DNA of 64,000 bases from Candidatus Hydrogenedentota bacterium (GTDB lineage Bacteria; Hydrogenedentota; Hydrogenedentia; Hydrogenedentales; JAJRTN01): NCBI GenBank assembly GCA_024278275.1, contig JAJRTN010000106.1, positions 1-64,000 on the forward strand, given 5' to 3'. The position numbers and the translations under genes were made by a program. Below, in pieces: positions 1 to 64,000 of this stretch. Under the pieces are notes generated by a model. It saw nothing but the letters and a program-made list of their open reading frames with translations. It made no database searches and was not told the origin of the DNA. Each line of letters begins with the position of its first letter. Position 1 is the stretch's first letter.

Positions 1-589
1 CCGGTCTTGGACAGGCCCCTTAACCGGGCAACAGGAAAACGGGAGACCTGATCCCCAAAAAAGGTGTTTTCAGAAGGAAAGAACCCTATTCTATGCGGGT
101 CGAAGCGTTACGGCGATTCTGTCTTGGACAGCAGTGAAATCAATCAATCAATAAAATCGGCTTTGGAATAAGGGGTTGAAAAGGTCGGTCCATATCAGGG
201 TGGGCCTTGGCCCACCAGGCCTATGTGTTTGAGGCGATACCATCTTGCCATGGGGAAAGGTTATGGTGGGCCAAGGCCCACCCTACTCATTTCGTGTATT
301 TTGTGTATTTCGTGGTTGAACCTGGAAAGGGCCGTTGCGTCCTTATTGCGGAGGCTTCTACTCATTTTATTTCGCCATGCGGCATTGACGTATATCGATT
401 GTTCTCAACGGCGCGGCTGTTGAAATCCACTCCCCCAAGAGGTGAATGCACCGACACATGTAAAGCACTTTTCGGCAATGACTTACGACCAATCTCGCGA
501 TTTAACCGCCTTCCAGCCGCTTCTGCTTTTCTTTGAAACCACGGTTCTCCGTGGAGACGATGCCTGGTTCCGGCCAAGCCGGGTCAGGC
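1..589. other. gene-free left end with dispersed palindromic repeats
   Basis: I see no convincing gene here: the short open frames lack ribosome sites and recognisable protein. It holds two copies of an 18-bp palindrome with 8-bp arms GGTGGGCC/GGCCCACC (199-216 and 265-282). A phrase ending in TATTTCGTGGTTGA (about 296-318) recurs inverted around 56.8 kb. A hairpin CCACGG/CCGTGG (539-554) sits in a longer element (about 510-580) that recurs reversed near 8170-8230. The left part contains a short TCAA microsatellite (about 141-154). Confidence 0.6.
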
Positions 590-952
590 TTACGAGTCCT
601 TCCGGGCATCGTCGTCGGTCATGAACGTAGGGCGTGGAACCTTCAGCAGGAGCGCCAGCAGGACCAAACAACCAAAAGCAACGGTGAGCACCGGCACGAT
701 CAAGTTGATGTCGAGGGTACCCGTGTCGTGGAGCAGGGAACAGACCGAGGCAAGGAGAAACCAGGGGATGACCACCACGGTGACTTTGTCGATACCGCTC
801 AACAGCCACGAAACCAGGGCAACCAGGGCCAGTGCGGCGGCTTGCACCCAATCGATATCCTCTCCCCAATGGGCCGCCATCATCAACCAGGCCAATCCCA
901 AGACGATGATGATAATCGGGATGGCCATGAGCTTTCGCGTGGTTTCCGTCAT
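590..952 (-). CDS. small four-helix integral membrane protein, function unknown
   Basis: This 120-residue protein is almost entirely hydrophobic, with about four membrane segments (roughly residues 8-27, 33-53, 57-72 and 80-103) and a charged C-terminal tail (TDDDARKDS). The pattern resembles LiaI/LiaF-type small membrane domains, but I cannot assign a family firmly. The ATG at 952 is chosen because the upstream in-frame extension lies in the intergenic spacer. It follows the two SPFH genes on the same strand after a 60-bp gap, so it may be the last gene of that unit and contribute to the same membrane complex. That role is inference. Confidence 0.6.
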   Translation of the reverse strand: MTETTRKLMAIPIIIIVLGLAWLMMAAHWGEDIDWVQAAALALVALVSWLLSGIDKVTVVVIPWFLLASVCSLLHDTGTLDINLIVPVLTVAFGCLVLLALLLKVPRPTFMTDDDARKDS

Positions 953-1011
953 GCCACGACTCCCGTTGCGAGGGCCGGTCGCGCCCCATGACGGGGCGCA
1001 ACCGGCGTCCA

Positions 1012-2052
1012 TCACTTGTTTGCCCCACTGAGACTCTTGATACCGTAGAGTTTCAGCAGATCGTTGATATCGGTGGTTCGCAGATCCAAACCGCCGCCGC
1101 CCGTGGGCAGCATGACGATACGTTTGCCCATGAGCGCGTCGGCAATGGCCATTTTCACCATGGCTTCACCGCCGGCCCCGGCCAGTGCCCGGTTCATCGC
1201 CAGGATACCTTCCGCCTCGGCCTTACCTTCGGCCATGACGGCCTCGGCCTGCTTGCTCATTTTCTGGTATTCGGCGTCCGCCTCGATAACGGCCCGCCGG
1301 TACTCGCCATCGGCCTCCGCGCGAACCCGGGCCACCTTGGCGTTGGCTTCCTCCACCGCCGTGCGGAACTCTTCCCGTTTCGCTTCCGTCTCGGATTTGA
1401 GACGCCGCGCCTCCTGGTCGGCCACCTTTTTCTTTGCGATGGCCGCTTCATATTCCGGATTGAAGCTGTAGTCTCCCGTGTTGACCCGGTCCACCACCAC
1501 CCCATATTCGCTCAACATCTCGTTGAGCACCGTGCGGACCTTTTCGGCTTTCTCGGTCCGCTTCACCGCGTCATAGAACTCTTCCGTGTTCAACTCACCG
1601 AAGATGTCGCGCGGTTTACTGCGGGCGATGGTGCGGACAATAACCTCCTTCAACTCCTCGTCGCTACGCGCAACGTGTTGCAGGATATAGGGTGCCTTTT
1701 CAGGAATGATCTTGTAGGTGATGGTCACGTCCAGGCCAATGTCGTTGCCGTCGATGCTCTTGAAAAGCAACTCATCGGGGCCTTGCCGGTCGCCCCGGCC
1801 CGTGGCGCGCATCATCTCGATCTTCTGGATGTTCTTGTCGAAGGTGTTCCAATCCGTGAAGAAGGGAAAGAAGAAGTGGGTTTGACCGGGGGCGTAAATC
1901 TGTTCCTGCACCCCCGCTTTGCCCACGGGCGACCACTTGATGGTACGCACGCCCACCTGGTTGTCCGCCGTGGTATAGGGCAGACAGCCCGAAACAAGCA
2001 ACGCGCACAAGGAGACTGTAAGTGTCGTAATAAGGTTTGCGTGCCTTTTCAT
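1012..2052 (-). CDS. SPFH/band-7 domain lipoprotein (HflC/prohibitin-like)
   Basis: 346 residues. The N-terminus is a lipoprotein signal with lipobox LVSGC (Cys23). A band-7/SPFH domain follows (about residues 30-200), then an Ala/Glu/Lys-rich helical stretch (about 205-300) typical of the stomatin/prohibitin coiled coil, and a short C-terminal region. SPFH proteins form large membrane rings that scaffold or restrain proteases such as FtsH. Its start overlaps the stop of the upstream SPFH gene by 4 bp (ATGA), so the two are probably translationally coupled and hetero-oligomerise as HflK/HflC do. Lipid anchoring instead of a transmembrane helix is less usual for this family. It would put the domain on the outer side of a membrane. 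Confidence 0.85.
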   Translation of the reverse strand: MKRHANLITTLTVSLCALLVSGCLPYTTADNQVGVRTIKWSPVGKAGVQEQIYAPGQTHFFFPFFTDWNTFDKNIQKIEMMRATGRGDRQGPDELLFKSIDGNDIGLDVTITYKIIPEKAPYILQHVARSDEELKEVIVRTIARSKPRDIFGELNTEEFYDAVKRTEKAEKVRTVLNEMLSEYGVVVDRVNTGDYSFNPEYEAAIAKKKVADQEARRLKSETEAKREEFRTAVEEANAKVARVRAEADGEYRRAVIEADAEYQKMSKQAEAVMAEGKAEAEGILAMNRALAGAGGEAMVKMAIADALMGKRIVMLPTGGGGLDLRTTDINDLLKLYGIKSLSGANK

Positions 2053-3332
2053 TGGACGGTCTCCTCGGTGGTGACCGGCGCCGCTTCGGCGGCCGGTTCC
2101 TCTTTCGGTGGCGCGGGCGCTTCGACATTGCCCACCGCGGCGGCGGCCCGAGCGGCCAGTTCCTCCGCCGTGGGCACGGTCAATTTCAGGGACGTGGACG
2201 CGTCTTCCGAAGCTGCTGCCGCGGTCTCTTCCCCGTCCGCCTCATTGGCCGCGCCGAAGGAATCAATCATCCGAGCCAGGTCCAGGGGATTGAGGCTGTC
2301 GGCGCCCCCGGTCGGCAGGATGATGGTATCCAGCCCCCCCAGCACCTCGGCCATCTTCATGGCCACCTTTCGATCCGCCCCCAGCACCTGCATGGCTTCA
2401 TTGCGGAGCCGGGCGGCTTCCGCGTCCGCCAACGCCACGAGCAACTCGCCCTCGGCCGTTTTCTTTCGCACGTAAAGGTCGCGCTCCGCCTCTTTTTCCA
2501 CCTTGTAGGCGATACCTTCCTGTTCGACCACCTTTACGTTCATTTCCCCCTCGGCCGTCACTTCGTTCAGTTTTTTCTGTTCCAGGGCGGCCTTGCGCAG
2601 CGACTGGTTCGTGAAAACCATCTGGTCCTCGAGTTTCTTTTTCTCGATACTCTTCTGATACTCGTCGCTATACCGGAAGTACCGCACCAATACATGCTCG
2701 ACCTTGATTCCCTTGGGGGAGAGTTCCTTGTCCAGCAGGTCGCGGGCGGCGTCGGCACGGGCCACGCGCAATTCGCTGTTGTAAAAATCCTCCGGGGTCA
2801 GTTCCCCGAGAGTCTGTTTCAATACCGGTTCCGCCTTGGGTTCCAGGCCCATGGTAAGGTAACGCTTCCCGGAGCCAAACTCCTGAAGCACCTTGTAAGC
2901 GTCGGCAATGCGGTAGAGGATTGTCACGTCCACATCGACAAAGAAACCGTCTGAAGTCTGGATATTGGCCGACTTGGCCACGCTGACCGCATCGCGGCCC
3001 TGGGCCGCGCTCGCCGGACTGCTGTTCAACTCCAGCACCTGAACCGTCGCGGGGAAATGGTGTATCTGCTGCATCCCGAAAGGCATGACAAAGGTATAGC
3101 CGGGGCCGTAGATCTTTTTCTGGATACCCCGGTCCACCCCGATACGCACCTCGCGGATGCCCACTTCGCTGGGTTTTATATATTCGAGACAAGAGAAATA
3201 AAAGAAACCGAGCGGTATGAGCAGCACCAGCACCACCGCCAATACCACCTTCAGTTTTCCCGGGACCCGGGGCAGTTGCCTCAACAGGTCCGGCGCCTGT
3301 TTCCCGATAAACTCGGGCTTGTTGGGACTCAT
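2049..3332 (-). CDS. SPFH/band-7 domain membrane protein (HflK-like)
   Basis: 427 residues. A basic N-terminal tail leads into one membrane helix (about residues 27-47), followed by an SPFH domain (about 50-230), a long charged helical region rich in Lys/Glu (about 230-330) and a Pro/Ala/Glu-rich low-complexity C-terminus (about 370-427). The order resembles HflK and stomatins. The start at 3332 has AAGGAG about 8 nt upstream. It is the first gene of the two-gene SPFH unit and overlaps the lipoprotein partner by 4 bp. No FtsH or other client protease lies in this window, so the client is unknown. Confidence 0.85.
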   Translation of the reverse strand: MSPNKPEFIGKQAPDLLRQLPRVPGKLKVVLAVVLVLLIPLGFFYFSCLEYIKPSEVGIREVRIGVDRGIQKKIYGPGYTFVMPFGMQQIHHFPATVQVLELNSSPASAAQGRDAVSVAKSANIQTSDGFFVDVDVTILYRIADAYKVLQEFGSGKRYLTMGLEPKAEPVLKQTLGELTPEDFYNSELRVARADAARDLLDKELSPKGIKVEHVLVRYFRYSDEYQKSIEKKKLEDQMVFTNQSLRKAALEQKKLNEVTAEGEMNVKVVEQEGIAYKVEKEAERDLYVRKKTAEGELLVALADAEAARLRNEAMQVLGADRKVAMKMAEVLGGLDTIILPTGGADSLNPLDLARMIDSFGAANEADGEETAAAASEDASTSLKLTVPTAEELAARAAAAVGNVEAPAPPKEEPAAEAAPVTTEETVQ

Positions 3333-3750
3333 GGCATAACTCCTTCCACCGTCGTGTGCCCTTTGCGAAAAGGCGATTATCCGAGAGACCGCTACAGCTA
3401 TCCCCCCATGCCGTGCTTATTGGGCCACAACATGGGAAACAGGGGACCCGAACGCGATCCCACGAACAGCACGGACAAAGAACCTCAATCCCGCAAAGGC
3501 CTCGTATTTTCCGGCATTGCATTCTGGAAGAACATACTCCCAAAGGTACCCGGATATTCATTCTATGCGCTTGGGCGGCATTAGTCCAGCCTACGCGAAA
3601 CCAGGGGAGACCGGGACTTCCTCCTCCACACGGGATAAAAGCGAAGGGGGAAGCTCGGGTGTGAAGGCAGTGGACATGACTGAGATAAACAGGGCTGAAA
3701 TGTTTTTCCCTTTGTCCGCCAGATTCACCAGGGGGGAAGGAGATATTCCC
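3333..3750. other. intergenic region between SPFH unit and folE
   Basis: About 420 bp with no gene I can support. It carries the minus-strand promoter region and Shine-Dalgarno of the SPFH pair at its left end and the 3' flank of folE at its right end. I see no strong hairpin followed by a T-run that would mark a folE terminator. Confidence 0.5.
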
Positions 3751-4314
3751 TCACACGCTCCGCCCGATAAGGTGGAGGAACTCCTGGCGGGTAATGGCGT
3801 CGTCGTGGAAGCTGCCGAGGACACTGGAGGTGGTCATGACGCTGCGCTGCTTTTCAACGCCGCGCATCATGCTGCACAGGTGACGGCATTCCATGACGAC
3901 GCCCACGCCTTCGGCTTGGGTCACGTCCATGATTTTTCGGGCGATTTGGGCGGTGAGGCGCTCCTGGATCTGGAGACGACGGGCATAGTAGTCCACGATG
4001 CGCGCCAGCTTGCTGAGACCGAGCACTTTTTTTTCCGCAATGTAGCCAATGTGACAAACGCCGAAGAAGGGGAGCATGTGGTGTTCGCAGAGGCTGTAGA
4101 CTTCGATGTCCCGCGAGATGATCATGTTGTTGGATTCGGCCTGGAACACGGCGTCGTTGATGGTCTCGTTGATATCTTGGCTGTAGCCCTGCAAGAGGAA
4201 TGAATAGGCGCGGGCCACCCGTTCGGGGGTTTTTAACAGCCCTTCGCGATCCGGGTCTTCCCCCAGTTCGGTCAGCAATTCGCGGATTAGTTGGCTAACA
4301 CGTTCCTCGTTCAT
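3751..4314 (-). CDS. folE: GTP cyclohydrolase I
   Basis: 187 residues, the normal length for type I FolE. It converts GTP to 7,8-dihydroneopterin triphosphate, the first step of folate and pterin synthesis. Zinc-ligand motifs are visible: CEHH in the segment [12 protein letters not shown], and a later Cys in ECRHLCSMM, with the conserved GVEK and TSS signatures near the C-terminus. The ATG at 4314 overlaps the folK stop by 4 bp. A longer upstream extension is possible but would lie wholly inside folK. It is the last gene of a tightly overlapping operon (PTR1-like reductase, folB, folK, folE). An ordinary zinc-dependent enzyme is expected rather than FolE2. Confidence 0.95.
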
Positions 4315-4844
4315 TTCAACAACCTTTCTCCCAGGAGTTTTGTAAAGGTGGCATGGGGCCGCAAGGCCGCGGCCGCCGTTTTGTCCAGTGCCTGCGCCAG
4401 GGGAACCTTCCACCCGGGCGGAGTAATTCGTGGCGCCAATTCCAGCAGCGCCTTGGCCAGGAAGACCCGGGAACACAGGTCCGGGTCGGGAATCTTCAGA
4501 TCCTCTTCATCAATGCGCATTTCACCATGGACCAGGATATCCAGATCGATGGTTCGGGCTGCATATTTATCCGCGCCGCGCACCCGGCCATGAGCCGCCT
4601 CGATTTTCCGCAATACGTCGAACTTGAGGGAACGCGGGGCCAGGCCGGTTCGAATGGCCACCACGCCGTTCAGGTAATCGGGCTGTTCCGGCCGTCCAAG
4701 AGCCTGGGTCCGGTAGAAGGTCGATATGGCCTCCACCGGGGCAACCGCATTAAGCGCCTTCAGCGCCGCGAGAATATTACGCTCAGGGTCGATGTTACCC
4801 GCGACCGAGATGTAGGCCCGATTCTTCCACGTGTCTTCACCCAT
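4311..4844 (-). CDS. folK: 2-amino-4-hydroxy-6-hydroxymethyldihydropteridine pyrophosphokinase
   Basis: 177 residues. It transfers pyrophosphate from ATP to 6-hydroxymethyl-7,8-dihydropterin, the step between FolB and dihydropteroate synthase. Features of the family are the N-terminal N-x-P-x-x-N-I region, the [16 protein letters not shown] block (the R-x-x-x-R-x-x-D-x-D-I/L signature containing the catalytic Asp pair), and the downstream [11 protein letters not shown] segment that matches the usual IPHP-x-x-x-x-R-x-F with His replaced by Asp. It overlaps folB by 8 bp and folE by 4 bp, which supports translational coupling. No fused folB or folP domain is present. Confidence 0.93.
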
Positions 4845-5214
4845 CCCCGTCCCGGCTCCGGGTGATTTCCACGGCCACGCTGCGCGCGAAACGGAGGGCG
4901 CCCGGCTTATCCACGGTGACGGTCACCTCTGCCACCCTGGGCGCGGCAAGACAAATGGCGGCCACTTCCGCGGCGAGCTTTTCCACCAGGAAAAAAGAGG
5001 AGCCCTCCGCGAGGGTCAGTACGTCCTTTTTGATCTTTTTGTAGTTCACCGTGTCTTCAATACGGTCCGATTCGCCCGCTTTCGCGAGATCCACGGCGAG
5101 GGTGATATTGATGAGCACATCCTGCCTGGTGGTGCGTTCCTCGGGGTAAATGCCCACGATGCAACGCACGGCAAGGTCGCGGATATGAATTCGGTCTCTT
5201 GTTTCAGCCGCCAT
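4837..5214 (-). CDS. folB: dihydroneopterin aldolase
   Basis: 125 residues, the usual FolB length. It cleaves 7,8-dihydroneopterin to 6-hydroxymethyl-7,8-dihydropterin and glycolaldehyde. The fold signature is visible as I-x-I-x-D-L near the N-terminus, then GIYPEER (the catalytic Glu region), an NYKKI segment and a central FLVEKLA motif, ending in V-x-V-x-K-P. The ATG at 5214 starts inside the 3' end of the upstream reductase gene (11-bp overlap). Longer in-frame extensions would run back through that gene and are not homologous. It sits with folK and folE in one operon. Confidence 0.93.
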   Translation of the reverse strand: MAAETRDRIHIRDLAVRCIVGIYPEERTTRQDVLINITLAVDLAKAGESDRIEDTVNYKKIKKDVLTLAEGSSFFLVEKLAAEVAAICLAAPRVAEVTVTVDKPGALRFARSVAVEITRSRDGDG

Positions 5215-5947
5215 ACATACTTCCCCGCAGGTGTCGTCCGCCATCCACGAAAACCGTTTGGCCCGTGATGAAATCGCTGCGCAGCAAAAAGGCCACGGCT
5301 TCCGCCACATCCTCGGCGCAACCATATTGTTCCAACGGATTGGTGTGGGCCAGGGCCGCCAGGTAGTTTTCGTCTTTTCCCGCCGGCGGCAGGATCAGGC
5401 CCGGGGCAACGGCATTCACCCGCAGGCCGGGGGCGTATTCCACGGCCATCATGCGGGTCAACGAATAGAGCATACGCTTACTCAGGTGATAAGGCACGTG
5501 CCCCCGATCATTGTCCGTAATACGTGCGTCCAGCAAGTTCACCACGGTGGTTTTGGATGCCTGCGCCGCCAGTTTCCGGCACAAGACAAAGGGTGCCAGG
5601 GCGTTCACCTGGAGGTTGGGCAACAGCGTATCGAGACGGAGGCCATCAAGCGTCCCTTCCGGGAAAATGCTCGCGTTGTTGATCAGAAAATCGATTCCGC
5701 CGGTCGCTTCCCAAACCCTCTCAAATAGGGATTCGGCCTGTTCCGCGTCCGAGAGGTCGGCGCGAAAAGTCCACGCCTCTCTTCCCATGGCCTGGAGCGA
5801 AGCCGCCAGGGCCCCGGCCTCGGCATGGGCCGCATGATAGTGGATCGCGACCCGCACGCCCCGGCCCGCCAGGTCACGGACAATAGCGGCGCCCAGGCGC
5901 TTTCCGCCACCGGTCACCAAGGCGGTCTTGCCCTCAAGTTCGATCAT
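5204..5947 (-). CDS. short-chain dehydrogenase of the pteridine reductase (PTR1/FolM) type
   Basis: 247 residues. A Rossmann SDR with N-terminal TGGGKRLG, which matches the TG-x-x-K-R-L/I-G form of pteridine reductases rather than the common TGxxxGxG. It has NNAS in the middle and an active-site YHLSK (Tyr-x3-Lys). Ahead of the Tyr, where classical SDRs carry Ser, it has NLLDAR with Asp, as in the NMVDAM segment of PTR1, where that Asp is catalytic. It heads an operon with folB, folK and folE, so reduction of dihydrobiopterin/dihydromonapterin or dihydrofolate is the likely job. It may stand in for FolA. A generic sugar or keto-acyl SDR is less likely given the context and the Asp. Confidence 0.8.
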   Translation of the reverse strand: MIELEGKTALVTGGGKRLGAAIVRDLAGRGVRVAIHYHAAHAEAGALAASLQAMGREAWTFRADLSDAEQAESLFERVWEATGGIDFLINNASIFPEGTLDGLRLDTLLPNLQVNALAPFVLCRKLAAQASKTTVVNLLDARITDNDRGHVPYHLSKRMLYSLTRMMAVEYAPGLRVNAVAPGLILPPAGKDENYLAALAHTNPLEQYGCAEDVAEAVAFLLRSDFITGQTVFVDGGRHLRGSMYGG

Positions 5948-6016
5948 GTTTCCCGCATTTGATGGTTCACGTTGCCGCCAAGGAGGCCTGCATGGATAAC
6001 ATGCCGTCCTAAAACA

Positions 6017-8050
6017 CTATTCCGCGCCCCATTTGGGTTCGAGCTCGATGAAAAAGGTGTGAATGCCGCGCCGCACCTTGAAAACCACGGACACGGGCCG
6101 CTCCGCAGAGACTTTGGCCATGCGTTCTTTCATGTCGGCCACGTTTTCAACGGGTTTTCCGTCCACGGCGACGATTAGATCATTCTGGGTCAGGCGGCCC
6201 AAGGCGGCCCAACTCCCGGATTTCACCTGCTCCACCAACACACCTTTCTGATCCGCCTTCCACTGCTCGGTGGCACGGTCGAAAAAGGCCACGTCGCGGA
6301 CGGTGAACTCGAAGTCCTCATTCTTATACTTCTTCATTTCGCGCGGTGACAGGGGTGCGCGAATCAGTTCCACATCGACCGGCATCCGTTTCCCGTCGCG
6401 CAGCACGGTCAAGGTCACCGTATCCCTGGGCCGGTACTGACGAATCAGCGCGGGAAGCTCCTCGTAGTGTTCCGGCGCGGAGGCGGTCAACTTTTCGCCG
6501 TCTACGGCCAGTATGAGATCCCCCACTTTCAGCCCGGCCCTGTCCGCCGTGCTGTTTTCATAGACCTTGGTAATGCGGAAGCCCGTGAGGGTGTCATCGT
6601 CCATCAGCGACGCAATGCCTCGCGTCAGGACTTGCGTATCCACGGGAAGCCAGGCCTTTTTCACTTCCCGCCCCGGATCGCTCAATTCAGTCGTGCCCAC
6701 CTTCACCACCGTGACAAACTGTCCGGTCTTTCGCTCGAAGGCCGTGAGGGTGGGGACAGGGTCTTTTGCGTCTTTGGTCAGGGCCCGGGTCACGGCACGG
6801 AGGTCATCGACACCATTGATCGGCTTACCCCCCACCGCGACCAGGATGTCGCCCCGGTTGATTTCGGGCTTGGCCGCGCCCGCCGGTCCCCCGGGACGAA
6901 CCGACGTCACCAGGACGCCGTTACTGTTGTCTCGCTTCAGTTCCTTGGCCATCATGAAGGAGATATCACGAACCGTAATGCCCCACGGCTTGAGTTCAAA
7001 CTGGTCCGGCTGAACCGGCTGCCGCTCTTCGGGAGTCACCATGAGGGAAACTTCGGCGCCGTCGCGCAGCACGACCGCCTCAACCGGCGTGCCGATGGCA
7101 AGGTTACTCACGAAAAGATTAAAGTCGGGTATCTGTTCCTGGAAACGGACGTCTATGGGCTTGCCCCCCAGCTTGACGAGCAGGTCACCGGACCGCAGGC
7201 CCGCTTTGTCCGCCGGAGAGTCTTTCACCGCGCTGCCGAGCAGAATGCCCGAAGTAGCGCTGTCGTGCTTGAGGCGGGGTTGGACCTCCACGCCCAGCCA
7301 GGCGCGCCGCACCTTGCCCGAAGCAATAAGGGCCTGGGCGACGGTCTTGGCCAGGTTTCCCGGAATGGCGCCACTCAAGCCCATCTTGATCTCGTTGATT
7401 CCGATCACTTCGCCCGCCATGTTTACCAGCGGACCTCCGGAATTGCCCGGATAAATCTCCGCATCGTGGGCGATCCACCGTACCAGCGCCCCCACGTCCT
7501 CCCCGTCTTGCTCCATTTTATCCCGTCGGCCGATGAAACCGGGCATGATCATTTCGGTGTTGCTTACGATCCCGAGGGTCACCGATTGGGACAGGGACAG
7601 GGGACTGCCCATGGCCAGCACGTTGTCGCCCACACGCACGGCGGCGGAATCGCCAAAACGGGCTACCGGATAGGTGTGCCCATCCGGGTTGTCCAGTTTA
7701 ATCACGGCAATGTCGGTCAGAGGGTCGCCGCCCACCAGTTTCGCCGATACTTCCGACTTGTCGGCGAAGGTACATTTGAGCTGCTTGGCGTGTCCCGCCA
7801 CGTGGTGATTGGTAATCACGTAGCCGTCGTCCGTAATGACCACGCCGCTCCCGGAAGCCTCGAACTTCATTTCCCGCCCTTCGCGGTAGTAGGTTTCCAC
7901 CACGTGAATCCGTACCAGCGCGGGCTTGACCAAGTCCACCGCCCTGCCCACCGACGCACGAAGCGACCTCGGGCCACCTTGGGCGACGGCCCCCTCCGTC
8001 ACGAGAAAAACCAGTAAAACCGCGAGCACCGCTCGACCGAATTTGATCAT
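6017..8050 (-). CDS. secreted trypsin-like serine protease with four PDZ domains (HtrA/Deg-related)
   Basis: 677 residues from the ATG at 8050, which has a GGAAAGG ribosome site; an alternative ATG at 8065 is possible. An N-terminal signal peptide (about residues 1-23) is followed by a chymotrypsin-fold protease with the full triad: His83 in NHHV, Asp113 in LTDIAV and Ser204 in GNSGGPL. Four PDZ-like repeats follow, centred near residues 340, 450, 545 and 640, two more than DegP and DegS. PDZ modules sense exposed C-termini, so a periplasmic quality-control protease is likely. The gene stands alone between the folate operon and a repeat-rich spacer. The substrate is unknown. Confidence 0.88.
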   Translation of the reverse strand: MIKFGRAVLAVLLVFLVTEGAVAQGGPRSLRASVGRAVDLVKPALVRIHVVETYYREGREMKFEASGSGVVITDDGYVITNHHVAGHAKQLKCTFADKSEVSAKLVGGDPLTDIAVIKLDNPDGHTYPVARFGDSAAVRVGDNVLAMGSPLSLSQSVTLGIVSNTEMIMPGFIGRRDKMEQDGEDVGALVRWIAHDAEIYPGNSGGPLVNMAGEVIGINEIKMGLSGAIPGNLAKTVAQALIASGKVRRAWLGVEVQPRLKHDSATSGILLGSAVKDSPADKAGLRSGDLLVKLGGKPIDVRFQEQIPDFNLFVSNLAIGTPVEAVVLRDGAEVSLMVTPEERQPVQPDQFELKPWGITVRDISFMMAKELKRDNSNGVLVTSVRPGGPAGAAKPEINRGDILVAVGGKPINGVDDLRAVTRALTKDAKDPVPTLTAFERKTGQFVTVVKVGTTELSDPGREVKKAWLPVDTQVLTRGIASLMDDDTLTGFRITKVYENSTADRAGLKVGDLILAVDGEKLTASAPEHYEELPALIRQYRPRDTVTLTVLRDGKRMPVDVELIRAPLSPREMKKYKNEDFEFTVRDVAFFDRATEQWKADQKGVLVEQVKSGSWAALGRLTQNDLIVAVDGKPVENVADMKERMAKVSAERPVSVVFKVRRGIHTFFIELEPKWGAE

Positions 8051-8389
8051 GTCCGCCCTTTCCATTGGGTAACGATCCTGGTGAAATGTCACATCGTCGA
8101 TAGTAGCACAGGGCCAAGATGAGGCACCAACCGTAGGTACCCCGAGAGCCGTCATCCCCGCGTAGCCGGAACCAAGAATCGTCTCCACGGAAAACCGTGG
8201 TTCCGAAGCAAAGTAGAAGAGGCTTCCAGCCTCTTCAAAGCGGCAGGAAGCCGCTTTTACCTTACCGTCAGCCCCGCTTCCGCGGGGATGACGGTGGGAC
8301 ATGGCACGGAAGACGGTAGCGATTCCTGGCTCCGGCTACGCCGGGTTGGGGTTGCCTTGCCAAAACGCACCTTTTCTCCCATGGCCCCC
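8051..8389. repeat. intergenic spacer carrying dispersed palindromic repeats
   Basis: This spacer separates two minus-strand genes. It contains a hairpin CCACGG-aaaa-CCGTGG (8185-8200) within an element that recurs reversed at about 510-580, and in looser form near 59.75 kb. A paired block follows (about 8220-8262) of the type GCTTCCAGCC / GGCAGGAAGCCGCTTTT. A CCCCGC/GCGGGG hairpin (about 8272-8288) is flanked by GTCA and TGAC. The pieces look like adjacent copies of short non-autonomous repeats. No gene is supported. Confidence 0.6.
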
Positions 8390-9811
8390 TTATGGTCGAA
8401 TGATGGCGGCCACCCAGGGGCCGGGAGCCGGCGCGGAGATGGAAGCCACCCCGTCGCTTTCAATTTGCGTAATGCCTGCGGCTTTTCCCGTGCTCACGTT
8501 GACCCAGTGAACTGCGTAGCTCCCGGGGTGGTCTCCAAGATCCAGGCCGACCGAACCGCCGTTGGTGAAGAAGAGAATATAGGCTTCTCCCGGCTTCGCG
8601 GCGAGGTAGGCTTCGTCGTCTTCCCGCTCACGCAGAAGATTCCCCATGGGGAGCACGTCCCAAAACTTGACGAAGCGTTCCACCCTGCGGACGGCGGCAA
8701 TGCAGGCCTTGGCCGTGTCGTTCAGGCCGATGCCTCCACCCGGCCGGTGAAAGCGGCACGCCGCCGCGCCGCCCAGCAGGTTGCGCCAGAACCGCTCCAC
8801 GCCGTCCACCGGCGTGCCGGAGCCCCAGGAGGTCTCGCCGTCGGAGTAGATCTTGACGTGGTTCACGGGGCGAGGCGTGATGCGTGCTTCTTTCATGAAC
8901 CAAAGGAGCCGCTTCCAATGGTCTTCATTAAAGGAACGGCTGTTTATTTGCGAGATGTCGAGAAAGGTATAGCGCTCCGGATGGTCCAGGGCGTAACGGC
9001 ATTTTTCCGAACGCCAGGGTTGGTAACCATCATCAAACATGTCGGTGGTGTATACCGTCACGTTCCGTTGTTTCGCGGCTTTCTGGATAAACTGGATCCA
9101 GTACACCCCCCAGGCGGGCGGCGTGGAAGTCTCGTTATTCATGCAGTAGAGTATGTTCCCGTGGCGCAGGCTGTAGGAGAGCATCTTGGCCACCAGGCGC
9201 TCCTGCACGGAACGCACCACATCGAGTTGGTGTACGTACCGGGGCATGCCGGGGACCGTGTGGAAGAAGGGTTGCTTGTCCCGCCATGCGGGTTCGGGGT
9301 AGAGGTTCGCCAGCCCCGATTCGGCGGAGGTGTAGTTCACATTGTTGGCCGGTCGCCAGGGGCTTTTCTTCCAATGTTGTTGAGAATAGTCGAAACGATC
9401 CCAGACTTCGATCTGAACGATGATTGCCCGCGCTTCGCACAGGGACAAACAGCGCTCAAAACGATTCCAATAGGCGTCGTTCCATTGGCCAAGGTCATAT
9501 CGTCCGTCGGGAAGACGTTTGAAGGGATAAACTTCGAACCCGCCGTCTTGTCGTGCGCTCATGGTGTTTCGAATGAAATTGCCGCCCGCTTCCACAAGTT
9601 CATCAAGCTGATCGCTCAGGTCGGGGATTTGGAAAAGGTTGTCGTCCCTGCTGCCGCCCAGTAAGAGCACGGGTTTACCTTCGTACTGCCAATACGCCGG
9701 TTGCGCGGCCCAAGGGCGAATCCATCGATCCGGCGCGGTTTCCGAATGGGCGATCATTTCCGCGAAAGCGAATACCAGTACGAGGGCCATGTAGCCCGGG
9801 ACGCGGGACAT
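8390..9811 (-). CDS. secreted TIM-barrel glycoside hydrolase-like protein, family uncertain
   Basis: 473 residues with a signal peptide ending near residue 24 (VFAFAEMIAHSE). The ATG at 9811 has AGGAG 7 nt upstream. The body reads like a (beta/alpha)8 glycosidase of the DUF4038/cellulase-like type: strand-end motifs GGNFIRNT, IVQIEVWDRFD and YCMNNETSTP (Asn-Glu at a strand end, a likely catalytic acid), then YSDGETSWG late in the barrel. It ends with a short beta domain (LFFTNGGSVGLDLGD onward). The substrate cannot be read. It is followed downstream on its strand by the PDZ protease but is separated by a repeat spacer, so co-transcription is doubtful. Confidence 0.65.
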   Translation of the reverse strand: MSRVPGYMALVLVFAFAEMIAHSETAPDRWIRPWAAQPAYWQYEGKPVLLLGGSRDDNLFQIPDLSDQLDELVEAGGNFIRNTMSARQDGGFEVYPFKRLPDGRYDLGQWNDAYWNRFERCLSLCEARAIIVQIEVWDRFDYSQQHWKKSPWRPANNVNYTSAESGLANLYPEPAWRDKQPFFHTVPGMPRYVHQLDVVRSVQERLVAKMLSYSLRHGNILYCMNNETSTPPAWGVYWIQFIQKAAKQRNVTVYTTDMFDDGYQPWRSEKCRYALDHPERYTFLDISQINSRSFNEDHWKRLLWFMKEARITPRPVNHVKIYSDGETSWGSGTPVDGVERFWRNLLGGAAACRFHRPGGGIGLNDTAKACIAAVRRVERFVKFWDVLPMGNLLREREDDEAYLAAKPGEAYILFFTNGGSVGLDLGDHPGSYAVHWVNVSTGKAAGITQIESDGVASISAPAPGPWVAAIIRP

Positions 9812-10213
9812 GCCGTTCTCCTCTCTCCCGTTTGACGCGCTCGATACGCATCTTGTCGACCAATTGAAAGGGCAATAAATGCGCAAGATACAAAAGCTGA
9901 CCGGCTTTGGCAAGATTTTGGCGGGCGTGATACAATTGCTGCCGGAAGGCCTTGGATAATACCAGCGACAAGAGTCCTTCATTGCAAGGAATGTAGCGGG
10001 CAACGAGCCAATACGCGATAGCGAAGTGACGCGGCAATCCGGATCAAGGTATAACAGGAGATTGCCACCACCGTTCAGGCCTCTTCGCAATGACAATAAA
10101 AGGACAGGTTTCGACGTTTGTCAATGGCCTTGTGTATGGGTTTCCAGCCATATGGCAAAGTGGAAAACGAACAACGTCCCCCGCCGGAGAGGACGTTGCC
10201 CGAACGTTTTTTC

Positions 10214-10306
10214 GAGAGACGGGTTTGGGTCCGTTAGCATGCGTCCGCACCTGGGGAAGGGACCGGGGCGTGGCTATCGGCTTGGGAGAGGCCAAACCCG
10301 TCTCTC
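10214..10306. repeat. 15-bp perfect inverted repeat around a 63-nt spacer
   Basis: The arm GAGAGACGGGTTTGG (10214-10228) is exactly complementary to CCAAACCCGTCTCTC (10292-10306). A transcript would close a 15-bp stem. The loop is GC-rich, with no open frame. Variants of the CCCGTCTCTC end also appear at the ends of the tandem repeat units just downstream, which suggests a shared element family. Confidence 0.7.
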
Positions 10307-10399
10307 AGTTTTGTGTATGCTGCATGTGTCGTTACAAACGCTTCGCACGGAAAGCCCCCTTCCAACCGGGGCGACAATCCGTGTAAAAGTCCAGTGGAA

Positions 10400-10634
10400 G
10401 GCGGGCCCGCGGAGCGCTTTGGCTGCAGGTACTCTTGGGGAAGGAGTGACGTGAGGCAGAAAGCTCACTGCACGCTTCACAGGCCCGTCTTCCAACAGGA
10501 GAGCGGAATAAAGTCGAAAAAAAAGAGAGGCGGGCCCGTGGAGCGCTTTGGCTGCAGGTACTCTTGGGGAAGGAGTGACGTGAGGCAGAAAGCTCACTGC
10601 ACACTTCACAAGCCCGTCTCTCTTCAGGAGAGCC
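10400..10634. repeat. two-copy tandem repeat, 129-bp period, foldable
   Basis: Copy 1 (10400-about 10505) and copy 2 (10529-about 10634) are nearly identical over about 85 bp, with a few substitutions near the ends. They are joined by an A-rich linker (GAAAAAAAAGAG, about 10516-10527). Each copy can fold as RNA. GGGCC pairs with GGCCC at the base, GGAGCG with CGCTTC, and TGCAG with CTGCA, enclosing two small hairpins (ACTC/GAGT and GTGAG/CTCAC). In copy 2 some basal pairs are weakened by substitutions. It has no CRISPR-like spacing. It may be a repeated structured RNA or a mobile mini-element. Confidence 0.7.
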
Positions 10635-10652
10635 GATGAATCTGGAACAAGA

Positions 10653-10719
10653 TGCCAAACGGCACGGCCCATCCGGCATTTCGGTGTGGACCGAAAAGCC
10701 GTCTGGAAGCTGTTTGGCA
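10653..10719. repeat. nested hairpin element downstream of the FecR-like gene
   Basis: The outer arms TGCCAAAC (10653-10660) and GTTTGGCA (10712-10719) enclose a 7-bp inner hairpin TTTCGGT/ACCGAAA with a 4-nt loop (10679-10696). It lies 30 bp past the stop of the minus-strand FecR-like gene, so it could end that transcript. No clear T-run follows on the minus strand, so I do not call it an intrinsic terminator. Confidence 0.5.
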
Positions 10720-10750
10720 CAGGTTGTCGCATGGCTGATTTCCCGGTGGT

Positions 10751-12022
10751 TTAGTATATATGCGTTGCAATCTCGCGAAAGGAGGTTTCCCGGCGTCCTT
10801 CCGTAAAATCCGGCACGGTTCTTATGTTTAATACCCCGGCATTCGTAATAGGTTCCCCGTCGGGCATGAGTACCAGTTTATATTCGCTGCGGGCCGGGTC
10901 GTTAAAAACCGAGGCGCTCACGTGCTCACGGACCAAGGGCCGCATCCGGTCGTCGAAGACATAAATGTCATATCCCGCCCGATCCCCCACGGGTCCCGCA
11001 TCCCAACTCAGCGTAATGGCTTCCACCGCGCGTCCGCCCGCATCCAGGCGGTAGACTTGATAAGCACGAACCACCTTGGAAGCCGGGGATGGAATCTCGG
11101 TTTCAAAGCGGCGTTGCGCAACCGCGTCGGGCTGAACGCGGCGTGTCCATGCCATGACCTTGGCCACGGGTACCTCGCGAACGGTGAAGGGCTCGGCTTG
11201 CGGCCGCACCTCCAATTCCTCGCCCGCGTGAAGCACGGCAAAGCGCTCTCCCTGCTCCACCGTGACCTCTCCCTCCGAAACGGTCACAACCGTTCGGTTA
11301 CCATTGACATCCACGGCGAATTGGGTGCCGAAGACAATGATGTCGGCTAAAGGAGTGGTCACCCGGAACTTTTCACGGGCTTTGCACACATTAAGCCACA
11401 CACGGCCCGCCTCGACATTGACGGCCCGGGTATCGACGATCTTTACCCGCGTATTGTGATCCACCTTCACCTGCGACGGGCCCGCCAGGTTAATCATGAG
11501 GGTGGAGTCCCGGTCCGTTTCAAAGCGTTCGTCCGGCGTCACGCGGCTTTCCAGGGCTACCGCGTGCCGGAGGGTGCTGTCATCGTGGCTCCGCAGAACC
11601 CCGCCATCCCGATGCACCACCATGCCCACGACACGGCCCGCCGACTCGGCTTCGGGCCAGGCCATGTAGATGGCGAATCCCAGCACGAACAGGAGCATGG
11701 GGGCCAGCGCCGGCACCAGGGCCCGAAACACAAGCGTCGCCCGGCGCGGATTCTTAATGCGCCAGGTGGCCTCTTGCGCCAGGCTCTGCACGTGATCCAT
11801 ATGGGGCAGGTGAGACAGCACGGCCGGGGTGAGATCACCACTGAGCTGGTGGGGCGCCAAGGCTTCAAACATCAGGGCCGCCGTGGCGCGGTGTTCTCGA
11901 AGCACCTTCCGGCATGCCGCGCAATCGGACAGGTGCTGCTCAAGAATGGCGCGCTCCGAATCCCGAAGCTCACCGTCCACATAGGCCTGGACCAAGCTGT
12001 CTACTTGTGTACACGATGCCAC
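10751..12022 (-). CDS. anti-sigma-type membrane protein: zinc finger plus FecR domain
   Basis: 423 residues, GTG start. The N-terminus is a zf-HC2 anti-sigma zinc finger with His30-x3-Cys34-x2-Cys37 (EQHLSDCAAC). One membrane helix (about residues 101-122) follows, then a FecR-like periplasmic domain (about 140-270) and a beta-sandwich-like C-terminal region (about 300-423). It overlaps the ECF sigma gene by 22 bp, the classic sigma/anti-sigma pairing. The predicted job is to hold the sigma factor at the membrane until the FecR region senses an extracytoplasmic signal. A TonB receptor partner, usual for FecR proteins, is absent here, so the stimulus is unknown. Confidence 0.85.
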   Translation of the reverse strand: MASCTQVDSLVQAYVDGELRDSERAILEQHLSDCAACRKVLREHRATAALMFEALAPHQLSGDLTPAVLSHLPHMDHVQSLAQEATWRIKNPRRATLVFRALVPALAPMLLFVLGFAIYMAWPEAESAGRVVGMVVHRDGGVLRSHDDSTLRHAVALESRVTPDERFETDRDSTLMINLAGPSQVKVDHNTRVKIVDTRAVNVEAGRVWLNVCKAREKFRVTTPLADIIVFGTQFAVDVNGNRTVVTVSEGEVTVEQGERFAVLHAGEELEVRPQAEPFTVREVPVAKVMAWTRRVQPDAVAQRRFETEIPSPASKVVRAYQVYRLDAGGRAVEAITLSWDAGPVGDRAGYDIYVFDDRMRPLVREHVSASVFNDPARSEYKLVLMPDGEPITNAGVLNIRTVPDFTEGRRETSFREIATHIY

Positions 12023-12597
12023 CGGGCATCCCCTTCCGATGATTCCGACCGAACTAGAACGTCACGCAGTTGACGTCCCGCCCGGTGTAGAATCCCACGT
12101 ATCTCGTCGCGTGATTCACCCGTGAAACGGCTGATCTCCTCGTAGCTCAATTCCTGCAGATACCGCAGAATAACGGGCAAACGGTATCGTTCCGGCAAGG
12201 AATCAATGGCGCGTTGCACGCGCTCACCCAGTTCCTTGCCCTCCAGCTTTCCCGACGGTCCCTGGCGCGCGTCCTCGATGGATACCATCCTGCGCTGCGG
12301 CAGCGGGGTCTCGCTCATGATGCGAGGCACGTTCCGCCGCAGCCAGTTGGCCGCCGTCCGCGTCGTCACCCCTTTCAGCCAGACCCCGAATTTCTCGGGC
12401 TCCTTGAGATGGGCGAGGCTCCGGTAGGCATTCCAGAACGCCTCCTGAGCGATGTCCTCCGACGCACCGTACCGTCCCGCATAATAATAGGCGGTGGCAT
12501 GAACGGCCGCCTGGTAGCGCCGCACGAGGATGGCGTAGGTATCCGTGTCGCCTTCCAGGCACCGAAACACCAGTTCCGCATCCGTTGCACGGTGCAT
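12001..12597 (-). CDS. ECF RNA polymerase sigma factor
   Basis: 198 residues with sigma-70 regions 2 and 4. Region 2 carries ASEDIAQEAFWNAYRSL, the DxxQExF core that binds RNA polymerase and melts DNA. Region 4 carries SLPERYRLPVILRYLQELSY followed by a helix-turn-helix. The ATG at 12597 is preceded by AAGGAGG at ideal spacing. The 3' end overlaps the anti-sigma gene by 22 bp. A likely self-recognised promoter lies about 80 bp upstream. This type of ECF/FecR pair is common in Planctomycetota and related groups. The regulon cannot be read from the window. Confidence 0.92.
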   Translation of the reverse strand: MHRATDAELVFRCLEGDTDTYAILVRRYQAAVHATAYYYAGRYGASEDIAQEAFWNAYRSLAHLKEPEKFGVWLKGVTTRTAANWLRRNVPRIMSETPLPQRRMVSIEDARQGPSGKLEGKELGERVQRAIDSLPERYRLPVILRYLQELSYEEISRFTGESRDEIRGILHRAGRQLRDVLVRSESSEGDARWHRVHK

Positions 12598-12673
12598 GGG
12601 TGCCTCCTTCCCCTGGATAGGCCTCACTGTTCGGTGTCCCTGTGCTGTTTCAACTGTTACCCGCTTAGTGGCC

Positions 12674-12703
12674 GATAACCGAAAAAAAAGCACGGTAAGT
12701 TCC
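12674..12703 (-). promoter_or_regulatory. candidate ECF-type promoter of the sigma/anti-sigma operon
   Basis: On the minus strand GGAACTT (12697-12703) is followed by a 15-nt T-rich spacer and CGGTTATC (12674-12681). GGAACTT with 15-16 nt spacing is the -35 of RpoE-like ECF promoters. The -35 overlaps a palindrome GTTCCA-ATA-TGGAAC (12699-12713). The position gives a leader of about 70 nt before the sigma ATG. Autoregulation is inference. Confidence 0.45.
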
Positions 12704-12713
12704 AATATGGAAC

Positions 12714-13144
12714 GTCTGTTTGGTAATTCGCACCTATGTGACGTATCCGGGGTGAAGTTGGTTTACATTACCGGTGGAAACCTTTACGGAGCGTACACCC
12801 CGCCAGTGCCGCTACGGGTATTTGCCTTCTCCAAGCAACAGACCTTGAACGCGCGTAAAAGTTCGAGTCCAATTGGGGCCTGTCGCCCCACAGCCGGGGG
12901 CGGCTGTACCACATAAGGCGCCACAACCGGGGCGGCTGTACCACATAAGAGGAAGGCCTTTGGCTGTGTCGAGATCTCCTTCTTTGCCATCTCAGTCAAC
13001 ATATTACTGCACAATGACTTAGGCCCATCCCCCTCGAAAAGAGCAAACAAAATTAACGATCATGGTGTTAGTAGTACAAAGCACTTGACGCCTACGGTCG
13101 CGCGGGAAGCGCGACCCACCGGGTTCCCGGGAGGGGTGACAAAA
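12714..13144. repeat. repeat-bearing spacer upstream of the ECF gene
   Basis: No gene is supported. A copy of a dispersed element lies at about 12875-12914: GGGGCCTGTCGCCCC hairpin, then CAGCCGGGGGCGGCTGT and ACCACAT. It is the reverse complement of the element at 58198-58237 apart from a few bases, and it is followed at once by a shorter second copy (about 12921-12947). A GGTCGCGC/GCGCGACC hairpin (about 13096-13116) lies downstream of the mannose-6-phosphate isomerase gene and may help end its transcript, although it lacks a T-run. Confidence 0.55.
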
Positions 13145-14236
13145 TCAGGTTACCGCGTTAAGGTCGCTGGTGTCTTCCGCACCGCCCAGGCGCAGGATGG
13201 CGGCGCGGGAATGGCCGGCCTCCAGCAAGGGACGGACAATATCCTGCTCCAGGTCGGGTACGTAGTAATCGAGTACCTCTCCCCCACCCTCCAGGCTGAA
13301 ATCCGTTTCCACGCCGGGAATCAGCACGGCCTCCCCCATCTTGATGTCCGCCTGCGTCTCCCCGGCCGTGACCCGCATCTTGCCGGACACCCCCAGCAGG
13401 ATGTGGAAGGAATCACCGCGGGTGGAGCGTTGCGCGGCGCCTTCTACCCGGAGGCGTTCCGCCGCGAAATACCGGCACGCGGCATGAATGGTTCGTTCCA
13501 GGCCGTCCGTGGCACACGACAGGGGCCGGGCCGGGCCGGCATGGGCCGATCCGAAACGGGTCACGGCGAGAGCCTTGTCCACGTGGAGTTCCCGGGGTCT
13601 TCCCCGGTCATCCACCCGTCCCCAGTCATAGATTCGGTAGGTGAGGTCGCTGTTTTGCTGAATTTCGGCCAGCAGCATGCCGCCGCCGATGGCGTGGACC
13701 GTGCCCGCGGGGACGAATACGGAGGTACCCGGCGGGGCCACGAAGCGCGTCATCATCCGCTCCACCGAGCCGTCCGGAATGGCCGCGCCGAAGGCCTCCG
13801 CCGTTACCGACGGGTCCAGGCCGCAAATGAGTTCTCCATCCGCCCCGGCTTCCAGAACGTGCCACATCTCCGTCTTGCCCACGTCCGGCTCCCCCAGCCG
13901 CGCGGCGTCCTCATCGCCGGGGTGGACCTGCACCGACAGGGGCTGCGCCGAATCCAGCAGTTTCAGCAACAGGGGGAAGCGTCCATGCACCGTGAGCGAC
14001 GCGCGTGCGCCCAACACGGCCCGGGCGCCGGTCTCCAGCAACCGACGCAGGATGCTTCCCGCCAGCGGTCCTTCGGCCACCACGCTTTCATGGCTCTCGT
14101 GATCCGAGATGAGCCACGCCTCGCCAATGGTGCGGTCGGCCGGGGTGGGTTTTCCGAGCACTGACCGCAGCCGCGTTCCTCCCCAGATCCGGTCAACATA
14201 AGCTTCCTTGAAACGAATGATTCCAGGCAGGTACAT
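13145..14236 (-). CDS. manA: class I mannose-6-phosphate isomerase
   Basis: 363 residues from the ATG at 14236; a TTG 15 codons upstream is a possible alternative. It is a cupin-type zinc enzyme interconverting mannose 6-phosphate and fructose 6-phosphate. Visible are DRIWGG near the N-terminus, the metal-ligand block SVQVHPGDEDA, a Glu in KTEMWHVL, and PAGTVHAIG with a further His. Then comes a C-terminal cupin (about residues 270-363) ending in a short divergent tail. The N-terminus matches the short Bacteroides/Bacillus type of PMI. It lies downstream of hisC with a gap of about 90 bp, and may supply mannose or GDP-mannose metabolism for surface polysaccharide. Confidence 0.88.
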   Translation of the reverse strand: MYLPGIIRFKEAYVDRIWGGTRLRSVLGKPTPADRTIGEAWLISDHESHESVVAEGPLAGSILRRLLETGARAVLGARASLTVHGRFPLLLKLLDSAQPLSVQVHPGDEDAARLGEPDVGKTEMWHVLEAGADGELICGLDPSVTAEAFGAAIPDGSVERMMTRFVAPPGTSVFVPAGTVHAIGGGMLLAEIQQNSDLTYRIYDWGRVDDRGRPRELHVDKALAVTRFGSAHAGPARPLSCATDGLERTIHAACRYFAAERLRVEGAAQRSTRGDSFHILLGVSGKMRVTAGETQADIKMGEAVLIPGVETDFSLEGGGEVLDYYVPDLEQDIVRPLLEAGHSRAAILRLGGAEDTSDLNAVT

Positions 14237-14324
14237 GGGCAGGGTGTTCTCCAGGCGTACTTCTTGTCCGAACTTGGCCAAACCGTAACAAGCGGTCGCG
14301 GTTCAATTCAACGTTGAAAACAAC

Positions 14325-15386
14325 TCAGCCGCCAAGGGCCTGCAGCAGGGTCCGCAGAGCGGCCAGAAAAGCGTCGCATTCGTCATCAGTGCCCACGGTG
14401 ATGCGCAGGGCGTCCCGCAACCGAGGCAGGTCGAAATAGCGCACGAGAATGTTTTGCCGCTTGAGGGCCTCAAAAAGCGCTTTCGCCGAGGGTTGCCCCT
14501 GCCATTGGGCCAAGAGGAAATTGGTCTGCGAAGGGGGGACGTCGAAACCGAGTTCGACCAAGGCGTCGCGCAAACGGGTTCGCGTGGCACGGACCCTGGC
14601 GACGTTGGCCTCCATGTGGCCGTAGTCCTGGAGGGCGGCCAGCCCCACAGCCAGCGCCACGGCGTTCATGTTGTAGGAATCCTTGGTCTTGAGGAATTCG
14701 CGGATGATTGGAGGCTGGGCGACGGCCACGCCCAGGCGCATGCCCGCCAGGCTGAAGGACTTGGAGAAGGTGCGCATGACGATGACGTTCTCGAAGCGCT
14801 TGGGAAGATCCATGCAGTTGTCATCGGCGAAATCGACATAAGCCTCGTCAATAACGACAATACCGTCAAAAACCGCGCAAAAACGTTCAACCTCTTCTCG
14901 GGAGGCTGCGATACCGGTGGGCGCGTTGGGACGGGTAAAAAAGCAGAGCCGTGCGGGCGTTTGGAAGAAGGCCTCCGTCAATTGCCACCGGGGCCCCAGG
15001 TCCACGTACTGGAGGGTGGCGCCATGGAGCGCGCAGAGCACTTCGTAAAGCGAGTAGGTCGGATCGGCCGCCAGCACCGTGTCGCCGGGATCGACGAAGG
15101 TGCGCAGGGCCAGGGCAAGCAGCTCGTCCATGCCGTTCCCCGCGATGATCCAGTCGGCGGCAGGGTAGCCGTAACGCTCGGCGCAGGTTTCGCGCAGGGC
15201 CAGCGCCACGGGATCAGGGTACTTTCGCAAGGCTTCCGGCCCCAGCGATTGCAGCGCTTCGAGTACCTTGGGCGAGGGCGGGTAGGGGTTTTCATTGGTG
15301 TTCAGCTTGATGACCTTGCTGCAGCGAGGCTGCTCCCCGGGTACATAGCCTTTCACCTCCCGCAAAAGGGTGCGTTCGTATTTCAT
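14325..15386 (-). CDS. hisC: histidinol-phosphate aminotransferase
   Basis: 353 residues, normal length. It is a class I/II PLP aminotransferase that transfers the amino group from glutamate to imidazole acetol phosphate in histidine synthesis. Visible are the N-terminal KLNTNENPYPPSP, the GNGMDELL segment that positions PLP phosphate, DEAYVDF, and the PLP-lysine block RTFSKSFSLAGMRLG. The ATG lies 1 nt after the hisD stop, so the two are translationally coupled. The MKYERTLL start is chosen over upstream extensions that run into hisD. Confidence 0.94.
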   Translation of the reverse strand: MKYERTLLREVKGYVPGEQPRCSKVIKLNTNENPYPPSPKVLEALQSLGPEALRKYPDPVALALRETCAERYGYPAADWIIAGNGMDELLALALRTFVDPGDTVLAADPTYSLYEVLCALHGATLQYVDLGPRWQLTEAFFQTPARLCFFTRPNAPTGIAASREEVERFCAVFDGIVVIDEAYVDFADDNCMDLPKRFENVIVMRTFSKSFSLAGMRLGVAVAQPPIIREFLKTKDSYNMNAVALAVGLAALQDYGHMEANVARVRATRTRLRDALVELGFDVPPSQTNFLLAQWQGQPSAKALFEALKRQNILVRYFDLPRLRDALRITVGTDDECDAFLAALRTLLQALGG

Positions 15387-15387
15387 C

Positions 15388-16710
15388 TTACTGTGTTTCC
15401 TCGGGACGGACCCGAACCGCAATGGAGCGGGCATGGGCCTCCAGTTCCTCCGCCGTGGCGAAGGTCTCGATGTCGGCGGCCTCGCGGGCGAGGCGCTCTT
15501 TCGTGTAGTAGAGCACGCTGGTCACCTTGCGGAAATCCTCGGCGGTGAGGGGACTGGAAAACCGCGCGCGCCGGCCCGTCGGCAGGATGTGGTTGGGGCC
15601 GGCATAGTAATCGCCCACGGCCACCGGCGTCATGTCCCCCAGCATCATGGCACCCGCATTCTTGATCTTGTCGGCAACCAGTAGGGGCCGCTCCACCTGC
15701 ACGCTCAAATGCTCGGGGGCGTAGAGATTCGTGAGTTCCACCGCCTCGTCCAAGTCGCGGGTCACGATGACCACGCCCTGGTTTTCCAAGGACTTTTCGA
15801 TGATCTCGCGACGTGACAGGGTGGCCGCGGTCTCGCGGGCGCATTTGACGGCCGCCTCGGCGAGTTCGGCCGAGGGCGTGACAATCACACACATGGCTTC
15901 CTCGTCGTGCTCAGCCTGGGCCAGCAATTCGGCGGCCACGTGAGCGGGCTTGGCGGAGGCATCGGCCAGGACCACCACTTCCGACGGCCCGGCCTCGCTG
16001 TCGATTTCCACGGTGCCCCGCACCAGGGCTTTGGCCGCAGTCACGAAGGTGTTTCCCGGACCGGTGATCTTGGTCACGGCGGGAATGGTCTCCGTGCCAT
16101 GGGCCAGGGCGGCGATGGCCTGGGCGCCACCGATGCGGAAAACACGGGTCGCCCCGGCAATACGGGCGGCGGCGAGCACGACGGGATGAATACTCCCATG
16201 ACACGAGGGCGGCGAAACCATGATGATCTCTTTCACCCCGGCCACACGGGCGGGCACGATGTTCATAAGTACGGAGGAGGGATAAAAGGCCTTTCCCCCC
16301 GGCACGTACACGCCGGCGCTTTCGATGGGCGTGATACGCTGCCCCAGGATGGAGCCGTCCTCATCGGTCATGCGCCACGATTCCCGGAGAAACTTGGCGT
16401 GGAAACGGCGGATGTTTTCGTGGGCGCGCTCGATAATGCCGAGAAGGCGTTGATCCACCTTCCCCATGGCCGCCTGCATTTCCTCTTCCGTCACTTCGAA
16501 GCGGTCGGGGGTCAGGGCCACGCCATCGTAGCGTTCGGTAAGTTCGGCCAGGGCGGCGTCACCGTTCTTGCGCACCGCGTCAACGATCCAGCGGGCGGCA
16601 TCGATTTTTTCCTGGATGGAGGCGTCCGCCGCACCGCGGTCGCTCAGGGCGGTGATGAACTTTTTCACCTTGGCCAGGACCGCATCATCCGTGATATGGT
16701 ATTGCTTCAT
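15388..16710 (-). CDS. hisD: histidinol dehydrogenase
   Basis: 440 residues, typical. A zinc enzyme that oxidises L-histidinol to L-histidine with two NAD. Family landmarks are [12 protein letters not shown], the [18 protein letters not shown] region, the KITGPGN block, DSEAGPSEV, the [11 protein letters not shown] segment with Zn ligands, and the C-terminal [12 protein letters not shown]. The ATG at 16710 has AAGGAA just upstream. It is paired with hisC. The remaining his genes are not in the window, so the pathway is dispersed in this genome. Confidence 0.96.
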
Positions 16711-16741
16711 TCCGTTCCTTCCGGCGTTCCCGAGCCATGGC

Positions 16742-18001
16742 TCAGGAACGCACCCGTTCAATATCGGCGCCAAGCGCGGCGAGACGTTCCTCGATGCGTT
16801 CGTAGCCGCGGTCAATATGATACACCCGCGAGATGGCCGTCTCGCCCCGTTCCGCCATGAGTCCCGCAATCACCAGGGAAGCGCTGGCGCGCAAATCCGA
16901 TGCCATGACAGGCGCGCCACTGAGGGGCGTGACGCCGCGAATGGTGGCGATGTGCCCTTCCACCGATATATCCGCCCCCATGCGCACCAATTCGGCGGCC
17001 TGCATGAAGCGGTTCTCGAAAACCGTTTCTTCAATACGGCTCACGCCATCGGCGCGGGTGAGAAGGGCCATCATCTGGGCCTGCAGGTCGGTGGGAAAGC
17101 CGGGATAGGGAAGCGTACTGATTTCACAGGCCCGGAGCCCATTCGGGGATGCAGCGGTAATGCGGTTGCCCACGACCCTGACCACGGCGCCCGTTTCGCC
17201 CAACAGTTCCAGAAAAGCGGCCAGATGTTCGGCACGGGCGTTCAGCACCGTCACTTCGCCGCCGGTGGCCACGCCCGCCGCCAGGAAAGTGGCCGCTTCG
17301 ATGCGGTCCGGGATGACCTCGTGTTCCACGCCCCGCAAGTGATCCACGCCGACGATGGTGATGAGGTCGGTGCCGGCCCCGGAGACGCGGGCGCCCATGG
17401 CGTTAAGAAAACACGCCAGGTTCTCAATTTCGGGTTCACGGGCGGCATTGGCGATGCGCGTGAGCCCCTCGGCACGGGTCGCGGCCATGAGGATGTTCTC
17501 GGTGGCGCCCACGCTGGGGAAATCAAGGGTAATGTCCGCGCCCTTTAGCGCGCCCTCCGCCACCACGTAACCATCTTCGATATCGATAGTGGCGCCCAGC
17601 GCCGCCAATCCCTTGAGGTGAATATCGACCGGCCGCGCGCCGATGGCGCACCCGCCCGGGAGAGAAACGCGGGTTTTTCCGAAACGACCGAGGAGCGGCC
17701 CCAGCACAAAGAAGGAGGCGCGCATCTTGCGCACAAGGTCGTAGTCGGCCTCGGGCCTGTTGAGGGTGGGCGCGTCGAGAGTCATGAAGCGCCCCGTGAA
17801 CTCGGTACGCATGCCCATGTCGGCCAGGAGCTTGTCCATGGAGAACACATCGTGCAGACAAGGCACGTTGTGCAGTACGCACGGCCCCTCCGCCAGGATG
17901 GAGGCCGCCATGAGGGGAAGCACGGCGTTCTTGGCCCCACGAACCGGTACCGCCCCCCGAAGGGGCACGCCTCCCCGAATCACGATTCTGTCCACGGGCA
18001 T
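16742..18001 (-). CDS. murA: UDP-N-acetylglucosamine 1-carboxyvinyltransferase
   Basis: 419 residues, full length. It catalyses the first committed step of peptidoglycan synthesis, moving enolpyruvate from PEP to UDP-GlcNAc. The N-terminal substrate motif RGAKNAVLPLMAA and the catalytic loop PGGCAIGARPVD are present. Cys118 is the equivalent of E. coli Cys115, the fosfomycin target, so the enzyme should be of the fosfomycin-sensitive type (established for the family, not tested here). The start at 18001 begins with MPVDRIVIRGG. A terminator-like hairpin separates it from secG, and hisD follows 31 bp downstream on the same strand. Confidence 0.96.
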   Translation of the reverse strand: MPVDRIVIRGGVPLRGAVPVRGAKNAVLPLMAASILAEGPCVLHNVPCLHDVFSMDKLLADMGMRTEFTGRFMTLDAPTLNRPEADYDLVRKMRASFFVLGPLLGRFGKTRVSLPGGCAIGARPVDIHLKGLAALGATIDIEDGYVVAEGALKGADITLDFPSVGATENILMAATRAEGLTRIANAAREPEIENLACFLNAMGARVSGAGTDLITIVGVDHLRGVEHEVIPDRIEAATFLAAGVATGGEVTVLNARAEHLAAFLELLGETGAVVRVVGNRITAASPNGLRACEISTLPYPGFPTDLQAQMMALLTRADGVSRIEETVFENRFMQAAELVRMGADISVEGHIATIRGVTPLSGAPVMASDLRASASLVIAGLMAERGETAISRVYHIDRGYERIEERLAALGADIERVRS

Positions 18002-18086
18002 TTCCCTTTTCGATGACTGATAACCCGGGGCTGCTCCCCAACCGATAGTATCCCCCCATGGGGAGCGCCGTTCCCTTGTCCGGGGG

Positions 18087-18126
18087 AAAAACAAGCGGGG
18101 TCCAAAGCAGGCGCTTTGGACCCCGC
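18087..18126 (-). terminator. intrinsic terminator after secG
   Basis: A perfect 14-bp stem (GCGGGGTCCAAAGC at 18095-18108 with GCTTTGGACCCCGC at 18113-18126) has a 4-nt loop. On the minus strand it is followed by TTGTTTTT. It lies just past the secG stop and ends the tpiA-secG unit before murA. Confidence 0.85.
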
Positions 18127-18148
18127 GAAATAAACGCGATGCGCGGTC

Positions 18149-18697
18149 TTACCGGGCCGCGGGCGCCTTGGTCCCGGGTGCCGCTTTCGGTGTGGTTACG
18201 GTCTCGGCGGCGGGTGCGGGGGTGGCCTCCGGCGTGGCTGCGGGAGTCTCCGCCGGCGCGGTGCCCGTGTTCGTGGCTTCGGGCGTCACGGTCACGGCGG
18301 CGGGCGGCGCCGTTTCGGTTGCGGAAGCCGCGTCGGACTGTGGCGTGTCAGGCGTATTACCCATCAGCTCATCAATGGCCGACCCGGTCATATAGGCCTG
18401 CTCATCCGCCTCCTCGGGGGCGATGCCCCGGCCCACGTGGGGCGACAGCAGGGAGAGGATAAGGGCCAGGCCCATGAAAATGCCGGCCGCGGTGTAGGTA
18501 AGTTTTTGTGGAAGACTCTTTACGGAACGCGGCCCGAAGACGGTATCGGAGCCGCCGCCCATGCCGAAAGCACCGGCGAAGCCGACGCCCTTGCCTTTTT
18601 GCAGCAGGACAATGATGATCAGGGCGAAGCAGGCAGGCACATAAAGCAGAAGGATGAGCCACCACAAAAAATCGAGACTGAAAATAAAAGAGAACAT
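18149..18697 (-). CDS. secG: preprotein translocase subunit SecG with long C-terminal extension
   Basis: 182 residues against about 75-115 for ordinary SecG. The SecG core (about residues 1-85) has two membrane helices and the conserved LLQKGKG..FGGG-like segment (VLLQKGKGVGFAGAFGMGGGSDTVFG). After a short acidic linker, residues about 105-182 are an Ala/Thr/Pro/Glu low-complexity tail, which would project from the second helix into one compartment. SecG assists SecYE-dependent export. The gene follows tpiA, a pairing seen in many bacteria, and is closed by a strong terminator. Confidence 0.9.
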   Translation of the reverse strand: MFSFIFSLDFLWWLILLLYVPACFALIIIVLLQKGKGVGFAGAFGMGGGSDTVFGPRSVKSLPQKLTYTAAGIFMGLALILSLLSPHVGRGIAPEEADEQAYMTGSAIDELMGNTPDTPQSDAASATETAPPAAVTVTPEATNTGTAPAETPAATPEATPAPAAETVTTPKAAPGTKAPAAR

Positions 18698-18743
18698 TCG
18701 AGTGATATCCCTGTCTCCACCCAGGGGCGGAGTACGTTAATTG

Positions 18744-19511
18744 CTACACCACCGCTTTCACGATGTCCGCAAAGCTGTCGGCCTTCAGCGCGGCGCCGCC
18801 CACGAGAAAACCGTCCACATCGGGTTGGGAGATAAGTTCGCCCGCGTTGCCGGGCTTGGCGCTACCGCCGTATTGAATACGAAGCGCCGAGGCCACAACC
18901 TCACCGAAATTTTCCTGTACCAGGCTGCGAATGAAAGCATGGGCCTCCTGCGCCTGTTCCGGGGTGGCCACCACGCCGGTGCCAATGGCCCATACGGGTT
19001 CATAGGCGATGGCGACACTGGCAAAATCACCTTCCTGCAACCCTTTTAGCCCTTCGACCACCTGGCGGGTCAACACTTCATTCATCGTGCCGCCCTCGCG
19101 CTCCTCAAGGGTCTCACCGATGCAAAACATGACCTTCAGGCCCGCACCCAGGGCAAAAGTGAGTTTTTCATTGAGGAAGGCGTCGCTTTCGCCGAAATAC
19201 TCGCGCCGCTCGCTGTGACCGATGATGGTCCACTGGCAGCCGGCGTCGAGGAGCATCTGGGGAGAGATTTCCCCCGTATAGGCACCGCTTTCCTTGACGT
19301 AGCAGTTCTGCGCGCCCAACTCCACATTCGACCCCTTCAGCACCTCTCCGACGGCGTAAAGGGCAGTATAGACGGGACATACGACGATATCAGCACCATC
19401 AATCCCCGCCACGAGCGGCTTGAGGGCGGCCGCCAGATCGACGGACTCCCCCACCATTTTGTTCATTTTCCAATTACCCGCAACCAGGGGTTTGCGCGTT
19501 GTTTTGCTCAT
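18744..19511 (-). CDS. tpiA: triosephosphate isomerase
   Basis: 255 residues, the usual length. It interconverts dihydroxyacetone phosphate and glyceraldehyde 3-phosphate. All catalytic parts are visible: Lys in AGNWKMNK, His in IIGHSERREYF, Glu in AYEPVWAIGTG, and the phosphate-binding YGGSAKPGN and GFLVGGAAL segments. The ATG at 19511 begins the standard N-terminus. It is followed closely by secG on the same strand and is divergent from the TetR gene across a 190-bp promoter region. Confidence 0.97.
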   Translation of the reverse strand: MSKTTRKPLVAGNWKMNKMVGESVDLAAALKPLVAGIDGADIVVCPVYTALYAVGEVLKGSNVELGAQNCYVKESGAYTGEISPQMLLDAGCQWTIIGHSERREYFGESDAFLNEKLTFALGAGLKVMFCIGETLEEREGGTMNEVLTRQVVEGLKGLQEGDFASVAIAYEPVWAIGTGVVATPEQAQEAHAFIRSLVQENFGEVVASALRIQYGGSAKPGNAGELISQPDVDGFLVGGAALKADSFADIVKAVV

Positions 19512-19704
19512 CGTGAACCATCCATCCGAAGTCGTACTGCTCGGTTGTCAACAGGAGGGGAATTAGCGGGTGAAATCCTAGCACACCGCCCCGCCGCAAG
19601 ACAAATCGCCCCATTGGGGGGTTTCGGAAATGCCTCTGTTGGTGATTGCCTGCTTGATTATTGTTTAATGAGCGGAAACCGTCAACCGCATGGAGTGATC
19701 GTGA

Positions 19705-20352
19705 ATGGAAGCACACACACAAGTGGAATCGGACCAACCGGGCGGTACGCGCGACCGTCTGCTGCGGAGTGCCCTCGCACGGTTCTCCAGTCAAGGCTAC
19801 GAAGGCACGAGCATCCGCGAAATCATCGAAGGCGCCGGGGTCACCCGGCCCGTGCTTTATTACTACTTCGAGAACAAGGAAGATCTCTTTCGTCAGCTCG
19901 TGGAAACCCAATACGCGGCCTTGACCGACCGTGCGGAAAAGGCCTTTTTATCGGAGGGCAGTTCGCGGGAACGACTCAAGCTGCTGATCTGCGCCGAGTT
20001 CGCGCTCATGGAAGAAGATGCCGAGGCGGTCGCCCTGATTCTACAGGTTTATTTCTCCGCCCGTAATCAGGGCCCTCCCCTGGACCGCGACGCCCTCATG
20101 CGGCGGCGTTTCCGGTATGTTCAGCAGATCATGCAGGAGGGGTTGGACCGTAAGGAGTTTTCCGGCGGGGATGCCCAAAGCCTGGCACTTGTGTTCCTGG
20201 GCATGATGGACATGCACGTCATGGCAAAGACCAATCGTCCCGAATTGCGCCTGACCCCGGAACTGGGCGAGGGGTTGGTCGATTTTTTTATCGCCGGCGC
20301 CGGTCACCGCGAGCCTCCCGCCACGAACCTGGTCAGTCCCTATTGTCCATGA
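19705..20352 (+). CDS. TetR-family transcriptional regulator
   Basis: 215 residues. The N-terminal helix-turn-helix (about residues 15-62) reads LLRSALARFSSQGYEGTSI..EGAGVTRPVLYYYFENKEDLF, a textbook TetR DNA-binding domain. The C-terminal helical domain binds an unknown ligand. It is divergent from tpiA and 63 bp upstream of a secreted GH13-like gene on the same strand. Control of that gene or of itself is possible, but no operator could be read with confidence in the spacer. Confidence 0.9.
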   Translation: MEAHTQVESDQPGGTRDRLLRSALARFSSQGYEGTSIREIIEGAGVTRPVLYYYFENKEDLFRQLVETQYAALTDRAEKAFLSEGSSRERLKLLICAEFALMEEDAEAVALILQVYFSARNQGPPLDRDALMRRRFRYVQQIMQEGLDRKEFSGGDAQSLALVFLGMMDMHVMAKTNRPELRLTPELGEGLVDFFIAGAGHREPPATNLVSPYCP

Positions 20353-20415
20353 TGAAAGCAGGAATGGAGTTTCGCCCGGGGGCGGGGAAACCTTGTCTCG
20401 GCTCAGGAAACCGTC

Positions 20416-23400
20416 ATGAAGAAACTCGTGTGCACCAGTCTTTGGGTCTGTCTTGCCGCCACGGCATTCGGAGAAAAAAGCACCATGTGGACCATGCAAA
20501 ACGGATGGCTTGCATACAGCCGCAACGATGGCGTCTTGCTGGAGGCGGGCGAAGGCCACGCCCTGGCACTGACCATCGACGACAAGGCCTGGCCCGGTGC
20601 GGCGGTGGTTCCCATCGTGGCTGAGGTGGAGGGCGGCTTCGATGTGACCTACACCGATGAATCCGGCCAGGCCATCGACCGGTACCGTCCCTTCCCCGCC
20701 CTGGGCAAGGATGCCTGGCTGCGCACGGCGGTGTACGAGAACACCTCGGACCACACGCAGGATCTCACGCAGGCGCGGCTGCGCATCCGTTCCGCCGCGA
20801 CCGAAAACACCTGGCATCCCCGCGACTTCTGGATGGGAGCGCGGGAGAACGACGCGGTTTGCGTGGCCTACCGCGGCACGTCCGATGCCTACCGCTTGAC
20901 GGCCTCGGGGGGGGACGTGGAACACCGGGTTGATGCCGGTTGGCGGCTCGCGCCCGGACAACGCGCCACCATGGGCGCGCAGGGCACCTGGATCGGGACG
21001 GCGGGCACGGAGGCCTATCGCGCGGAAGCCCGCCGCTGGTTTGATGCCATCGATTTGCACGCGCCCCAATTGCCGGATTGGCTGGCGGAGGCCATCCTCT
21101 ACGAAACCTGCGCCGGGGGCCACGTGGAATCCCGTTTCAGTGACGTGGGCGGCTTCGACCACCTGCGCCGGCAAGTGGATTATCTCGCGGACCTCGGGAT
21201 CTCCACCGTGTGGCTTCAGTCGGTCCACACCCACAAGCGTTCCCCCAATGCCCTCGCCGGGTGGAATCTCTATGGCCCGCTGGACTACGAACACATTGAT
21301 CCCATCCTGGGGGGGGCGGATGCGTTGAAACGCCTGACCGATGCTTTCCAGGCAAAGGGCCTGCGGGTTCTGGGCGAGCTGGTACCCCACGGCGGACGTT
21401 CCGTCCAGGCGGAAGCCCTTCCCGAAGGCTGGACCTATAACCGCAAGGGCGAACCCGCCGGTAACTGGGGCGGCCTGAGCATGGACTATTCCGCCCCCGG
21501 CTGGCAGGACGCCATGCGCAAGGCCTCGAAGCGCCTGGCGCGCAACTTTGGCATAGTGGGCGCCCGCATCGACGTGGCCGACGGATCGGGCGCCAACTGG
21601 AAATCGCCCCGGACCAACCACGCCTCCTATTCGACGCTCGGCGGCGCGGTGGAAATGCTACAAGCCATTCACGCGGGTTTTCAGGCAGGCGGGGCCGAAG
21701 GGGTGCTCCTCCCGGAAAGCTGGAACACCATGGAGTTTTTCCGCGAAACCCCCTTGGGATACGGCCACGCCCTCTGGTTCCTCTTCTGGCAGGACATCCC
21801 CCGGATGGTCGAGCAGCCGGAACGCATGGTGAAAACCCTGCGCGATTTCTTCGAGCTGCAACGCGGCGCCTATCCCCCCGGCACGCGCATTATCCGTACC
21901 CTGGGCAACCACGACACCACGGTCTACTCGGGCCGCGTGCAGTATCGCTTCGGCGCGGGCTTGTCCAACGCTCTTTACGGGGTCTGCCTCATGGTGCCCG
22001 GCGTGCCCATGATGTACCAGGAAGAAGAAGTAGGACTTTACGAAACCCGCCAGCGAATGAACTGGTCGCGGCGCGCCATCCCCGAATTCGCCCATGGCGA
22101 GGTGGACTACTTCGCGGTCCGCTTCGATCCCCGGGTTTTCTCCGTGTTGCGCCGGACCGAAACGGGCTTGGCCATCGGGTTGGCCAACCTGTCGGGCAAC
22201 GTCATTGACGGCGTGGTGCAGGTGGACCCATCCGTGGACCTCCCCGGCGGGACGAAGGTGTTCGACCCCCTCACCGGCATGGATACGACGGTTGGTGACC
22301 ATGCTTTTCCCTGGCGTTTACCCCCCTATGGCACGAGCCTTATTGTGATCAACCAAAAGGCTTTCGAGGCCTTGCCGCCACGGATTTCAATACCGTCGAA
22401 CACCGGGCACACACGCATCGAAGAAGCCCCAAAGCCCTTGCCCCTCGGCGTGGAAGCCGGCGAAGAGGGCCTCCGCCTCCGTGCCGACGGCTTCGACTGT
22501 CGGATCACGGCGGGCACGGGAGCATGGCGGGTTGAATCGCTGCCCGGACAACGCCCCGTGCGTCTTGTCCGCGACGGCGCGGAGATCACTTTCGATGGCG
22601 AAGCGATCCGCGTTACCCTTCCCGCGCAAGAGAAACAGCCGCCCGTCAAAGTCGTGATTCGCGGCGCGGAAACCTGGCATGTGTCGGGCCGGACCGCCCT
22701 GCTGGGCGACCGCGTATTGCGCCGCCACTTTCCCTTCCCCAAGGGCGCGAACTACCAGTGGGACCGCACCATGGCGTGGGGCCGCATCCCCGCGCAATAC
22801 TACCGGAGCGTCGCCCCCACGGGACGGCTCTGGGAGTCCATGCTGGAGCCCCTGAGTCCGGAAAACCCCGCCATGGCCTTCCAGAACGAGACGGGAAACA
22901 CCCTCCTCCTGGAGGCGGTCGCCACCACCGCCCGGAGCATCGTCCTCACCGAGGGAGATGGAGACAAGCCCGGCGCCCTCACCCTGCGGTTTCACGCGGT
23001 GGACCCCGACCTGGCGCCCCGTTACGCCTGGCACGGCTGGTCCCCCTCGCAATTCGAGGACGATACCGCTCCCGCGCCACGGCCCCAAACGGTATCTTTC
23101 CGCATTCGGGTGGCGCGGCACGGGGAGCCCGTATCGACCCTGCTCGAAGCGCCCCGCCACCCCATCGACCGAAACCTGCCCGTCCTGACCCTGGACGGTC
23201 CCGAAATCCGCGACGAAGGCGACACGATCTGGTTCATCCAGCCCGGCGTCGCCACCTGGTTGGCCCTGGACGGGCCCGCCGGCACCCACCGAATCGGCCT
23301 GGAACTCCGCCACAGCGAACGGTCGGCGGAAGACACGGAACTCACCGACGCCTACACCATCGAGGTCAACGGAACGCCCGTGCCCTTCACCTGGGAAAAG

Positions 23401-23544
23401 CTCAACACCTACGAAACGGGCAACGCCCACTTCGGCCGGGCCCTCACCGGGCCGGTGGTATTGAAAGCCCGTGACAACACCCTGACCCTCCGCGCGCGCC
23501 ATACCTGGTGCGCCGTCCGCCCGAACTTCAGCCTGTCGCCGTAG
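20416..23544 (+). CDS. secreted GH13 (alpha-amylase superfamily)-like glycosidase with C-terminal beta domains
   Basis: 1042 residues with a signal peptide (about residues 1-19). An N-terminal beta domain (about 20-215) precedes an alpha-amylase barrel (about 215-560). The three GH13 acidic residues can be assigned: Asp386 in GARIDVADG, Glu434 in LPESWNT and Asp500 in LGNHDTT. The barrel starts with the DLGISTVWL motif. An amylase-type beta domain (about 570-640) follows. The last 350 residues are further beta-sandwich sequence of unclear family, perhaps sugar binding. The ATG at 20416 has AGGAAA upstream. The substrate is probably an alpha-glucan, but this is not certain since several GH13 motif regions are divergent. 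Confidence 0.8.
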   Translation: MKKLVCTSLWVCLAATAFGEKSTMWTMQNGWLAYSRNDGVLLEAGEGHALALTIDDKAWPGAAVVPIVAEVEGGFDVTYTDESGQAIDRYRPFPALGKDAWLRTAVYENTSDHTQDLTQARLRIRSAATENTWHPRDFWMGARENDAVCVAYRGTSDAYRLTASGGDVEHRVDAGWRLAPGQRATMGAQGTWIGTAGTEAYRAEARRWFDAIDLHAPQLPDWLAEAILYETCAGGHVESRFSDVGGFDHLRRQVDYLADLGISTVWLQSVHTHKRSPNALAGWNLYGPLDYEHIDPILGGADALKRLTDAFQAKGLRVLGELVPHGGRSVQAEALPEGWTYNRKGEPAGNWGGLSMDYSAPGWQDAMRKASKRLARNFGIVGARIDVADGSGANWKSPRTNHASYSTLGGAVEMLQAIHAGFQAGGAEGVLLPESWNTMEFFRETPLGYGHALWFLFWQDIPRMVEQPERMVKTLRDFFELQRGAYPPGTRIIRTLGNHDTTVYSGRVQYRFGAGLSNALYGVCLMVPGVPMMYQEEEVGLYETRQRMNWSRRAIPEFAHGEVDYFAVRFDPRVFSVLRRTETGLAIGLANLSGNVIDGVVQVDPSVDLPGGTKVFDPLTGMDTTVGDHAFPWRLPPYGTSLIVINQKAFEALPPRISIPSNTGHTRIEEAPKPLPLGVEAGEEGLRLRADGFDCRITAGTGAWRVESLPGQRPVRLVRDGAEITFDGEAIRVTLPAQEKQPPVKVVIRGAETWHVSGRTALLGDRVLRRHFPFPKGANYQWDRTMAWGRIPAQYYRSVAPTGRLWESMLEPLSPENPAMAFQNETGNTLLLEAVATTARSIVLTEGDGDKPGALTLRFHAVDPDLAPRYAWHGWSPSQFEDDTAPAPRPQTVSFRIRVARHGEPVSTLLEAPRHPIDRNLPVLTLDGPEIRDEGDTIWFIQPGVATWLALDGPAGTHRIGLELRHSERSAEDTELTDAYTIEVNGTPVPFTWEKLNTYETGNAHFGRALTGPVVLKARDNTLTLRARHTWCAVRPNFSLSP

Positions 23545-23676
23545 TCCGTACGGTCCGATCTTATTTCGCGAATCTTGAGCGCCCCCCTCTTCTCGCCGTC
23601 TCTCGATTTGTCTTCTTTCTTGAGCCGGTTCCCATGGGTATAATGATGCATTCTCAACTTCTTGGAGTGGTTTCCC

Positions 23677-24945
23677 ATGACACACAAACCTTCCCGCAGA
23701 ACTTTTCTCAAGACGGCCGCCGCCGGTGTGGCGGCGCCCATGATTCTTCCTTCGGGTGTGCTCGCCGCCCAGGGAAAGCCCGGTGCCAATGACCGGATCA
23801 ATTTCGGCCTCATCGGCGCGGGACGCCGGGGACGACAGGTCATGCCCCGGCGTGAGGGCGTTGAAATGGTGGCCTTCGCCGATGTGAACCGGGTGCGGCT
23901 GGATGAAATGAAGCAGACGTTTCCCGCGGCCAGGACCTTCATGGACTACCGTGAAATGCTGGAGATGGACACCGTGGACGCCGTGGTCGTGGCCACGCCG
24001 GATCACTGGCATGTCCTCCCCGCCATTCATGCCTGCGAGGCGGGAAAGGACGTGTACATCGAGAAGCCCATGACCCTTACCATCGCCGAGGGCCGTGCCC
24101 TGGTGAAGGCGGCACGGAAACATGGTCGGGTCGTACAGACCGGGAGCCAGCAGCGTTCCATGAAGGAATGCCGTATCGGCTGCGAGCTGGTGCGCAACGA
24201 ACGGGTCGGCAGGATTCACACCATCCACGGCGCGAATTATCCCAGTCCGTGGGAATGTACGTTGCCGGAACAACCCGTTCCGGAGGGACTGAACTGGGAT
24301 GTATGGTGCGGCCAGACCGAGCCCCGGCCCTACAACATCGACCTCTATCTTCCCCGTGCCCAGGGACGGCATGACGCGAAAGGACGCTTGGGCTGGATCA
24401 GTTTCCGTCCCTACTCCGGCGGCGAGATGACCGGCTGGGGCGCCCACGGCCTCGATATTATCCAGTGGGGGCTTGGGACGGACCTGTCGGGACCGGTCGA
24501 GGTCTGGCCGGAGGGCGAAGGCCTGAAGTGCCCCGTGAGCTTCCGCTATGCCGACGGCGTGGTGGTCCATCTCGATGGCATAGGACCCGGCGGCGGGGCC
24601 GTTTTTGTCGGGGACAAGGGCAAGATCCTGGTGGACCGGGGCAGGTACGCGGTGAAACCCGGTTCAGTTTCCTCCGAACCCATTGGCGACGAGGGCATCC
24701 ACCTTCCCGTGAGCAACGACCACATGGGGAACATGCTCGCGTGCATGCGTACCCGCGAACGGCCCATCGCTGACGTGGAAATCGGTCACCGTTCCGCCAC
24801 CATGTGTCACTTGGGGAACATCGCCCGGTGGACGGGGCGCAAGCTGAGGTGGGACCCGAAAAAAGAACGCTTCCAGGATGACGATGACGCCAACACCTAT
24901 CTTTCGCGCCACGGTCGCGCGCCCTATGCCGTCCCGCTGGCATAG
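23677..24945 (+). CDS. Tat-exported Gfo/Idh/MocA family oxidoreductase
   Basis: 422 residues. The N-terminus has a twin-arginine signal (SRRTFLK followed by a hydrophobic Ala-rich run). The NAD(P)-binding Rossmann domain (about residues 35-160) contains GLIGAGRRGRQ and ATPDHWH, with EKPMTLT carrying the conserved Lys of the family. The C-terminal alpha/beta domain (about 160-400) has GWGAHGLDIIQWGLG. Tat-borne members are expanded in Planctomycetota, Verrucomicrobiota and Hydrogenedentota and are thought to oxidise sugars or sugar acids outside the cytoplasm. The substrate cannot be told. A paralogue of this type is at 51.3 kb. Confidence 0.9.
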   Translation: MTHKPSRRTFLKTAAAGVAAPMILPSGVLAAQGKPGANDRINFGLIGAGRRGRQVMPRREGVEMVAFADVNRVRLDEMKQTFPAARTFMDYREMLEMDTVDAVVVATPDHWHVLPAIHACEAGKDVYIEKPMTLTIAEGRALVKAARKHGRVVQTGSQQRSMKECRIGCELVRNERVGRIHTIHGANYPSPWECTLPEQPVPEGLNWDVWCGQTEPRPYNIDLYLPRAQGRHDAKGRLGWISFRPYSGGEMTGWGAHGLDIIQWGLGTDLSGPVEVWPEGEGLKCPVSFRYADGVVVHLDGIGPGGGAVFVGDKGKILVDRGRYAVKPGSVSSEPIGDEGIHLPVSNDHMGNMLACMRTRERPIADVEIGHRSATMCHLGNIARWTGRKLRWDPKKERFQDDDDANTYLSRHGRAPYAVPLA

Positions 24946-24966
24946 GCTGTGCTTCAGCGTACTGTC

Positions 24967-25890
24967 ATGCGGTCCACGTCCGTAAAAGAACGGGCGCGGG
25001 CCTTGGGCTTTGAGGCCTGTGGTATCGCCACGGCCGGACCGGCCGACCCGGAGAATCGCCTGGGGCAATGGATCGGTGCGGGTTTTCACGCGGACATGGC
25101 ATGGCTGGCGCGCACCCGCGACCTGCGGCAGGATGTAACCCGAAAGCTGCCTGGAACACGTTCGGTCATCGTGGTCGCCCGCAACTACTACCAGCCCAAC
25201 CCGCCGCGTCCGAAGGAAGCTCACGGCAAGGTGGCGCGCTACGCTTGGGGCCGGGACTACCACAAAGTCCTCAAGAAGCCTCTTCGCCAGTTGGCGGCCT
25301 TCGTGGACGGCCTGGAGGAAGGCGCCACAAGTTATGCCTGTGTCGATAGCGGTCCCGTGCTGGAGCGCACGTGGGCGGAACGGGCAGGCGTCGGCTGGGT
25401 GGGCAAGAACAGCCTCATTCTCCGGCGTGACCTGGGATCGTGGTTCTTCCTCGGCGTGGTGCTGAGCACGGTCGAACTGGCGCACGACACGCCGGGGGAA
25501 AACCGTTGCGGCTCCTGCCATGCCTGCATTGACGCCTGCCCTACCGGCGCCATCGTCGCGCCGGGGGTGGTGGATGCCCGCCGCTGCATCGCCTACCAGA
25601 CCATCGAGAACCGGGGCGATATCCCGCGGGTTCTGCATGGACCCATGGACGGCTGGGTCTTCGGCTGCGATATTTGCCAGGAGGTTTGTCCCTGGAACCG
25701 CTTCGCGACGCCCACGGACGAACCCGATTTCGCCGTCCGCGAGGGTGTCGCCTATCCCGTGCTCGACGAGCTTTGTGCCCTCGGTGAAACCGCGTTCAAC
25801 ACCCGTTTCGAGGGCACCCCCGTGCGCCGCGCGAAACACGCGGGCATGGTGCGCAACGCAAAGATTGCACGAGAATCCGCCGGTGAATAG
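24967..25890 (+). CDS. queG: epoxyqueuosine reductase
   Basis: 307 residues from the ATG at 24967; a GTG at 24949 is an alternative, and neither has a clear Shine-Dalgarno. A cobalamin-dependent iron-sulfur enzyme performing the last step of queuosine synthesis on tRNA. The N-terminal domain has the conserved CVDSGPVLERTWAERAGVGW block with the catalytic Asp. A ferredoxin-like region carries two [4Fe-4S] motifs, CGSCHACIDACPTGAI and CDICQEVCPWN. The C-terminal RRAKHAGMVRNAKIA segment is typical. It follows the Tat oxidoreductase almost directly. It lacks the HEAT extension found in some homologues. Confidence 0.94.
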   Translation: MRSTSVKERARALGFEACGIATAGPADPENRLGQWIGAGFHADMAWLARTRDLRQDVTRKLPGTRSVIVVARNYYQPNPPRPKEAHGKVARYAWGRDYHKVLKKPLRQLAAFVDGLEEGATSYACVDSGPVLERTWAERAGVGWVGKNSLILRRDLGSWFFLGVVLSTVELAHDTPGENRCGSCHACIDACPTGAIVAPGVVDARRCIAYQTIENRGDIPRVLHGPMDGWVFGCDICQEVCPWNRFATPTDEPDFAVREGVAYPVLDELCALGETAFNTRFEGTPVRRAKHAGMVRNAKIARESAGE

Positions 25891-26105
25891 ACCGCCGGCT
25901 TTCCCGGTCGTAACACGCACGGAAGTCCAAGCGTCCCCTTGCTGTCATTCCGAACGTAACCCCGTTTACCTTCGCATGGGCGAGGTGACTGGAAACGTCT
26001 TGTTGCCGCGGGCGTGCGACCATCTCCGGCCTTCTGCCAACGCTTGCATTTTCCTCCCCGGATATCTACCGTAGGAAAGGGACGTGAAACACCACGGAGA
26101 GGGCA

Positions 26106-28484
26106 ATGAACAAAACCCCGGTTTTATTCGTGTTGGTATTCCTGACCGCCTGGACGCCAAACGTAAACGCGACGGACCTGGTCCTTGTGTCGGGCGGGAA
26201 GAGCGATGCCCGTATCCTCGTGTCGCCGTCCGCCGAAGCATGGGAAAAGAAAGCCGCCGGGGACCTGGCTTTCTACATCGAGCAAATGACGGGCGTCTCG
26301 ATTCCCGTGATCGACAAGCGCCCCGCCATGGACGCCGCGCTGGAAAGGGGAACGCCCCTTCTCATCGTCGGGGAGGAGGCGCTCCGGCTGGAGGAAACAC
26401 TCCGGAACACCCTGGGGACCGTGTTGAAGAAGAACCCCTGCCTGCGTGCCGACGGGATTGTGTTGAAACGCGAGGGGAACCGGGTCTACCTGGCGGGAAG
26501 CAACGGCCCGAGCCACTATTACGCGGTGGCGGAATTGCTCCGGCGCTGGGGGTGTCGATGGTACATGCCCACGGACTTCGGCGCGTGTATCCCGGAACGG
26601 AAAGACCTGGCCGTGGGCGCGCTGGACTATGTTTACGCGCCGCCCTTTGAAATGCGCTCGTACTGGATTTCCTGGCTGGGGGACAACACGGGTCGCGCTG
26701 ACTTTCAGGCCCGAAACATGATGACCGGACGGGGTAACATGCCGCCAACGGGCCACGCCCTGGGCCAATACACGAAGGGCCTGGGCAAGGATACATTCAA
26801 CTTCCCCATCACGGCCCCGGAGACCGCAGTCCACGTGGCGAAGCAGTTGGAGGCGGATTATGCGGAGGGCAAACCCCTTTCGCTCGGCATGGAGGACGGA
26901 GCCTACGATTCCGACTACCCCGGGGACCAGGCATTGATGAAGCTGCAATGGGACAAGTACTTCATGCGCTGGTCCGTGACCGACCCCATGCTGGAACTGT
27001 ACAACAACGTGGCCCGAATTCTTCGGCGCAAGCACCCCGATTCCCCCAGCCGGATCGGCTTCCTGGCCTACGCCAACATGACCCTTCCGCCGGTCCGGGA
27101 CATGACCGCCGCCGCGTCGCTCTACTGCGACCTGGCCCCCATCGACATCGACCCCATCCACGGCATGGACGACCCCCGGTCGCCTTCCCGCCGGGAATAC
27201 CGGGACATTATGTATGCGTGGGCAAAAGTAATGGAGGGGCGGCTGGTCATCTACGACTACGACCAGGGCATGCTCGTGTGGCGCGACATCCCCAATCCGT
27301 CGCACCAGGCCTTCCGCCAGGATGTTCGACATTACCGCCGGGCCGGCATCCTCGGGGTGAACACGGAGAGCCGGAACGCCGTTGCCACCACCTTCCTCAA
27401 CCTCTACCTGCGCGCCCGCCTGTTGTGGAATCCTGACGAGGACGTGGACGCCCTGCTGGCGGAGTTTTATCCCAGGTTCTACGGTCCCACCGCCACGCCC
27501 ATGAAAGCATACTGGTCCGCCATTTACCGGGCGTGGGAAGATACCCTCTGCACCGAGCATGAGTACTTCGTCATTCCGGCCATCTACACGCCGCGGGTCA
27601 TGGCGGAGCTCCAGGCGAACCTGGAGGAAGCGGAGGAAATCGTTCAGTACCTTCGTGACCGGAAAGAGGGGCTAAGCCCCCGGGAGGCGATGCTCCTGCG
27701 CCGCATGACGTTCACCCGGATTGGCTACGATATTCTCGATGCTTACGTGACCATGGTGCGGGCCGCAGCCACGGAGGTGGACTACGGGAAGGCCGTGACG
27801 GCGGGCGAGCGGGGCCTTTGCGCACGCGACGCCATGACCGCCTTGGGCGGTATTTTCACCACCACCAAGCTGGAAGGGGACGATACGCCGTGGTGGCCTG
27901 GCGAGGTACAACAGTACCGGGACCTGCTTCGACTCACCGACGGGACTCGGGGTACGCTGGTGAAGAAGCTGCCCCTGGCCTGGGCCTTTCACCGCGATCC
28001 GGACCGGACCGGGCTGGAGAAGGGCTATCCCGGGAACCCGGTGGACCTGACCTATTGGAAGGATCACGGAGATGAGTATGGCACGGCGCGCCTAAAGGAC
28101 TATCCGGCGGACCAATGGGAAATGCTGCGCACCGATCTTTACGCCCAGGCCCAGGGGATTCGTCACGCTGACGGGCAGAGTTTCACCGGCGATTTGTGGT
28201 ACCGCTGCGAGGTGGAACTCACCCCGGAGGAAGCGGCGGGCGCCGTGCATGTGCGCTTCCCGGGGGTGTTCAACGAGTGTTGGCTTTACCTCAACGGCGA
28301 GGAAACGGGCCATCGTGAACAGGGAAAGCTCTACTGGCTGAACGACTACCACTTCGACTGGGACGTAGATTTGAGCGGCAAACTGAAAGCGGGCGTCAAT
28401 ACCCTGACCCTGCGCTGCAACTGCGAACACCACTATGGCGGCATGTTCCGCCGTCCTTTCCTGTACCGTGAGACGGGGCGTTGA
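26106..28484 (+). CDS. secreted DUF4838-type protein, glycosidase-like
   Basis: 792 residues with a signal peptide (about 1-22). The first 130 residues resemble the GH67/GH20-type N-terminal domain (EKKAAGDLAFYIEQMTGVSIP, then LLIVGEEA and YAVAELLRRWGCRWYMP). The middle (about 180-480) matches the DUF4838 pattern, a predicted TIM barrel with SLGMEDG and IGFLAYANM. The C-terminal 120 residues form a jelly-roll with LTLRCNCEHH near the end, probably carbohydrate binding. The ATG at 26106 has GGAGAGGG upstream. Catalytic residues are not established for DUF4838. Alpha-glucuronidase-like or hexosaminidase-like action is only a possibility. Confidence 0.8.
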   Translation: MNKTPVLFVLVFLTAWTPNVNATDLVLVSGGKSDARILVSPSAEAWEKKAAGDLAFYIEQMTGVSIPVIDKRPAMDAALERGTPLLIVGEEALRLEETLRNTLGTVLKKNPCLRADGIVLKREGNRVYLAGSNGPSHYYAVAELLRRWGCRWYMPTDFGACIPERKDLAVGALDYVYAPPFEMRSYWISWLGDNTGRADFQARNMMTGRGNMPPTGHALGQYTKGLGKDTFNFPITAPETAVHVAKQLEADYAEGKPLSLGMEDGAYDSDYPGDQALMKLQWDKYFMRWSVTDPMLELYNNVARILRRKHPDSPSRIGFLAYANMTLPPVRDMTAAASLYCDLAPIDIDPIHGMDDPRSPSRREYRDIMYAWAKVMEGRLVIYDYDQGMLVWRDIPNPSHQAFRQDVRHYRRAGILGVNTESRNAVATTFLNLYLRARLLWNPDEDVDALLAEFYPRFYGPTATPMKAYWSAIYRAWEDTLCTEHEYFVIPAIYTPRVMAELQANLEEAEEIVQYLRDRKEGLSPREAMLLRRMTFTRIGYDILDAYVTMVRAAATEVDYGKAVTAGERGLCARDAMTALGGIFTTTKLEGDDTPWWPGEVQQYRDLLRLTDGTRGTLVKKLPLAWAFHRDPDRTGLEKGYPGNPVDLTYWKDHGDEYGTARLKDYPADQWEMLRTDLYAQAQGIRHADGQSFTGDLWYRCEVELTPEEAAGAVHVRFPGVFNECWLYLNGEETGHREQGKLYWLNDYHFDWDVDLSGKLKAGVNTLTLRCNCEHHYGGMFRRPFLYRETGR

Positions 28485-28802
28485 AAGCACAACCCCTGTC
28501 TGATCGGGCCGGAACCCAAAATGGCCAACATAAAAGCGGATTCCAGCCGTTTTGAAAGTGGCTGGAAGCCGCTTCTATACGGACGGGCTCTTCCCGGTTT
28601 CCCCTCCCGTTTCCATGCGCCGCGGGGGAATGCCTGTCGCGGGTGTCCCGCCCGCATGGGAACACACGCCATGCGCTCCTACGGAGGGCCGTGGGAAGGC
28701 GCGAATACTCATTGCGGAAGGCGCCTGAGACCTTGATATCGTGCCCGCCTGTCAGTAGACTTGGCCGCCGTTGGAAGTCCCACGAAGGAGAGACACAAGG
28801 TC
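28485..28802. repeat. spacer with inverted repeat upstream of the formate dehydrogenase operon
   Basis: No gene is seen. A near-perfect hairpin pairs AAGCGGATTCCAGCC (28534-28548) with GGCTGGAAGCCGCTT (28560-28574), one mismatch, the same repeat family found near 8.2 kb and 0.5 kb. The remainder is GC-rich and leads to the AAGGAG/ACAAGG ribosome-binding region just before 28803. I cannot pick a convincing promoter. Confidence 0.55.
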
Positions 28803-29315
28803 ATGGCAGCCGTCGTCGATGAGGAAGTGGATTTCACCCGGGCCGAGCGCATCCTGAAAAAGTTCGAGGCCCGTGGCCCGGTTACGCGGGAAAACCTGAT
28901 CCCCCTTTTGCAGGAGCTACAGGAGGCTTACGGCTACCTGCCGCCCGCCGTGCTTCGTCACGTGAGCCGGGAAACGGGCATCCCGGCCAGTCATATCCAT
29001 GGCGTGGTCACGTTCTACGCCCAGTTCTACCTGGAACCCCACGGGAAGCACACCATCACCTTTTGCCGGGGCACGTCGTGCCATGTGCGGGGTAGAAAAA
29101 AGGTACTCGGGGCGGTGGAATCCCTGCTGGGGATCGAGGATGGGGAGACTACGGACGACATGGGCTTTTCGCTGGAGACGGTGGCGTGCCTGGGGGCCTG
29201 TGCGCTGGCGCCGGTGATGGTGGTGGATGGCAAGTACCATGGCAAACTGACGCCCCGACAGGCCGAGCAGATCGTGCGGCGGTTGGTGGAAGAAGAGCGC
29301 CGGAAGGAGTCCTGA
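28803..29315 (+). CDS. NuoE/HydC-like thioredoxin-fold [2Fe-2S] subunit of the formate dehydrogenase complex
   Basis: 170 residues. The N-terminal helical part (ERILKKFEARGPVTRENLIPLLQELQEAYGYLPP) and the thioredoxin-fold [2Fe-2S] domain match NuoE/HydC/HoxE subunits. Cluster ligands are in FCRGTSCHVRG and VACLGACALAP. It relays electrons to or from the NuoF-type flavin subunit. The ATG at 28803 is preceded by an AAGGAG region, and an upstream ATG (28761) would add 14 codons. Its stop overlaps the next ATG (TGATG). It is the first gene of a three-gene overlapping operon ending in a molybdenum or tungsten formate dehydrogenase. Confidence 0.93.
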   Translation: MAAVVDEEVDFTRAERILKKFEARGPVTRENLIPLLQELQEAYGYLPPAVLRHVSRETGIPASHIHGVVTFYAQFYLEPHGKHTITFCRGTSCHVRGRKKVLGAVESLLGIEDGETTDDMGFSLETVACLGACALAPVMVVDGKYHGKLTPRQAEQIVRRLVEEERRKES

Positions 29316-32300
29316 TGGAAAAACTCACGTCGGTTGAGGAAGTGGAGGCGTGGCGCGCCCGTGCCCGGGAAGCCGCCGACCAGGCCCGAACCGTACTCAG
29401 CGTGTGCGCCACGGGCTGTTCCGCCGTGGGCTCTCTCGCCGTGGCGAATGCGCTCGAAGCGGAGATCGCGCGGCTCGACCTCTCCGATACGGTGGCGGTG
29501 AAGCGGACGGGGTGCCACGGGTTCTGTGAACAGGGCCCCATGGTGGTAATTCGTCCCCCCGGTATCTTCTACGCCCACGTGGAAGCCGAAGACGCGGCGG
29601 AAATCATCGAAAAGACCGTCCGCAACGGGGAGACCATCGAGCGGTTGTTGTTCATTGATCCCACGACCCGGCAGGCGGTTGTCCATGAGCAGGACGTGCC
29701 GTTCTACACCCAACAGCAACGGGTGATACTCCGGAACAACAGCTTCATCGATCCCCTGGTGCTGGACGACTATATCGCGCGGGAGGGCTACGCCGCCCTG
29801 GCGAAGGCCCTGGGCGGCCTGTCTCCCGATCAGGTCATCAGCGAGGTGCGCGAGGCGGGCCTCCGGGGCCGGGGCGGTGCGGGCTTTCCCACGGGCGTGA
29901 AATGGGGTTTCTGCCGCCAGGCGCCGGGCGACGAGAAGTACATTGTGTGCAACGCCGACGAAGGCGATCCCGGCGCGTTCATGGATCGCAGCATCCTGGA
30001 AGGCACGCCCCACGCGGTGCTGGAAGGCATGCTGCTCGCCGCCTATGGCATCGGCGCGTCCCACGGTCTCATCTACGTGCGCGCGGAATACCCCATCGCC
30101 GTGCGCAACACGAAGGCGGCCATCGAGCAGGCCCGCGAGGCCGGGTTCCTTGGGGAAAACATCCTGGGTTCGGGTTTCAACTTTGATATCGAGGTGCGCG
30201 AAGGAGCGGGGGCCTTCGTATGCGGCGAGGAAACGGCGCTTATCGCCTCCCTGGAAGGAAAGCCCGGCATGCCCCGGCCCCGTCCGCCCTTCCCCGCCCA
30301 ATCGGGTTTCCGGGGCAAACCCACCACGATCAACAACGTGGAAACCCTGGCCAACGTACCCCTCATCATCCTGAAGGGGAAAGACTGGTACGGCGCCATG
30401 GGCACGGAGGGCAGCAAGGGCACCAAGGTCTTCGCCCTAGCGGGGAAGGTGAACAACACGGGCCTGGTGGAGGTGCCCATGGGCGCCACCCTGCGCCAGA
30501 TCGTCTTCGATATCGGCGGCGGCATTCCGAAGAACCGCGCCTTCAAGGCCGCCCAGATGGGCGGGCCTTCGGGCGGTTGCGTCCCCGCGAAATACCTCGA
30601 CCTGCCCATCGACTACGAGTCGGTGAAGCAGGTGGGTGCCATCATGGGATCGGGCGGTCTCATCGTGATGGACGAAACCACGTGCATCGTGGACGTGGCC
30701 CGTTTCTTCCTGGAATTCGTGCAGGACGAGTCGTGCGGTAAGTGCGTGCCCTGTCGCGTGGGGACGCGCCACATGCTCGATATCCTGAACCGCATTTGCG
30801 CGGGCAAAGGCGTGGAGGGCGACATCGAGCGGCTGGAGGAACTGGCCACGGTGATCCGGGAGACCTCCCTGTGCGGCCTGGGCCAGACCGCGCCCAACCC
30901 GGTGCTATCCACCATCCGCCACTTCCGGGAAGAATACGAAGAGCACATCCGGCTGAAGCACTGCCGCGCCGCCACCTGCGAGGGGCTGGTCGATACGCCC
31001 TGCTCCCATGCCTGCCCGGCGGGCGTGAACATCCCCCAATACGTGAGTCTCATCGCGGAACACCGGCTCAATGACGCGGTGAACATTATTCGCCGCCGCA
31101 ATCCTTTCGTGTCCGTCTGCGGCCGGGTGTGCGACGCGCCGTGCGAACACCGGTGCCGCCGCGCCGACCTGGACGACCCCCTCGCCATTCGCGCCCTTAA
31201 GCGCTACGCCGTGGACAACGCCCAAGACGTTTCCACGCCCCTCGTGCCCCCCGCCAAGGGTAAGCAGGAAGTGGCCATCGTGGGCAGCGGTCCGGCGGGG
31301 CTGAGTTGCGCCTTTTTTCTCGCGCTGATGGGCCGTCCGTCGGTGATCTTCGAGGCCCTGCCCATCCCCGGCGGCATGCTTTCCGTGGGCATTCCGGAAT
31401 ACCGCCTGCCCAAGAAAAGCCTGGACCTGGATATTCAGTTTATTCTTTCCCATGGCGTCGAATTGCGTGTCAACACGCCGGTAAAAAGCATGGATGCCCT
31501 GCGCGAACAGGGCTTCCGGGCCATCTTCCTGGCCACGGGCGCCCACGTGGGCCGCGCCATGGGCATTCCCGGCGAGGACAAGCGGGGCGTCGTGGATGCC
31601 CTGGCTTTCCTCCGTGGCCGCGCCTTGGGCGAAGCGCCGCCCTGTGGCAGGAAGGCGGTCGTCATCGGCGGCGGCAACGCGGCGGTCGATGCCGCGGGCT
31701 CCGCCCTCCGCCTGGGTGCGGAGGAGGTGACCATGCTCTACCGCCGCACCCGGGAGGAGATGCCGGCCTACGAGGAGGAAATCGAGGCGGTGCTCGAAGA
31801 AGGTGTGCGACTCGAACAGTTGGTCGCACCCAGGCGGGTGCTGGGGAACGGCACGGTCACCGGCATCGAGATGGTCCGCATGAAGCTGGGCGAGGCCGGC
31901 GAGGATGGCCGGCGCAGTCCCACACCCATCGAGGGCAGCGAATTCGTGATTGAATGCGACACCGTTATCGTCGCCATCGGACAGCGGGCCTCCATCGAGG
32001 CCGTGGGCGATTCCCTCGACCTCACGTCGTGGGGCACGGTGGCCGCCGATGAAAGCACGGGCGCCACGTCCGCGCCCGATGTCTTTACCGGCGGCGACTG
32101 CGTGTCCGGCGGTTCCACGGTCGTGGAGGCCATCGGGGCCGGGCAGAAGGCCGCCGTCGCCATTGACCGTATGCTGGGCGGGCCGGGCGTGCTCCCCGCC
32201 GACGGCGGCATGAGCCTGCGCAGACCGTCCGCCGAGGATCTTGAAAAAGAGGTGGCCGTGGTGGAACAACGCATGTTGCCCGCGGAGGTACGTCGGCGGG

Positions 32301-32413
32301 ATTTCTCGGAGGTGTTGTGCGGCCTCACGACGGACGCCGCTTTCGGCGAGGCGGGCCGTTGCCTGCGGTGTGATCTGGAACGGGCCGAGGCCCTTGGCTG
32401 TCAACGGAAATGA
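29315..32413 (+). CDS. fusion of NuoF/HydB-type NADH:flavin subunit with an NfnB/GltD-type NAD(P)H oxidoreductase module
   Basis: 1032 residues. Residues about 1-125 form a thioredoxin-like [2Fe-2S] domain (CATGCSAVG, GCHGFCEQGP). About 130-530 is NuoF: GLRGRGGAGFPTG and NADEGDPGAFMDRS for FMN/NADH, an SLBB region, and a [4Fe-4S] motif CGKCVPC with a later CGLG. About 555-1010 is a GltD/NfnB module with Cys-rich CSHACPAGVN and CGRVCDAPCEHRC, a FAD fold (VGSGPAGLS) and an NADPH-type fold (VIGGGNAAVDAA). The C-terminus ends with a CLRC pair. It is flanked by NuoE-like and FdhA genes with overlaps on both sides. It probably exchanges electrons among NADH, NADPH and formate. Bifurcation is possible but unproven. 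Confidence 0.9.
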   Translation: MEKLTSVEEVEAWRARAREAADQARTVLSVCATGCSAVGSLAVANALEAEIARLDLSDTVAVKRTGCHGFCEQGPMVVIRPPGIFYAHVEAEDAAEIIEKTVRNGETIERLLFIDPTTRQAVVHEQDVPFYTQQQRVILRNNSFIDPLVLDDYIAREGYAALAKALGGLSPDQVISEVREAGLRGRGGAGFPTGVKWGFCRQAPGDEKYIVCNADEGDPGAFMDRSILEGTPHAVLEGMLLAAYGIGASHGLIYVRAEYPIAVRNTKAAIEQAREAGFLGENILGSGFNFDIEVREGAGAFVCGEETALIASLEGKPGMPRPRPPFPAQSGFRGKPTTINNVETLANVPLIILKGKDWYGAMGTEGSKGTKVFALAGKVNNTGLVEVPMGATLRQIVFDIGGGIPKNRAFKAAQMGGPSGGCVPAKYLDLPIDYESVKQVGAIMGSGGLIVMDETTCIVDVARFFLEFVQDESCGKCVPCRVGTRHMLDILNRICAGKGVEGDIERLEELATVIRETSLCGLGQTAPNPVLSTIRHFREEYEEHIRLKHCRAATCEGLVDTPCSHACPAGVNIPQYVSLIAEHRLNDAVNIIRRRNPFVSVCGRVCDAPCEHRCRRADLDDPLAIRALKRYAVDNAQDVSTPLVPPAKGKQEVAIVGSGPAGLSCAFFLALMGRPSVIFEALPIPGGMLSVGIPEYRLPKKSLDLDIQFILSHGVELRVNTPVKSMDALREQGFRAIFLATGAHVGRAMGIPGEDKRGVVDALAFLRGRALGEAPPCGRKAVVIGGGNAAVDAAGSALRLGAEEVTMLYRRTREEMPAYEEEIEAVLEEGVRLEQLVAPRRVLGNGTVTGIEMVRMKLGEAGEDGRRSPTPIEGSEFVIECDTVIVAIGQRASIEAVGDSLDLTSWGTVAADESTGATSAPDVFTGGDCVSGGSTVVEAIGAGQKAAVAIDRMLGGPGVLPADGGMSLRRPSAEDLEKEVAVVEQRMLPAEVRRRDFSEVLCGLTTDAAFGEAGRCLRCDLERAEALGCQRK

Positions 32414-35124
32414 TGCCCATGGATGCAATCAACCTGACCATGAATGGCCGCGCCCTGACCGCCCGGCCGGGACAAACCCTGCTGGAGGTGGCGCTGGCGA
32501 ACGGCATCGAGATTCCCCGCCTCTGTTACGACCCGCGCCTCACCGCGACGGGAGCCTGCCGTCTTTGCGTGGTGGAGATCGAGGGGCAGCGCGGTCTTCA
32601 AACATCCTGCACGCGACTGGTGGAAGAGGGAATGGTGGTGCATTCGGACACACCCGCCATTCACCGGGCACGGAAAGCCACCGTGGAGATGCTCCTCAGC
32701 GAGCACGACCACCGTTGCACCACCTGCGACAAGGACGGGGACGGTCTGCTCCAGGACTATGCCTATGATTACCGGATCGAGGAGACGGGCCTGCCCTCCA
32801 TCGCGCCGTCGCCCGGCGAGGTAAACTACACCAGCGGCAACAGCGCCATTGTCTATGACCCCTCCAAGTGCGTCCGCTGCCAACGGTGCGTGAAGATCTG
32901 CGACGAGGTACAGGTGGCCCATGCCCTCACCATGAAGGACCGGGCCGGGAACGTGCGGGTGACCACGGGCTTTGACGTGGCCCTGTACGATTCGGATTGC
33001 GAGGTCTGCGGACAGTGCATCGGCACCTGTCCGACCAACGCCCTGTACGAGCGGGCCGCCGTCGGGAAAGGCAAGGCGAAGGACCTGGTCAGGACCCGGA
33101 CCACCTGCGTCTACTGCGGCGTGGGCTGCCAGTTGGACCTCAACGTCAATCGCAGAACGGGCCGCATTGTTCGCGTGACCAGCCCGCCCGGCGTGGTGCC
33201 CAACGACGGCAACACCTGTGTGAAGGGCCGCTTCGGGATGGAATACGTGGGCAAGGACGACCGCCTCACCGTGCCCCTCATCCGCGAGAACGGCACGCTT
33301 CGCGAAGCCACCTGGGACGAAGCCCTCGACCTGGTGGCCACGCGCCTCTCCACCATCAAGAAAGAGCATGGTCCCAACGCGCTGGCCGGGTTCAGCTCGG
33401 CCAAAACGCCCAACGAAGACAACTACGTGATGCAGAAGCTGGTGCGCGCCGTGTTCGGCACGAACAACATCGACCACTGCGCGCGCCTCTGTCATGCCTC
33501 CACCGTGGCGGGTTTGGCCCGGGCTTTCGGCAGCGGCGCCATGACCAACAGCATCGAGGAACTGCGCCGGACGCCCCTGACCTTTGTCATCGGGTCGAAT
33601 ACCACCGAGTGCCACCCGGTGATCGGCATCCTTATCCGTCAGGCGGCGGAAGCGGGCGACACCACCCTCATCGTTGCCGACCCGCGCGAGATTTCCCTCA
33701 CCGACCACGCCCATCTGCACCTTCAACACCGGCCCGGCAGCGACGTGTCCCTCATCAACGCCATGATCCACGTCATCCTGGAAGAGGGCCTTGAGGACAA
33801 GGCGTTCATCGAGGAGCGGACGGAAGGCTTCGAGGAAGTGCGCCAGGCGGTGGCCGACTGCACGCCCGAGGTGGCCGAAAAGATTACCGGCGTACCCGCC
33901 GGGGACATCCGCCGCGCGGCCCGGCTCTATGCCGCCGCCCCCGCGGCGTCCATCGTCTACTCCATGGGCATCACCCAGCACACGACCGGTACGGACAACG
34001 TCCTTTCCCTCGCCAACCTGGCCATGGTCACCGGCAACGTGGGCAAGGAATGCGCGGGCGTCAACCCCCTGCGCGGCCAGAACAACGTGCAGGGTTCGTG
34101 CGACATGGGCGCGTTGCCCAATGTCTATCCCGGCTACCAGAAGGTCGACGACCCGGCGGTGCGCGCCAGGTTCGAGGCGGCCTGGGGCGTTCCCCTCTCC
34201 GGCGAGGTAGGCCTGACCGTCGTCGAGATCATGAACGCCGCCATCGACCGGGAGATCCGGGGACTATATATCATGGGCGAGAACCCCATGCTCAGCGATC
34301 CCGATATCAACCATGTGCGCGAGGCCCTGGAAGCACTCGATTTCCTCGTCGTGCAGGACATCTTCTTGAACGAGACCGCCGAGCTAGCTGACGTGGTGCT
34401 TCCCGCCACCTCCTTCGCCGAGCGCGACGGCACCTTCACCAACACCGAGCGGCGCGTACAGCGCGTGCGGAAAGCCGTCCGACCTCCCGGCCAGGCCCGC
34501 GAGGACTGGCGCATCCTCTGCGACGTGGCCACGCGCATGGGCTATCCCATGAACTACCCGGACGCCTCGGCGGTGCAGGATGAAATCGCCTCGCTCACCC
34601 CCAGCTACGGCGGCATCCGCTACGACCGCATCGAAAAGGTCGGTTTGCAGTGGCCGTGTCCCAACCGGGATCACCCCGGCACAAAGATCCTGCACCGGGA
34701 CCAGTTCACCCGGGGGAAAGGCAAGTTCCATCCCATTCGTTTCCTCCCGCCCCAGGAACTGCCCGACAAGGACTACCCCTTCGTGTTCACCACGGGGCGC
34801 GTCCTGGAACACTGGCACACGGGCACCATGACCCGCCGTTGCGAGGTGCTGGACGACCTGGTGCCCCACGGCACGCTGGAGTTGCACCCGAGCGACGCGC
34901 GGAAAATGGGCGTCAAGCCCGGCGACACGGTCCAGGTGGTCTCGCGGCGCGGCGAGATCGCCCTGCCCGCCAACGTGACCAAGCGCGTCGCCCCCGGTAC
35001 CGTGTTCCTGGCCTTTCACTTCCACGAGCACGCCGCCAACGCCCTGACCATCGCAGCCCTCGACCCCATCGCCAAGATCCCCGAATACAAGGCCTGCGCC
35101 GTCCGGATGACGAAGGAGGTGTAA
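32410..35124 (+). CDS. fdhA: molybdopterin formate dehydrogenase catalytic subunit with NuoG-like N-terminus
   Basis: 904 residues. It carries a [2Fe-2S] ferredoxin domain (about 1-80), a His/Cys cluster region (about 95-110), two [4Fe-4S] ferredoxin motifs (CVRCQRCVKIC, CEVCGQCIGTCP), then the bis-MGD enzyme: CVYCGVGC...CVKG for the proximal cluster and HCARLCHAST with Cys361-His362, the metal ligand and catalytic His. Cys, not selenocysteine, is used (TGT codon). The C-terminal domain has the usual cofactor-binding block from TTGRVLEHWHTGTMT onward. In the His/Cys cluster motif the last expected Cys is Gly (H-x3-C-x2-C-x5-G). It overlaps the fusion gene by 4 bp and is followed 270 bp later by fhs, so CO2/formate interconversion is well supported. 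Confidence 0.93.
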   Translation: MMPMDAINLTMNGRALTARPGQTLLEVALANGIEIPRLCYDPRLTATGACRLCVVEIEGQRGLQTSCTRLVEEGMVVHSDTPAIHRARKATVEMLLSEHDHRCTTCDKDGDGLLQDYAYDYRIEETGLPSIAPSPGEVNYTSGNSAIVYDPSKCVRCQRCVKICDEVQVAHALTMKDRAGNVRVTTGFDVALYDSDCEVCGQCIGTCPTNALYERAAVGKGKAKDLVRTRTTCVYCGVGCQLDLNVNRRTGRIVRVTSPPGVVPNDGNTCVKGRFGMEYVGKDDRLTVPLIRENGTLREATWDEALDLVATRLSTIKKEHGPNALAGFSSAKTPNEDNYVMQKLVRAVFGTNNIDHCARLCHASTVAGLARAFGSGAMTNSIEELRRTPLTFVIGSNTTECHPVIGILIRQAAEAGDTTLIVADPREISLTDHAHLHLQHRPGSDVSLINAMIHVILEEGLEDKAFIEERTEGFEEVRQAVADCTPEVAEKITGVPAGDIRRAARLYAAAPAASIVYSMGITQHTTGTDNVLSLANLAMVTGNVGKECAGVNPLRGQNNVQGSCDMGALPNVYPGYQKVDDPAVRARFEAAWGVPLSGEVGLTVVEIMNAAIDREIRGLYIMGENPMLSDPDINHVREALEALDFLVVQDIFLNETAELADVVLPATSFAERDGTFTNTERRVQRVRKAVRPPGQAREDWRILCDVATRMGYPMNYPDASAVQDEIASLTPSYGGIRYDRIEKVGLQWPCPNRDHPGTKILHRDQFTRGKGKFHPIRFLPPQELPDKDYPFVFTTGRVLEHWHTGTMTRRCEVLDDLVPHGTLELHPSDARKMGVKPGDTVQVVSRRGEIALPANVTKRVAPGTVFLAFHFHEHAANALTIAALDPIAKIPEYKACAVRMTKEV

Positions 35125-35264
35125 GCGAAGATGGAGGTTCTTGCAGGGCAGGGTGTTGGGGGCAGCGTGGCGGCTTGTCACCCTTCTCCCATTCCCACGG
35201 AGGACCGCGGGATCAATGCGGGTTCACGATATCCACATGGTCCAACCCCGTTCCGGCCTCCTTC

Positions 35265-35294
35265 TTGACATTGCGGGGGACACGGCGGTACGCT
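35265..35294 (+). promoter_or_regulatory. possible sigma-70-type promoter for fhs
   Basis: TTGACA (35265-35270) is a perfect -35 hexamer. The best -10 at 18-nt spacing is TACGCT (35289-35294), a weak match. It lies about 100 bp upstream of the fhs ATG in the 270-bp gap after fdhA. The evidence is modest because the -10 is poor. Confidence 0.3.
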
Positions 35295-35394
35295 CCGCGC
35301 AATTTCACCCCACGATGTGCGTGGGATGGGTGAAGAAATCCGTAACGGTGACCACGATTCCGGCTGAAATGCCCGATAACAAAGGAAAGAGACG

Positions 35395-37167
35395 ATGGGT
35401 GCCACGAAACTCGACCCGACAAAAATGAAGGACTGGGAGATTGCCGCCGCGGCGGAAGGTGACATGAAAACAGTCTACCAACTGGCCGAGGAAATGGGCG
35501 TGGAGCAGGAGGAACTGCTGCCCTATGGCCACCACCTCGCCAAGTTGAACTTTACCCGAATGCTGGAGCGCCTCCAGGATCGGCCCAACGGGAAATACAT
35601 AGATGTTTCCGCCATCACCCCCCCCCCCCTGGGCGAGGGTAAGTCGACGACCACCATCGGCCTGGTACAGGGCCTGGCCCGGATCGGCAAGAAATCCATG
35701 GCCGCCATTCGCCAGCCTTCGAGCGGGCCGACCTTCAACATCAAGGGATCAGCGGCCGGCGGCGGTTTGGCCCAGTGCATTCCCCTTTCCGAGTTCAGCC
35801 TGGGCATGACGGGCGATATCGATGCCATCAACAACGCCCACAACCTGGGCATGGTGGCCCTCACGAGCCGCATGCAGCATGAGTTCAACTACAATGACAG
35901 TGTACTGGAGAAGAAAAACCTGCGCCGGCTGAACATCGATCCCCGTAATGTTTCCGTCGGCTGGACCATGGACTTCTGCGCCCAGGCCCTGCGTGACATC
36001 ATTATCGGCATCGGCGGAAAGATGGACGGCTTCATGTTCCGCTCCGGTTTCCAGATCACCGTGTCCTCCGAGGTGATGTCCATCCTGTGCATGTCGAAGG
36101 ACATGGCGGACATGCGGAAGCGCATGGAAAACATCGTGCTGGCCTACGACAAGGGCGGCAACCCCGTGACCACCGGCGATCTCGAAGTGGGTGGCGCCAT
36201 GACCGCCCTCATGGTCCGCGCCATCAACCCCAATCTCATGCAGACCATCGAGGGGCAGCCCGTGCTGGTTCACGCGGGACCTTTCGCCAACATCTCCATC
36301 GGCCAGTCCTCCATCATCGCCGACCGGCTGGGCCTCAAGCTGACCGATTATCACGTGACCGAAAGCGGCTTCGGCGCGGACATAGGCTTCGAGAAGTTCT
36401 GGAACCTCAAGTGCCGCATGAGCGGTCTCACGCCCGATTGCGGCATCCTGGTCGCCACGGTGCGCGCCCTCAAGATGCACGGCGGCGGTCCCCGCGTCGC
36501 GCCCGGAAAACCCCTCGACCCCGTGTACACCGAAGGCCATCCCGAACTGGTCGAGAAGGGTATCGAGAACCTCGTGGCCCATATCGAGACCATGAAGATG
36601 AGCGGCGTTTCTCCGGTGGTCTGTATCAACCACTTCTATACCGACACCGACGACGAGGTAAAGGTGATCCAGGATGCCGCCCAGGCCCTCGGCGCGCGCG
36701 TCGCCGTATCGAAGCACTGGGAAAAAGGCGGCGAAGGCGCCACCGATTTCGCCGAGGCCGTCGTGGAGGCCTGCGAAGAGAAGCCTTCCTTCCAGTTCCT
36801 TTACGAGGACGGCCTTTCTGTGGAGGACAAGATCAACCGCATCGCCACCAAGGTCTACGGCGCGGACGGGGTCTCCTTCAGTCCGGAAGCCCGCAACCGG
36901 CTGACCATGATCCAGGGCGACGACGCCATCAACCAACTCGGCATCTGCATGGTGAAAACCCACCTGAGCCTGTCGCACGATCCCACGCTCAAGGGACGGC
37001 CCAAAGGCTGGACCCTGCCCGTGCGCGACATCCTGCTTTACCGTGGCGCGGGGCTGATTGTCCCCGTGGCCGGCGACATCAAGCTCATGCCCGGCACCGC
37101 CTCCGACCCGGCGTACCGCGGCATCGACGTGGACACCAAGACCGGTAAGGTAACGGGATTGTTCTAG
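35395..37167 (+). CDS. fhs: formate-tetrahydrofolate ligase
   Basis: 590 residues, slightly longer than the common 555-560. It joins formate to tetrahydrofolate with ATP to give 10-formyl-THF. The P-loop is [13 protein letters not shown], where most family members read TPTPAGEGKTT. It is encoded by an uninterrupted run of 12 C residues (35618-35629). Other family segments are [26 protein letters not shown]-like [27 protein letters not shown] and the C-terminal GDIKLMPG. The gene follows the formate dehydrogenase operon and ends in a strong terminator. Together they fit the formate steps of the THF methyl branch, in either direction. Confidence 0.95.
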
Positions 37168-37186
37168 CGCAAACGTTCGGATTCCC

Positions 37187-37241
37187 GCGGCGCCGTTCGT
37201 CCATCCCCCCAAAAGGGATGCGCAAACGGCGCCGCTTTTTT
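37187..37241 (+). terminator. intrinsic terminator of fhs
   Basis: An 11-bp perfect stem (GCGGCGCCGTT at 37187-37197 with AACGGCGCCGC at 37225-37235) is followed by six T. The loop contains a second small hairpin CATCCC/GGGATG. It starts 20 bp after the fhs stop. Confidence 0.92.
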
Positions 37242-37330
37242 CTCCTCCCAATTCATTCCCACGGGGTTCCGTGAGCCGTTACCCCCTTGCCTTGAGGCAC
37301 CCAGGTCATGTTGACACCGACAACCCACGG

Positions 37331-37434
37331 AACACAACTTTGTCAGTTATGAACAATATGTGTTTAGAACCATGTTCTTCCCCAAGGGTAATGGCCTTGA
37401 TAGTATTGATAAGTTGTGTTGTAACAATATGTTC
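37331..37434 (+). promoter_or_regulatory. paired repeats upstream of the PEP-CTERM promoter, possible activator sites
   Basis: This AT-rich stretch has an inverted pair AACACAACTT (37331-37340) and AAGTTGTGTT (37411-37420). It also has a direct pair GAACAATATG (37351-37360) and TAACAATATG (37422-37431), the latter continuing to TTC. The repeats lie about 20-125 bp upstream of a sigma-54-like promoter, where enhancer-binding proteins would act. Function is inference. Confidence 0.45.
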
Positions 37435-37452
37435 CAAAGAGACTTCAAACTT

Positions 37453-37468
37453 AGGCACGGGACTTGCT
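37453..37468 (+). promoter_or_regulatory. sigma-54 (RpoN)-type -24/-12 promoter
   Basis: GGCAC (37454-37458) and TTGC (37464-37467) have the exact N5 spacing of the TGGCAC-N5-TTGC consensus, with only the first base (A for T) differing. The expected start point near 37479 gives a leader of about 67 nt to the PEP-CTERM ATG. Sigma-54 control of PEP-CTERM genes through PrsK/PrsR systems is known from other bacteria. Confidence 0.6.
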
Positions 37469-37545
37469 ATATTGTGGATACTATACAAAGAACTTATGGG
37501 CAGCAACCAAACGGCTTCATGCCGTCGATGCGAGGGAAACGGGAC

Positions 37546-38166
37546 ATGCGGTATTCTGTGATCATGGTTATGGCCTTTGGGTTGATCGCCGTTCAGGGCA
37601 TGGCAAGCGCCACATTTACCGGGGACAGCGTCGATGGCGCACTGGTGTTTGGCAGTTCAAATGACACGGGCACGGCTCTCGTGGACGAATTCGACCTCGA
37701 ATTCGAGTTTTTCGACACCACCGATCTGATTCATTTCGATATTGACCTGTTTCCCAGTTGGAGCGGCAGTGGGGCCGACTATATCCTCAACATTGACATG
37801 TGGAAAGAGAGCGGAGAAGATTTCACCGTCTCGCCGGGCACTTCACTTACCATATCCGACCTTCAGTGGCTGGATTCCCCCGGCGGCACACCCACCAGCA
37901 CGGTCATTCAAGACCTCACCACTGTCTTGGGTGGAGGCAGCAGCTACGGCTTGGGCGACTTGGCTTCGTGGAGTGTCACCGACTACAGCGTAACGCTGGA
38001 TCTCAGTGGTCTGGTATTCGTGGGCGGCGGCGGTGACGTGGAAGTTGGATTCGTCATGAATTCACCCACCTCGAATCCTGTTCCCGAGCCGGCCACGGCG
38101 GCCTTGCTGGCGCTGGGCCTCGGCGGAATGGCTTTCAAACGCGGCAGGCGGGGCAAGCGCATCTGA
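37546..38166 (+). CDS. PEP-CTERM sorting domain protein
   Basis: 206 residues. A signal peptide (about 1-22, ending MASA) leads to a beta-rich, Asp/Gly/Ser/Thr-rich exported domain of no known family. It ends with the sorting signal: VPEPATAALLALGLGG, a hydrophobic helix, and a basic tail FKRGRRGKRI. This tripartite tail is recognised by exosortase and links the protein to extracellular polysaccharide or biofilm. The ATG at 37546 is chosen because the signal peptide starts there; an in-frame upstream extension has no such feature. It has its own sigma-54-like promoter and terminator, so it is a single-gene unit. No exosortase gene is in the window. Confidence 0.9.
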   Translation: MRYSVIMVMAFGLIAVQGMASATFTGDSVDGALVFGSSNDTGTALVDEFDLEFEFFDTTDLIHFDIDLFPSWSGSGADYILNIDMWKESGEDFTVSPGTSLTISDLQWLDSPGGTPTSTVIQDLTTVLGGGSSYGLGDLASWSVTDYSVTLDLSGLVFVGGGGDVEVGFVMNSPTSNPVPEPATAALLALGLGGMAFKRGRRGKRI

Positions 38167-38206
38167 ACAGGGACGGAATCAGGCGCTGCCATCACCCACC
38201 ATGCAC

Positions 38207-38239
38207 ACGCTCCCACAATCCGACGTGGGAGCGTTTTTT
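38207..38239 (+). terminator. intrinsic terminator of the PEP-CTERM gene
   Basis: A 9-bp perfect stem ACGCTCCCA (38207-38215) / TGGGAGCGT (38226-38234) with a 10-nt loop is followed by a run of six T. It is 41 bp past the stop codon. Confidence 0.9.
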
Positions 38240-38379
38240 GTTGCCATGTCATTCCACCCGGGATCTTCACCGACTTGATTCCGTGGGACCGGCTGTGTTT
38301 AGATTCAGGCATGTGGAGCCGGGACGATTGTGTGTCTTGGCCCGAAAGTGAGATTGCACCGCAATAGGAGGATTGGATC

Positions 38380-38466
38380 ATGTTGGGTTGGTTAGGCGAT
38401 ATCTTTGACGCGATTTGGAATTTGATCGAAGACATTTTTGACTTCCTCTTCGGCTGGCTTTTCTAG
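38380..38466 (+). CDS. 28-residue acidic amphipathic peptide, new small gene
   Basis: ATG 38380 to TAG 38464-38466. A strong Shine-Dalgarno (AGGAGG, 38367-38372) lies 7 nt upstream, and an intrinsic terminator follows 35 bp later, so this reads as a complete one-gene transcript. The peptide begins MLGWLGDIF and ends FDFLFGWLF. It contains four Trp, five acidic and no basic residues, and its acidic residues recur every 3-4 positions, as on one face of an amphipathic or membrane helix. I know of no matching family. Possibilities are a membrane-active peptide, a type I toxin or a small regulatory membrane protein. A chance frame is possible but unlikely with these flanks. Confidence 0.6.
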   Translation: MLGWLGDIFDAIWNLIEDIFDFLFGWLF

Positions 38467-38501
38467 GAAAGACCGGAAGATTACAAATTCATCTTGTTGA
38501 G

Positions 38502-38532
38502 GGCAGGGCTTGATGCTCTGCCTTTCTTTTTC
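38502..38532 (+). terminator. intrinsic terminator after the small peptide gene
   Basis: GGCAGGGC (38502-38509) pairs with GCTCTGCC (38515-38522) with one G-U pair and a 5-nt loop. It is followed by TTTCTTTTTCT. It lies 35 bp past the small gene's stop. Confidence 0.85.
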
Positions 38533-38539
38533 TGTAACC

Positions 38540-38740
38540 GTTCATGCCCCTTAATAAACCGTCATTGCGAGACGCGAAGCGTTGGGCGAAAGGGAAAGTC
38601 CTCTTTTGTGAAAGCAGGGCGACAGGGCAGTATGAGGTGCGTTTCGATGCGCCATTTCTCATGTGGCACAGCCGCCCCCGACTGTGGAGCCGGCAGGCTC
38701 CCATTGGCCCCCCTATTGCCATCGCCTCGTCTCGCAGGGC
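38540..38740. repeat. intergenic dispersed repeats before aroF
   Basis: Contains the phrase CATTGCGAGACGCGAAGCG (about 38566), a type of element also seen in pieces near 10.0, 42.9 and 54.75 kb. It also has ATGTGGCACAGCCGCCCCCG (38661-38680) followed by ACTGTGG and a GAGCCGGCAGGCTCC hairpin, a member of the family found at 12.9 and 58.2 kb. No gene is supported between the small peptide terminator and aroF. Confidence 0.6.
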
Positions 38741-38915
38741 CTTGACCTGACCCAATCTGCACCTGCTCACGACGAAGCGGGTGAAATATCCGGGTTAACG
38801 GGGCGAAAGACCAATTCGCGCAACGGTGCAGTCATTGCTTTTCCCCCCTTTCCGGGCGTATACTTCCGGCCTTCCGGAAGAGCGCTAATCCCCTACAAAC
38901 AAGGACTTTAACGAA

Positions 38916-39929
38916 ATGATAATCGTCATGGCTTCACGCGAGAAAAGCGACGTGGAACACGTTGTGTCTCGCGTGGAGGAGATGGGATACAGGGCCCACG
39001 TTATCTGGGGGGTGGAGCGTACCGTGATCGCCGCCGTGGGTGACGAACGGGGCAAGCATCGTCTCACCGCCCTCGAAGCCCTGCCCCACGTGGAACAGGT
39101 GTTTCCCATTCTCAAGCCTTTCAAGCTGGCGGGCGTGGAGGTGCGCCATGAGCCCAGTGTCGTGGAAGTGGGCGGCGTCAAGATTGGGGGGGGACATTTC
39201 TGCGTGGTGGCCGGCCCCTGTTCGGTGGAGTCGGAGGAGCAGATAAACGTGACCGCGAAGGCGGTGAAGGAAGCGGGCGCCCATCTCCTGCGCGGTGGCG
39301 CTTTCAAACCGCGCACGTCGCCCTACAGTTTCCAGGGAATGGAGGAGGAGGGTCTGCTCCTGCTGGAAAAGGCGGGAAAGGCCCATGGCTTGCCCGTGGT
39401 TACCGAGGTGATGACCGTGGAGCAGGTGCCGTTGGTATCCGCCCACGCCGACATGCTCCAGATTGGCGCGAGAAACATGCAGAATTACGGCCTGCTTAAG
39501 GCCGTCGGTCAAACGGACAAGCCCGTCTTCCTCAAGCGGGGCATGATGTCCACCATTAATGAGTTTCTCATGTCCGCCGAGTACATCATGTCGGAGGGCA
39601 ACCCCAACGTGGTGATGTGCGAACGGGGCATCCGCACTTTCGAGACGGAAACACGCAACCCCCTGGATATTCAGGCGGTGCCCGTATTGCGGAAATACAC
39701 CCATCTCCCCGTGGTGGTGGACCCCAGTCACGCCAGCGGGCATTGGGACCTGGTGACCCCCATGGCACGGGCCGCGGTGGCCGCCGGGGCCGACGGCATC
39801 ATGGTCGAGGTCCATCCCGACCCCGAGGTGGCTTTTTCCGATGGCCAGCAATCGCTCAAGCCGGAGAAGTTCCAGGACCTGATGACCCAGATCCGGCCCC
39901 TTGCCGACGTTATGAACCTGACACTTTAG
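38916..39929 (+). CDS. aroF: 3-deoxy-7-phosphoheptulonate synthase (class I-beta, with N-terminal regulatory domain)
   Basis: 337 residues. It condenses PEP and erythrose 4-phosphate in the first shikimate step. Residues about 1-75 are a ferredoxin-like regulatory domain of the Thermotoga type, used for Tyr/Phe feedback. The barrel has the AGPCSVES block, [22 protein letters not shown] and CERGIRTFE, and the metal-site His in DPSHASGH. The ATG at 38916 gives the expected MIIVM start. It is followed 21 bp later by scpB on the same strand. It is not of the larger plant-like class II. Confidence 0.95.
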
Positions 39930-39950
39930 CCTCGAATCGACGGATTGACC

Positions 39951-40565
39951 ATGCCGGAAGAGACACAGGACGCCACGCATCCGCCCGAGGAAGGGACGCA
40001 AGAAGCGATTGAAACACTGGAGCCGATGGAAACCCTCGGCCGCGAAGAGTCGCGTCGCACCCTCTATGCCATGCTCTTCGCCAGTGACCGCCCCATGAGC
40101 GCCAAACGACTTTCCGAAGGCCTGGGCGACGTGGATCCCGACGTGGTCGGCATGCTGCTGGAAGAACTGCGGGAATCGATTGAGACGGACGAAGAACTGC
40201 CCTTTACCCTGCGTGAGATTGGCGGCGGCTACCAACTCGTAACGCGCCCCGCCTACGCGCCGTACATTCGGCGACTCTTTCAGGTGAAAAGGAGTAAGCG
40301 TCTTTCCAAGGCCGTGTTGGAAACCCTCGCCATCATTGCCTACAAACAGCCCGTCACCCGCGGCGAGGTGGAAGCCGTGCGCGGCGTGAGCGTCTCCCAC
40401 GCTTTCGACCAGTTGCAGGAACGGGGCCTCATCAAGGTTTCCGGCGTGGCCGACCTGCCCGGACGGCCCAAGCTCTTCCGCACCACCGACGAGTTTCTTG
40501 TAACCTTTGGCCTGGGGACCCTCAAGGATCTTCCCACGCTTGACGAATTGCAGGAAATGGGCTGA
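39951..40565 (+). CDS. scpB: segregation and condensation protein B
   Basis: 204 residues. It is a subunit of the SMC-ScpA-ScpB condensin that compacts and separates chromosomes. After an acidic low-complexity N-terminus (about residues 1-28), two winged-helix domains are visible: LYAMLFASDRPMSAKRLSEGLG and then SKAVLETLAIIAYKQPVTRGEVEAVRGV, the most conserved ScpB block. The C-terminal FLVTFGL..LKDLPTLDEL segment is standard. The ATG at 39951 is preferred over a TTG two codons earlier. scpA is not in the window. The pseudouridine synthase gene follows after 4 bp, a common arrangement. Confidence 0.95.
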   Translation: MPEETQDATHPPEEGTQEAIETLEPMETLGREESRRTLYAMLFASDRPMSAKRLSEGLGDVDPDVVGMLLEELRESIETDEELPFTLREIGGGYQLVTRPAYAPYIRRLFQVKRSKRLSKAVLETLAIIAYKQPVTRGEVEAVRGVSVSHAFDQLQERGLIKVSGVADLPGRPKLFRTTDEFLVTFGLGTLKDLPTLDELQEMG

Positions 40566-40569
40566 ATCG

Positions 40570-41289
40570 GTGTTACGCCTGCAAAAATACCTCGCGGAAT
40601 GCGGCGTTGCGTCCCGCCGTGCTTCGGAGAAACTCATCGAGGAAGGGCGTGTGTCCGTAAATGGCGCCGCCGCCGCCATCGGCGCAAAAGTGGACCCCCA
40701 ACACGATGATGTGCGGGTGGACGGCAAGCCCGTTGGCCAGAACAAAAAGGTTTACATCGTTCTCAACAAACCCGAGGGCACCGTAACCACCGCCAAGGAT
40801 ACCCACGGCCGAAAAACCGTGCTCCATTGGATCCAGGGGGTGCCGACGCGTGTTTTTCCCGTGGGCCGTCTCGACATGGATGTGGAAGGCGTGCTTCTTC
40901 TCACCAATGACGGCGAACTGGCGCACCGCCTGCTTCATCCCGCCTATGCGGTGGGCAAGGTCTATCTCGCCTGGGTACAGGGGCGTGTCCACGCGGATAC
41001 AGCCCGCAAGCTGGCCAAGGGTATCATGCTGGAAGACGGCATGACCGCCCCCGCGAAGGCTGTTATCCTGGACGCCGGCCCCCACACCTCCCGCCTTCGT
41101 CTCACCCTCCGCGAAGGACGCAAACGCGAAGTCAAGCGCATGTGTGCCGCGGTAGGCCATCCGGTCCGCTCCCTGCACCGCGTGGCCTTTGGTGGCGTCC
41201 GCGCCCACGGCCTGCGCCCCGGCGAATGGCGTTACCTCAGCGACCAGGAAGTATACCGACTGCGAAAGATCGCCAAGCTTCAGCCCTGA
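40570..41289 (+). CDS. rluB: RluB/RsuA-family rRNA pseudouridine synthase
   Basis: 239 residues from a GTG at 40570. It has an N-terminal S4 RNA-binding domain (LRLQKYLAECGVASRRASEKLIEEGRV) and a catalytic domain with the active-site Asp in GRLDMDVEGVLLLTND. Segments LNKPEG and LREGRKREVKRM are also typical. It isomerises a uridine in 23S (RluB) or 16S (RsuA) rRNA. Proximity to scpB is typical of RluB. It starts 4 bp after scpB, so it is probably co-translated. Confidence 0.9.
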   Translation: MLRLQKYLAECGVASRRASEKLIEEGRVSVNGAAAAIGAKVDPQHDDVRVDGKPVGQNKKVYIVLNKPEGTVTTAKDTHGRKTVLHWIQGVPTRVFPVGRLDMDVEGVLLLTNDGELAHRLLHPAYAVGKVYLAWVQGRVHADTARKLAKGIMLEDGMTAPAKAVILDAGPHTSRLRLTLREGRKREVKRMCAAVGHPVRSLHRVAFGGVRAHGLRPGEWRYLSDQEVYRLRKIAKLQP

Positions 41290-41391
41290 CTTTGTTCACC
41301 CGCCATCCTGTGCCAGGCGCGCTGAAAACCATCTTTTCTCAAGTAGCACTTCTTGCGGCGGCCTGTCGCCCCTGTGCTACAGTAAACTTCC

Positions 41392-42873
41392 ATGTCGGAC
41401 CTTCTAACACACCCCTTGTGGCAGCGGAGCGACCTTGGCAAACCGCTGCCGGATTCCCCCCACGCGGTGTCGGTTTCGATGCCGTGTTGGGACCATGTGG
41501 TTGGCTACGAGGAGGGTGATTCGGCGGTGATGGAGCGCCTGTGGTGCGGTTATCCGCGTTTCGTCATGCACCCCTATGTGCGGCGGCTTTTCGCGGTATG
41601 CTCGGATCGCTTCGCAGGGCGGGGGGAGACGGCGGTGGCCTTTCCGTCGTGGGCCGTGGCGGAACGGTGCGCGGCCTTTCTCCGGGAACGAGGCGCCTTC
41701 CCCACGCGCCTAGAAGACTTCGGCAGCCACGGCATCGTGGCGGCGGTGCTCCCCGAGGCGGCCTACGAGGAAGCCCGCCACTTTTGGATGCACTTCGGGG
41801 AGGTGGTGAGTTCCCGCCATGCCCTGGCCGCAGTCGAGGGAACGCCCCCCCCGGAAGACAGCGCGGCTGCCAGGGAAAGCCTCCGCGCGCGCCTGGCCAG
41901 GTTGAGCGGCGTGCCAACGAGGGACGTCTTCCTCTATCCTTCGGGCATGGCCGCCCTGTCGGAGGCCCTGCGCGTGGTCCGCGCGGAAGCACCGGGCGCG
42001 AAGACGGTGCAACTGGGTTTTCCCTACGTGGACGTGCTGAAGGTGCAGCGCGCCACCGGCCCCGGGGCCCACATCGTGAATCCACCGGAGGATTGGGACG
42101 CACTGGCGGGGCTGCTTCGCCGCGAGACCGTGGCGGCGGTGGTGTGCGAATTTCCCGGTAATCCCCTGCTTCAGAGCGTCGATCTGCCGCGACTGTCGGC
42201 CCTGTTGCGCGGGCACGGGGTGCCCCTCATCATGGACGACACGGCGGGCACCTGCGTCAACACCGACCTCCGGCCCCATGCCGACCTGGTGATGACGAGC
42301 CTGACGAAACATTTTTCGGGCAAAGGTGACGTGATGGCGGGGGCGCTGATCCTGAACGAGGCATCGCCGTTCCATGCCGCCCACGGTGCCCGGCTGCGAA
42401 AGCACCACGAGGACTTGCTGTACGGAGACGACGCGGTGGCGCTGGAAGCCAATTCCCGTGACTTCGCCGAGCGAATGCGAAGGATCAACGCGACGGCGGA
42501 AGCGCTGTGCGAACGGCTGGCGGAACATCCCGCGGTGGCGCGGGTGTACTACCCGAAGTTTGAACACCGGGAACACTACGCCCGGTCCATGCGCCCCGGC
42601 GGGGGGTATGGGGGGCTCTTCTCCCTGCTGCTGAAGGACGCCCCAAAGCACGCGGTGGCCTTCTACGACCGGCTCCGGGTCTGCAAGGGCCCCAGCCTGG
42701 GCAACAATTTCACCATGGCCTGCCCCTATACCCTGCTGGCGCATTACGGCGAACTGGACTGGGCTGAATCGTTGGGCGTGTCACGCTGGCTGGTACGGGT
42801 TTCCGTGGGATTGGAGGATCAGGAAGATCTGTGGGAGCGTTTTCACGAGGCGCTTCAAAAAAACAGGGACTGA
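41392..42873 (+). CDS. cystathionine gamma-synthase-like PLP enzyme (Cys/Met metabolism family)
   Basis: 493 residues, longer than the usual 380-400. The first 140 or so residues are an extra N-terminal domain (MPCWDHVVGYEEGD..) of the kind seen in some fungal STR2/MetB-like proteins. The PLP fold follows: FLYPSGMAALSEAL, VVCEFPGNPLLQSVDLPRL, MDDTAGT and the PLP lysine in TSLTKHFSGKGDVMAG (Lys306). It probably makes cystathionine from an activated homoserine and cysteine, or performs a related gamma-elimination. The exact substrate cannot be set. It ends convergent with the glycosyltransferase operon. The upstream 100 bp show no evident riboswitch. Confidence 0.75.
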   Translation: MSDLLTHPLWQRSDLGKPLPDSPHAVSVSMPCWDHVVGYEEGDSAVMERLWCGYPRFVMHPYVRRLFAVCSDRFAGRGETAVAFPSWAVAERCAAFLRERGAFPTRLEDFGSHGIVAAVLPEAAYEEARHFWMHFGEVVSSRHALAAVEGTPPPEDSAAARESLRARLARLSGVPTRDVFLYPSGMAALSEALRVVRAEAPGAKTVQLGFPYVDVLKVQRATGPGAHIVNPPEDWDALAGLLRRETVAAVVCEFPGNPLLQSVDLPRLSALLRGHGVPLIMDDTAGTCVNTDLRPHADLVMTSLTKHFSGKGDVMAGALILNEASPFHAAHGARLRKHHEDLLYGDDAVALEANSRDFAERMRRINATAEALCERLAEHPAVARVYYPKFEHREHYARSMRPGGGYGGLFSLLLKDAPKHAVAFYDRLRVCKGPSLGNNFTMACPYTLLAHYGELDWAESLGVSRWLVRVSVGLEDQEDLWERFHEALQKNRD

Positions 42874-43034
42874 CCCACCGAAGCGAGGCACGAGCCGTTG
42901 CGCGATAGCGAAAGTACCCTTTTGCGAAAGCGTAGACGGGTCTGTCCCTGTTTTTCGGGGCGTGAGGACTTTCACGGACGAACACGGACCATGAGGCGTT
43001 TTCAGTATTGTCCGTGTTCGTCCGTGCCGGTCCG
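42874..43034. repeat. convergent intergenic spacer with 17-bp inverted repeat
   Basis: Perfect 17-bp arms CACGGACGAACACGGAC (42973-42989) and GTCCGTGTTCGTCCGTG (43010-43026) span a 20-nt loop between two convergent genes. It could act as a two-way transcript barrier, although T-runs are missing. Just upstream is a fragment of the CGCGATAGCGAAAG type repeat. Confidence 0.7.
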
Positions 43035-44714
43035 TCACCCTTCCCACAATGCGGCGATACGGTCGATCTTCCGGGTCATGAGGCGTGCGCGGGTGAAACA
43101 GGCGCGATAGATTTCGAGGGTGGTCTTTGCCAGCACCATGGGGTCCGCCCCTTCCAGGTTGTCCCGTTCGAAACGGGCCATGAGGACGAGGGGTTTGCAG
43201 GGCGGATTCAACTCGCCATGGACCCGGGCCTCCTCGTCGATGGCCATGAGTTCGGCCACCAGTTGTTTGGCCTGCGCGGCGCCCTTACCCTTGCGCAGCG
43301 CCTCGATAAGTTTCTCCGTGCGTTGCACGCCCCGCTGCGCCATGGACGCCAAACCATCAAAGGCTTTATGAAGCGCTTTTCGCCAGACATCCAGGTCATC
43401 CACCTCCAGCCCCTCAAAGTGCCGCAACATGCGCGCCAGGCTCTCCGTCTCCACTTTCTTGTCGAGGTGGTTGTCCAGGTAATCCAGCCACATGGCCCGG
43501 TAGGCGATGCGCACGAAATCGCGCTCGGCCATGGGCCGGCGCACCACGGGGTAGAATTGCAGCGCGCCATCGGGGGCGAAGCGCGTCACATAGAGATCCA
43601 CCGGGCGCAGCGTTTCATCCTCGGTCAACTGCCGCACGGGCCGCGCCGGATCGTCGCGGAGCACCACCTCCACGGCCAGCTCCGCCTGCCTCGCCGTGAT
43701 GCGGTCGCGTGTTTCCGCGGCCCCCGGCACGAAATCCGACCGGCCCAGCCGTTCCCGTCGCCATTCGATGGCGCAGTGGCCTTCGCCGTAGGGCCCGGTT
43801 TCCCGGTAGTGAACGTGGCCGACGGACACCAGGGCGATGGGACAGCCCACGGAGGCGGCGATGTGCATGGTGCCCGTGTCGTTGCTCACCAGTACGCGGC
43901 TGCGTTCGAGCAAGGCGGCGAGTTGGGGAATGGTGGTCTTGCCATAGAGGGGAACGGCCAGGCCGGGCGCCGTTTCCGCGAAACGTTCGCCCAGGGGCGC
44001 TTCCTCGGCAACGCCCACGAGGAAAATGCGTGCCCCGTGTTTCTCCACCAGGCGCCGGGCCAGTTCGGCGAAGCGCGTTTCGGGCCAGCGTTTGTTCTCC
44101 TCGCTCGCGCCGAGCTGGAAACACGCCACGAAATCATCGGGGCCTATCTTGTGCCGGGCGAAGAGGTCGTCCACGAAGGCCCGGTCCTCGTCATTCAGAG
44201 CAAAGACCAGCCTGCGGCACGGCGGGGCGTCCCGCACGAAGTTCCGGGTGATATCGCACAGGTTCAGGTCGTTGTAATCGCGGCTGTGGACACTGGTGAA
44301 GAAGTACGTGGTCCATCGTCCGCGCAGCACAAACTGCCATTCATCGGATAGATCGGCACCCACCACGTTGGGGATACCGGCCATTTTCATGAGCATGGCC
44401 GAGGCGATGCTGTGGGTCACGTTGTAGGCCACGTCGAAGTTGCCTTCACGCAGCTTCCGGATCTGTGCGTCCGCCGTTTCGTAGGCTTCGAGAAGGCGGT
44501 TGGAGTCCCGTGCGCGCAGGTGGAGGAACATGTCGTCCTCGTTGTAGACGATGATCTCGTCCACGGCCGGATGGCGCTCGGCAATCGTTTTGCCCATGCG
44601 GCGCACCTGCACGGCAATGTGCGCGTCGGGGTACTTGTTGCGCAGTTCCTGGATGAGCGGCGAGGTCTGGAGCACGTCACCCATGCGCGTGGTCTGTGCG
44701 ACAAGAATACGCAT
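43035..44714 (-). CDS. glycosyltransferase family 9 (heptosyltransferase-like) protein
   Basis: 559 residues. The N-terminal 350 residues match the ADP-heptose:LPS heptosyltransferase family: MRILVAQTTRMGDVLQTSPLIQELR at the start, then FQLGASEENKRWPETRFAELA and LERSRVLVSNDTGTMHIAASVGCP, the conserved donor-binding block. A long mainly helical C-terminal extension (about 370-559) is extra. The ATG at 44714 shares a base with the stop of the upstream gene. It is the last gene of the fliW-csrA-glycosyltransferase set. It may glycosylate flagellin or build a surface glycan. The donor sugar is unknown. Confidence 0.85.
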   Translation of the reverse strand: MRILVAQTTRMGDVLQTSPLIQELRNKYPDAHIAVQVRRMGKTIAERHPAVDEIIVYNEDDMFLHLRARDSNRLLEAYETADAQIRKLREGNFDVAYNVTHSIASAMLMKMAGIPNVVGADLSDEWQFVLRGRWTTYFFTSVHSRDYNDLNLCDITRNFVRDAPPCRRLVFALNDEDRAFVDDLFARHKIGPDDFVACFQLGASEENKRWPETRFAELARRLVEKHGARIFLVGVAEEAPLGERFAETAPGLAVPLYGKTTIPQLAALLERSRVLVSNDTGTMHIAASVGCPIALVSVGHVHYRETGPYGEGHCAIEWRRERLGRSDFVPGAAETRDRITARQAELAVEVVLRDDPARPVRQLTEDETLRPVDLYVTRFAPDGALQFYPVVRRPMAERDFVRIAYRAMWLDYLDNHLDKKVETESLARMLRHFEGLEVDDLDVWRKALHKAFDGLASMAQRGVQRTEKLIEALRKGKGAAQAKQLVAELMAIDEEARVHGELNPPCKPLVLMARFERDNLEGADPMVLAKTTLEIYRACFTRARLMTRKIDRIAALWEG

Positions 44715-46492
44715 CACCGGCGCTCCTTCAACAGCATCTCGGCGAATTGGCGCACCTCGGAGAGATAGGTGAACAGTTGCTCCGGGTAGGGCATGTTTCC
44801 GCCCCCCTTGCGCAGGATGGGTTCGATGCCCTCGTGGGTGAAGGAGAGGCCCTTGGGGAGCGTGGCCAGCCAGGCGCCCAGATCGGAATCCGGCCCGAGC
44901 CGTTCGGCCATCTCCTCGACCGTGTGCTGCACCCGTACGCCCCGCTTGAGAATACGACCGCCGTGGCGCGTCAGGAGGAGGTCGAGCATCTGTTTGGCCC
45001 GCTGCTCGTAGGTGTGGTCCTTCAGGGCGCGGTCCCGCGCACGGCGCGCCACGGCTTCGCGCTCCTCCGGATGGGCGAGATAATGGTCCAGCAGCTTCCG
45101 GCATTCCGCCAGGTTCCGGTAGACGGGCATCTCCGTCTCGAAGTCGAAGAGCTGGTCCAGGCCGATACAGGGGTCGCAGACCTGGAAGCCCCCCGCCGCC
45201 GCCACCTCGAAAACACGCGGGTTGATGGCATCGCACTTGGGGTCCACGCCCTCGTGATGGCTGCTCGAATGAAGGTTCAGGTTGATCTTCGAGCCCGCCA
45301 CGATCTTCATGTACTCTTCCGTGGAAAAGAACCGTTCCTCCCCCGCCACGTTCCTCGCCAGGTCCCGGTCGCGCCAATTCACGCCCCAGATCTTGAAGTC
45401 GTAGTCCGTCAGCCCCTTGAAGGTCTGGATGCGGTTGAAGTACCCCGCGCCCGCGAACGACACGTCGCAGCCATAGCGTTTCCTTTCCTCTTCCGTCAGT
45501 TCGACGGGACGGTGAACATCGGGGTCGCAGGCGGTCTGCACGAAGGCGTGGCTGGTACAGCCCGCGGCTTCCAGTTGCCGTTCAAACTCACCCGGCTGAA
45601 TGTGGAAGAAGTAATCGTAGTGCGGCGCAATGTCTTTCCAATAGGGCATGTGCCGCCAGTTTTCCACGTACCAGAAAGCGGAGACAATGCCCTTTTCCGC
45701 GAGGCGTCCGGGGAAGGTGGGCCCCACGGGCGCCTGGGCCAACACGATGCAGATCTCCGGGTTGAACTCAGCCACCCGCGCATAGCTCCATTCGCTCAAC
45801 ACGTTGGTAAGCATCTGGCTGAGTTGGGATTGGGGGGTTGTTCCGGTCACGCTCTCCCGGATGGCGGTGTAAAGACCGTGCCCCACCCGGTTGTCCACTT
45901 CCAGCACGCGGTGGCCCAGTTTGCGGAAGGCGTTGGACAGGTACCCCAGGATGGGCAGGGAACCGCCATAGAGCGGCCCCACCACGGCGATACTGAGGTG
46001 TTGTCCCTCCAGGGCCGCCTTGGCCAGCAGGCCGGGCAGGGCTTCCGCGAAGGCCGGGTGAAGCCGCGCCGTGGGCGGGTGGACCAGGAGCTGGGGCATA
46101 CGTCGCGCAAAGGCCCGGAACACCTCGGAAGCGGCGATGGCCTCCGCGTCGCCCACCCCCAACGGGATGGTGCTCCCGGCCATGGGACCTTCCACGGCCA
46201 GCCGGGCGACAGCGGGGTCGGGTTCAACCACCACCACGTCAAAGCCCCGTTCAGCCAACACCCGCGCGTGGTAGCCCAAGCCCAGCCCGAGTACCAGCAC
46301 CGGACGTTCGGCGTCCAGTTCCGCCGACTCCACCAGGCGCGTGGCCTCCTGCGCCGGGTTGTACCGGCTGTGGAGGTAGACCTTCCCGGCCCGCAAGGTG
46401 GGCGCCCCCTCCCGGCTTTCCGACACTTCGAGGCAGTCGGGGATGGGGCACGCCGCCAGTTCCGCTTTCCACTCGTGAAGGGGTTTCAGCAT
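44714..46492 (-). CDS. CgeB-like glycosyltransferase with N-terminal methyltransferase-like domain
   Basis: 592 residues. The N-terminal part contains a Rossmann signature VLVLGLGLGYHARVLAERGFDVVVVEPD, resembling SAM-binding domains of the spermidine synthase type. The central and C-terminal parts match the CgeB/DUF3880-type glycosyltransferase: SFAGAGYFNR, INLNLHSSSHHEGVD, NPRVFEVAAAGGFQVCD and the YRNLAECRKLLDHYLAHPEER block. The ATG at 46492 is 1 nt after the upstream stop. Related proteins occur in flagellin-modification and surface-glycan clusters. Tight packing with the two other glycosyltransferase genes supports one pathway. Confidence 0.8.
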   Translation of the reverse strand: MLKPLHEWKAELAACPIPDCLEVSESREGAPTLRAGKVYLHSRYNPAQEATRLVESAELDAERPVLVLGLGLGYHARVLAERGFDVVVVEPDPAVARLAVEGPMAGSTIPLGVGDAEAIAASEVFRAFARRMPQLLVHPPTARLHPAFAEALPGLLAKAALEGQHLSIAVVGPLYGGSLPILGYLSNAFRKLGHRVLEVDNRVGHGLYTAIRESVTGTTPQSQLSQMLTNVLSEWSYARVAEFNPEICIVLAQAPVGPTFPGRLAEKGIVSAFWYVENWRHMPYWKDIAPHYDYFFHIQPGEFERQLEAAGCTSHAFVQTACDPDVHRPVELTEEERKRYGCDVSFAGAGYFNRIQTFKGLTDYDFKIWGVNWRDRDLARNVAGEERFFSTEEYMKIVAGSKINLNLHSSSHHEGVDPKCDAINPRVFEVAAAGGFQVCDPCIGLDQLFDFETEMPVYRNLAECRKLLDHYLAHPEEREAVARRARDRALKDHTYEQRAKQMLDLLLTRHGGRILKRGVRVQHTVEEMAERLGPDSDLGAWLATLPKGLSFTHEGIEPILRKGGGNMPYPEQLFTYLSEVRQFAEMLLKERR

Positions 46493-46493
46493 G

Positions 46494-49400
46494 TCACTCC
46501 GGCGGGGTGAGTCGGGCGAGCAATGCCCGCGCCTGCTCATGTTCGGGGTTCAACATAAGTACCAGGTCAAGACGCTCCCGCGCCTGTTTCGTTTTTCCGG
46601 CGTCCATCAACAACGCCGCGTGCTGACAGGCGATGTCGAAATTGCCGGGATAGAACTCGGCAAAGTCGCCTACCAGCGCGGCCGCTTCGGCGACCCGCCC
46701 GGTCTCGCGGGCGGCGCCCATGAAATGCGTGAGAAGGGAGGTGTGTTCAAAGCTCGACCGCAGGGCCGATTCCAGGCAGATATAGGCTTCCTCCGCCCGG
46801 TTTTCCAGGCAGTACACCAATCCGAGCGCCCCGCGGGCACGTCCATATTCCGGGTCGGCCTCGATGGCCTTCTCCAGCAGGGGGCGCGCCTCGCCGGTAC
46901 GATTCATCCCCACCAGGAGAATGCCGTACTCGCCCATTACATGGGGGTCTTCCCGCAGATCCAACAGGTAACGATAGTGCTGCTCCGCCTTTTCAAGCTG
47001 CCCCAGCCGCGCCAGCGAACGGGCGATAATGCGGCGCTGTTCATAGTCGTCCACCCCCACGGCGTCCACGGCCAGGGCATAGGCCAGCTCATTCTCGTTC
47101 GCCGCGAGCGCCCGCCGCGCGCCCGCCAGCCGATCCACCCCTTTCCGGCACGCCTGAACCACGTATTGATACGTCAGGAAGCCCTCGTATTCCCGGTCGC
47201 TCACATCCCGGATGGTGACCTTCCCGAGGCGAAGCGTGCCATCTTCATCCCGGGGGCAATGGCTGGGATCGCGCATGGAAAGAGGCCGGATATCGGCCAA
47301 TTCAAGATCGGCTTCCTCGACCAGGCGCACGCAGGCCTCACGGGTGAAGAAACGCAAATGGGTCGAATCCATGATGCCCTTGTCCATGTAGGTCCAGGCC
47401 CCGGACGCCAGCATGGCGATAACTTCGTGGTATTGCACGTTGGGTATGCTGATAACGATAACACCTTCGGGCGCGAGCACCCGCCCCAACTTGCGCAGGG
47501 CCGCCGTGGGATCTTCCAGGTGCTCCAGCACGTCGGCACAGATAATACAATCGAAATAACCATCCTCGAAAGGCAGGTCCATGGTCTCCAAATCCCCATG
47601 GATCACGCGGTCCAATACACCCGCCGCACGTGCGCAGGCTTCGGCAACATACTCCAGTCCCGCGACAAAGGCAATGCCCCGTTCCTTCTTGAGGGTCCGC
47701 GCAAGGACGCCTTCGCCACAGCCCACATCGAGCAATCGTTGTGTTCGCAGGGGGACAAAAGGTATCAGCTCCCGGCGCTCACATTGGTAGTAATTCTGCT
47801 TCTTGAGCTGTCCAGCCCCCGCCCGCTTCACCTTGGTTTCGGCCATAAGGCGCGTCATGGTTTCAATCCGGTGCGTATAGGTGTGCTCCCGCAGCACCCG
47901 GTCACGACCCGCCCGCGCGATGCGTGTACGGGCGGCGTCATCGGCAAGATACCGATCAATCAACCCGAACACCTCCTCGTCATCCCGGTAGATCACCAGG
48001 TGTTTTCCGTCTTCAAAGAGTTCCTCCAATCCTTCCGCTTCATCCGTAATAAGCAACGCGCCGGAAGCCAGGGCCTCGAAAACGCGCATGTTCACGTCGC
48101 GGTTGTGACAGGCATTGACCACAATCCTGGCGCGGCCGTAGATTCGGGCCATCTCCTCCGGCCATGCACGACCGATGAAATGGTTTGGAAACCCTTCGCC
48201 GATGCGGCGGAGGAGATTGCCGCGCCGGTCACCTTCCTCGGTGCTGAAACTGCCTACATAGGCCACGTCCAGCGTGCGTTCCTGTTCTCCCACATCGTGC
48301 AACGCGGGGGAACACCCCAGGGGCACCCATGACACGTTTTCGATGCCCGCGTCCTGAAAAGCCCGAAGCTGTCCCTTTTGCGCGAGAAAGACGGTGTCAA
48401 AACGCCGCGCCATCTCCAGGCGCGGCTCCAAGGCAACGTGGGTGTCAATCAAATAGAGCGCCTTGGGGAAGGGCAGGCAATCCAGATCCTCCGGCAAGTC
48501 GTGTTGCCCGCAGTCCACCCACAGGTAATGGGCATCGTCGAAACCGCGAGGCAATGCCCGAAGCAAATCGGCGTAAGGTGCCTCAAATTCCTGGGGAACC
48601 TGCTGGCCGCGATAGGCGGGAATCGGTTCAGGAAGGCCCCACAGACGCAGTACGGCCTCGTCGAGCCGGTACCCGGCGGTCAGGACATCGCATTGGGGCT
48701 GGGCGCCCTCCTCCATGTACCGGCCCGTGGTCATGGGCGAGGTGATGAAGTGCATGAGCAGCCGGGGACGGCCCGACTCCGAGACTGGCGCGTGGCTTTC
48801 CTTCGGAACCCGGCCCTCGGCGGCATCGAGAATGGCACGCCGCCACCCTTCGGCGAAAGCCTCCATCGGGAAAAGCCGGGCCACCGTCTCGCGTCCCCGC
48901 GCGCCCATCTCCCGCGCCAGGCCGGGATCATCAAGCAACTGCCGCAGGCGGCGGCGCAATACCAGGGGACTGTAGCTCGTGAAACCATCCACCCCGTCGG
49001 TAATGGGCGAGGTGGGATTGGCCAGGGCGACCACGGGCATGCCGCAGGCCATGGCTTCAAGCATGGCCAGGTTGTATCCGTCTTCATACTCCTTGCGCGA
49101 CACGTGGAGCAGGCAGCGTTTCCCCCGGTAGTGCGCCAACAGGGCCTCGAAACTCGGCGCGGGCGCGGCCCCCGCAATCCCCGGGTTGGTGCCCACCACC
49201 CGGCAGGGCAGCCCGGCGCACACCTCCTCCTGGAAGTCCACATCGAACATGAGATTGCGCCCGCGCATGGTGTTTCCCACGCGCAGCACCGTGGCCTCGG
49301 TCCCGTGATATCCGCCCCAATCGGCCAGGTCCATTCCCGGCGGAATCACCCGACCGGGAATGCCGTAGCTGTCACGCTTCGACGCCGATATGTAGACAAA

Positions 49401-49781
49401 CTGAAAGCTTTCCCGCAGGCGATGCAGGAGTTGAGAGAAAAGCGCCGTCGGGTCACCCCGTTCCACGGTCACCGTGGTGATAAGGAAGTCGCGCCGGTTG
49501 TGACACAAGAGGATCTTCGCGCCCGACGCGGAAAGGATGTCGAGGGCGTTATTCTCGTTTTGTGCGATTACGACGTCATACTTCCCGGCGTCAAGAGCCG
49601 CGCGCCATGCCCGTTCCGGCAGGAGATTCAGGTTGGGCGGGGGGGGACGATAGAGGGTGTGCCACGGGCGTGCCAGGGGGCCTTCCTCATAGATACCCAC
49701 GTCCAGCGGGATGCCTGTCTTGGCCATGAGGCACAGGTAAGGCTCGTGGAAGTTGAATGTAAGCACCCGTGGCTGTGTCAT
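46494..49781 (-). CDS. four-module protein: glycosyltransferase, CgeB-like glycosyltransferase, SAM methyltransferase, TPR repeats
   Basis: 1095 residues. About 1-330 is a GT-B-like domain with YEDGYNLAMLEAMACGMPVVAL. About 335-655 is a CgeB-like domain with VAYVGSFSTEEGDRRGNLL and NMRVFEALASGALLITDE. About 660-880 is a class I methyltransferase with LLDVGCGEGVLARTL and IICADVLEHLEDP. About 890-1095 is a TPR array (AEQHYRYLLDLREDPHVMGEY and later repeats). The ATG at 49781 begins MTQPRVLTFNFH. It starts 58 bp after an unknown gene and is followed by two further glycosyltransferase genes. Such fusions let a single polypeptide extend and cap a glycan, which is inference. Confidence 0.85.
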   Translation of the reverse strand: MTQPRVLTFNFHEPYLCLMAKTGIPLDVGIYEEGPLARPWHTLYRPPPPNLNLLPERAWRAALDAGKYDVVIAQNENNALDILSASGAKILLCHNRRDFLITTVTVERGDPTALFSQLLHRLRESFQFVYISASKRDSYGIPGRVIPPGMDLADWGGYHGTEATVLRVGNTMRGRNLMFDVDFQEEVCAGLPCRVVGTNPGIAGAAPAPSFEALLAHYRGKRCLLHVSRKEYEDGYNLAMLEAMACGMPVVALANPTSPITDGVDGFTSYSPLVLRRRLRQLLDDPGLAREMGARGRETVARLFPMEAFAEGWRRAILDAAEGRVPKESHAPVSESGRPRLLMHFITSPMTTGRYMEEGAQPQCDVLTAGYRLDEAVLRLWGLPEPIPAYRGQQVPQEFEAPYADLLRALPRGFDDAHYLWVDCGQHDLPEDLDCLPFPKALYLIDTHVALEPRLEMARRFDTVFLAQKGQLRAFQDAGIENVSWVPLGCSPALHDVGEQERTLDVAYVGSFSTEEGDRRGNLLRRIGEGFPNHFIGRAWPEEMARIYGRARIVVNACHNRDVNMRVFEALASGALLITDEAEGLEELFEDGKHLVIYRDDEEVFGLIDRYLADDAARTRIARAGRDRVLREHTYTHRIETMTRLMAETKVKRAGAGQLKKQNYYQCERRELIPFVPLRTQRLLDVGCGEGVLARTLKKERGIAFVAGLEYVAEACARAAGVLDRVIHGDLETMDLPFEDGYFDCIICADVLEHLEDPTAALRKLGRVLAPEGVIVISIPNVQYHEVIAMLASGAWTYMDKGIMDSTHLRFFTREACVRLVEEADLELADIRPLSMRDPSHCPRDEDGTLRLGKVTIRDVSDREYEGFLTYQYVVQACRKGVDRLAGARRALAANENELAYALAVDAVGVDDYEQRRIIARSLARLGQLEKAEQHYRYLLDLREDPHVMGEYGILLVGMNRTGEARPLLEKAIEADPEYGRARGALGLVYCLENRAEEAYICLESALRSSFEHTSLLTHFMGAARETGRVAEAAALVGDFAEFYPGNFDIACQHAALLMDAGKTKQARERLDLVLMLNPEHEQARALLARLTPPE

Positions 49782-49838
49782 AGGGGACGGTCCGTTGTCC
49801 ACATATCCGAAGGGACCGCCTCAACCGCGGCCACCACG

Positions 49839-50465
49839 CTAACCGCCCTTGGGTTGGCTGCGCGCCTGTATTTCATCCACGATGGCGGCCTCCAGTTCAG
49901 CGCGGGGGGCAAGCTCATACTCCAGCAGATCGCCCAGCAACACGGTATCTCCGTCCTGCAGCGCCTGGGCCGCTTCTTCGAGAAAACCGTTGAGTTCCTG
50001 GTAGAGGACCGAGGCCTTGCGGCCCTCCACCTCCAAGGCATCCGCATCCATGTCCAGGGCATCGCAGATGAGTTTTTCCCGTCGCTTCACGTGCAGCCAA
50101 ATCTCGACGAGTTCACGAAAAGAATCATACCCTTCCTCGGGGCTTTCTCCCTGGAAAACCTCCGCCAGGTGGCGGCACACCACGGGCAGCTCGGGCAAGG
50201 CGGTGCGAAGCTCGGAAAGGCAGTTATTCACCAGGCTGGCAATCTCCTCGCTTTCGCAACGAATCACCCCCACCTCCGCCGGCGCCTTCCCCGCAAGTTT
50301 CTCCGTCAAGGTGTCCGGGAGAATGACCTCCCCGTCCACTTCGAGCCGCACCAGGCTGCGGCCACGCTCCCGGAGATGATCGTTCACCATGGCGACCACG
50401 ACGAGCAAATCCTCGGGCTCGCCCCGAAGGTCAAAATCACCGGAACCGTCAATGATCACATCCAT
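49839..50465 (-). CDS. conserved-looking unknown protein between csrA and the glycosyltransferases
   Basis: 208 residues, acidic. The N-terminal half is predicted mixed alpha/beta (VIIDGSGDFDLRGEPEDLLVVVAMVNDHL), and the second half is largely helical (HLAEVFQGESPEEGYDSFRELVEIW onward) and rich in Glu/Leu, coiled-coil-like. No signal peptide or membrane segment. It starts 15 bp after csrA on the same strand with AGGAAAGG upstream, so it belongs to the fliW-csrA transcript. A flagellar or flagellin-export accessory role is suggested only by context. I do not recognise the family. Confidence 0.7.
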   Translation of the reverse strand: MDVIIDGSGDFDLRGEPEDLLVVVAMVNDHLRERGRSLVRLEVDGEVILPDTLTEKLAGKAPAEVGVIRCESEEIASLVNNCLSELRTALPELPVVCRHLAEVFQGESPEEGYDSFRELVEIWLHVKRREKLICDALDMDADALEVEGRKASVLYQELNGFLEEAAQALQDGDTVLLGDLLEYELAPRAELEAAIVDEIQARSQPKGG

Positions 50466-50479
50466 GTGAAGTGCCTTTC

Positions 50480-50701
50480 CTAATGAGGCAGGAGTTTCGA
50501 TATGCCATCGGCTTCGGGCGCAGCGGCCGCTTCGGCATTCTCCGCCTGAATGGCCAGATAAACTTCCTGTCGATGCACCGCCACCTGCCGGGGCGCCACG
50601 ATGCCGAGTTTCACCTGGTTGTCGCGCAGATCAAGCACCTTCACCTCAATGTCGTTGCCGATCATGATGCTCTCGTTTTCCTTACGAGTCAAAACGAGCA
50701 T
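50480..50701 (-). CDS. csrA: carbon storage regulator CsrA
   Basis: 73 residues. It begins [15 protein letters not shown] and continues [19 protein letters not shown], the canonical CsrA fold. It binds GGA motifs in mRNA leaders, often blocking ribosomes. The N-terminal LTRK strand and the [12 protein letters not shown] region, which carries the RNA-binding Arg of the family, are intact. A C-terminal tail of about 20 residues ([11 protein letters not shown]..) is longer than in E. coli CsrA (61 residues), as in other FliW-regulated CsrA proteins. AAGGAGG precedes the ATG. It overlaps fliW by 20 bp. Confidence 0.97.
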
Positions 50702-51158
50702 TGGCCGCCTCCTTGGGCTCTGATGCCCCCCGGTCCGCCTGCGCAAGGAAGAACTGGATGGGGTAGTCACTCTTCTCAAGCACCGTTTGCTTACCAAGAC
50801 GGTGCCGCGCGTTAATGAGAACCGGGGCCTTGAGATTGGTCCGTACCTTGGCGGGATCCTCCGGCACCACCAACAGGGTATAAACCTCCAGTTCCGACAC
50901 GCCCGACACAGCCAGTTCCGTGAGCTCGTGCCGACCGATGTCCACGGTATAATCAGGTATAAGCTGACGCGGATCCACAAGCAAAAAAGCCAATTCCGGG
51001 GAATCGGTGGACTGAAGCCATTTCAGGCCGCTTCCGGGCGGACCATCCATGAGTACGAAGCGCCGGAATTCCTGAAAGCCGATGATGGGCTGCGTAAGGG
51101 TGATGATGGTGTCATCGCCAACCTCCACATCGCCGAAGCGGGTGGTCTTCAAAAGCAT
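50682..51158 (-). CDS. fliW: flagellar assembly factor FliW
   Basis: 158 residues. It starts [13 protein letters not shown] and contains [15 protein letters not shown] and [17 protein letters not shown], the FliW core. FliW binds CsrA and flagellin alternately: free FliW sequesters CsrA and lets flagellin mRNA be translated. The ATG at 51158 has GGAGG 6 nt upstream. A sigma-70-like promoter lies 40-70 bp upstream. Its stop is inside csrA. This pair is the best evidence that the organism is, or was, flagellated, although no flagellin or basal-body gene is in the window. Confidence 0.95.
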
Positions 51159-51198
51159 AGTAACCCTCCACGCCAAGTATACACCATGACCGCGTAAA

Positions 51199-51228
51199 AG
51201 TATGCACAATCAAGTCCGGTATTGGCAA
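51199..51228 (-). promoter_or_regulatory. candidate sigma-70 promoter for the fliW-csrA operon
   Basis: On the minus strand TTGCCA (51223-51228) and CATACT (51199-51204) are 18 nt apart, five and four matches to consensus. The leader to the fliW ATG would be about 35 nt. The neighbouring TATACT (about 51177-51182) is a possible competing -10. Confidence 0.4.
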
Positions 51229-51350
51229 GAGGGGTGCCCTTACTTGATCGCGTTGGGAATGTCCCTTAGAATCCATGTCATCGGTTGAGCCGGCTTTATG
51301 CAACGTTGGGGTCAACCGTAATGGGCTCGCACGAAAACGAGGAAAACATC

Positions 51351-52715
51351 ATGAGCAAAGTAGGCCGCCGTGATTTCTTGAGGGTGTCGTCCGCCATGGG
51401 GCTTGGCGTGGGGCTGGGAGCGGGGTGTGCCACCATGAGCGCCACGGGGGGCGCCGGACGGCCCAAACTGCGGGGACAAACGCCGCCGGGGCGGGCCACG
51501 GCGAACGAAAAAATCACCTTGGGCTTCGTGGGTATCGCGGGCCGGGGTACTCATCTTCTGAAAGACCGGTTCATGCGCCACGCCGACGTGGAGGTGGCGG
51601 CTGTATGCGATGTATATGGCCCCCATCGAGATGCCGCCGTGGCCATCACCGGCGGGAAGGCGAAGGCCTACAGGGATTTCCGGGATCTTCTCGAACGCGA
51701 CGATATCGACGCCATCGTGTGCGCCACGCCGCCCCACTGGCATCCGCTGGTGACCATCATGGCCTGCGAGGCGGGCAAGGATGTGTACTGCGAAAAGCCC
51801 ATGTGCTTCACCCCGGCCGAGGGACAGGCCATGGTTAAGGCGGCGCGGGCCAACCACCGTATCACCCAGGTTGGTACGCAGATTCACGCCACGGAGAATT
51901 ATCACCATGTGGTGGAGATCGTCCGGTCGGGTATTCTGGGCAAAATCTCCAAGGTACATTGCGTCCTGTCGCTCAATGAGGCCCCTAAAGGTATCGGTAA
52001 GCAGGCGAACGCGGCCCCGCCCAAGGACCTTGACTGGGATATGTGGTGCGGCCCCGCGCCGTTACTGCCCTATAACGAAAGCATTTTCAACGCGGGCCAC
52101 CATCGTTACGTGAAGCAGCTCATCGGCAGTTGGATCCACGAGATGGGGCCCCATATCGTGGACCTGCCGGTGTGGGCCATGGGCCGGCCCCAACCCAAGT
52201 CGGTGGTGGCCATGGGCGGAAAATACGCCACCGACGATATCAGCACCATTCCCGATACTTTCGGCGTGTTGTGGGACTATGGTGATTTCATGATGGAGTG
52301 GACCAACATGTGCGCCAGCAGCCACGGTCTTCAGTTTCATGGCGGCAAAGGCATCACCCGTCGTCTCGGCACCTCCTTTCACGGCACCAACGCGACCCTG
52401 TTGGCCGACTACAGCACCATGGAGATTGTTGCCGAAGGCGAGCGACTGGGCGGAAGCGACATCCCGGCGCGTCGGAAACGCAACTGGCCCGACCACGACC
52501 GTGAATTCCTCAATTGCATCAAGACCCGCGAATTGCCCAGTTGCGATGTGGAGAACCACTACAACCTGCACGTGGCGCTCAACCTGGGCAACATTGCCTT
52601 CAACACGGGCCGCATGTTGACCTGGGACAGCGCCGCGGGAACCATCGCGGGAGACGCCGAAACACAGGCGTTGGCCATGCCCGACTACCGGGCGCCCTGG
52701 CAGCTTCCCGCATGA
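51351..52715 (+). CDS. Tat-exported Gfo/Idh/MocA family oxidoreductase (second copy type)
   Basis: 454 residues from the ATG at 51351 (GAGG upstream). The twin-arginine signal GRRDFLRV is followed by a Gly/Leu-rich hydrophobic run ending GAGCATM, which could also serve as a lipobox. The Rossmann domain has GFVGIAGRGTHLL, CATPPHWHPL and CEKPMCFTPAEG with the family's conserved Lys. The C-terminal domain has HEMGPHIVDLP and NWPDHDREFLNCI. It resembles the 23.7-kb gene in layout but is clearly divergent. A metallophosphoesterase gene follows after a short gap. The substrate is presumably a sugar or polyol and is unknown. Confidence 0.9.
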   Translation: MSKVGRRDFLRVSSAMGLGVGLGAGCATMSATGGAGRPKLRGQTPPGRATANEKITLGFVGIAGRGTHLLKDRFMRHADVEVAAVCDVYGPHRDAAVAITGGKAKAYRDFRDLLERDDIDAIVCATPPHWHPLVTIMACEAGKDVYCEKPMCFTPAEGQAMVKAARANHRITQVGTQIHATENYHHVVEIVRSGILGKISKVHCVLSLNEAPKGIGKQANAAPPKDLDWDMWCGPAPLLPYNESIFNAGHHRYVKQLIGSWIHEMGPHIVDLPVWAMGRPQPKSVVAMGGKYATDDISTIPDTFGVLWDYGDFMMEWTNMCASSHGLQFHGGKGITRRLGTSFHGTNATLLADYSTMEIVAEGERLGGSDIPARRKRNWPDHDREFLNCIKTRELPSCDVENHYNLHVALNLGNIAFNTGRMLTWDSAAGTIAGDAETQALAMPDYRAPWQLPA

Positions 52716-52742
52716 TCGGACGAAGGGAGGCGCGGCCGAGCC

Positions 52743-53702
52743 TTGCTTGATACGTCGTATTCCATCGACCACGAAGCACTGCGGGCGCGAACGGGCTCCT
52801 ATCTCTACCAGCTTCGCATGAACATCCAGGCCTATCATGCCGCGGTGGCCGTGGGACAGGGGCGCACCCGTTTTCATCCGGAGAACATGCCTTTTGTGCG
52901 GCGGGCGCTGCACATCGGGCTGCGGGCCACGGGAACCTACTGGTGGGGCCGCCGGAACGCCCGCAATCTCCGAATCCGGGAGAACCGCGTGCAGCTTCGC
53001 CGGCTGCCCGATGCTTTCCAGGGATACCGCATTCTTCACCTGACCGACCTTCATCTCGATTTTGAACCGGCCATCACCCGTGTGCTTATCGAGCGGGTCC
53101 GGGAAATAGACTGTGACCTTTGCGTGATCACCGGCGATTTCCGGGCCGAGACCTGGGGAGACATAACACCCGCCCTTGAACAGACGGCCCGGCTGATACC
53201 GCATATCAAGGCCCCCGTCCATGCCGTACTGGGCAACCACGATTTTCTTGAAATGACCCAGCCCCTGGAGGCCATGGGGGTGGGCATGCTGATCAACGAG
53301 CATGTGTCCGTGGAGCACGATGGCGCGGCCATCCATCTCGTCGGGATTGACGACCCTCACTTTTATGAAACGGATAACCTGGAGAAGGCGACGAAGGGCT
53401 TGCCCCAGGAGGCGACCAAGATACTGCTGAGCCATTCCGCCGAACCTTACCGGGTAGCCCAGGCACGGGGCATTGATCTCATGCTCTGCGGTCACACCCA
53501 CGGTGGTCAGATCTGTCTGCCCGGCGGTTTCGCCCCGGTACGGAACGCCCAGCAACCGGGGTTCATGCTCAACGGCCCCTGGACCTTCCATGAGCTTAGG
53601 GGCTACACCTCGCCCGGCGTGGGGGTTTGCATGGTGCCCGTGCGCTTCTTCTGTCCGCCCGAGGTGACCATCCACACTCTCGAACGCATGCCGAAACCAT
53701 GA
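52743..53702 (+). CDS. calcineurin-like metallophosphoesterase (YkuE/YaeI type)
   Basis: 319 residues from a TTG at 52743, with GGGAGG upstream; an internal ATG at 52818 is the alternative. All five metallophosphoesterase motifs are present: LTDLHL (D-x-H), ITGDF, LGNHDF, LLSHSAEP and CGHTHGGQI. Relatives of this type include UDP-2,3-diacylglucosamine-type and YaeI phospholipid-active enzymes, but there is no membrane anchor here. The 3' end overlaps the DUF2156 gene by 4 bp (ATGA), so the two are translationally coupled, and a lipid or envelope phosphate substrate is plausible. Confidence 0.85.
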   Translation: MLDTSYSIDHEALRARTGSYLYQLRMNIQAYHAAVAVGQGRTRFHPENMPFVRRALHIGLRATGTYWWGRRNARNLRIRENRVQLRRLPDAFQGYRILHLTDLHLDFEPAITRVLIERVREIDCDLCVITGDFRAETWGDITPALEQTARLIPHIKAPVHAVLGNHDFLEMTQPLEAMGVGMLINEHVSVEHDGAAIHLVGIDDPHFYETDNLEKATKGLPQEATKILLSHSAEPYRVAQARGIDLMLCGHTHGGQICLPGGFAPVRNAQQPGFMLNGPWTFHELRGYTSPGVGVCMVPVRFFCPPEVTIHTLERMPKP

Positions 53703-54679
53703 GTGCTCCGAGTCCGGCCGTCTTGCTGGAAATCGTGCGGGCGTGGGGAACCCATTCGCTGGCCTACGCGGCGTTGCAGCCGGGCATGCACTATTTTGGC
53801 GATCCGGCGCGGGGTTACGTGGCCTATCGCCCCTGCCTGGGGCACGCGGTGGTGCTGGGCGATCCCCTGTGTCCCCCGGAGGGGCGCGCCGATCTGCTGC
53901 ATTCCTTCGTGAAGGCCATGCCCCGCCCGGTCTTCATGCAGGTCATGACGGAAACCGCCGCCCTCCTCCGCGACCTGGATCTTCTTGTGACGCCCGTGGG
54001 GGTGGAGAGCGAGATCGACGTGGCGGATTTCTGCCTGCGGGGCAAGCGCAAGGCCGACCTTCGCCATTATCGAAACAAGGCGCGACAGGGCGGCGTGAGG
54101 ATATACGAGGCCCCCGACACGCAGACATCCCGCACGGCCCTGGACACCATCAGCCGGGAATGGCTTCGCAATAAGTCCTTCTTTTCCCGGGAATTGTCCT
54201 TCTTGGCCCGGCCCTACATTGCCCGGCCCGAGGCGGAAACACGGCTGTTTGTGGCCGAAGTGGGGATCCGGCCCGTGGCCTTCGTGGTACTCGATCCCAT
54301 GTTCGCGGCATGTGCCTGCCGCGGCTACACGGTGACCATTCTCCGACACCGAAACGGCGTTCCCGAAGGCACGGTGGATGCCATCAACCTGCGCATTATC
54401 GAGCAACTGCGTGCCGAGGAGGTGCCCGTGCTGAGTCTCGGGGTCAGTCCCTTTCGGGGTATTGGTGAACTTGCCCGAACCGATGGACCGGGCGCACGCG
54501 CCGCCTATGCGCTGTTTCTCGCGCTACGCCGGTGGGGTTCGCCGGTGTATCATTTCAAGGGCCTTGTATTTCACAAGAGCCGCTACCGTGCGCGGGAAGT
54601 GCCGGTTTACGTGGCGAGCCGGGGACCGTTGGGCCTGCTGCCCCTCTACGCCGCGGCCCGCGCCTGCCGCATGTTGTGA
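53699..54679 (+). CDS. DUF2156 (phosphatidylglycerol lysyltransferase C-terminal type) protein
   Basis: 326 residues. It matches the soluble GNAT-like catalytic part of MprF/LysX-type proteins: GYVAYRPCLGHAVVLGDPLCP, KADLRHYRNKARQGGVRIYE, and the late block VDAINLRIIEQLRAEEVPVLSLGVSP. The membrane flippase domain of MprF is absent. Such proteins use aminoacyl-tRNA to modify lipids or other acceptors. Its ATG overlaps the metallophosphoesterase stop. The pairing suggests a shared envelope-lipid task. The acceptor is unknown, and the closing helix LGLLPLYAAARAC may touch the membrane. Confidence 0.8.
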   Translation: MSAPSPAVLLEIVRAWGTHSLAYAALQPGMHYFGDPARGYVAYRPCLGHAVVLGDPLCPPEGRADLLHSFVKAMPRPVFMQVMTETAALLRDLDLLVTPVGVESEIDVADFCLRGKRKADLRHYRNKARQGGVRIYEAPDTQTSRTALDTISREWLRNKSFFSRELSFLARPYIARPEAETRLFVAEVGIRPVAFVVLDPMFAACACRGYTVTILRHRNGVPEGTVDAINLRIIEQLRAEEVPVLSLGVSPFRGIGELARTDGPGARAAYALFLALRRWGSPVYHFKGLVFHKSRYRAREVPVYVASRGPLGLLPLYAAARACRML

Positions 54680-54798
54680 CCAACACGGACTGATAACGAA
54701 GCATAGGCTCTCTTGTAACCGTTCACCGCCTTCCGCGTCCGTCATTGCGAAGAAGGCCGCTATCCCCACAGGGCCGTATCCCTTTGTGACCGTTGGTG
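54680..54798. other. convergent spacer with repeat fragment
   Basis: A short spacer between the DUF2156 gene and wecC that run toward each other. It holds CGTCATTGCGAAGAAGGCCG (about 54742-54761), a fragment of the dispersed element seen near 10.05 and 38.57 kb. No terminator with a clear T-run is visible. Confidence 0.5.
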
Positions 54799-56070
54799 TT
54801 ATTCCGTCCCCACGCCATTGCCAGCGCCCAGCACCCGGACACGAAAACCGGCTGCTTTCCACGCCGTGTGTTCGAGCTGATTACGCGTATCGTAAAGGCA
54901 GCGATGGCGCATGGCGGCGCCCACCGTTTCGGGGTCGAGGTTCAGGTACTGCTGGTGGTCCGTGAGGAGCAGGAGCAGATCGGCTCCCTGGATACATTCC
55001 CCGCACGGCACGAGCGGGAAAGGCGGTCGCGTTACGTGCGGGTCGTGAATGGCCACCGTGATACCTTCATTTTCGAGCAGTTCCACCACGGCCAGGGCGG
55101 GACTCTCCCGGAGATCGTCCACATTGCCCTTGTAGGCCAGCCCCAACACGGCCACCTTGGGTTTGTCGAAACCCTCCAAGAGGCGCAGTGCTGAGGACAC
55201 CACGTGGCGGGGCATGTCGTTATTACACTGGCGCGCCATGCGGATGATACGCGACTTTTCGCGCTGCAACTCCACCAGGAACCAGGGGTCCACCGAGATG
55301 CAGTGCCCCCCCACGCCGGGACCGGCGTGGTGAAGGTCCACGCGGGGGTGACGGTTGGCGAATCGGCGCACCTCCCAAAAGTTGATGCCCAGGTCTTCGC
55401 AGAGCACGGCCGTCTCGTTGGCCAGGGCGATGTTCACGTCGCGGTAGGTGTTTTCGACAAGCTTCACCATTTCCGCGGTATCCACACCGGTAAGAAAGAT
55501 CGTGCCCTCCACGAAGGAGGCATAGAGTTCCCGGGCGCGCCGCGCGCTCTCCTCGTCGTAGCCGCCGATGACGCGGTCGTTGTCGATGAGTTCCTTGAGA
55601 ATTTTTCCCGGTAGAACACGCTCGGGACAGTGGGCAAGAAAGATGTCTTCGCCTACGATGAGGCCGGAGCGTTCCAGGAGCGGGCGAATCAGGCACCGGC
55701 AGGTGCCGGGGGGTGAAGTGGATTCGAGGATCACCAGCGAACCTTTGGAGAGACAGGGCACGATACTCTCGGTCGCCCTGGTGACAAAGGTCATGTCCGC
55801 CCTTTTGTCGGAAGTAAGCGGCGTGGGCAGGGCGAGGATGAAAACATCCGCCCCTTCGGGTGCCTGCGCCGCGCGGAGATTTCCCGATCCCGTGGCCGCG
55901 CGTACCAGGGTCTGAAGCCCCGGTTCCTCGATGTGGATGCCACCATTGTTGACCGTCTCCACCACGTGGGACGACACGTCCACGCCCAGCACATGGTAGC
56001 CGTTCGTGGCGAGAACACTCGCCGTGGGCAAACCAATGTAGCCCAGGCCCAGCACGCATACTTTTTTCAT
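54799..56070 (-). CDS. wecC: UDP-N-acetyl-D-mannosamine dehydrogenase
   Basis: 423 residues. It oxidises UDP-ManNAc to UDP-ManNAcA with two NAD. The N-terminal NAD fold has GLGYIGLPTASVLA. The central helix region has VENTYRDVNIALANE. The motif GPGVGGHCISVDPWFL carries the catalytic Cys and is the WecC/UGDH signature. It is downstream of pyrE and wecB on the same strand, and wecB makes its substrate, which favours WecC over a plain UDP-glucose dehydrogenase. The ATG at 56070 gives the standard N-terminus MKKVCVLG. Confidence 0.88.
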   Translation of the reverse strand: MKKVCVLGLGYIGLPTASVLATNGYHVLGVDVSSHVVETVNNGGIHIEEPGLQTLVRAATGSGNLRAAQAPEGADVFILALPTPLTSDKRADMTFVTRATESIVPCLSKGSLVILESTSPPGTCRCLIRPLLERSGLIVGEDIFLAHCPERVLPGKILKELIDNDRVIGGYDEESARRARELYASFVEGTIFLTGVDTAEMVKLVENTYRDVNIALANETAVLCEDLGINFWEVRRFANRHPRVDLHHAGPGVGGHCISVDPWFLVELQREKSRIIRMARQCNNDMPRHVVSSALRLLEGFDKPKVAVLGLAYKGNVDDLRESPALAVVELLENEGITVAIHDPHVTRPPFPLVPCGECIQGADLLLLLTDHQQYLNLDPETVGAAMRHRCLYDTRNQLEHTAWKAAGFRVRVLGAGNGVGTE

Positions 56071-56093
56071 GCAACCACTCCCGGTTGTTTGAA

Positions 56094-56624
56094 TCATCCA
56101 CGTGAGGCTTCGAGGGCCGAGCGCGTGAAGAGGGCGCCCAGCGCGATACCTTCCGCCGCCAGCTTTTCCTCGCCGCCCGCCTCGCGGTTGATTACGCAGA
56201 GCGCCGTATCGACGACCGCGCCCAATTCGCGAAGCTGCCTGGTGGAGATAATGATCTGTCCGCCCGAGGTGACCACGTCCTCGATGATAAGCAGCTTCCT
56301 GCCCTTTGGATCCGGGCCTTCCGCAAACTTACAGGTGCCGTATTCCTTGGCTTTCTTGCGCACGAAAAGCACGGGCAGCCCGCTTACCTGGGAGATCATG
56401 GTGGCAATGGGGATGCCGCCCATTTCCAGGGCGGCCAGCATCTCCGTCCCTTCCGGGATGGCTTTGCTCATGCCCTCGGCGATGTCCTTCAGGATGGCGG
56501 GGTCCGATTCAAACTGGTACTTGTCGAAATAGGTGTCGCTGGTCACGCCGCTGCGGAGAAGAAATTTTCCGTGTAATTCCGCCACCTTCAGGATGCGTTG
56601 GGCCAGGTCCAGGTGCTTGCTCAT
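56094..56624 (-). CDS. pyrE: orotate phosphoribosyltransferase
   Basis: 176 residues, short-form PyrE. It makes orotidine 5'-phosphate from orotate and PRPP. The PRPP-binding motif LLIIEDVVTSGGQII is present, with FVRKKAKEYG and LRSGVTSDTYFDKYQFE, the archaeal/Bacillus-like N-terminal segment. It sits between wecB and wecC with gaps of about 230 and 20 bp. Uridine nucleotide supply for UDP-sugar formation is a possible reason, but chance placement is equally possible. Confidence 0.93.
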   Translation of the reverse strand: MSKHLDLAQRILKVAELHGKFLLRSGVTSDTYFDKYQFESDPAILKDIAEGMSKAIPEGTEMLAALEMGGIPIATMISQVSGLPVLFVRKKAKEYGTCKFAEGPDPKGRKLLIIEDVVTSGGQIIISTRQLRELGAVVDTALCVINREAGGEEKLAAEGIALGALFTRSALEASRG

Positions 56625-56756
56625 GGATTGGAAGTGTCCTTTCAGTTGCCGCCGCGTCTCGCGACCGTACGGTTCAATTCGTGGTCACGCGAAAGTGGGG
56701 CTTGGATTGTTCAGTACTCGTCCATGTCATCATTGCCTTACTTAATGGCAATTTTT

Positions 56757-56844
56757 TCAACCACGAAATACACAAAATACACAAAAGAAAATAAAGAAGG
56801 CCCCCTTCCTTTAAGGTTTCTTTTTTCGTGTATTTCGTGGTTGA
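56757..56844. repeat. 17-bp perfect inverted repeat between wecB and pyrE
   Basis: TCAACCACGAAATACAC (56757-56773) pairs with GTGTATTTCGTGGTTGA (56828-56844) across 54 nt. The same phrase occurs near 296-318. The long loop and missing T-run make it a repeat element rather than a clear terminator. Confidence 0.75.
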
Positions 56845-56857
56845 TCCATTTTTCGGG

Positions 56858-57988
56858 TCACGCGTGGATTCCGCGCTGGTTTTGCGCCAGGTCGGCTAAA
56901 TGGCCGGCGATACGCTCGGAGGCGTGGCCATCGCCGAAGGGATTCACGGCACTTGCCATTTGGTTGTAGTCGGCTTCTTTATCAAGGAGTTGCTGCACCT
57001 CGCGCGCAATATCCGCCCGCTTTGTGCCCACCAGTTTAGACACGCCCGCGTCAACGGCCTCCGGCCGTTCCGTCGTGTCGCGCATGACCAGCACCGGCGT
57101 GCCCAGGGAGGGGGCTTCCTCCTGGATGCCGCCCGAGTCGGTGAGGATGAGATAAGCCTTTTTCTGAAGTTGCACGAAGGGCAGATAACCCAGGGGTTCC
57201 ACGAGACGGATTCGTTCATGTCCCCGGAGTATTTCACATGCCGCCTTCCGCACGTTGGGGTTGGGGTGCATGGGATAAATCACCTCAACATTATCATTGT
57301 GGTTCACCACGTCCCGCATGGCCGAACACATCTCGCGAAAAGGCGCGCCGAAGCTTTCGCGACGGTGGGCGGTAACCAGGATTAACCGGCGGTCCGCGCC
57401 CGCCCGTTCCAGGAATGGGTCGTCGAAGGAACAGGGCTGCTTCGCGGCCCACAGCAGCGCGTCGATGGCCGTGTTCCCCGTGACGACGATCTGTTCGGGC
57501 GGAATGTTTTCCGCCAGGAGATTCTCCCGGGCGCGCTCGGTGGGCGCGTAGTGGTAGTCGCAAAGTGCGTCGGCCAGGCGACGGTTCATTTCCTCGGGGA
57601 AAGGGTGCCATTTGTCATGGGTGCGCAGCCCCGCCTCGACATGCCCCACCGGCGCCCGGTGGTAATGGGCGGCCAGCGCCGCGGCGAAGGACGTGGTCGT
57701 GTCGCCATGGATTAACACCACATCCGGGGATTCCGCCTCGAGTACCCCGCTCACGCCGGTGAGTACCTTGGTGGTGATATCCGCGACGGACTGATTATGG
57801 ACCATCACATTCAGGTCGTAGTGGACGGTCAGGCCGAAAAGGTGGATGACCGAATCCATCATGTCCCGGTGCTGTCCGCTTACGCATAGGCGCGTATCGA
57901 AGATATCCCGCCGTGCTTCCAGCGCGGCGACAAGAGGGGCCATTTTAATGGCCTCCGGGCGCGTGCCCACGACAACCAATACCTTCAT
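56858..57988 (-). CDS. wecB: UDP-N-acetylglucosamine 2-epimerase (non-hydrolysing)
   Basis: 376 residues. It converts UDP-GlcNAc to UDP-ManNAc. The start MKVLVVVGTRPEAIKMAPLV is the family hallmark. Further on are VHGDTTTSFAAALAA-like VLIHGDTTTS, GHVEAGLRTHDKWHPFPEEMNR, TAHRRESFG and LTDSGGIQEEAPSLGTPVLVMRDTTERPEAV. The ATG at 57988 gives this exact N-terminus. WecC is encoded downstream on the same strand, so the pair yields UDP-ManNAcA for a surface glycan or teichuronic-type polymer. Confidence 0.96.
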   Translation of the reverse strand: MKVLVVVGTRPEAIKMAPLVAALEARRDIFDTRLCVSGQHRDMMDSVIHLFGLTVHYDLNVMVHNQSVADITTKVLTGVSGVLEAESPDVVLIHGDTTTSFAAALAAHYHRAPVGHVEAGLRTHDKWHPFPEEMNRRLADALCDYHYAPTERARENLLAENIPPEQIVVTGNTAIDALLWAAKQPCSFDDPFLERAGADRRLILVTAHRRESFGAPFREMCSAMRDVVNHNDNVEVIYPMHPNPNVRKAACEILRGHERIRLVEPLGYLPFVQLQKKAYLILTDSGGIQEEAPSLGTPVLVMRDTTERPEAVDAGVSKLVGTKRADIAREVQQLLDKEADYNQMASAVNPFGDGHASERIAGHLADLAQNQRGIHA

Positions 57989-58595
57989 ATACAAAACACT
58001 CCGAGAAAAAACAGACTGGGATCGAGGGATTATACACATTCGAGGCCGGGTCGCGCAGAGGCAGCTTCAGTCCCTCCCTTCCGGCATTCCCGCAAAAGCG
58101 GGAAAGGGATATGGTGGGCCAAGGCCCACCCTACGAATTGAGAAAGGCCTTCTTCCAAGGGAGGCTGTTTCGTCGTCAAGGTTTCCGTCTTTTCTTATGT
58201 GGCACAGCCGCCCCCGGCTGTGGGCCGATAGGCCCCATTCCTCCACCGGGAGTAGAATACGTCTTGGTCTGGTGTGAAGCATGCTTGGTAAAACGCTTGT
58301 AAATGGAGCCCTTTCGGGCTCCACAGCCCCCGGTTCGGGCCGAGTACGGCCTACAGAGGGCGGCTGTGCCACATCTACTGTGCCGCCACATTTACTCTCC
58401 CCCCCCCCGGCGTAGCTGGAACCGAAAAGTTGACATCATTCCTGATCGTAAGGATACCCTATAAATACAGGCCCATAACGGTGTTGTGAAAAGTATTCCG
58501 CTCAAAATGAACTAAACTCAATTGCTAAGCGACCAGGGTGCGCATGAAGTGACGGCGCGCGTGTGGTACCATGGCATTGAGGAGGATACACGGAA
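57989..58595. repeat. repeat-rich divergent spacer between wecB and the pseudopilin gene
   Basis: Contains a third copy of the GGTGGGCC-AA-GGCCCACC palindrome (58113-58130), preceded by CCCGCAAAAGCGGG. It has a full copy of the ATGTGGCACAGCCGCCCCC element (58198-58237) and a partial inverted copy (about 58355-58375). A run of ten C lies at about 58399-58408. TTGACA (58430-58435) with a weak -10 at 58453-58458 could serve the pseudopilin gene. No gene is supported here. Confidence 0.6.
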
Positions 58596-59447
58596 ATGCC
58601 GGGAACACGCCGCAACGCCTTTACGTTAATCGAACTTCTCGTGGTCATCGCCATTATCAGCATTCTCGCGGCCATGCTGTTGCCGGGCCTGAGCCGCGCG
58701 CGGGAAGCGGCGCGGCGCGTGAGTTGCGCCAACAACCTGCGCCAAATGGGCCTCGCTTTGGAGATGTACGCCAATGAAAACGGCGGCCGCTTCCCCACCA
58801 TTCAGCGCCGCGTCGGGCCCGGTTGCTCCCGCTCCAACGACGGGGTTCTCATGTTCGACGGACCGTCCCTGTACCCCGAATACATGACCGACGCCGCCGT
58901 GTTGGCGTGTCCTTCCCACCCGGACGCGGTGAGCGAAGTGGCGGCGGGCCGGTGGAACCGCGCGGACGGACCGGACGGGACGCGGCGGGGCGGTTCGACC
59001 GACCCCTGTCTCTTCGACCAGCTCGCCTATTTCTACCTGGGTTTCCACCTGGAGAGTGAATGGATGCGCGAACCGGGAACGCGGGACGCCTCGGAGTCCT
59101 TCGTTGCCGCGTTCCGGGCGCTCATCACCAGCGGAGACACGGAGCGTTACGACTCGGAATGGAGCTTCGTGGACGATTTCGGCGTGTCCCACACCGCCAT
59201 GCGCCTGCGCCATGGCGCGGAACGTTTCCAGATCAAGGATATTAACAATCCTTCGGCCTCGAACATTTCGGATACGCGGATTCCCGTGCTCTACGACCGC
59301 ATCGATATTGATGCCAAAGGCTTCAACCATGTTCCGGGGGGCGGTAACGTGCTTTTCATGGACGGTCACGTAGAGTTCGTGAAGTATCCCGGCGATTTCC
59401 CCATCAGCCGTGCCTGGGCACGCGTGGTGGACCAACTGGACCTGTGA
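58596..59447 (+). CDS. type IV pilin-like/type II secretion pseudopilin with H-X9-DG motif
   Basis: 283 residues. It starts with a prepilin peptidase site and the hydrophobic helix [19 protein letters not shown], cleaved before Phe. The [24 protein letters not shown] block and the C-terminal [15 protein letters not shown] (His-x9-Asp-Gly) are hallmarks of the DUF1559-like protein set, which is greatly expanded in Planctomycetota, Verrucomicrobiota, Lentisphaerota and Hydrogenedentota. These proteins probably sit in the periplasm on a pseudopilus-like structure. Function of individual copies is unknown. It is a monocistronic gene with repeat-rich flanks. Confidence 0.9.
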
Positions 59448-59912
59448 CACGAAAAAAATCGGAACCCCGCCAGGAGGGCCGTGTAAGCTCATCGGCCCCT
59501 GTCCTCTTTACCGAGCCAAACGGTTGCACGGCCCCGAGGAAATCCCATACGCCCACCCACCAGACTGGATGTCCCCACGGGATTATGTCCGCATGGTCAA
59601 AGATACATGTATACTCCTCCCGTCCGTCATTCCCGCGAAACAGGAATTCACGAAAAAGAGCAGGGAACTGCTCCCTGTCATGGTTCCCCGCTTTCACGGG
59701 GATGAGGGTAATGCAGAAGGGGCTTCCAATCGCGTTGAATGCGGCAGGATGGGCATCCACTTTTTTTTGGAGCCATGGTTCTCCGTGGAAACAAGAACCG
59801 GAACCCGGCCAGGCCCGATAAGGTTTTGGCAAAGTGAAGATCTGATATCATCTAAATCCTTTTTCAATATCCCAATAGGGCGTACTTCCCGCGCCATACG
59901 GAAGGATCCGCC
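59448..59912. repeat. spacer with dispersed repeats before the GH43-like gene
   Basis: About 465 bp with no supported gene. It contains CGTCATTCCCGCGAAA (59629-59644) and a later CCCCGCTTTCACGGGGATGA (59687-59706), ends of a familiar dispersed hairpin type. An element GAGCCATGGTTCTCCGTGGAAAC (about 59770-59792) followed by GAACCGGAACCCGGCC matches the family at 0.5 and 8.2 kb. The last 80 bp are more AT-rich and probably hold the promoter of the next gene. Confidence 0.55.
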
Positions 59913-62261
59913 ATGCTGGCGTTTGTAATGGCATTCACGATGACAACGCAGGCCGTCCCAAACCCGGTACTGCCGGGCGTGGCGGACAGCGGGGTCATGC
60001 GCTTCAATGGGCGGTACTATCTCATGGGTACCGGCACGTCGGGACACATGTACGTGTCCGACGACCTGGTCACCTGGAAGGAACCGGTCCATGCCTTCTC
60101 CATGAACAACACATGGGCCACGGGCGCGACGGGACAGGACCGGGAAATACACGCCTGCTCCCTGCGCTTCTTCAACGGGATTTTTCACCTCTACTGGTCG
60201 GTCAATGTCTACCCCCTCCGGCAGATTGGTCATGCCGTCGCGGACAGGCCCCTCGGCCCGTACCGCGAACCGGTGACGGACACCCCTTTCGATGGCCGCA
60301 TCGACCCGGAACTTTTCATCGATGACGATGGGGCCCTGTATTTCTACACGGTCAAGTTCACCGATGGAAACGTGGTCTGGGGACAGCCCATGGTTTCGCC
60401 ATGGGAACTCGATGGCGCGGCAAAGCCCCTGCTCTCGGCTCGGAAAGACACCTGGGAATGGCGGGATCACAAGGTCAACGAGGCGGAGTCGGTCATCCAT
60501 TACCGCGACCGCTACTACATGCTCTTCAACGCAAACCACACGGGCCATGAGTTCGGACACTACGCCATCGGCGCCGCCCTTTCCGACACGGCCCTGGGTT
60601 TCTCCAACGCAACGAAATACGACAAGCCCGTGCTCACGTCCAACCGGGGGCGCGTCCTGGCATCCCACGGCCTTTATGTCCCCGTCGCGGTGGAGGAAGG
60701 GCAGGCTGAAACGGGGTGCAGCGTCTCCCCATGGCGTTACACGGAACAAGCGCCGGGAACGGATTGGGCGCGCGTTGATTTCCCGGACGACGATTGGACC
60801 GAGGGAGAAGCGAGTTTCGGCAATCCCGGGACCGGCATGTTTCGCGGGAAAATACGGACCCCCTGGGCCTCGCAATCCATCTGGCTGCGCCGTTCTTTCG
60901 TGCCGAAGGAGGCCCCCGGCGACCTCCTGAACCTGGTGGTTAACCATGACGGCCCCATCGAAGTGTATATCAACGGCGTGCCCGCGCTCCGGCGAAAGGG
61001 GTTCCAGGTGGGCTATGCCCTCTATCCCGTGCCGGAGGAAGCGCGGCGCACCGTGCGCGCGGGGGAAACCAGCGTCTTGGCCGTGCATGGCGAACACGAC
61101 GGAAAGGGCGCGCAATTCGTGGATGTGGGACTCGTGGACGGCCCGCCCCGGGACATCATCCATAACTGCGGACAGCCGAGCCTTGTCCGTGGACCCAACG
61201 GTTTCGAGTGGTGGGTGGCGTATTTCGCCATGTACAACGGCGGGAGCGTCCGCAGCCAGGCGGTGGATCGTGTGTATTTCCCGGGCGGGAAGCTCGTGGT
61301 GGACGGCCCCACCAGTGCGAAGACACCGGGTTATCATCCCTCCCCCGCCCTGCCCACGTTCCGCGCCCTGGGCGACGATGACCAGCCCCTCGCGCTCACG
61401 CCGGGCAGGGATGGCCGCTTGCGTCCCGAAGGCATGAACACGGCCCCGCCGGGCACCGCCTTCCTTTTCGAGACGGTCGCCCTGCTGGGATCGGGCGATG
61501 CCATCGCATGGAAAGGCGCGGTCCTTCGAATCAACCCCGAGGGTCCGGCCCTTGAAATCGGCGACACGGTTCTTCCGCTTTACGATGGTTTCGACGCGAC
61601 CATTCCGCACGCCTATCGCGTCGAGCGTAACGGTCATCTCGTCCACGTCTGGGTGGATGGTGTCCGTGTTTCGGGGGAGGGCGTTGAAGGTACCGACGGT
61701 TCCGCCCTGCCGGGCTTCACGAATGCCTCCGGCACGCTTCGCGTTCTCGGTTGCACCTACACCCGCGGCTGGGATGAATGGGGCGCCCGCATTGCCGGTT
61801 GGGAAGCCGGTGGATGGAGGGTGGATGCTCAAGGGCTTCATGCGCCATTGAAGACCAGCGCGTGTCGCGTTCTCAAGGGTGATTCCCTCGCGGCCTATGC
61901 GTTCTCCGTCCATGTCCAGCCCCATGGCGGCGCGGCGGGGGTCTATGCAGTGTATACGGATGAGGAAAACTGGCTTCGCGCCGCGCTCACCGGAGGCCAC
62001 CTGGTCCTGAGCGGCCGCCGTGCCGGAAAGACCCTGTCCGGGCGGACCGTGCCGATTAGGCCGTGTGGCGTGGTGGAGAAAGGCCATCACCTGCGCGTGG
62101 AGAAGCTCCGGGAGCGTGTCCTGTTTTTCGCGGACGGCCGTGAAGTGGCCAGGGTGGAGGGCGCGTGGCCACCTTCGCGTGTGGGGCTTTTTGCCGAGGG
62201 CAGCGCGGCCTGCTTCGATGATATCGTGCGTTATGAACGGAGTGGAAGCGATGGAAAGTAA
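59913..62261 (+). CDS. secreted GH43-like glycosidase with an inserted sugar-binding domain and C-terminal LamG-like domain
   Basis: 782 residues with a short signal peptide (about 1-18). The five-blade propeller starts at VADSGVMRFNGRYYLMGTG (Asp as base) and has IDPELFIDDDGALYFYT (Asp) and NEAESVIHYRDRYYMLFN (Glu as acid), the GH43 trio. After about residue 265 the propeller is interrupted by a GH2-N-like jelly-roll of about 150 residues (WRYTEQAPGTDWARVDFPDD to VDGPPRDI). The propeller then resumes with QPSLVRGPNGFEWWVAYFAMY. Residues about 510-782 look like a LamG/concanavalin-like domain. The ATG at 59913 has GGAAGGA upstream. Its stop overlaps the transporter lipoprotein gene, so the product is likely imported by it. 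Confidence 0.8.
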   Translation: MLAFVMAFTMTTQAVPNPVLPGVADSGVMRFNGRYYLMGTGTSGHMYVSDDLVTWKEPVHAFSMNNTWATGATGQDREIHACSLRFFNGIFHLYWSVNVYPLRQIGHAVADRPLGPYREPVTDTPFDGRIDPELFIDDDGALYFYTVKFTDGNVVWGQPMVSPWELDGAAKPLLSARKDTWEWRDHKVNEAESVIHYRDRYYMLFNANHTGHEFGHYAIGAALSDTALGFSNATKYDKPVLTSNRGRVLASHGLYVPVAVEEGQAETGCSVSPWRYTEQAPGTDWARVDFPDDDWTEGEASFGNPGTGMFRGKIRTPWASQSIWLRRSFVPKEAPGDLLNLVVNHDGPIEVYINGVPALRRKGFQVGYALYPVPEEARRTVRAGETSVLAVHGEHDGKGAQFVDVGLVDGPPRDIIHNCGQPSLVRGPNGFEWWVAYFAMYNGGSVRSQAVDRVYFPGGKLVVDGPTSAKTPGYHPSPALPTFRALGDDDQPLALTPGRDGRLRPEGMNTAPPGTAFLFETVALLGSGDAIAWKGAVLRINPEGPALEIGDTVLPLYDGFDATIPHAYRVERNGHLVHVWVDGVRVSGEGVEGTDGSALPGFTNASGTLRVLGCTYTRGWDEWGARIAGWEAGGWRVDAQGLHAPLKTSACRVLKGDSLAAYAFSVHVQPHGGAAGVYAVYTDEENWLRAALTGGHLVLSGRRAGKTLSGRTVPIRPCGVVEKGHHLRVEKLRERVLFFADGREVARVEGAWPPSRVGLFAEGSAACFDDIVRYERSGSDGK

Positions 62262-63549
62262 AGGACGGCGATACGGGATGCTGGCGGTCCTCGCGCTGTT
62301 GCCTTTCCTCCTGCCGGGCTGCGGCGGCGGAGACGGGAATGTCCTGACCCTGCGCTTCTGGAACGGTTTCACCGGTCCCGACGGTCGTACCATGCTGGCC
62401 CTGGTCAAGCGATTCAACGAGGAAAACCCGGACGTGCGGGTACTCATGCAGCGCATGGATTGGGCCAGCTACTACAACAAACTCTTCGTCGCGGGCATGG
62501 GCGGCCGCGCGCCCCAGGTTTTCGTGATCCACGCCGACAACATCCCGAGGTTCATGCGCGCCGATTTCGTGCGGCCCGTCGACGACCTGGTGGCCGCCGA
62601 CGCAACCTTTGACGCGGAAGATATTCTTCCCGTCGCCTGGGCCGCCGTGGGGATGGACGGACGGCACTACGGCATCCCCCTCGATGTCCACCCCCAGGGG
62701 CTGTACTATAATGCCACGCTCTTCCGCGAGGCAGGTATGGTGGACGATGCCGGGAACCCCGTGCCGCCCCGCGATCGTGCTTCCTTCCTCGCCGCGCTGG
62801 AGAAGCTCACCCGCGATCTCGACGGAGACGGGCGGCCCGACCAGTGGGGCTTTGTCTTTACGTGGCTCCGCACCAACATGCTGACCCTCATGAACCAGTG
62901 GGGCGGCACGTTTTTCAATGAAGACCTTTCCGCGTGTACCGTGAATTGCCCGGCCAACGTGGAAACCCTGACCTTCTGCCGGAATCTCATCGAGCGCGAC
63001 CTGGTGCCTTCTCCCGAAAACATTGATTCCTGGGTGGGCTTCCGCCAGGGCAAGGTGGCCATGGTCTTCGAAGGCATCTACATGCTGGCGGACTTGCAGA
63101 AGCAGAGCGATCTCGATTACGGGGCCGCGCCCGTGCCCGTGCTGGGGAAACGGCCTGCCACCTGGGCCAGTTCCCACACCCTCTGCCTGGCCAATGGCCT
63201 CGATCCCAAGGTGGAGGCCGCCGCGTGGCGATTCGTCCGTTTTCTTTCCGGCCACGCCCTCGACTGGGCCGAGGGCGGGCAGATCCCCGCGCGAAACAGC
63301 CTGCGCAACACGGAACGTTTCCGGGAAATGGCCGCGCAATCGGCTTTCGCCAAACAGTTGGACTACGTGGTCTACGCGCCCCGGGTGCCCTTCATCTTCG
63401 AGTTCTTCACCGAGTTCGACGCCGCCGTGGAAAGCGCCCTCCGGGGCAGCGCCACGCCGAAAGAGGCCCTCGACAATGCGGCCCGGCGCACCAACGCCAC
63501 CATCGCCCGCTACCGGGAAATGACGGCGGAAGGGGGCGGAGATGAGTAA
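62251..63549 (+). CDS. ABC-transporter sugar-binding lipoprotein (CUT1 type)
   Basis: 432 residues from the ATG at 62251 (GGAG upstream; an ATG at 62233 is possible). The lipobox is LLPGC, then a Gly-rich linker. The SBP_bac_1/MalE-like fold begins LTLRFWNGFTGPDGRTMLALVKRFNEENPDV and includes VFVIHADNIPRF, GIPLDVHPQGLYYN and GKVAMVFEGIYMLADL. It captures an oligosaccharide in the periplasm and hands it to the permease encoded next. It overlaps the GH43-like gene by 11 bp, so enzyme and transporter belong together. Confidence 0.92.
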   Translation: MESKGRRYGMLAVLALLPFLLPGCGGGDGNVLTLRFWNGFTGPDGRTMLALVKRFNEENPDVRVLMQRMDWASYYNKLFVAGMGGRAPQVFVIHADNIPRFMRADFVRPVDDLVAADATFDAEDILPVAWAAVGMDGRHYGIPLDVHPQGLYYNATLFREAGMVDDAGNPVPPRDRASFLAALEKLTRDLDGDGRPDQWGFVFTWLRTNMLTLMNQWGGTFFNEDLSACTVNCPANVETLTFCRNLIERDLVPSPENIDSWVGFRQGKVAMVFEGIYMLADLQKQSDLDYGAAPVPVLGKRPATWASSHTLCLANGLDPKVEAAAWRFVRFLSGHALDWAEGGQIPARNSLRNTERFREMAAQSAFAKQLDYVVYAPRVPFIFEFFTEFDAAVESALRGSATPKEALDNAARRTNATIARYREMTAEGGGDE

Positions 63550-63660
63550 CCGGGATCTCCCTGTTTGGAGTGCGGCAGCAAGCTGCCGCACTCCAGATAA
63601 CGCTCTTCCGTGTATGAAGCAAGGCAAGACCTCCGGATCGACCCCGTGGACGGCTACGTA
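63550..63660 (+). repeat. palindromic repeat inserted between the lipoprotein and permease genes
   Basis: A 14-bp perfect palindrome with a 2-nt centre, TGGAGTGCGGCAGC (63566-63579) / GCTGCCGCACTCCA (63582-63595), lies in a 111-bp spacer. The sequence ATGAGTAACCGG at 63542, overlapping the lipoprotein stop, resembles the permease start ATGAGTAATCGC at 63661, as though a mini-element had split the original junction and duplicated the start. Confidence 0.6.
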
Positions 63661-64000
63661 ATGAGTAATCGCAGCATCGTACAGCGCTATTCGGGATGGA
63701 TCTTCGTCACCCCCTACCTGGTGCTTTTTTCGGCGTTCGTCCTTTTTCCCCTGGGCTACGGCTTCGTCCTGAGTTTCCTGCGCTGGGAGATGCTCTCGCC
63801 CGCGCCGCCGCGCTTCGTGGGTGTAGAGAATTACACGGAGGCCTTTACCAGCGACTACTTCTGGAAAGCCCTGTGGGCCACCTTTCGTTTCGTTCTTTTC
63901 ACCCTGCCCCTCACCCTAGGCTTCGCCCTGCTTGCGGCCCTGGGGGTGAACGCGGTGCAAGGCCGCCGGCAGGCCCTCTACCGCGCCCTCTATTTCGTGC
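63661..64000 (+). CDS. ABC-transporter sugar permease (MalF/UgpA type), cut by the window edge
   Basis: The first 113 codons are visible. The start MSNRSIVQRYSGWIFVTPYLVLF leads into a first membrane helix (about residues 12-36), then RFVGVENYTEAFTSDYFWKAL, the usual periplasmic segment of CUT1 permeases. The second membrane segment begins with FRFVLFTLPLTLGFALLAAL. It would form the channel together with a second permease expected just downstream. It is preceded by a palindromic repeat and follows the sugar-binding lipoprotein gene on the same strand. The 3' end, with the EAA loop, is beyond the window. Confidence 0.85.
   Translation, partial: MSNRSIVQRYSGWIFVTPYLVLFSAFVLFPLGYGFVLSFLRWEMLSPAPPRFVGVENYTEAFTSDYFWKALWATFRFVLFTLPLTLGFALLAALGVNAVQGRRQALYRALYFV

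Follow-up and report, generated by a model that had tools for sequence, protein, structure and literature searches.

A 28-codon open reading frame (ORF) at positions 38380-38466 (+) of a 64,000-nt stretch of Hydrogenedentota DNA (hereafter, the window) is a real conserved coding sequence under purifying selection, accompanied by its own predicted transcription signals. The 28-residue peptide founds a microprotein family known to date only from Hydrogenedentota (68 genomes of the order and 318 others surveyed). With roughly even confidence, we read it as a stand-alone gene for an acidic amphipathic α-helix, i.e., a membrane-surface microprotein that probably self-associates and is made from its own short mRNA independently of its neighbors. 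The features of the locus are as follows.

38275-38305 (+): possible weak promoter, TTGATT-19-TAGATT, found by sequence inspection ~74 nt ahead of the ATG
38314-38344 (+): predicted stable 5′-UTR hairpin (z=-2.2 on folding the predicted UTR), present in the whole-transcript fold too
38366-38371 (+): Shine-Dalgarno (SD) sequence AGGAGG, read from the sequence, 8 nt ahead of the ATG
38380-38466 (+): microprotein ORF, 28 amino acids, MLGWLGDIFDAIWNLIEDIFDFLFGWLF, with homologues in 7 other genomes, purifying selection, and helical periodicity
38446-38463 (+): C-terminal motif LFGWLF, with FGW invariant in the alignment of all nine copies
38499-38535 (+): intrinsic terminator of the microgene from the terminator scan, with its stem at 38499-38525 followed by a T-rich tail

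Direct reading of the sequence identified an ATG start and a TAG stop. The unannotated short acidic ORF proposed in the first-pass annotation was borne out in its frame, its lack of Lys and Arg, and its five Asp/Glu residues (D7, D10, E17, D18, and D21), which also share one helical face as claimed, all within an arc of ~100 degrees (160 to 260 degrees) on the helical wheel. The peptide contains no Ser. It is rich in both Trp and Phe (the latter at positions 9, 20, 22, 24, and 28), with three Trp residues (positions 4, 13, and 26) instead of the four initially counted; similarly, the AGGAGG ribosome site lies upstream as described, at a gap of 8 nt rather than 7 nt. The terminator expected ~35 bp downstream was recovered 32 to 35 nt past the stop codon, and the location behind the terminator of a PEP-CTERM gene proved correct, as the upstream gene ends in a PEP-CTERM motif (PF07589) and has a separate terminator at 38207-38234. 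No other SD-led short ORF in the window is both acidic and free of Lys and Arg, and no SD-led ORF with zero Lys/Arg and at least four Asp/Glu arose in 40 simulated 64-kb sequences (first-order Markov; 2.56 Mb in all).

Profile searches at an E value of <=1e-9 recovered nine copies in 8 of the 68 same-order genomes, and a protein search of 100 relatives also retrieved homologues. Seven of the eight carrying genomes, including that of the window, have a single copy, whereas G007 has two (G007a and G007b); G026, G037, and G014 encode further variants of the same form. Representative members are the following.

Window: MLGWLGDIFDAIWNLIEDIFDFLFGWLF
G030: MFDFIGDIFKAIFDFVEGVFDFLFGWIF
G034: MFIFDFIGDVFGWIFDFVEGVFNFLFGWIF
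G063: MLDFVVDALGWMWDALLELLDFLFGWLPFF

The peptides typically end in FDFLFGW[LI]F-stop; G007b stops at GWL and lacks the terminal Phe. Six of the nine contain neither Lys nor Arg; the exceptions are G030 (one Lys), G014 (one Arg), and G007b (three Arg). Across three non-overlapping pairs (counts rounded), pN was 0.18 versus a pS of 0.58 (pN/pS of about 0.3; Fisher p≈1.5e-7), and differences at codon positions 1/2/3 over all pairs amounted to 384/189/538. Conservation in relatives and codon-position bias, which had been set beforehand as the refuting test, were thus both present and support the gene. The suggested search of related genomes for the peptide with its flanking signals gave a matching picture, i.e., nine copies, each with an AGGAG-type site and most with a terminator. 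Outside the order, 318 genomes yielded no convincing match, the best E value per genome (0.0018) being that expected by chance; matches outside the phylum (a CRISPR-like array in L007 and fragments of large ORFs) were dismissed on the same grounds. The order sampled appears to equal the entire phylum sampled, because the nearest relatives beyond it share only the domain. A scan of GTDB for the pattern F.FGW.F-stop pointed the same way: among the 117 matches listed, SD-led short ORFs of this type occurred only in Hydrogenedentota (L110 and L122), a further match in this phylum (L144) was doubtful, and 31 viral contigs carried none. The peptide has no Pfam or NCBIfam family at an E value of <=1 and no relative in the PDB beyond chance, and comparison with phage and plasmid protein families gave only chance-level profile or tblastn matches, in agreement with the original statement that it matches no known family. 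A literature search for FLFGWLF or FLFGWIF found no paper.

An AGGAG-type site stands ahead of each of the nine copies, without variation in the genus-level alignment. Within one genus (G034, G026, G037, and G014), this alignment showed intergenic DNA that has diverged except for TTGnnn-17-TAACAT, the SD sequence, the ORF, and the terminator. Transcript starts are predictions throughout. Promoter-like hexamers with 17-nt spacers lie 88 to 100 nt before the ATG in these four genomes, with similar elements in G030 (TTGAAA-17-TATATT; 96 nt) and G063 (TTGACA-17-TAAACT; 92 nt); none was found upstream of either G007 copy, and a standard promoter scan of the window returned no sigma-70 site at 38275-38305. 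Six of the other eight copies (G030, G034, G026, G037, G014, and G063) have a terminator ~30 to 45 nt past the stop, G007b has a candidate ~100 nt downstream of the stop, and for G007a no terminator met the criteria. A 5′-UTR hairpin was predicted in all seven UTRs tested (z of -0.8 to -2.2; Stouffer sum of about -4.4), whereas equal-length control stretches further upstream averaged a z of about -0.3, except for the window's own control, which takes in the PEP-CTERM terminator. The hairpin sequences were too different to align for covariation, and RNAalifold on the sequence alignment of the four UTRs of the single genus gave no consensus structure. When the whole transcript of the window copy was folded, the SD sequence was predicted to pair with sequence past the stop, in a fold no better than shuffles (z of -0.8); several relatives had a region ahead of the SD sequence that was predicted to be open. 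Rfam matches were all subthreshold (SorX, 17.6 bits versus a cutoff of 46.6; U6atac, 16.2 versus 33). From these signals, the copies would be separate mini-genes, most with a σ70-like promoter about 90 to 100 nt upstream, a 5′-UTR hairpin, a strong SD sequence, and a terminator.

The hydrophobic moment peaked at 96 to 101 degrees in all nine peptides (p<=6e-4 each by shuffling), and beta periodicity was absent from every one of them. The helical-wheel check advised at the outset accordingly confirmed the acidic face and found α-helical amphipathicity throughout the family. AlphaFold modeled the G034 member, given the family alignment, as one helix (residues 2 to 27; mean pLDDT of 91), a fold that conveys little functional information for 30-mers. 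Interfacial partitioning is favorable for the nine peptides (-3.6 to -11.7 kcal/mol, helix formation not included), and transmembrane placement with charged acids is marginal for the window and G030 members (-1.1 and -0.3 kcal/mol, respectively) and more favorable for the others. The alternating Phe residues and the terminal Phe also recall the C-terminal beta-signal of outer membrane proteins; this reading was rejected because the periodicity is helical and G007b lacks the final Phe. An unannotated gene of an unknown family with the general form of a membrane-associated microprotein, as first proposed, agrees with the conservation, codon bias, helical periodicity, and lack of known relatives, and peptide physics would suggest a membrane-active or regulatory role.

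Gene order in the window is formate-THF ligase, PEP-CTERM protein, microgene, dispersed repeat, DAHP synthase, and ScpB. The DAHP synthase gene (PF00793; 38916-39929) starts 390 bp past the microgene terminator. The gap before it holds a REP/MITE-like dispersed repeat (38555-38740; also at 12869-12917 and 58191-58239), and the segment 38540-38740 matches 53 places in its own genome, mostly through about 38630-38707. Elsewhere, the flanks consist of a PDZ lipoprotein upstream (in two genomes) and a solute-binding protein plus an ABC ATPase downstream in the genus of four, a beta-helix/GH141-like protein gene beside the G030 copy, a UvrD helicase ahead of G007b, and an exosortase-like gene next to G007a (L033:818-1798 (+); PF09721, E value of 1e-5, just under the cutoff). 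This exosortase-like gene and the PEP-CTERM neighbor in the window are probably a coincidental pairing, because the flank of no other copy showed it. In the genus of four, the gene immediately following the microgene, L030:5403-6731 (+) and its counterparts in G034, G037, and G014, shows in the alignment a conserved FxFxCxxCG-like start, possibly a zinc-binding N terminus. Comparison of the flanks revealed no shared or co-conserved neighbor across lineages; the neighbors differ, and the peptide therefore functions without a fixed one.

DAHP synthase is the first enzyme of aromatic amino-acid synthesis, and a Phe/Trp-rich ORF followed by a terminator and this gene is laid out like the trp/phe leader peptides, in which case ribosomes stalling at Phe/Trp codons would control the terminator. 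We nevertheless rejected such an attenuator as highly improbable. The synthase gene is distant and separated by the repeat, the Phe/Trp codons follow the helical periodicity with no run of regulatory codons, and the peptide itself is conserved, unlike those leaders, with no Rfam match at the gathering score; attenuation is unsupported because the downstream gene varies and the neighbors in other lineages are unrelated to aromatic synthesis. A membrane-depolarizing toxin of a type I toxin-antitoxin pair is a better candidate, albeit an unlikely one. With TisB, IbsC, Fst, and Lpt, the peptide shares a length of <60 residues, a hydrophobic helix, and a tiny, separate transcription unit, here with a 5′-UTR hairpin; the SD pairing with the 3′ part predicted in the window recalls some toxin mRNAs, although it does not exceed shuffles and the stretch upstream of the SD sequence is predicted to be open in several relatives. 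However, membrane type I toxins usually carry positive residues, mostly C terminal and with known exceptions (PMC8309996), whereas the window peptide is acidic and has none. Furthermore, no antitoxin RNA was seen, the genus alignment showed no conserved antisense unit or antisense promoter, there is no Pfam match to these toxins, and the single copy in most genomes and the strong amino-acid constraint also speak against a toxin.

We regard as similarly unlikely a secreted surfactant, signal, or bacteriocin-like peptide acting in the manner of phenol-soluble modulins. Phenol-soluble modulins and staphylococcal hemolytic peptides are, like the window peptide, short, leaderless, Phe-rich amphipathic helices. 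The peptide has an N-terminal Met and no signal peptide, and some other Hydrogenedentota microproteins of like form come as tandem pairs. Unlike the modulins, however, it is strongly acidic, matches no profile, and has no dedicated exporter and no conserved immunity or modification gene nearby. Slightly less unlikely is a regulatory peptide that uses its amphipathic face to bind a single conserved protein, e.g., an inner-membrane enzyme, a transporter, or a kinase. Many known small membrane proteins act by binding one protein partner, and the peptide's invariant FGW and its conserved polar positions exceed in specificity what generic lipid binding by a helix would require, but the flanks offer no co-conserved candidate. 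Corynebacterial PorA, PorH, and ProtX (45, 57, and 38 residues) are likewise very small, membrane-associated proteins without a signal sequence (PMC5310785); the window peptide has no positively charged n-region. They differ in that they are mycoloylated on Ser, a residue that the window peptide lacks, and the PorA/PorH channel needs two co-transcribed partners, whereas the window microgene is single. The likeness to these proteins is one of form.

In the favored reading, that of a membrane-surface microprotein, peptide physics suggests that the molecule would bind membranes and oligomerize. It would fold on the membrane surface, the Phe/Trp/Leu/Ile side immersed in lipid and the Asp/Glu side turned outward, anchored by hydrophobicity and Trp/Phe, with no electrostatic draw to anionic lipid expected because Lys and Arg are absent. 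Self-association would probably occur via the conserved FLFGW[LI]F end. The product, which would have a short mRNA to itself and would not act as a partner of adjacent genes, may serve as a membrane-coating, regulatory, or channel-forming oligomeric component of the envelope or membrane. Against the membrane part of this reading, an acidic helix is disfavored on anionic bilayers unless its acids are screened, protonated, or paired, and a protein partner would equally explain the conserved amphipathic face; against the transcript part, the window promoter is weak, the transcript starts are predictions, the hairpin lacks alignable covariation support, and the SD sequence of the window copy is predicted to pair past the stop, in a fold that does not exceed shuffles. 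Taken as a group, the rival explanations have about the same likelihood as the membrane-surface reading.

Hydrogenedentota encode further acidic, mostly Lys/Arg-free, SD-led microproteins, such as MFDIFDDAFDFIGDVFEFFVDLLGDILDFIIFFD (G040) and MDFADQLAEV... (G002). A second conserved microprotein family, starting with MNFINTILCW... and with the form MNFINTILCWVESIIG.IFGFLNNALGG.LGIQLPVPDFGCGEE, occurs in three genomes of one family (L217, L218, and L219). Tandem Lys/Arg-free hydrophobic microproteins, MVLTAFFTGLFDLLAGFLTEYVIGLLTGLITGALGLGA and MGADLATTVIGYMVAFFVELVLGGIFGFLGNLLFGGAGDPLA, are found at L221:655-979 (-) and L227:1255-1581 (+), a pair kept in two genomes of one genus (G009/G059), with an SD sequence for each and no Pfam match. 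G056 has tandem acidic microproteins at L019:1459-1739 (+), MGLLNVADWDLGG... and MDTRIDVFGLFGV..., the second with one Arg. These tandem pairs recall PorA/PorH co-transcription, in form only. None of the other acidic microproteins scanned matched Pfam. It would be a long shot, in our estimate, that the window peptide belongs to a phylum-wide repertoire of acidic, mostly Lys/Arg-free, leaderless α-helical microproteins, encoded singly or as tandem pairs, that assemble into non-beta-barrel channels or an envelope coat.

Annotation generally overlooks genes of such small size. The findings show that a conserved microprotein family outside Pfam and NCBIfam, whose gene signals are recoverable from sequence alone, exists in an uncultured phylum, and they point to a broader range of acidic amphipathic microproteins in Hydrogenedentota. 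If such microproteins do assemble in the envelope, they would represent an unusual means of building on membranes, one that uses neither lysine nor arginine.
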